Shown piece after piece: positions 1-5,547 of a stretch of DNA of 5,547 bases. A program made the position numbers and the translations under genes. Source of the DNA: Candidatus Omnitrophota bacterium (GTDB lineage Bacteria > Omnitrophota > Koll11 > Zapsychrales > Fredricksoniimonadaceae). Numbering within the stretch: the first letter of the stretch is position 1; every line of letters starts with the position of its first letter. The notes under the pieces were generated by a model, which had not been told where the DNA came from, made no database searches, and worked only from the letters and a program-made list of their open reading frames with translations. The stretch spans positions 1-5,547 of the forward strand of contig JADFXE010000069.1 in the NCBI GenBank assembly GCA_015233705.1. The letters run 5' to 3'.

Positions 1-1302
1 TCTTTTAGCCGCAAAACTCCTAGATTTCCCAGCAAGAATCAATCCCCCCGATAATCCCTGGACGCTATGCGCGATTGGATGATTAAGGAAATCGCGCCTG
101 GAAATAAACGCGGGGACAGTTCCACCGTTAATCCAGACGTGTATTTCCTCAATATCCCGAATAACAACGAATAAATTGAACAAATACTCATTATATTCTT
201 GCGCCTTCTTCAGACGCGAAAGCCCGTCGACCTTCGGCTCTTTGGGCCAGGCCATTCGCGCGGCCCGCTCTTTCGGCGCGGTGCAGCGTGCGATCGGGAA
301 AGACTTCCGCGCCCGGCCGGAAGCCACCACACGCGACACATCCGACCGAGTGGCCTTGACCCGAACAGGATCGCTCGGGAGATACGGTTTGCGGTTATCA
401 ATGATCCTTTTCAGCTTTCCGGCCTTGTAAGCAGCTTCGAACTGAGCATAGGTCATGATCCTGCGTCCGGCCCAGTTGGCGTCCCTCGACGTCTTAAAGC
501 CCAACCGCACGGCCTCCGCCAATCCCTTGAGCAGGAATCTCACGTCTCTTGGATGAGGAACCAAATATATCGCGTGGTATTTGCGCGCAACAGAACCGTC
601 GCGCAGCCTCGGATAACGTAAAATGCAATCGGGAGCAAGGTTAAATATCACGTAATACGGACCGAACAAGCCGGCTGACGTGTACGGATCAAGGTCATCA
701 TTGAGCCAACCAACATCCGCTCTTTCCTGGATCGCTCTGCCGGCCCTGACAGGCTTAACCTTTCCGTCGATCATGATATTCAATAATGCCTGTGCACGAT
801 GCAAGGTCGGGACAATTTCAGGCATTGGAAAAATATTATGAAGACGATCGTTACCGCCCACGGTGCCATGGGCCACCAATTTTAATTTCTCTCCCATCTC
901 CAGAATATTCGACGGAATGGAACCTGTGTAGTATCCGCTGTCCAGTTTTGCCACAGCATCGTAGACTTCCATCGCCGTTTGATATTCGCTGTCCAGATAG
1001 GCCTGACCGTTTTTGATATCCGAGTCTAATTCTCTCTCATTTCCACCCAAACGACCGGTGTCGTATTTTTTGATTATGCTCATACAAAAAGAGAGCAGTT
1101 TTTCCCTGTCGCTCGGCGAAGCCTCGGCCAAAAGATGGGCCAGGCTCGCCATGAGACGGTATCTGTTGACCGTTTTTCTGGCCTTCCATTCTTTGTACTT
1201 TATCTTGAACGTATCAATGTCATAAAGCGCGGTCTTCCAGCGATGATTTAAGGGGGTCTTTTCTCTAATATCACGGAACCAGCCTTGCTTTTCCCATTTA
1301 CC
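1..1302 (-). other. C-terminal region of unknown function, running off the window (residues 1416-1849)
   Basis: I do not recognise this region with confidence. Residues 1430-1545 are mostly helical and charged. From about 1555 it becomes mixed alpha/beta: K-L-V-A-H-G-T-V-G-G at 1556-1565, T-L-H-R-A-Q-A-L-L-N-I-M-I-D-G at 1581-1595, G-P-Y-Y-V-I-F-N at 1629-1636 and K-Y-H-A-I-Y-L-V-P at 1656-1664. Residues 1720-1775 are rich in Arg/Lys/Pro and probably extended. The region then returns to helix and strand with E-E-I-H-V-W-I at 1800-1806 and T-V-P-A-F-I at 1810-1815. Some landmarks recall ADP-ribosyltransferase folds (a His-containing first strand, a helix with I-x-x-G, a late Glu before H-V), but this is weak. 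No stop codon is reached, so the domain or the whole chain continues beyond base 1. Confidence 0.4.
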
Positions 1303-4300
1303 CGGCGCGACGGAAAGCGCAAATAGAAGTCCGCTGGCAACGACCGCAAAGGGGACAAAGCCGATGTGAGCGGGCGGGGCGCAAGGCGCGTGGGCGAAGA
1401 AATTCGACGCGGCCAGACGGATCGCGTCCCAATGCTCGATGATCGCTGGCGCCAAAAGCAATCCCACAAAAGTAACCGCCGCAAGCGCGGCCAAAACGCC
1501 AAGGTGCGTGAACCCGTTGGCCGTAGCCGTCGGACGAGCGCTTGGTGTCTGTATATTTATTCTGTTTATATTCAAGTCCGGCATACCCAACGAACTCACC
1601 CATTGAAGCGCGCCGTAATCCGCATTAAAATAGAACGTAATCGCGGTGACACCTTCGGGCACAACGCCCTCAAACCTGAACGAATTGTTGCCCCAATCAT
1701 CGCAAATCTTTAAATCTATCGTCTTCCATTGTCCCCACTGACCCTTTCCCCATATCCGTCCGACGATCGCTTCTTTAAATTTTGGACGGCGATTAAACCG
1801 GGCCGTTATGTAAACCTTTTCGCCGGGAGACAATTTCAGGGTATTGCCGGATTGAACAAAAGGATAGATATCTCCAGCCCATTCGAGCCGCGGCCTGTCG
1901 TCGGGGTGGATCAATTTTCCGACTTCAATGGCCGGGCCATTATCCTGAAGAATTTTTCTGGCCTGTTCGCATGTCGTAGAATATTTGGAAGGCGCTGTTG
2001 TGTCCCCGGAAGCGAGAAGGTTCCCGAGCCTGGCATCCTCAGGCAACACAAGGTTTAAATATGTTAAGAGCGCTTTCAAATGATCGCTCTCCCTGCTCAT
2101 GCTGCACTGCTGGCTCGCCTTGGCGATCTGATCGAAGAACGCCTCAAAAACCTTCACGGACGTCTTCTGGCTTGTCAATATGTCCAGGGCGTAATTAAAG
2201 ATTCCGGCACAACAGAACTGCTGTAAATATGGCCTGTACTGAAGGTAGGGATCTACATCCCGAAAAGAATTACCCCTCTGAAAAAGTAACAGCGTGCCGG
2301 CCACATTGCCGGCATCATTCTTTCCATCATGAGGCAAATACGCCGCCTGCATTAAAGTTTTGAAGAAAACGCGCGCAGAAGCATCGGCCTCGTTTCTTGC
2401 GTTAATAACCTCGTAAAACGACTCCACCATCGCCTGGTTATTCCTGAATTCATTAATGATCGCGTCTCTGGCCTCTTTAAATTCGGTCCCCCAAGCGGTC
2501 ATGAGCAGCCAGAAGATCGTCTGTGAATGCTGCGTCAGCGTCTGATAGAACCAACCGTTAAAGGCATTATTCTTGGCCCCGCGTTTCAAGAGATCCCGAT
2601 ATGCAACGCCGATCAAAAAGAGCGCATAGTCGAGATCGTTATTATCCCGATTGCCCTGGCAAAGCTGCTCGAACATCTCTCTTGCCGTGTCTGGAACGCC
2701 GCTCCTCAGGGCCGCGAAGACCCTGTCCATCACGGCGGAAGATACGGGTTTGCGGCTCAAACTCGGATAATAAGTCATTCTGTTTCTTCCGAAAGTGTTG
2801 GTGCCAAAATAGCCCACAGGCAAACGGTCCATGATGTCCGCCGGCGATTCATGGTCCAAATCTCCCAGAACATCGCTGGCGAATTTTGTCAAACATGTTT
2901 CTTTAGGCAAGAATGCCCTCGGAATGCAGGTCATGACCAGGCCGTCGATCGTCACGGCCAAAGGAAGCGTTCGGGGCTCCCCATCGGAATCCACGGAATA
3001 ACCCATCATGTAGGGGTCTCCCCAATCGTATCTTTTTTCAGCGCCCAGTTTCTCGGCGCCAAGCTGCTTGACGATATGATTGACGATTGGATGGGTCCTG
3101 TATTCTTCGGGGTAGTCTATGCCGAATTCCCTGAGCACCGATTCTCTGTTCCAACCTTTTTCAATGGTGACGTTATATTCGATCCGGATCAACTCTTCGT
3201 CGCGCAATTGCCGCAGAAGAACCAGGACCGCCTTAAGCGAACGCTGGAATCTCGACTGGAACATCTGCTCATGAAAATGGTCCACGAAAACGACCCAGAC
3301 CAGCTTCCGGCGCGTCTCAACCGGAAATTGACTGAACAATGTCCGCGCCGCCTCTTTATCCTCGGGAACAAAATAAGCGCTCGTGACGATCCCAACCTCG
3401 TCGCAGCAGGTTGCGGCGTGATTGATAATATCTATAAAATCCTGGCTAAATCCCGGCTGGCTGACGTTGGTCTTACCGTATTCGGTCGTTTCGCCAGGGC
3501 CGACAAAATTGATCCTTTTAAATCCTTTGAACGCATCAAGTAAGGCGATAATATCTTTCCTGGCCATGTCCTTGCCGTTCTTGTCGGCAAAGCAATCCGT
3601 GCAGTTCCCCCGACAACGGGCACTGATCATGACATTCAGGACCTCACTGGGCCCCTCATATATCTCGCCTTGATAATATCCCGTAACTCCGGCAAAGAGT
3701 TTCGTCATCCGGAAGGCAAACGTGGCCGGCCCAATAGCGGAAAGCGCGCGCCCGAATGCGGGCGGATTTTGAGCGACAAGGGGATCTTCGTTTTCTCCGA
3801 TGATGGAAGAGAAAACTGCGCTCGCGACAAGCAGGACTGCTGTCAAAACCAGGCCGATGTGAGCCGGCGGGGCCTGGGAAGCGTACGTGATGAATTCGAC
3901 AGCCGGTTGTCGAATCTGCGCAAGGTAATGCACGACCGCGGGGCCAAAGATCAGCGCCGCCAGGCCGGCCAGCGCGATTGCGACAAAAACCCCGATATGC
4001 GCAAAGCCGTTGCCGCGGGGTCTTCTCATTGGCCTGGATGAAGAAGTGCCGGTCGGCACAACTGGCCCAGGCCCATTCTCAGCAGGCTGATCGTCATCCT
4101 CCGACGAATCAGCGAGCGAAAAATTCCCCCGCCGTTCTATGACAACACCGGCCAGACGTGTTTTCAATTTCTGAGCCAAACTCGCAAAGATCTGCGTTAC
4201 CCGCGACGAGCTGACACCCATTTCCTTGGCCACCTCGTGTTGCGCTGGCTCATCCTCATCAAAGAACAGCCTTTTAAGGATATGCACCTCATCCTTAAGC

Positions 4301-5547
4301 AACCCTTTGCCGTAACGCGACATGAAATCAGCAAATCTGTCGCCCGGCTCCTCCGCCGCAGCACCTGCACCTCTCATAAACGTCACGGTCGCCTCAGCCA
4401 GCGCCTGATCATGGTCCTCACCTTCAAAATCCGATATGCGCTTTTCCCGCGCGTGGGCCAGGACATTGTTAATGTCCGCAACGTCCAGGCCGCTGGCCTC
4501 GGCAAGCTCTTCGGTAGCGGGGATGACCCCTTCGCCAATGAATTGCTCCCGGGCCTTATTGATCCTGGACAGCTTGGCCTTTTCCGTGACCGTCATCGAG
4601 CGCTCCTGGCGCTGCTGATTCATCATGCCACGCTTCATCGCGACAATAAGTATCTTTATAAAATCCGGATGGTCTGCGGGAAAGTTCTGATAAGCGCCCG
4701 CCAGCCCCAGCATCGCACCGCTCAGATATTCATAAGGATCATCGGCATTCGCTCTTTGGGCGAACCTGGCCGCTGCGCGCTGAACAAGTGGCAGATAACG
4801 CTGCAGGACATCCTCAGGCAGCGCGGACACGGCCAGACGCTGCTTGGTCGCCACAGCCGCTCGGGCCTCGGCATCCTTCTTGCGTCTGCTCTCTTTTATC
4901 TCGTCCGACTTTATCTGCAGGGCTTCCTCAAACTCTGCCCGCAGACAAGGCTTGAACTCCAGCCTGAACCGCGGATCAGCCTTGACCCACCGCTGACTCA
5001 GGACATCGCGCACCAGGATCTCCGACGGAGTAACCGAAGGATCAGCCTCCCACGCTTTCTGATCATAAACCAGCAAGGTCCAGCCGTATTCCGCGTTCTG
5101 CTGCGGAATAAGTCGGACCGCTTTATTGACAAGCGAAGGGATATCGTTCCTTCCCCGATAACTGAGCGAACAAGTCCCTGTGCTCGCCAACGGCTGGAAG
5201 GCGATCCGCCGTGGAATGATCTCCTCTCCGCGGACATTCCTGTTACCCAGGGCATGGTCCAGAATACTCAGCCGGCTGAAATCAACGGTCGTGCATTTAT
5301 TCAATGCGCGGTAATAGTAGTAGCGGGACACCACCGTCCCTTCCCACGTGAGCTCAATATAGGTCCCGTAATCCCGCTCCTCCCGCAATCTGGCCTCAGC
5401 GTAAAATATCGTCGTGCCATCCCGGGCCTTGAGCTCCTTGAACCGGGCCTGCGCCTCGGGAAGCAGGCTGAAGGTCGTACTCTTTGTCTGACCCGCCAGT
5501 TTCACCTCACCCCGGAAATCCTCGGGTCTACCGCCGGAAAGTTTCTG
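1..5547 (-). CDS. Interior fragment of a giant multi-domain protein (sigma factor - membrane hairpin - radical SAM - helical - beta-sandwich - membrane hairpin - unknown), partial at both ends
   Basis: All 1,849 minus-strand triplets in this frame were translated and none is a stop. The gene enters at base 5547 and leaves at base 1 still open. The product reads as plausible protein throughout: alternating charged helices, hydrophobic membrane segments, glycine/aromatic-rich beta regions and recognisable motifs (sigma region 4 helix-turn-helix, radical SAM CxxxCxxC). There is no sign of a frameshift. Two membrane hairpins divide the chain into three modules, and both flank cytoplasmic-type domains. 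No start can be chosen, since internal ATG codons lie within continuous coding sequence and I see no strong ribosome binding site in front of any of them. The full length must exceed 1,849 residues by an unknown amount. Fusions of this size and mixture resemble giant proteins reported in Candidatus Omnitrophota; that assignment is inference. The reading frame itself is certain from the sequence, while the function of the whole is unknown. Confidence 0.95.
1306..1518 (-). repeat. Membrane hairpin module, copy B (residues 1344-1414)
   Basis: Second copy of the two-helix module. It opens N-G-F-T-H-L-G-V, with membrane helices at about 1349-1370 and 1395-1414, and carries the same A-P-P-A-H-I-G before the second helix. 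It is offset from copy A by exactly 831 residues (2,493 bases) with no gap over 59 positions. Conserved positions include Pro1367-Ala1368, Ile1376-Arg1377 and Phe1383. A lysine/arginine-rich stretch follows (K-W-E-K-Q-G-W-F-R-D-I-R-E-K, 1417-1430), so the C-terminal side is probably cytoplasmic. It separates the radical SAM, helical and beta-sandwich block from the unrecognised C-terminal region. Confidence 0.85.
1519..1551 (-). other. Short Pro/Ser/Thr/Ala linker before hairpin B (residues 1333-1343)
   Basis: The eleven residues Q-T-P-S-A-R-P-T-A-T-A join the beta-sandwich-like region to the second membrane hairpin. The equivalent place before hairpin A has a longer linker that contains a similar S-S-R-P. 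Low-complexity sequence therefore precedes both hairpins, which supports reading linker plus hairpin as one recurring unit. Confidence 0.6.
1552..1920 (-). other. Beta-sandwich-like region, possibly carbohydrate-binding (residues 1210-1332)
   Basis: After P-R-L-E-W the sequence becomes strand-rich: L-K-L-S-P-G-E-K-V-Y-I-T-A at 1237-1249, a Gly/Trp-rich hairpin with W-G-K-G-Q-W-G-Q-W at 1266-1274, D-D-W-G-N-N-S-F-R-F at 1283-1292, and V-T-A-I-T-F-Y-F-N-A at 1300-1309. Strands of this kind with an aromatic strip occur in Ig-like domains attached to starch- and glycan-active enzymes. No catalytic domain for glycans is visible next to it. The fold class is moderately supported and the ligand is a guess. 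It ends where the Pro/Ser/Thr linker to membrane hairpin B begins. Confidence 0.4.
1933..2760 (-). other. All-helical region of unknown function (residues 930-1205)
   Basis: About 275 residues are predicted by eye to be almost entirely alpha-helical, with repeated amphipathic segments of about 20-35 residues broken by short polar turns (for example around 966-971, 989-996 and 1073-1082). Aromatic and leucine-rich stretches such as T-I-F-W-L-L-M-T-A-W at 1010-1019 could form a core; this one is too short and too closely followed by charges to count as a membrane helix. Cysteines occur as C-C at 1112-1113. The pattern resembles a helical-repeat scaffold, but I could not align the units to one another. 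It follows the radical SAM domain and may bind its substrate or a partner; that is inference. Confidence 0.45.
2818..2964 (-). other. SPASM/Twitch-like auxiliary cluster segment (residues 862-910)
   Basis: Residues 865-874 read V-T-I-D-G-L-V-M-T-C, the usual entry to a SPASM or Twitch domain, in which a strand ending in D-G-x-V leads to a cluster cysteine. A second cysteine follows at 885, giving C-x10-C. The closing L-G-D-L at 894-897, then a short spacer and D-I-M-D-R-L at 904-909, matches the family's L-G-(N/D)-(I/L) followed by a helix. I do not see the later CxxC-type cysteines of a full SPASM domain, so a reduced Twitch-like form, possibly with an incomplete cluster site, is more likely. 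Confidence 0.6.
2818..3654 (-). other. Radical SAM enzyme domain (residues 632-910)
   Basis: Radical SAM enzymes bind a [4Fe-4S] cluster and split S-adenosylmethionine to start radical chemistry. The cluster motif is exact: C645-x3-C649-x2-C652 with the next residue Phe, following a hydrophobic strand (L-N-V-M-I-S-A-R). About thirty residues later comes the second strand and a GGE-type SAM-binding motif, I-N-F-V-G-P-G-E at 679-686. Further strands follow at 718-724 (E-V-G-I-V-T-S) and 750-756 (V-W-V-V-F-V-D), matching the order of the partial TIM barrel. The part after residue 860 looks like a SPASM/Twitch extension, entered separately. The substrate cannot be told. No precursor peptide or partner gene is visible, because the window holds only this gene. 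The domain sits between membrane hairpin A and a helical region, an unusual place for such an enzyme. Confidence 0.85.
3799..4011 (-). repeat. Membrane hairpin module, copy A (residues 513-583)
   Basis: Two hydrophobic helices (about residues 518-539 and 564-583) are separated by a 24-residue, mildly amphipathic loop. The module begins N-G-F-A-H-I-G-V, and the second helix is introduced by A-P-P-A-H-I-G. Residues 513-571 align without gaps to copy B at 1344-1402 with 26 identities in 59 positions by my count. A basic cluster lies before the first helix and an acidic G-E-N-E-D-P follows the second, so both ends most likely face the cytoplasm. It separates the sigma-like domain from the radical SAM domain. 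Function beyond membrane anchoring is unknown; it could also be a processing or spacer unit of a polyprotein. Confidence 0.85.
4012..4140 (-). other. Acidic then Pro/Ser/Thr-rich linker (residues 470-512)
   Basis: Directly after sigma region 4 the chain turns low-complexity: S-S-E-D-D-D-Q at residues 481-487, then a Gly/Pro/Thr/Ser stretch, then a basic cluster (Arg at 505, 508, 509 and 511) immediately before the first membrane helix. The basic cluster favours a cytoplasmic position under the positive-inside rule. The linker is probably disordered and would give the sigma-like domain freedom of movement, or expose the chain to proteolysis; both are inference. Confidence 0.65.
4147..4806 (-). 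other. Sigma-70-family domain resembling FliA/sigma-28 (regions 2, 3 and 4; residues 248-467)
   Basis: Sigma factors direct RNA polymerase to promoters. Residues 250-256 (RYLPLVQ) match the start of region 2 of FliA (RYVPLVR). Region 2.2 keeps a G-L-x-x-A core at residues 278-283 (GLAGAY). K-R-G-M-M at 305-309 sits where FliA has I-R-G-A-M. Region 3 is clear: I-P-A-T-E-E-L-A-E-A-S-G-L-D at 342-355 is the usual T-x-x-E-(I/L)-A-x-x-x-G-(L/I) helix-turn-helix. Region 4 is the best part: residues 404-465 include a second helix-turn-helix with E-V-A-K-E-M-G-V-S-S-S-R-V-T-Q-I-F at 438-454, aligning with FliA's G-E-S-R-V-S-Q-L and ending K-L-K-T-R-L. The 220-residue span is close to a normal FliA-type factor. 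The oddity is that region 2.3/2.4 has lost its usual aromatic promoter-melting residues. The alignment to FliA is from memory. Sigma ancestry is likely, but activity as a sigma factor is uncertain. Confidence 0.85.
4807..4947 (-). other. Charged helical linker before the sigma-like domain (residues 201-247)
   Basis: This stretch is dominated by Glu, Lys, Arg, Asp and Ala with few helix breakers, including a K-E-S-R-R-K-K-D-A-E-A-R run at residues 218-229. It looks like a single long helix or short coiled coil. It joins the unknown beta-rich region to sigma region 2. No motif of known function is visible. Confidence 0.5.
4948..5547 (-). other. Beta-rich region of unknown function (residues 1-200 of the fragment)
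   Basis: I do not recognise this part. Residues 1-165 alternate short hydrophobic and polar stretches typical of beta strands, with aromatic-rich patches: a run of four tyrosines after S-R near residues 75-79, and W-T-L-L-V-Y at 156-161. A short helix-like charged segment covers residues 31-57. Cysteines are at 85, 125 and 201, with no evident metal-binding spacing. Residues 166-200 become helical and lead into the linker before the sigma-like domain. The beginning of the domain lies outside the window, so its extent is unknown. It could be a sensor, binding or assembly domain ahead of the sigma factor, but nothing in the sequence decides this. Confidence 0.4.

What the first reader, a model, noticed from the sequence alone, without database searches (positions are those of the whole stretch)
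1..5547. The entire window is one stop-free frame: an interior slice of a giant gene
1,849 consecutive sense codons with no start or end inside the window is exceptional for a bacterium, and the translation contains at least two recognisable enzyme or regulator families. The frame has no ATG-to-stop boundary here, so standard ORF calling would miss it and list opposite-strand shadows instead. Giant genes of this style are known from Candidatus Omnitrophota; membership is inferred.
Basis: partly seen in the sequence, partly recalled or inferred. Interest (0 to 1): 0.8.

Follow-up and report, generated by a model that had tools for sequence, protein, structure and literature searches.

The report
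Giant-gene slice with membrane hairpin repeats
This stretch of bacterial-type DNA reads as one unbroken piece of a very long protein in which a gene-switch (sigma factor-like) part and a probable radical-chemistry enzyme part are strung together by two copies of the same membrane-spanning hairpin.

Summary
Confirmed: the minus strand is open for all 1,849 codons, with a coding signal in each third. It encodes an interior piece of one protein; no start or stop is seen, so only "at least 1,849 aa" is shown. Contents: an N-terminal part without usable matches; a sigma-70-like domain (residues 236-470; FliA/WhiG model E 2.3e-13, below its cut-off); a transmembrane hairpin (513-585); a probable radical SAM domain (636-800; one CX3CX2CF motif, weak matches to spiro-SPASM and viperin-type profiles); further parts without clear matches; a second copy of the hairpin (1344-1415); and a C-terminal part without usable matches. 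The hairpins are clearly homologous (z 14.5 against shuffles), and [AT]H[IL]G stands at the start of each of the four membrane helices and nowhere else. I read it as a membrane-strung chain with cytoplasmic globular parts. Apart from ordinary sigma factors and matches that I judged chance, no relative was found in the collections searched. Omnitrophota could not be reached, so that assignment stays untested. Giant multi-helix bacterial ORFs are known; this combination did not show up in the paper listings that I searched.

The parts
1..5547 (-). open reading frame, 1849 codons, no start-to-stop boundary inside
4843..5547 (-). residues 1-235, part without usable matches
   Evidence: best PDB match E 0.22, best PHROG E 0.24, none in Pfam or NCBIfam
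4138..4842 (-). residues 236-470, sigma-70-like domain (regions 2, 3, 4 in order), nearest FliA/WhiG
   Evidence: TIGR02479 E 2.3e-13, below its cut-off; PF04539 above its cut-off; FliA in PDB E 1.3e-6; phrog_351 E 3.5e-12
3793..4011 (-). residues 513-585, transmembrane hairpin, copy 1
   Evidence: hydropathy, alignment, control
3148..3642 (-). residues 636-800, probable radical SAM domain
   Evidence: weak TIGR04321 and viperin matches, pVip; alternating beta/alpha elements in a low-confidence model; motif
3589..3615 (-). CX3CX2CF motif, residues 645-653
   Evidence: only CX3CX2C in the protein; 5 of 5000 residue shuffles have one
2878..2970 (-). residues 860-890 with Cys 874 and 885, possible SPASM/twitch-like auxiliary stretch (by eye)
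   Evidence: sequence read directly; resemblance recalled, not tested
1906..2730 (-). residues 940-1214, looks helical by eye, without usable matches
   Evidence: 0 Pfam, PHROG or NCBIfam families for residues 960-1215; PDB best E 0.028, whose two stretches do not pass on their own
1543..1905 (-). residues 1215-1335, possible beta-sandwich
   Evidence: only weak jelly-roll match PF22907 E 0.02, below cut-off
1303..1518 (-). residues 1344-1415, transmembrane hairpin, copy 2
   Evidence: hydropathy, alignment, control
1..1290 (-). residues 1420-1849, part without usable matches
   Evidence: 0 PDB matches at E <= 10, 0 PHROG and NCBIfam, Pfam best E 0.064; model of very low confidence

Best explanation
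The window is an interior piece of one long bacterial gene. Its product is anchored in the membrane by a reused two-helix hairpin, the two copies 831 residues apart. Around the hairpins lie globular parts: a sigma-70-like domain before the first, a probable radical SAM domain plus further parts between them, and a part without matches after the second. Because a hairpin brings the chain back to the side it left, all globular parts lie on one side. The positive charges flanking the hairpins, and the nature of the recognisable domains, make that side the cytoplasm. Shown: single frame, sigma-like domain, two homologous hairpins. Inferred: radical SAM identity, cytoplasmic side, total length, and that the hairpins were spread by duplication as spacers that hold several intracellular activities at the membrane in one chain. 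How the sigma-like domain acts is the weakest step: most likely a DNA-binding or RNA-polymerase-binding module held at the membrane rather than a free, ordinary promoter-melting sigma factor.
For: Open frame and coding signal in each third. Sigma regions 2-3-4 collinear with FliA over about 220 residues (Pfam regions in order). Two hairpins: distance from NGF to APPAH equal in both (46 residues), 37% identity, score 130 against a control mean of 34.2, sd 6.6, maximum 77 in 5,000 shuffles that kept helix composition. The motif [AT]H[ILVM]G occurs 4 times in 1,849 residues, each time at or just before the start of one of the four membrane helices. K+R in the 18 residues outside copy 1: 4 before and 1 after; outside copy 2: 1 before and 5 after; loop-side flanks 1 each. 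Radical SAM: CX3CX2CF; the only NCBIfam matches of the cut-out segment (TIGR04321 E 0.0062, viperin E 0.042) and the only PADLOC match of the whole protein (pVip, also viperins, E 0.019 at residues 636-688) are radical SAM profiles that cover the motif.
Confidence: 0.5

Rival explanations
1. The long frame is an assembly chimera that joins pieces of two or three ordinary genes in one frame by accident.
For: The protein set has it from only one contig and no relative confirms the order of parts. GC of the quarters runs 0.516, 0.510, 0.541, 0.568 along the window.
Against: No stop at any joint, the same frame throughout, similar coding score in all thirds, and the same hairpin at both domain borders.
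Confidence: 0.07
2. It is a surface or secreted giant protein of the kind proposed for Omnitrophota (adhesin or cell-surface attack), with the globular parts outside the cell and the sigma-like and radical SAM-like parts degenerate.
For: Published giant ORFs of Omnitrophota carry many membrane helices and have been proposed to act at the surface (passages of PMC10066038; PMC12057145). Sigma region 2.3 looks altered. A weak jelly-roll match at residues 1215-1335.
Against: The matched families are intracellular kinds; charges favour globular parts inside, weakly; no adhesin or sugar-cleaving family above cut-off in the Pfam and NCBIfam scans.
Confidence: 0.25
3. It is a polyprotein: the chain is cut at or near the hairpins into membrane-held pieces, one of which frees the sigma-like domain when needed (as recalled for the membrane-bound pro-sigma-K of Bacillus).
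For: Repeated hairpin with a fixed motif at each helix start; a sigma-like domain directly before hairpin 1.
Against: No protease match in the scans, no known cleavage motif recognised, no expression data; a repeated spacer needs no cleavage.
Confidence: 0.12
4. It belongs to a phage or other virus with very long genes.
For: The sigma-like domain also matches phrog_351; origin of the window unknown.
Against: No match in 50,697 phage records (that search did not ring for ordinary sigma factors either, so it is insensitive); six viral-contig scans gave only matches that I judged chance.
Confidence: 0.05

Closest known systems
Giant ORFs of Omnitrophota (for example the 39,678-aa ORF of Velamenicoccus archaeovorus)
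   Same: One uninterrupted frame with several membrane helices and few recognisable domains (passages of PMC10066038: 42 predicted helices in 39,678 aa; most giant ORFs poorly conserved).
   Different: Here only 1,849 codons are seen; recognisable parts are sigma-70-like and probably radical SAM, not the discoidin, laminin G or dockerin domains named in those passages; helices come as a duplicated hairpin. Phylum untested.
FliA/WhiG-type sigma-70 factors
   Same: Regions 2, 3 and 4 in order over about 220 residues.
   Different: Embedded in a long chain and followed by a membrane hairpin; 50.4 bits against a family cut-off of 189.6; region 2.3 aromatic residue not matched.
Radical SAM enzymes (spiro-SPASM and viperin families)
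   Same: CX3CX2C plus aromatic, alternating beta/alpha elements in a poor model, weak profile matches covering the motif.
   Different: No match above any curated cut-off; position between two membrane hairpins.
Membrane-bound latent transcription factors such as pro-sigma-K (recalled, from no call)
   Same: Sigma-like domain tied to a membrane segment.
   Different: Here the hairpin follows the domain and the chain goes on for more than 1,200 residues; no protease seen.

Membership tests
sigma-70 superfamily | collinear match to regions 2, 3 and 4 | tested here: met
   TIGR02479 E 2.3e-13 over positions 2-223 of 224; FliA 6pmi_F E 1.3e-6 over segment residues 12-231; Pfam region 3 at 35.4 bits over its cut-off of 25.3, regions 4 (18.4 against 24.1) and 2 (15.8 against 24) below
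FliA/WhiG subfamily of sigma-70 | score above the subfamily's curated cut-off | tested here: not met
   FliA_WhiG 50.4 bits against 189.6; also sigma70-ECF superfamily model 36 against 42.9. So: sigma-like domain, not filed as a FliA/WhiG member
sigma-70 superfamily | region 2.3 aromatic residue for promoter melting (role recalled) | tested here: inconclusive
   HMMER sets FIKIL against FTTYA of FliA; MAFFT leaves a 7-column gap in the window opposite the EGYAKLR and STYATWW stretches of three sigma factors. Neither matches the aromatic residue, but the local alignment is uncertain
radical SAM superfamily | CX3CX2C motif followed by an aromatic residue | tested here: met
   residues 645-653, CRGNCTDCF; 5 of 5000 shuffles have any CX3CX2C
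radical SAM superfamily | profile match above cut-off | tested here: not met
   best TIGR04321 15.3 bits against 250, viperin 13 against 180; none in Pfam. Called probable, not filed as a member
radical SAM superfamily | partial (beta/alpha)6 barrel fold | tested here: inconclusive
giant ORFs of Omnitrophota | single ORF longer than 20 kb | not testable with these tools
   window ends inside the frame at both sides; no larger contig was reachable
giant ORFs of Omnitrophota | multiple membrane helices in one frame | tested here: met
   four hydrophobic helices at 520-538, 564-582, 1352-1370, 1395-1413 by hydropathy
giant ORFs of Omnitrophota | host lies in Omnitrophota | not testable with these tools
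   no genome held for the window; no Omnitrophota genome handle was obtained

The most novel reading that the evidence does not exclude
A bacterial polyprotein-like gene in which a reusable membrane-hairpin cassette marked by [AT]H[IL]G separates intracellular activities, including a latent sigma factor and a radical SAM enzyme, so that one translation event delivers a fixed set of membrane-held regulators and enzymes, possibly cut apart later.
Probability: 0.12. Interest if true: 0.8.

Novelty: new variant of a known kind. Interest (0 to 1): 0.5.

Why it matters
According to a survey of huge proteins (passages of PMC11573180), huge prokaryotic genes have been put in two main groups: surface proteins and peptide/polyketide synthetases. 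A long chain carrying a sigma-like domain and a probable radical SAM domain around duplicated membrane hairpins would be a third plan, and the hairpin motif gives a concrete handle for finding more.

Tried and rejected
Relatives of the whole or of parts: the protein set returned only the window's own protein for the whole frame (1 of 7,988 scored candidates, a capped list) and for the hairpin region (1 of 279, E <= 10), and none of 3,418 candidates for residues 610-1009. Only proteins 0.55-1.75 times the query length are candidates, so much longer relatives cannot appear.

DNA scans: genome contigs with P0001 gave 5 pattern stretches, 0 confirmed. The hairpin pattern gave 18 genome loci and 1 viral locus. 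Their translations at the match look unrelated and tblastn of P0001 gave nothing below E 1.1, so I dropped all 19 as chance. Viral scans with P0001, the hairpin alignment, residues 610-1009 and 1420-1849 confirmed 0 of 1, 65, 6 and 0 stretches; residues 236-470 confirmed 1 of 7. That one (L028) lies in an 831-aa ORF that I read as a Clp-type ATPase (name recalled) sharing a short stretch, so it was dropped. Phages and plasmids by tblastn: no match; as no ordinary sigma factor rang either, these were insensitive tests.

Whole genomes, queried with residues 490-1849: 3 of 387 (E <= 0.01), and at E <= 0.001: 0 of 295, 0 of 299, 1 of 247, 0 of 198, in the phyla of G001, G003, G004, G002 and G006; by the titles of the loci that led there these are Verrucomicrobia, Nitrospira, Proteobacteria, Bacteroidetes and actinobacteria. 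Residues 505-1421: 0 of 293 relatives of G001 (may overlap). The four matches (L024-L027) lie in ORFs that I read as unrelated: a large secreted-type protein, a pilin-like protein, a TIM-barrel-type hydrolase and a cytochrome-like protein (names by eye). The tool warns that an empty answer without a positive control shows nothing. With the whole P0001, 3 of 6 genomes matched at E <= 1: G001 and G006 by sigma factors, G005 by a weak match (E 0.2) with stops inside. A Sigma70_r3 search rang in 19 of 19 genomes of the G001 phylum and in 11 of 14 controls, so it says nothing about origin.

Full report
Observation. The window is 5,547 bases with no N. Its reverse strand is open over all 1,849 codons. 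The other five frames have 18 to 97 stops. Simulated sequences from an order-1 Markov model of the window reach at most 344 open codons in 500 trials. A codon model trained on two thirds of the frame gives the remaining third a clear positive score in each case, about zero for the in-register antisense frame and negative scores for the other four frames. The frame is therefore real coding sequence on the minus strand, and the + strand ORFs are shadows. No start-to-stop boundary is present. The protein set holds exactly this protein, once, on a contig of 6,658 bases. How a 5,547-base frame can be open at both ends on that contig is not explained; an assembly gap next to the window is my guess.

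Anatomy. Residues 236-470 are a sigma-70-like domain: FliA/WhiG E 2.3e-13 but 50.4 bits against a cut-off of 189.6, Sigma70_r3 above its cut-off, FliA structures E 1.3e-6, phage sigma family phrog_351 E 3.5e-12. In an alignment with three sigma factors from fetched loci, parts of region 3 and the region 4 helix-turn-helix are kept. Region 2.3 is not: HMMER sets FIKIL against FTTYA of FliA, and MAFFT leaves a 7-column gap in the window opposite the EGYAKLR and STYATWW stretches of the others. By recalled knowledge the aromatic residue there helps melt promoters, so ordinary sigma activity is doubtful.

Hairpins. Hydrophobic helices lie at 520-538, 564-582, 1352-1370 and 1395-1413. The two pairs are copies of one unit: 37% identity, alignment score 130 against 34.2 with sd 6.6 for composition-keeping shuffles, 0 of 5,000 reaching it. 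The distance from NGF to APPAH is 46 residues in both. At or just before the start of each of the four helices stands [AT]H[IL]G, which occurs nowhere else in the frame. The DNA of the copies is 72% alike over 47 bases. Copies start 831 residues apart. For comparison the 39,678-aa ORF of V. archaeovorus is reported with 42 predicted helices (passage of PMC10066038), about one pair per 1,890 residues if paired; the pairing is my assumption.

Reading. Hairpins return the chain to the same side, so all globular parts share a side. Charges outside the hairpins (K+R 4 and 1 for copy 1, 1 and 5 for copy 2) against 1 on each loop flank favour the cytoplasm, weakly, as do the matched families. The simplest account is one long membrane-strung chain of intracellular parts with a duplicated spacer. 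Whether the chain is cut is unknown.

Relatives. Apart from ordinary sigma factors and matches that I judged chance, none was found. Searches: protein set, viral contigs, genome contigs, phages, plasmids, and 1,719 genome look-ups without the sigma part in what record titles suggest are five phyla (some genomes may be counted twice) with four matches judged chance. None of these had a positive control for the non-sigma parts, and the phage and plasmid searches did not ring for sigma factors either.

Known. Giant ORFs over 20 kb are found in several Omnitrophota classes, with membrane helices, few annotated domains and poor conservation (passages of PMC10066038). Such genes have been interpreted as surface weapons or extracellular structures (passages of PMC12057145). 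Huge prokaryotic genes at large have been grouped as surface proteins and peptide/polyketide synthetases (passages of PMC11573180). A paper on V. archaeovorus (not held) and the one on giant genes in predatory bacteria (seen only as a citation in PMC12057145) were not read. Paper searches combining sigma factor, radical SAM, giant protein, membrane and Omnitrophota terms returned 0 papers, 5 or 13, of which 10 were listed; going by titles and abstract starts, plus passages of two of the five and a third source named above, none describes this architecture. Only openly licensed papers are held.

Noticed in passing
window 1-5547: The protein set places this exact protein on a single contig of 6,658 bases, 1,111 more than the window, although the frame is open at both window ends.
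   Followed up: no
window 3793-4011 and 1303-1518, minus strand: Within each hairpin the two helices also start alike (NGF-[AT]H[IL]G and APP-AHIG), as if the hairpin itself came from a doubled helix.
   Followed up: partly
L025 901-1671, minus strand: A pilin-like ORF start (GFTLIEL) aligned with the start of hairpin copy 2 (NGFTHLG); the hairpins lack the glutamate of pilin signals (recalled), so probably chance.
   Followed up: partly
window 2878-2970, minus strand: TIDGLVMTC followed by a second cysteine 11 residues on resembles, by eye, the auxiliary cluster region of SPASM/twitch radical SAM enzymes.
   Followed up: no
window 4138-4842, minus strand: Region 2.2 of the sigma-like domain (YLSGAMLGLAGAYQNF) is close to that of a sigma factor at L021, in the genome behind L019, titled Verrucomicrobia (LLSPAMVGLLGAIRNY); a possible hint at related phyla.
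   Followed up: partly
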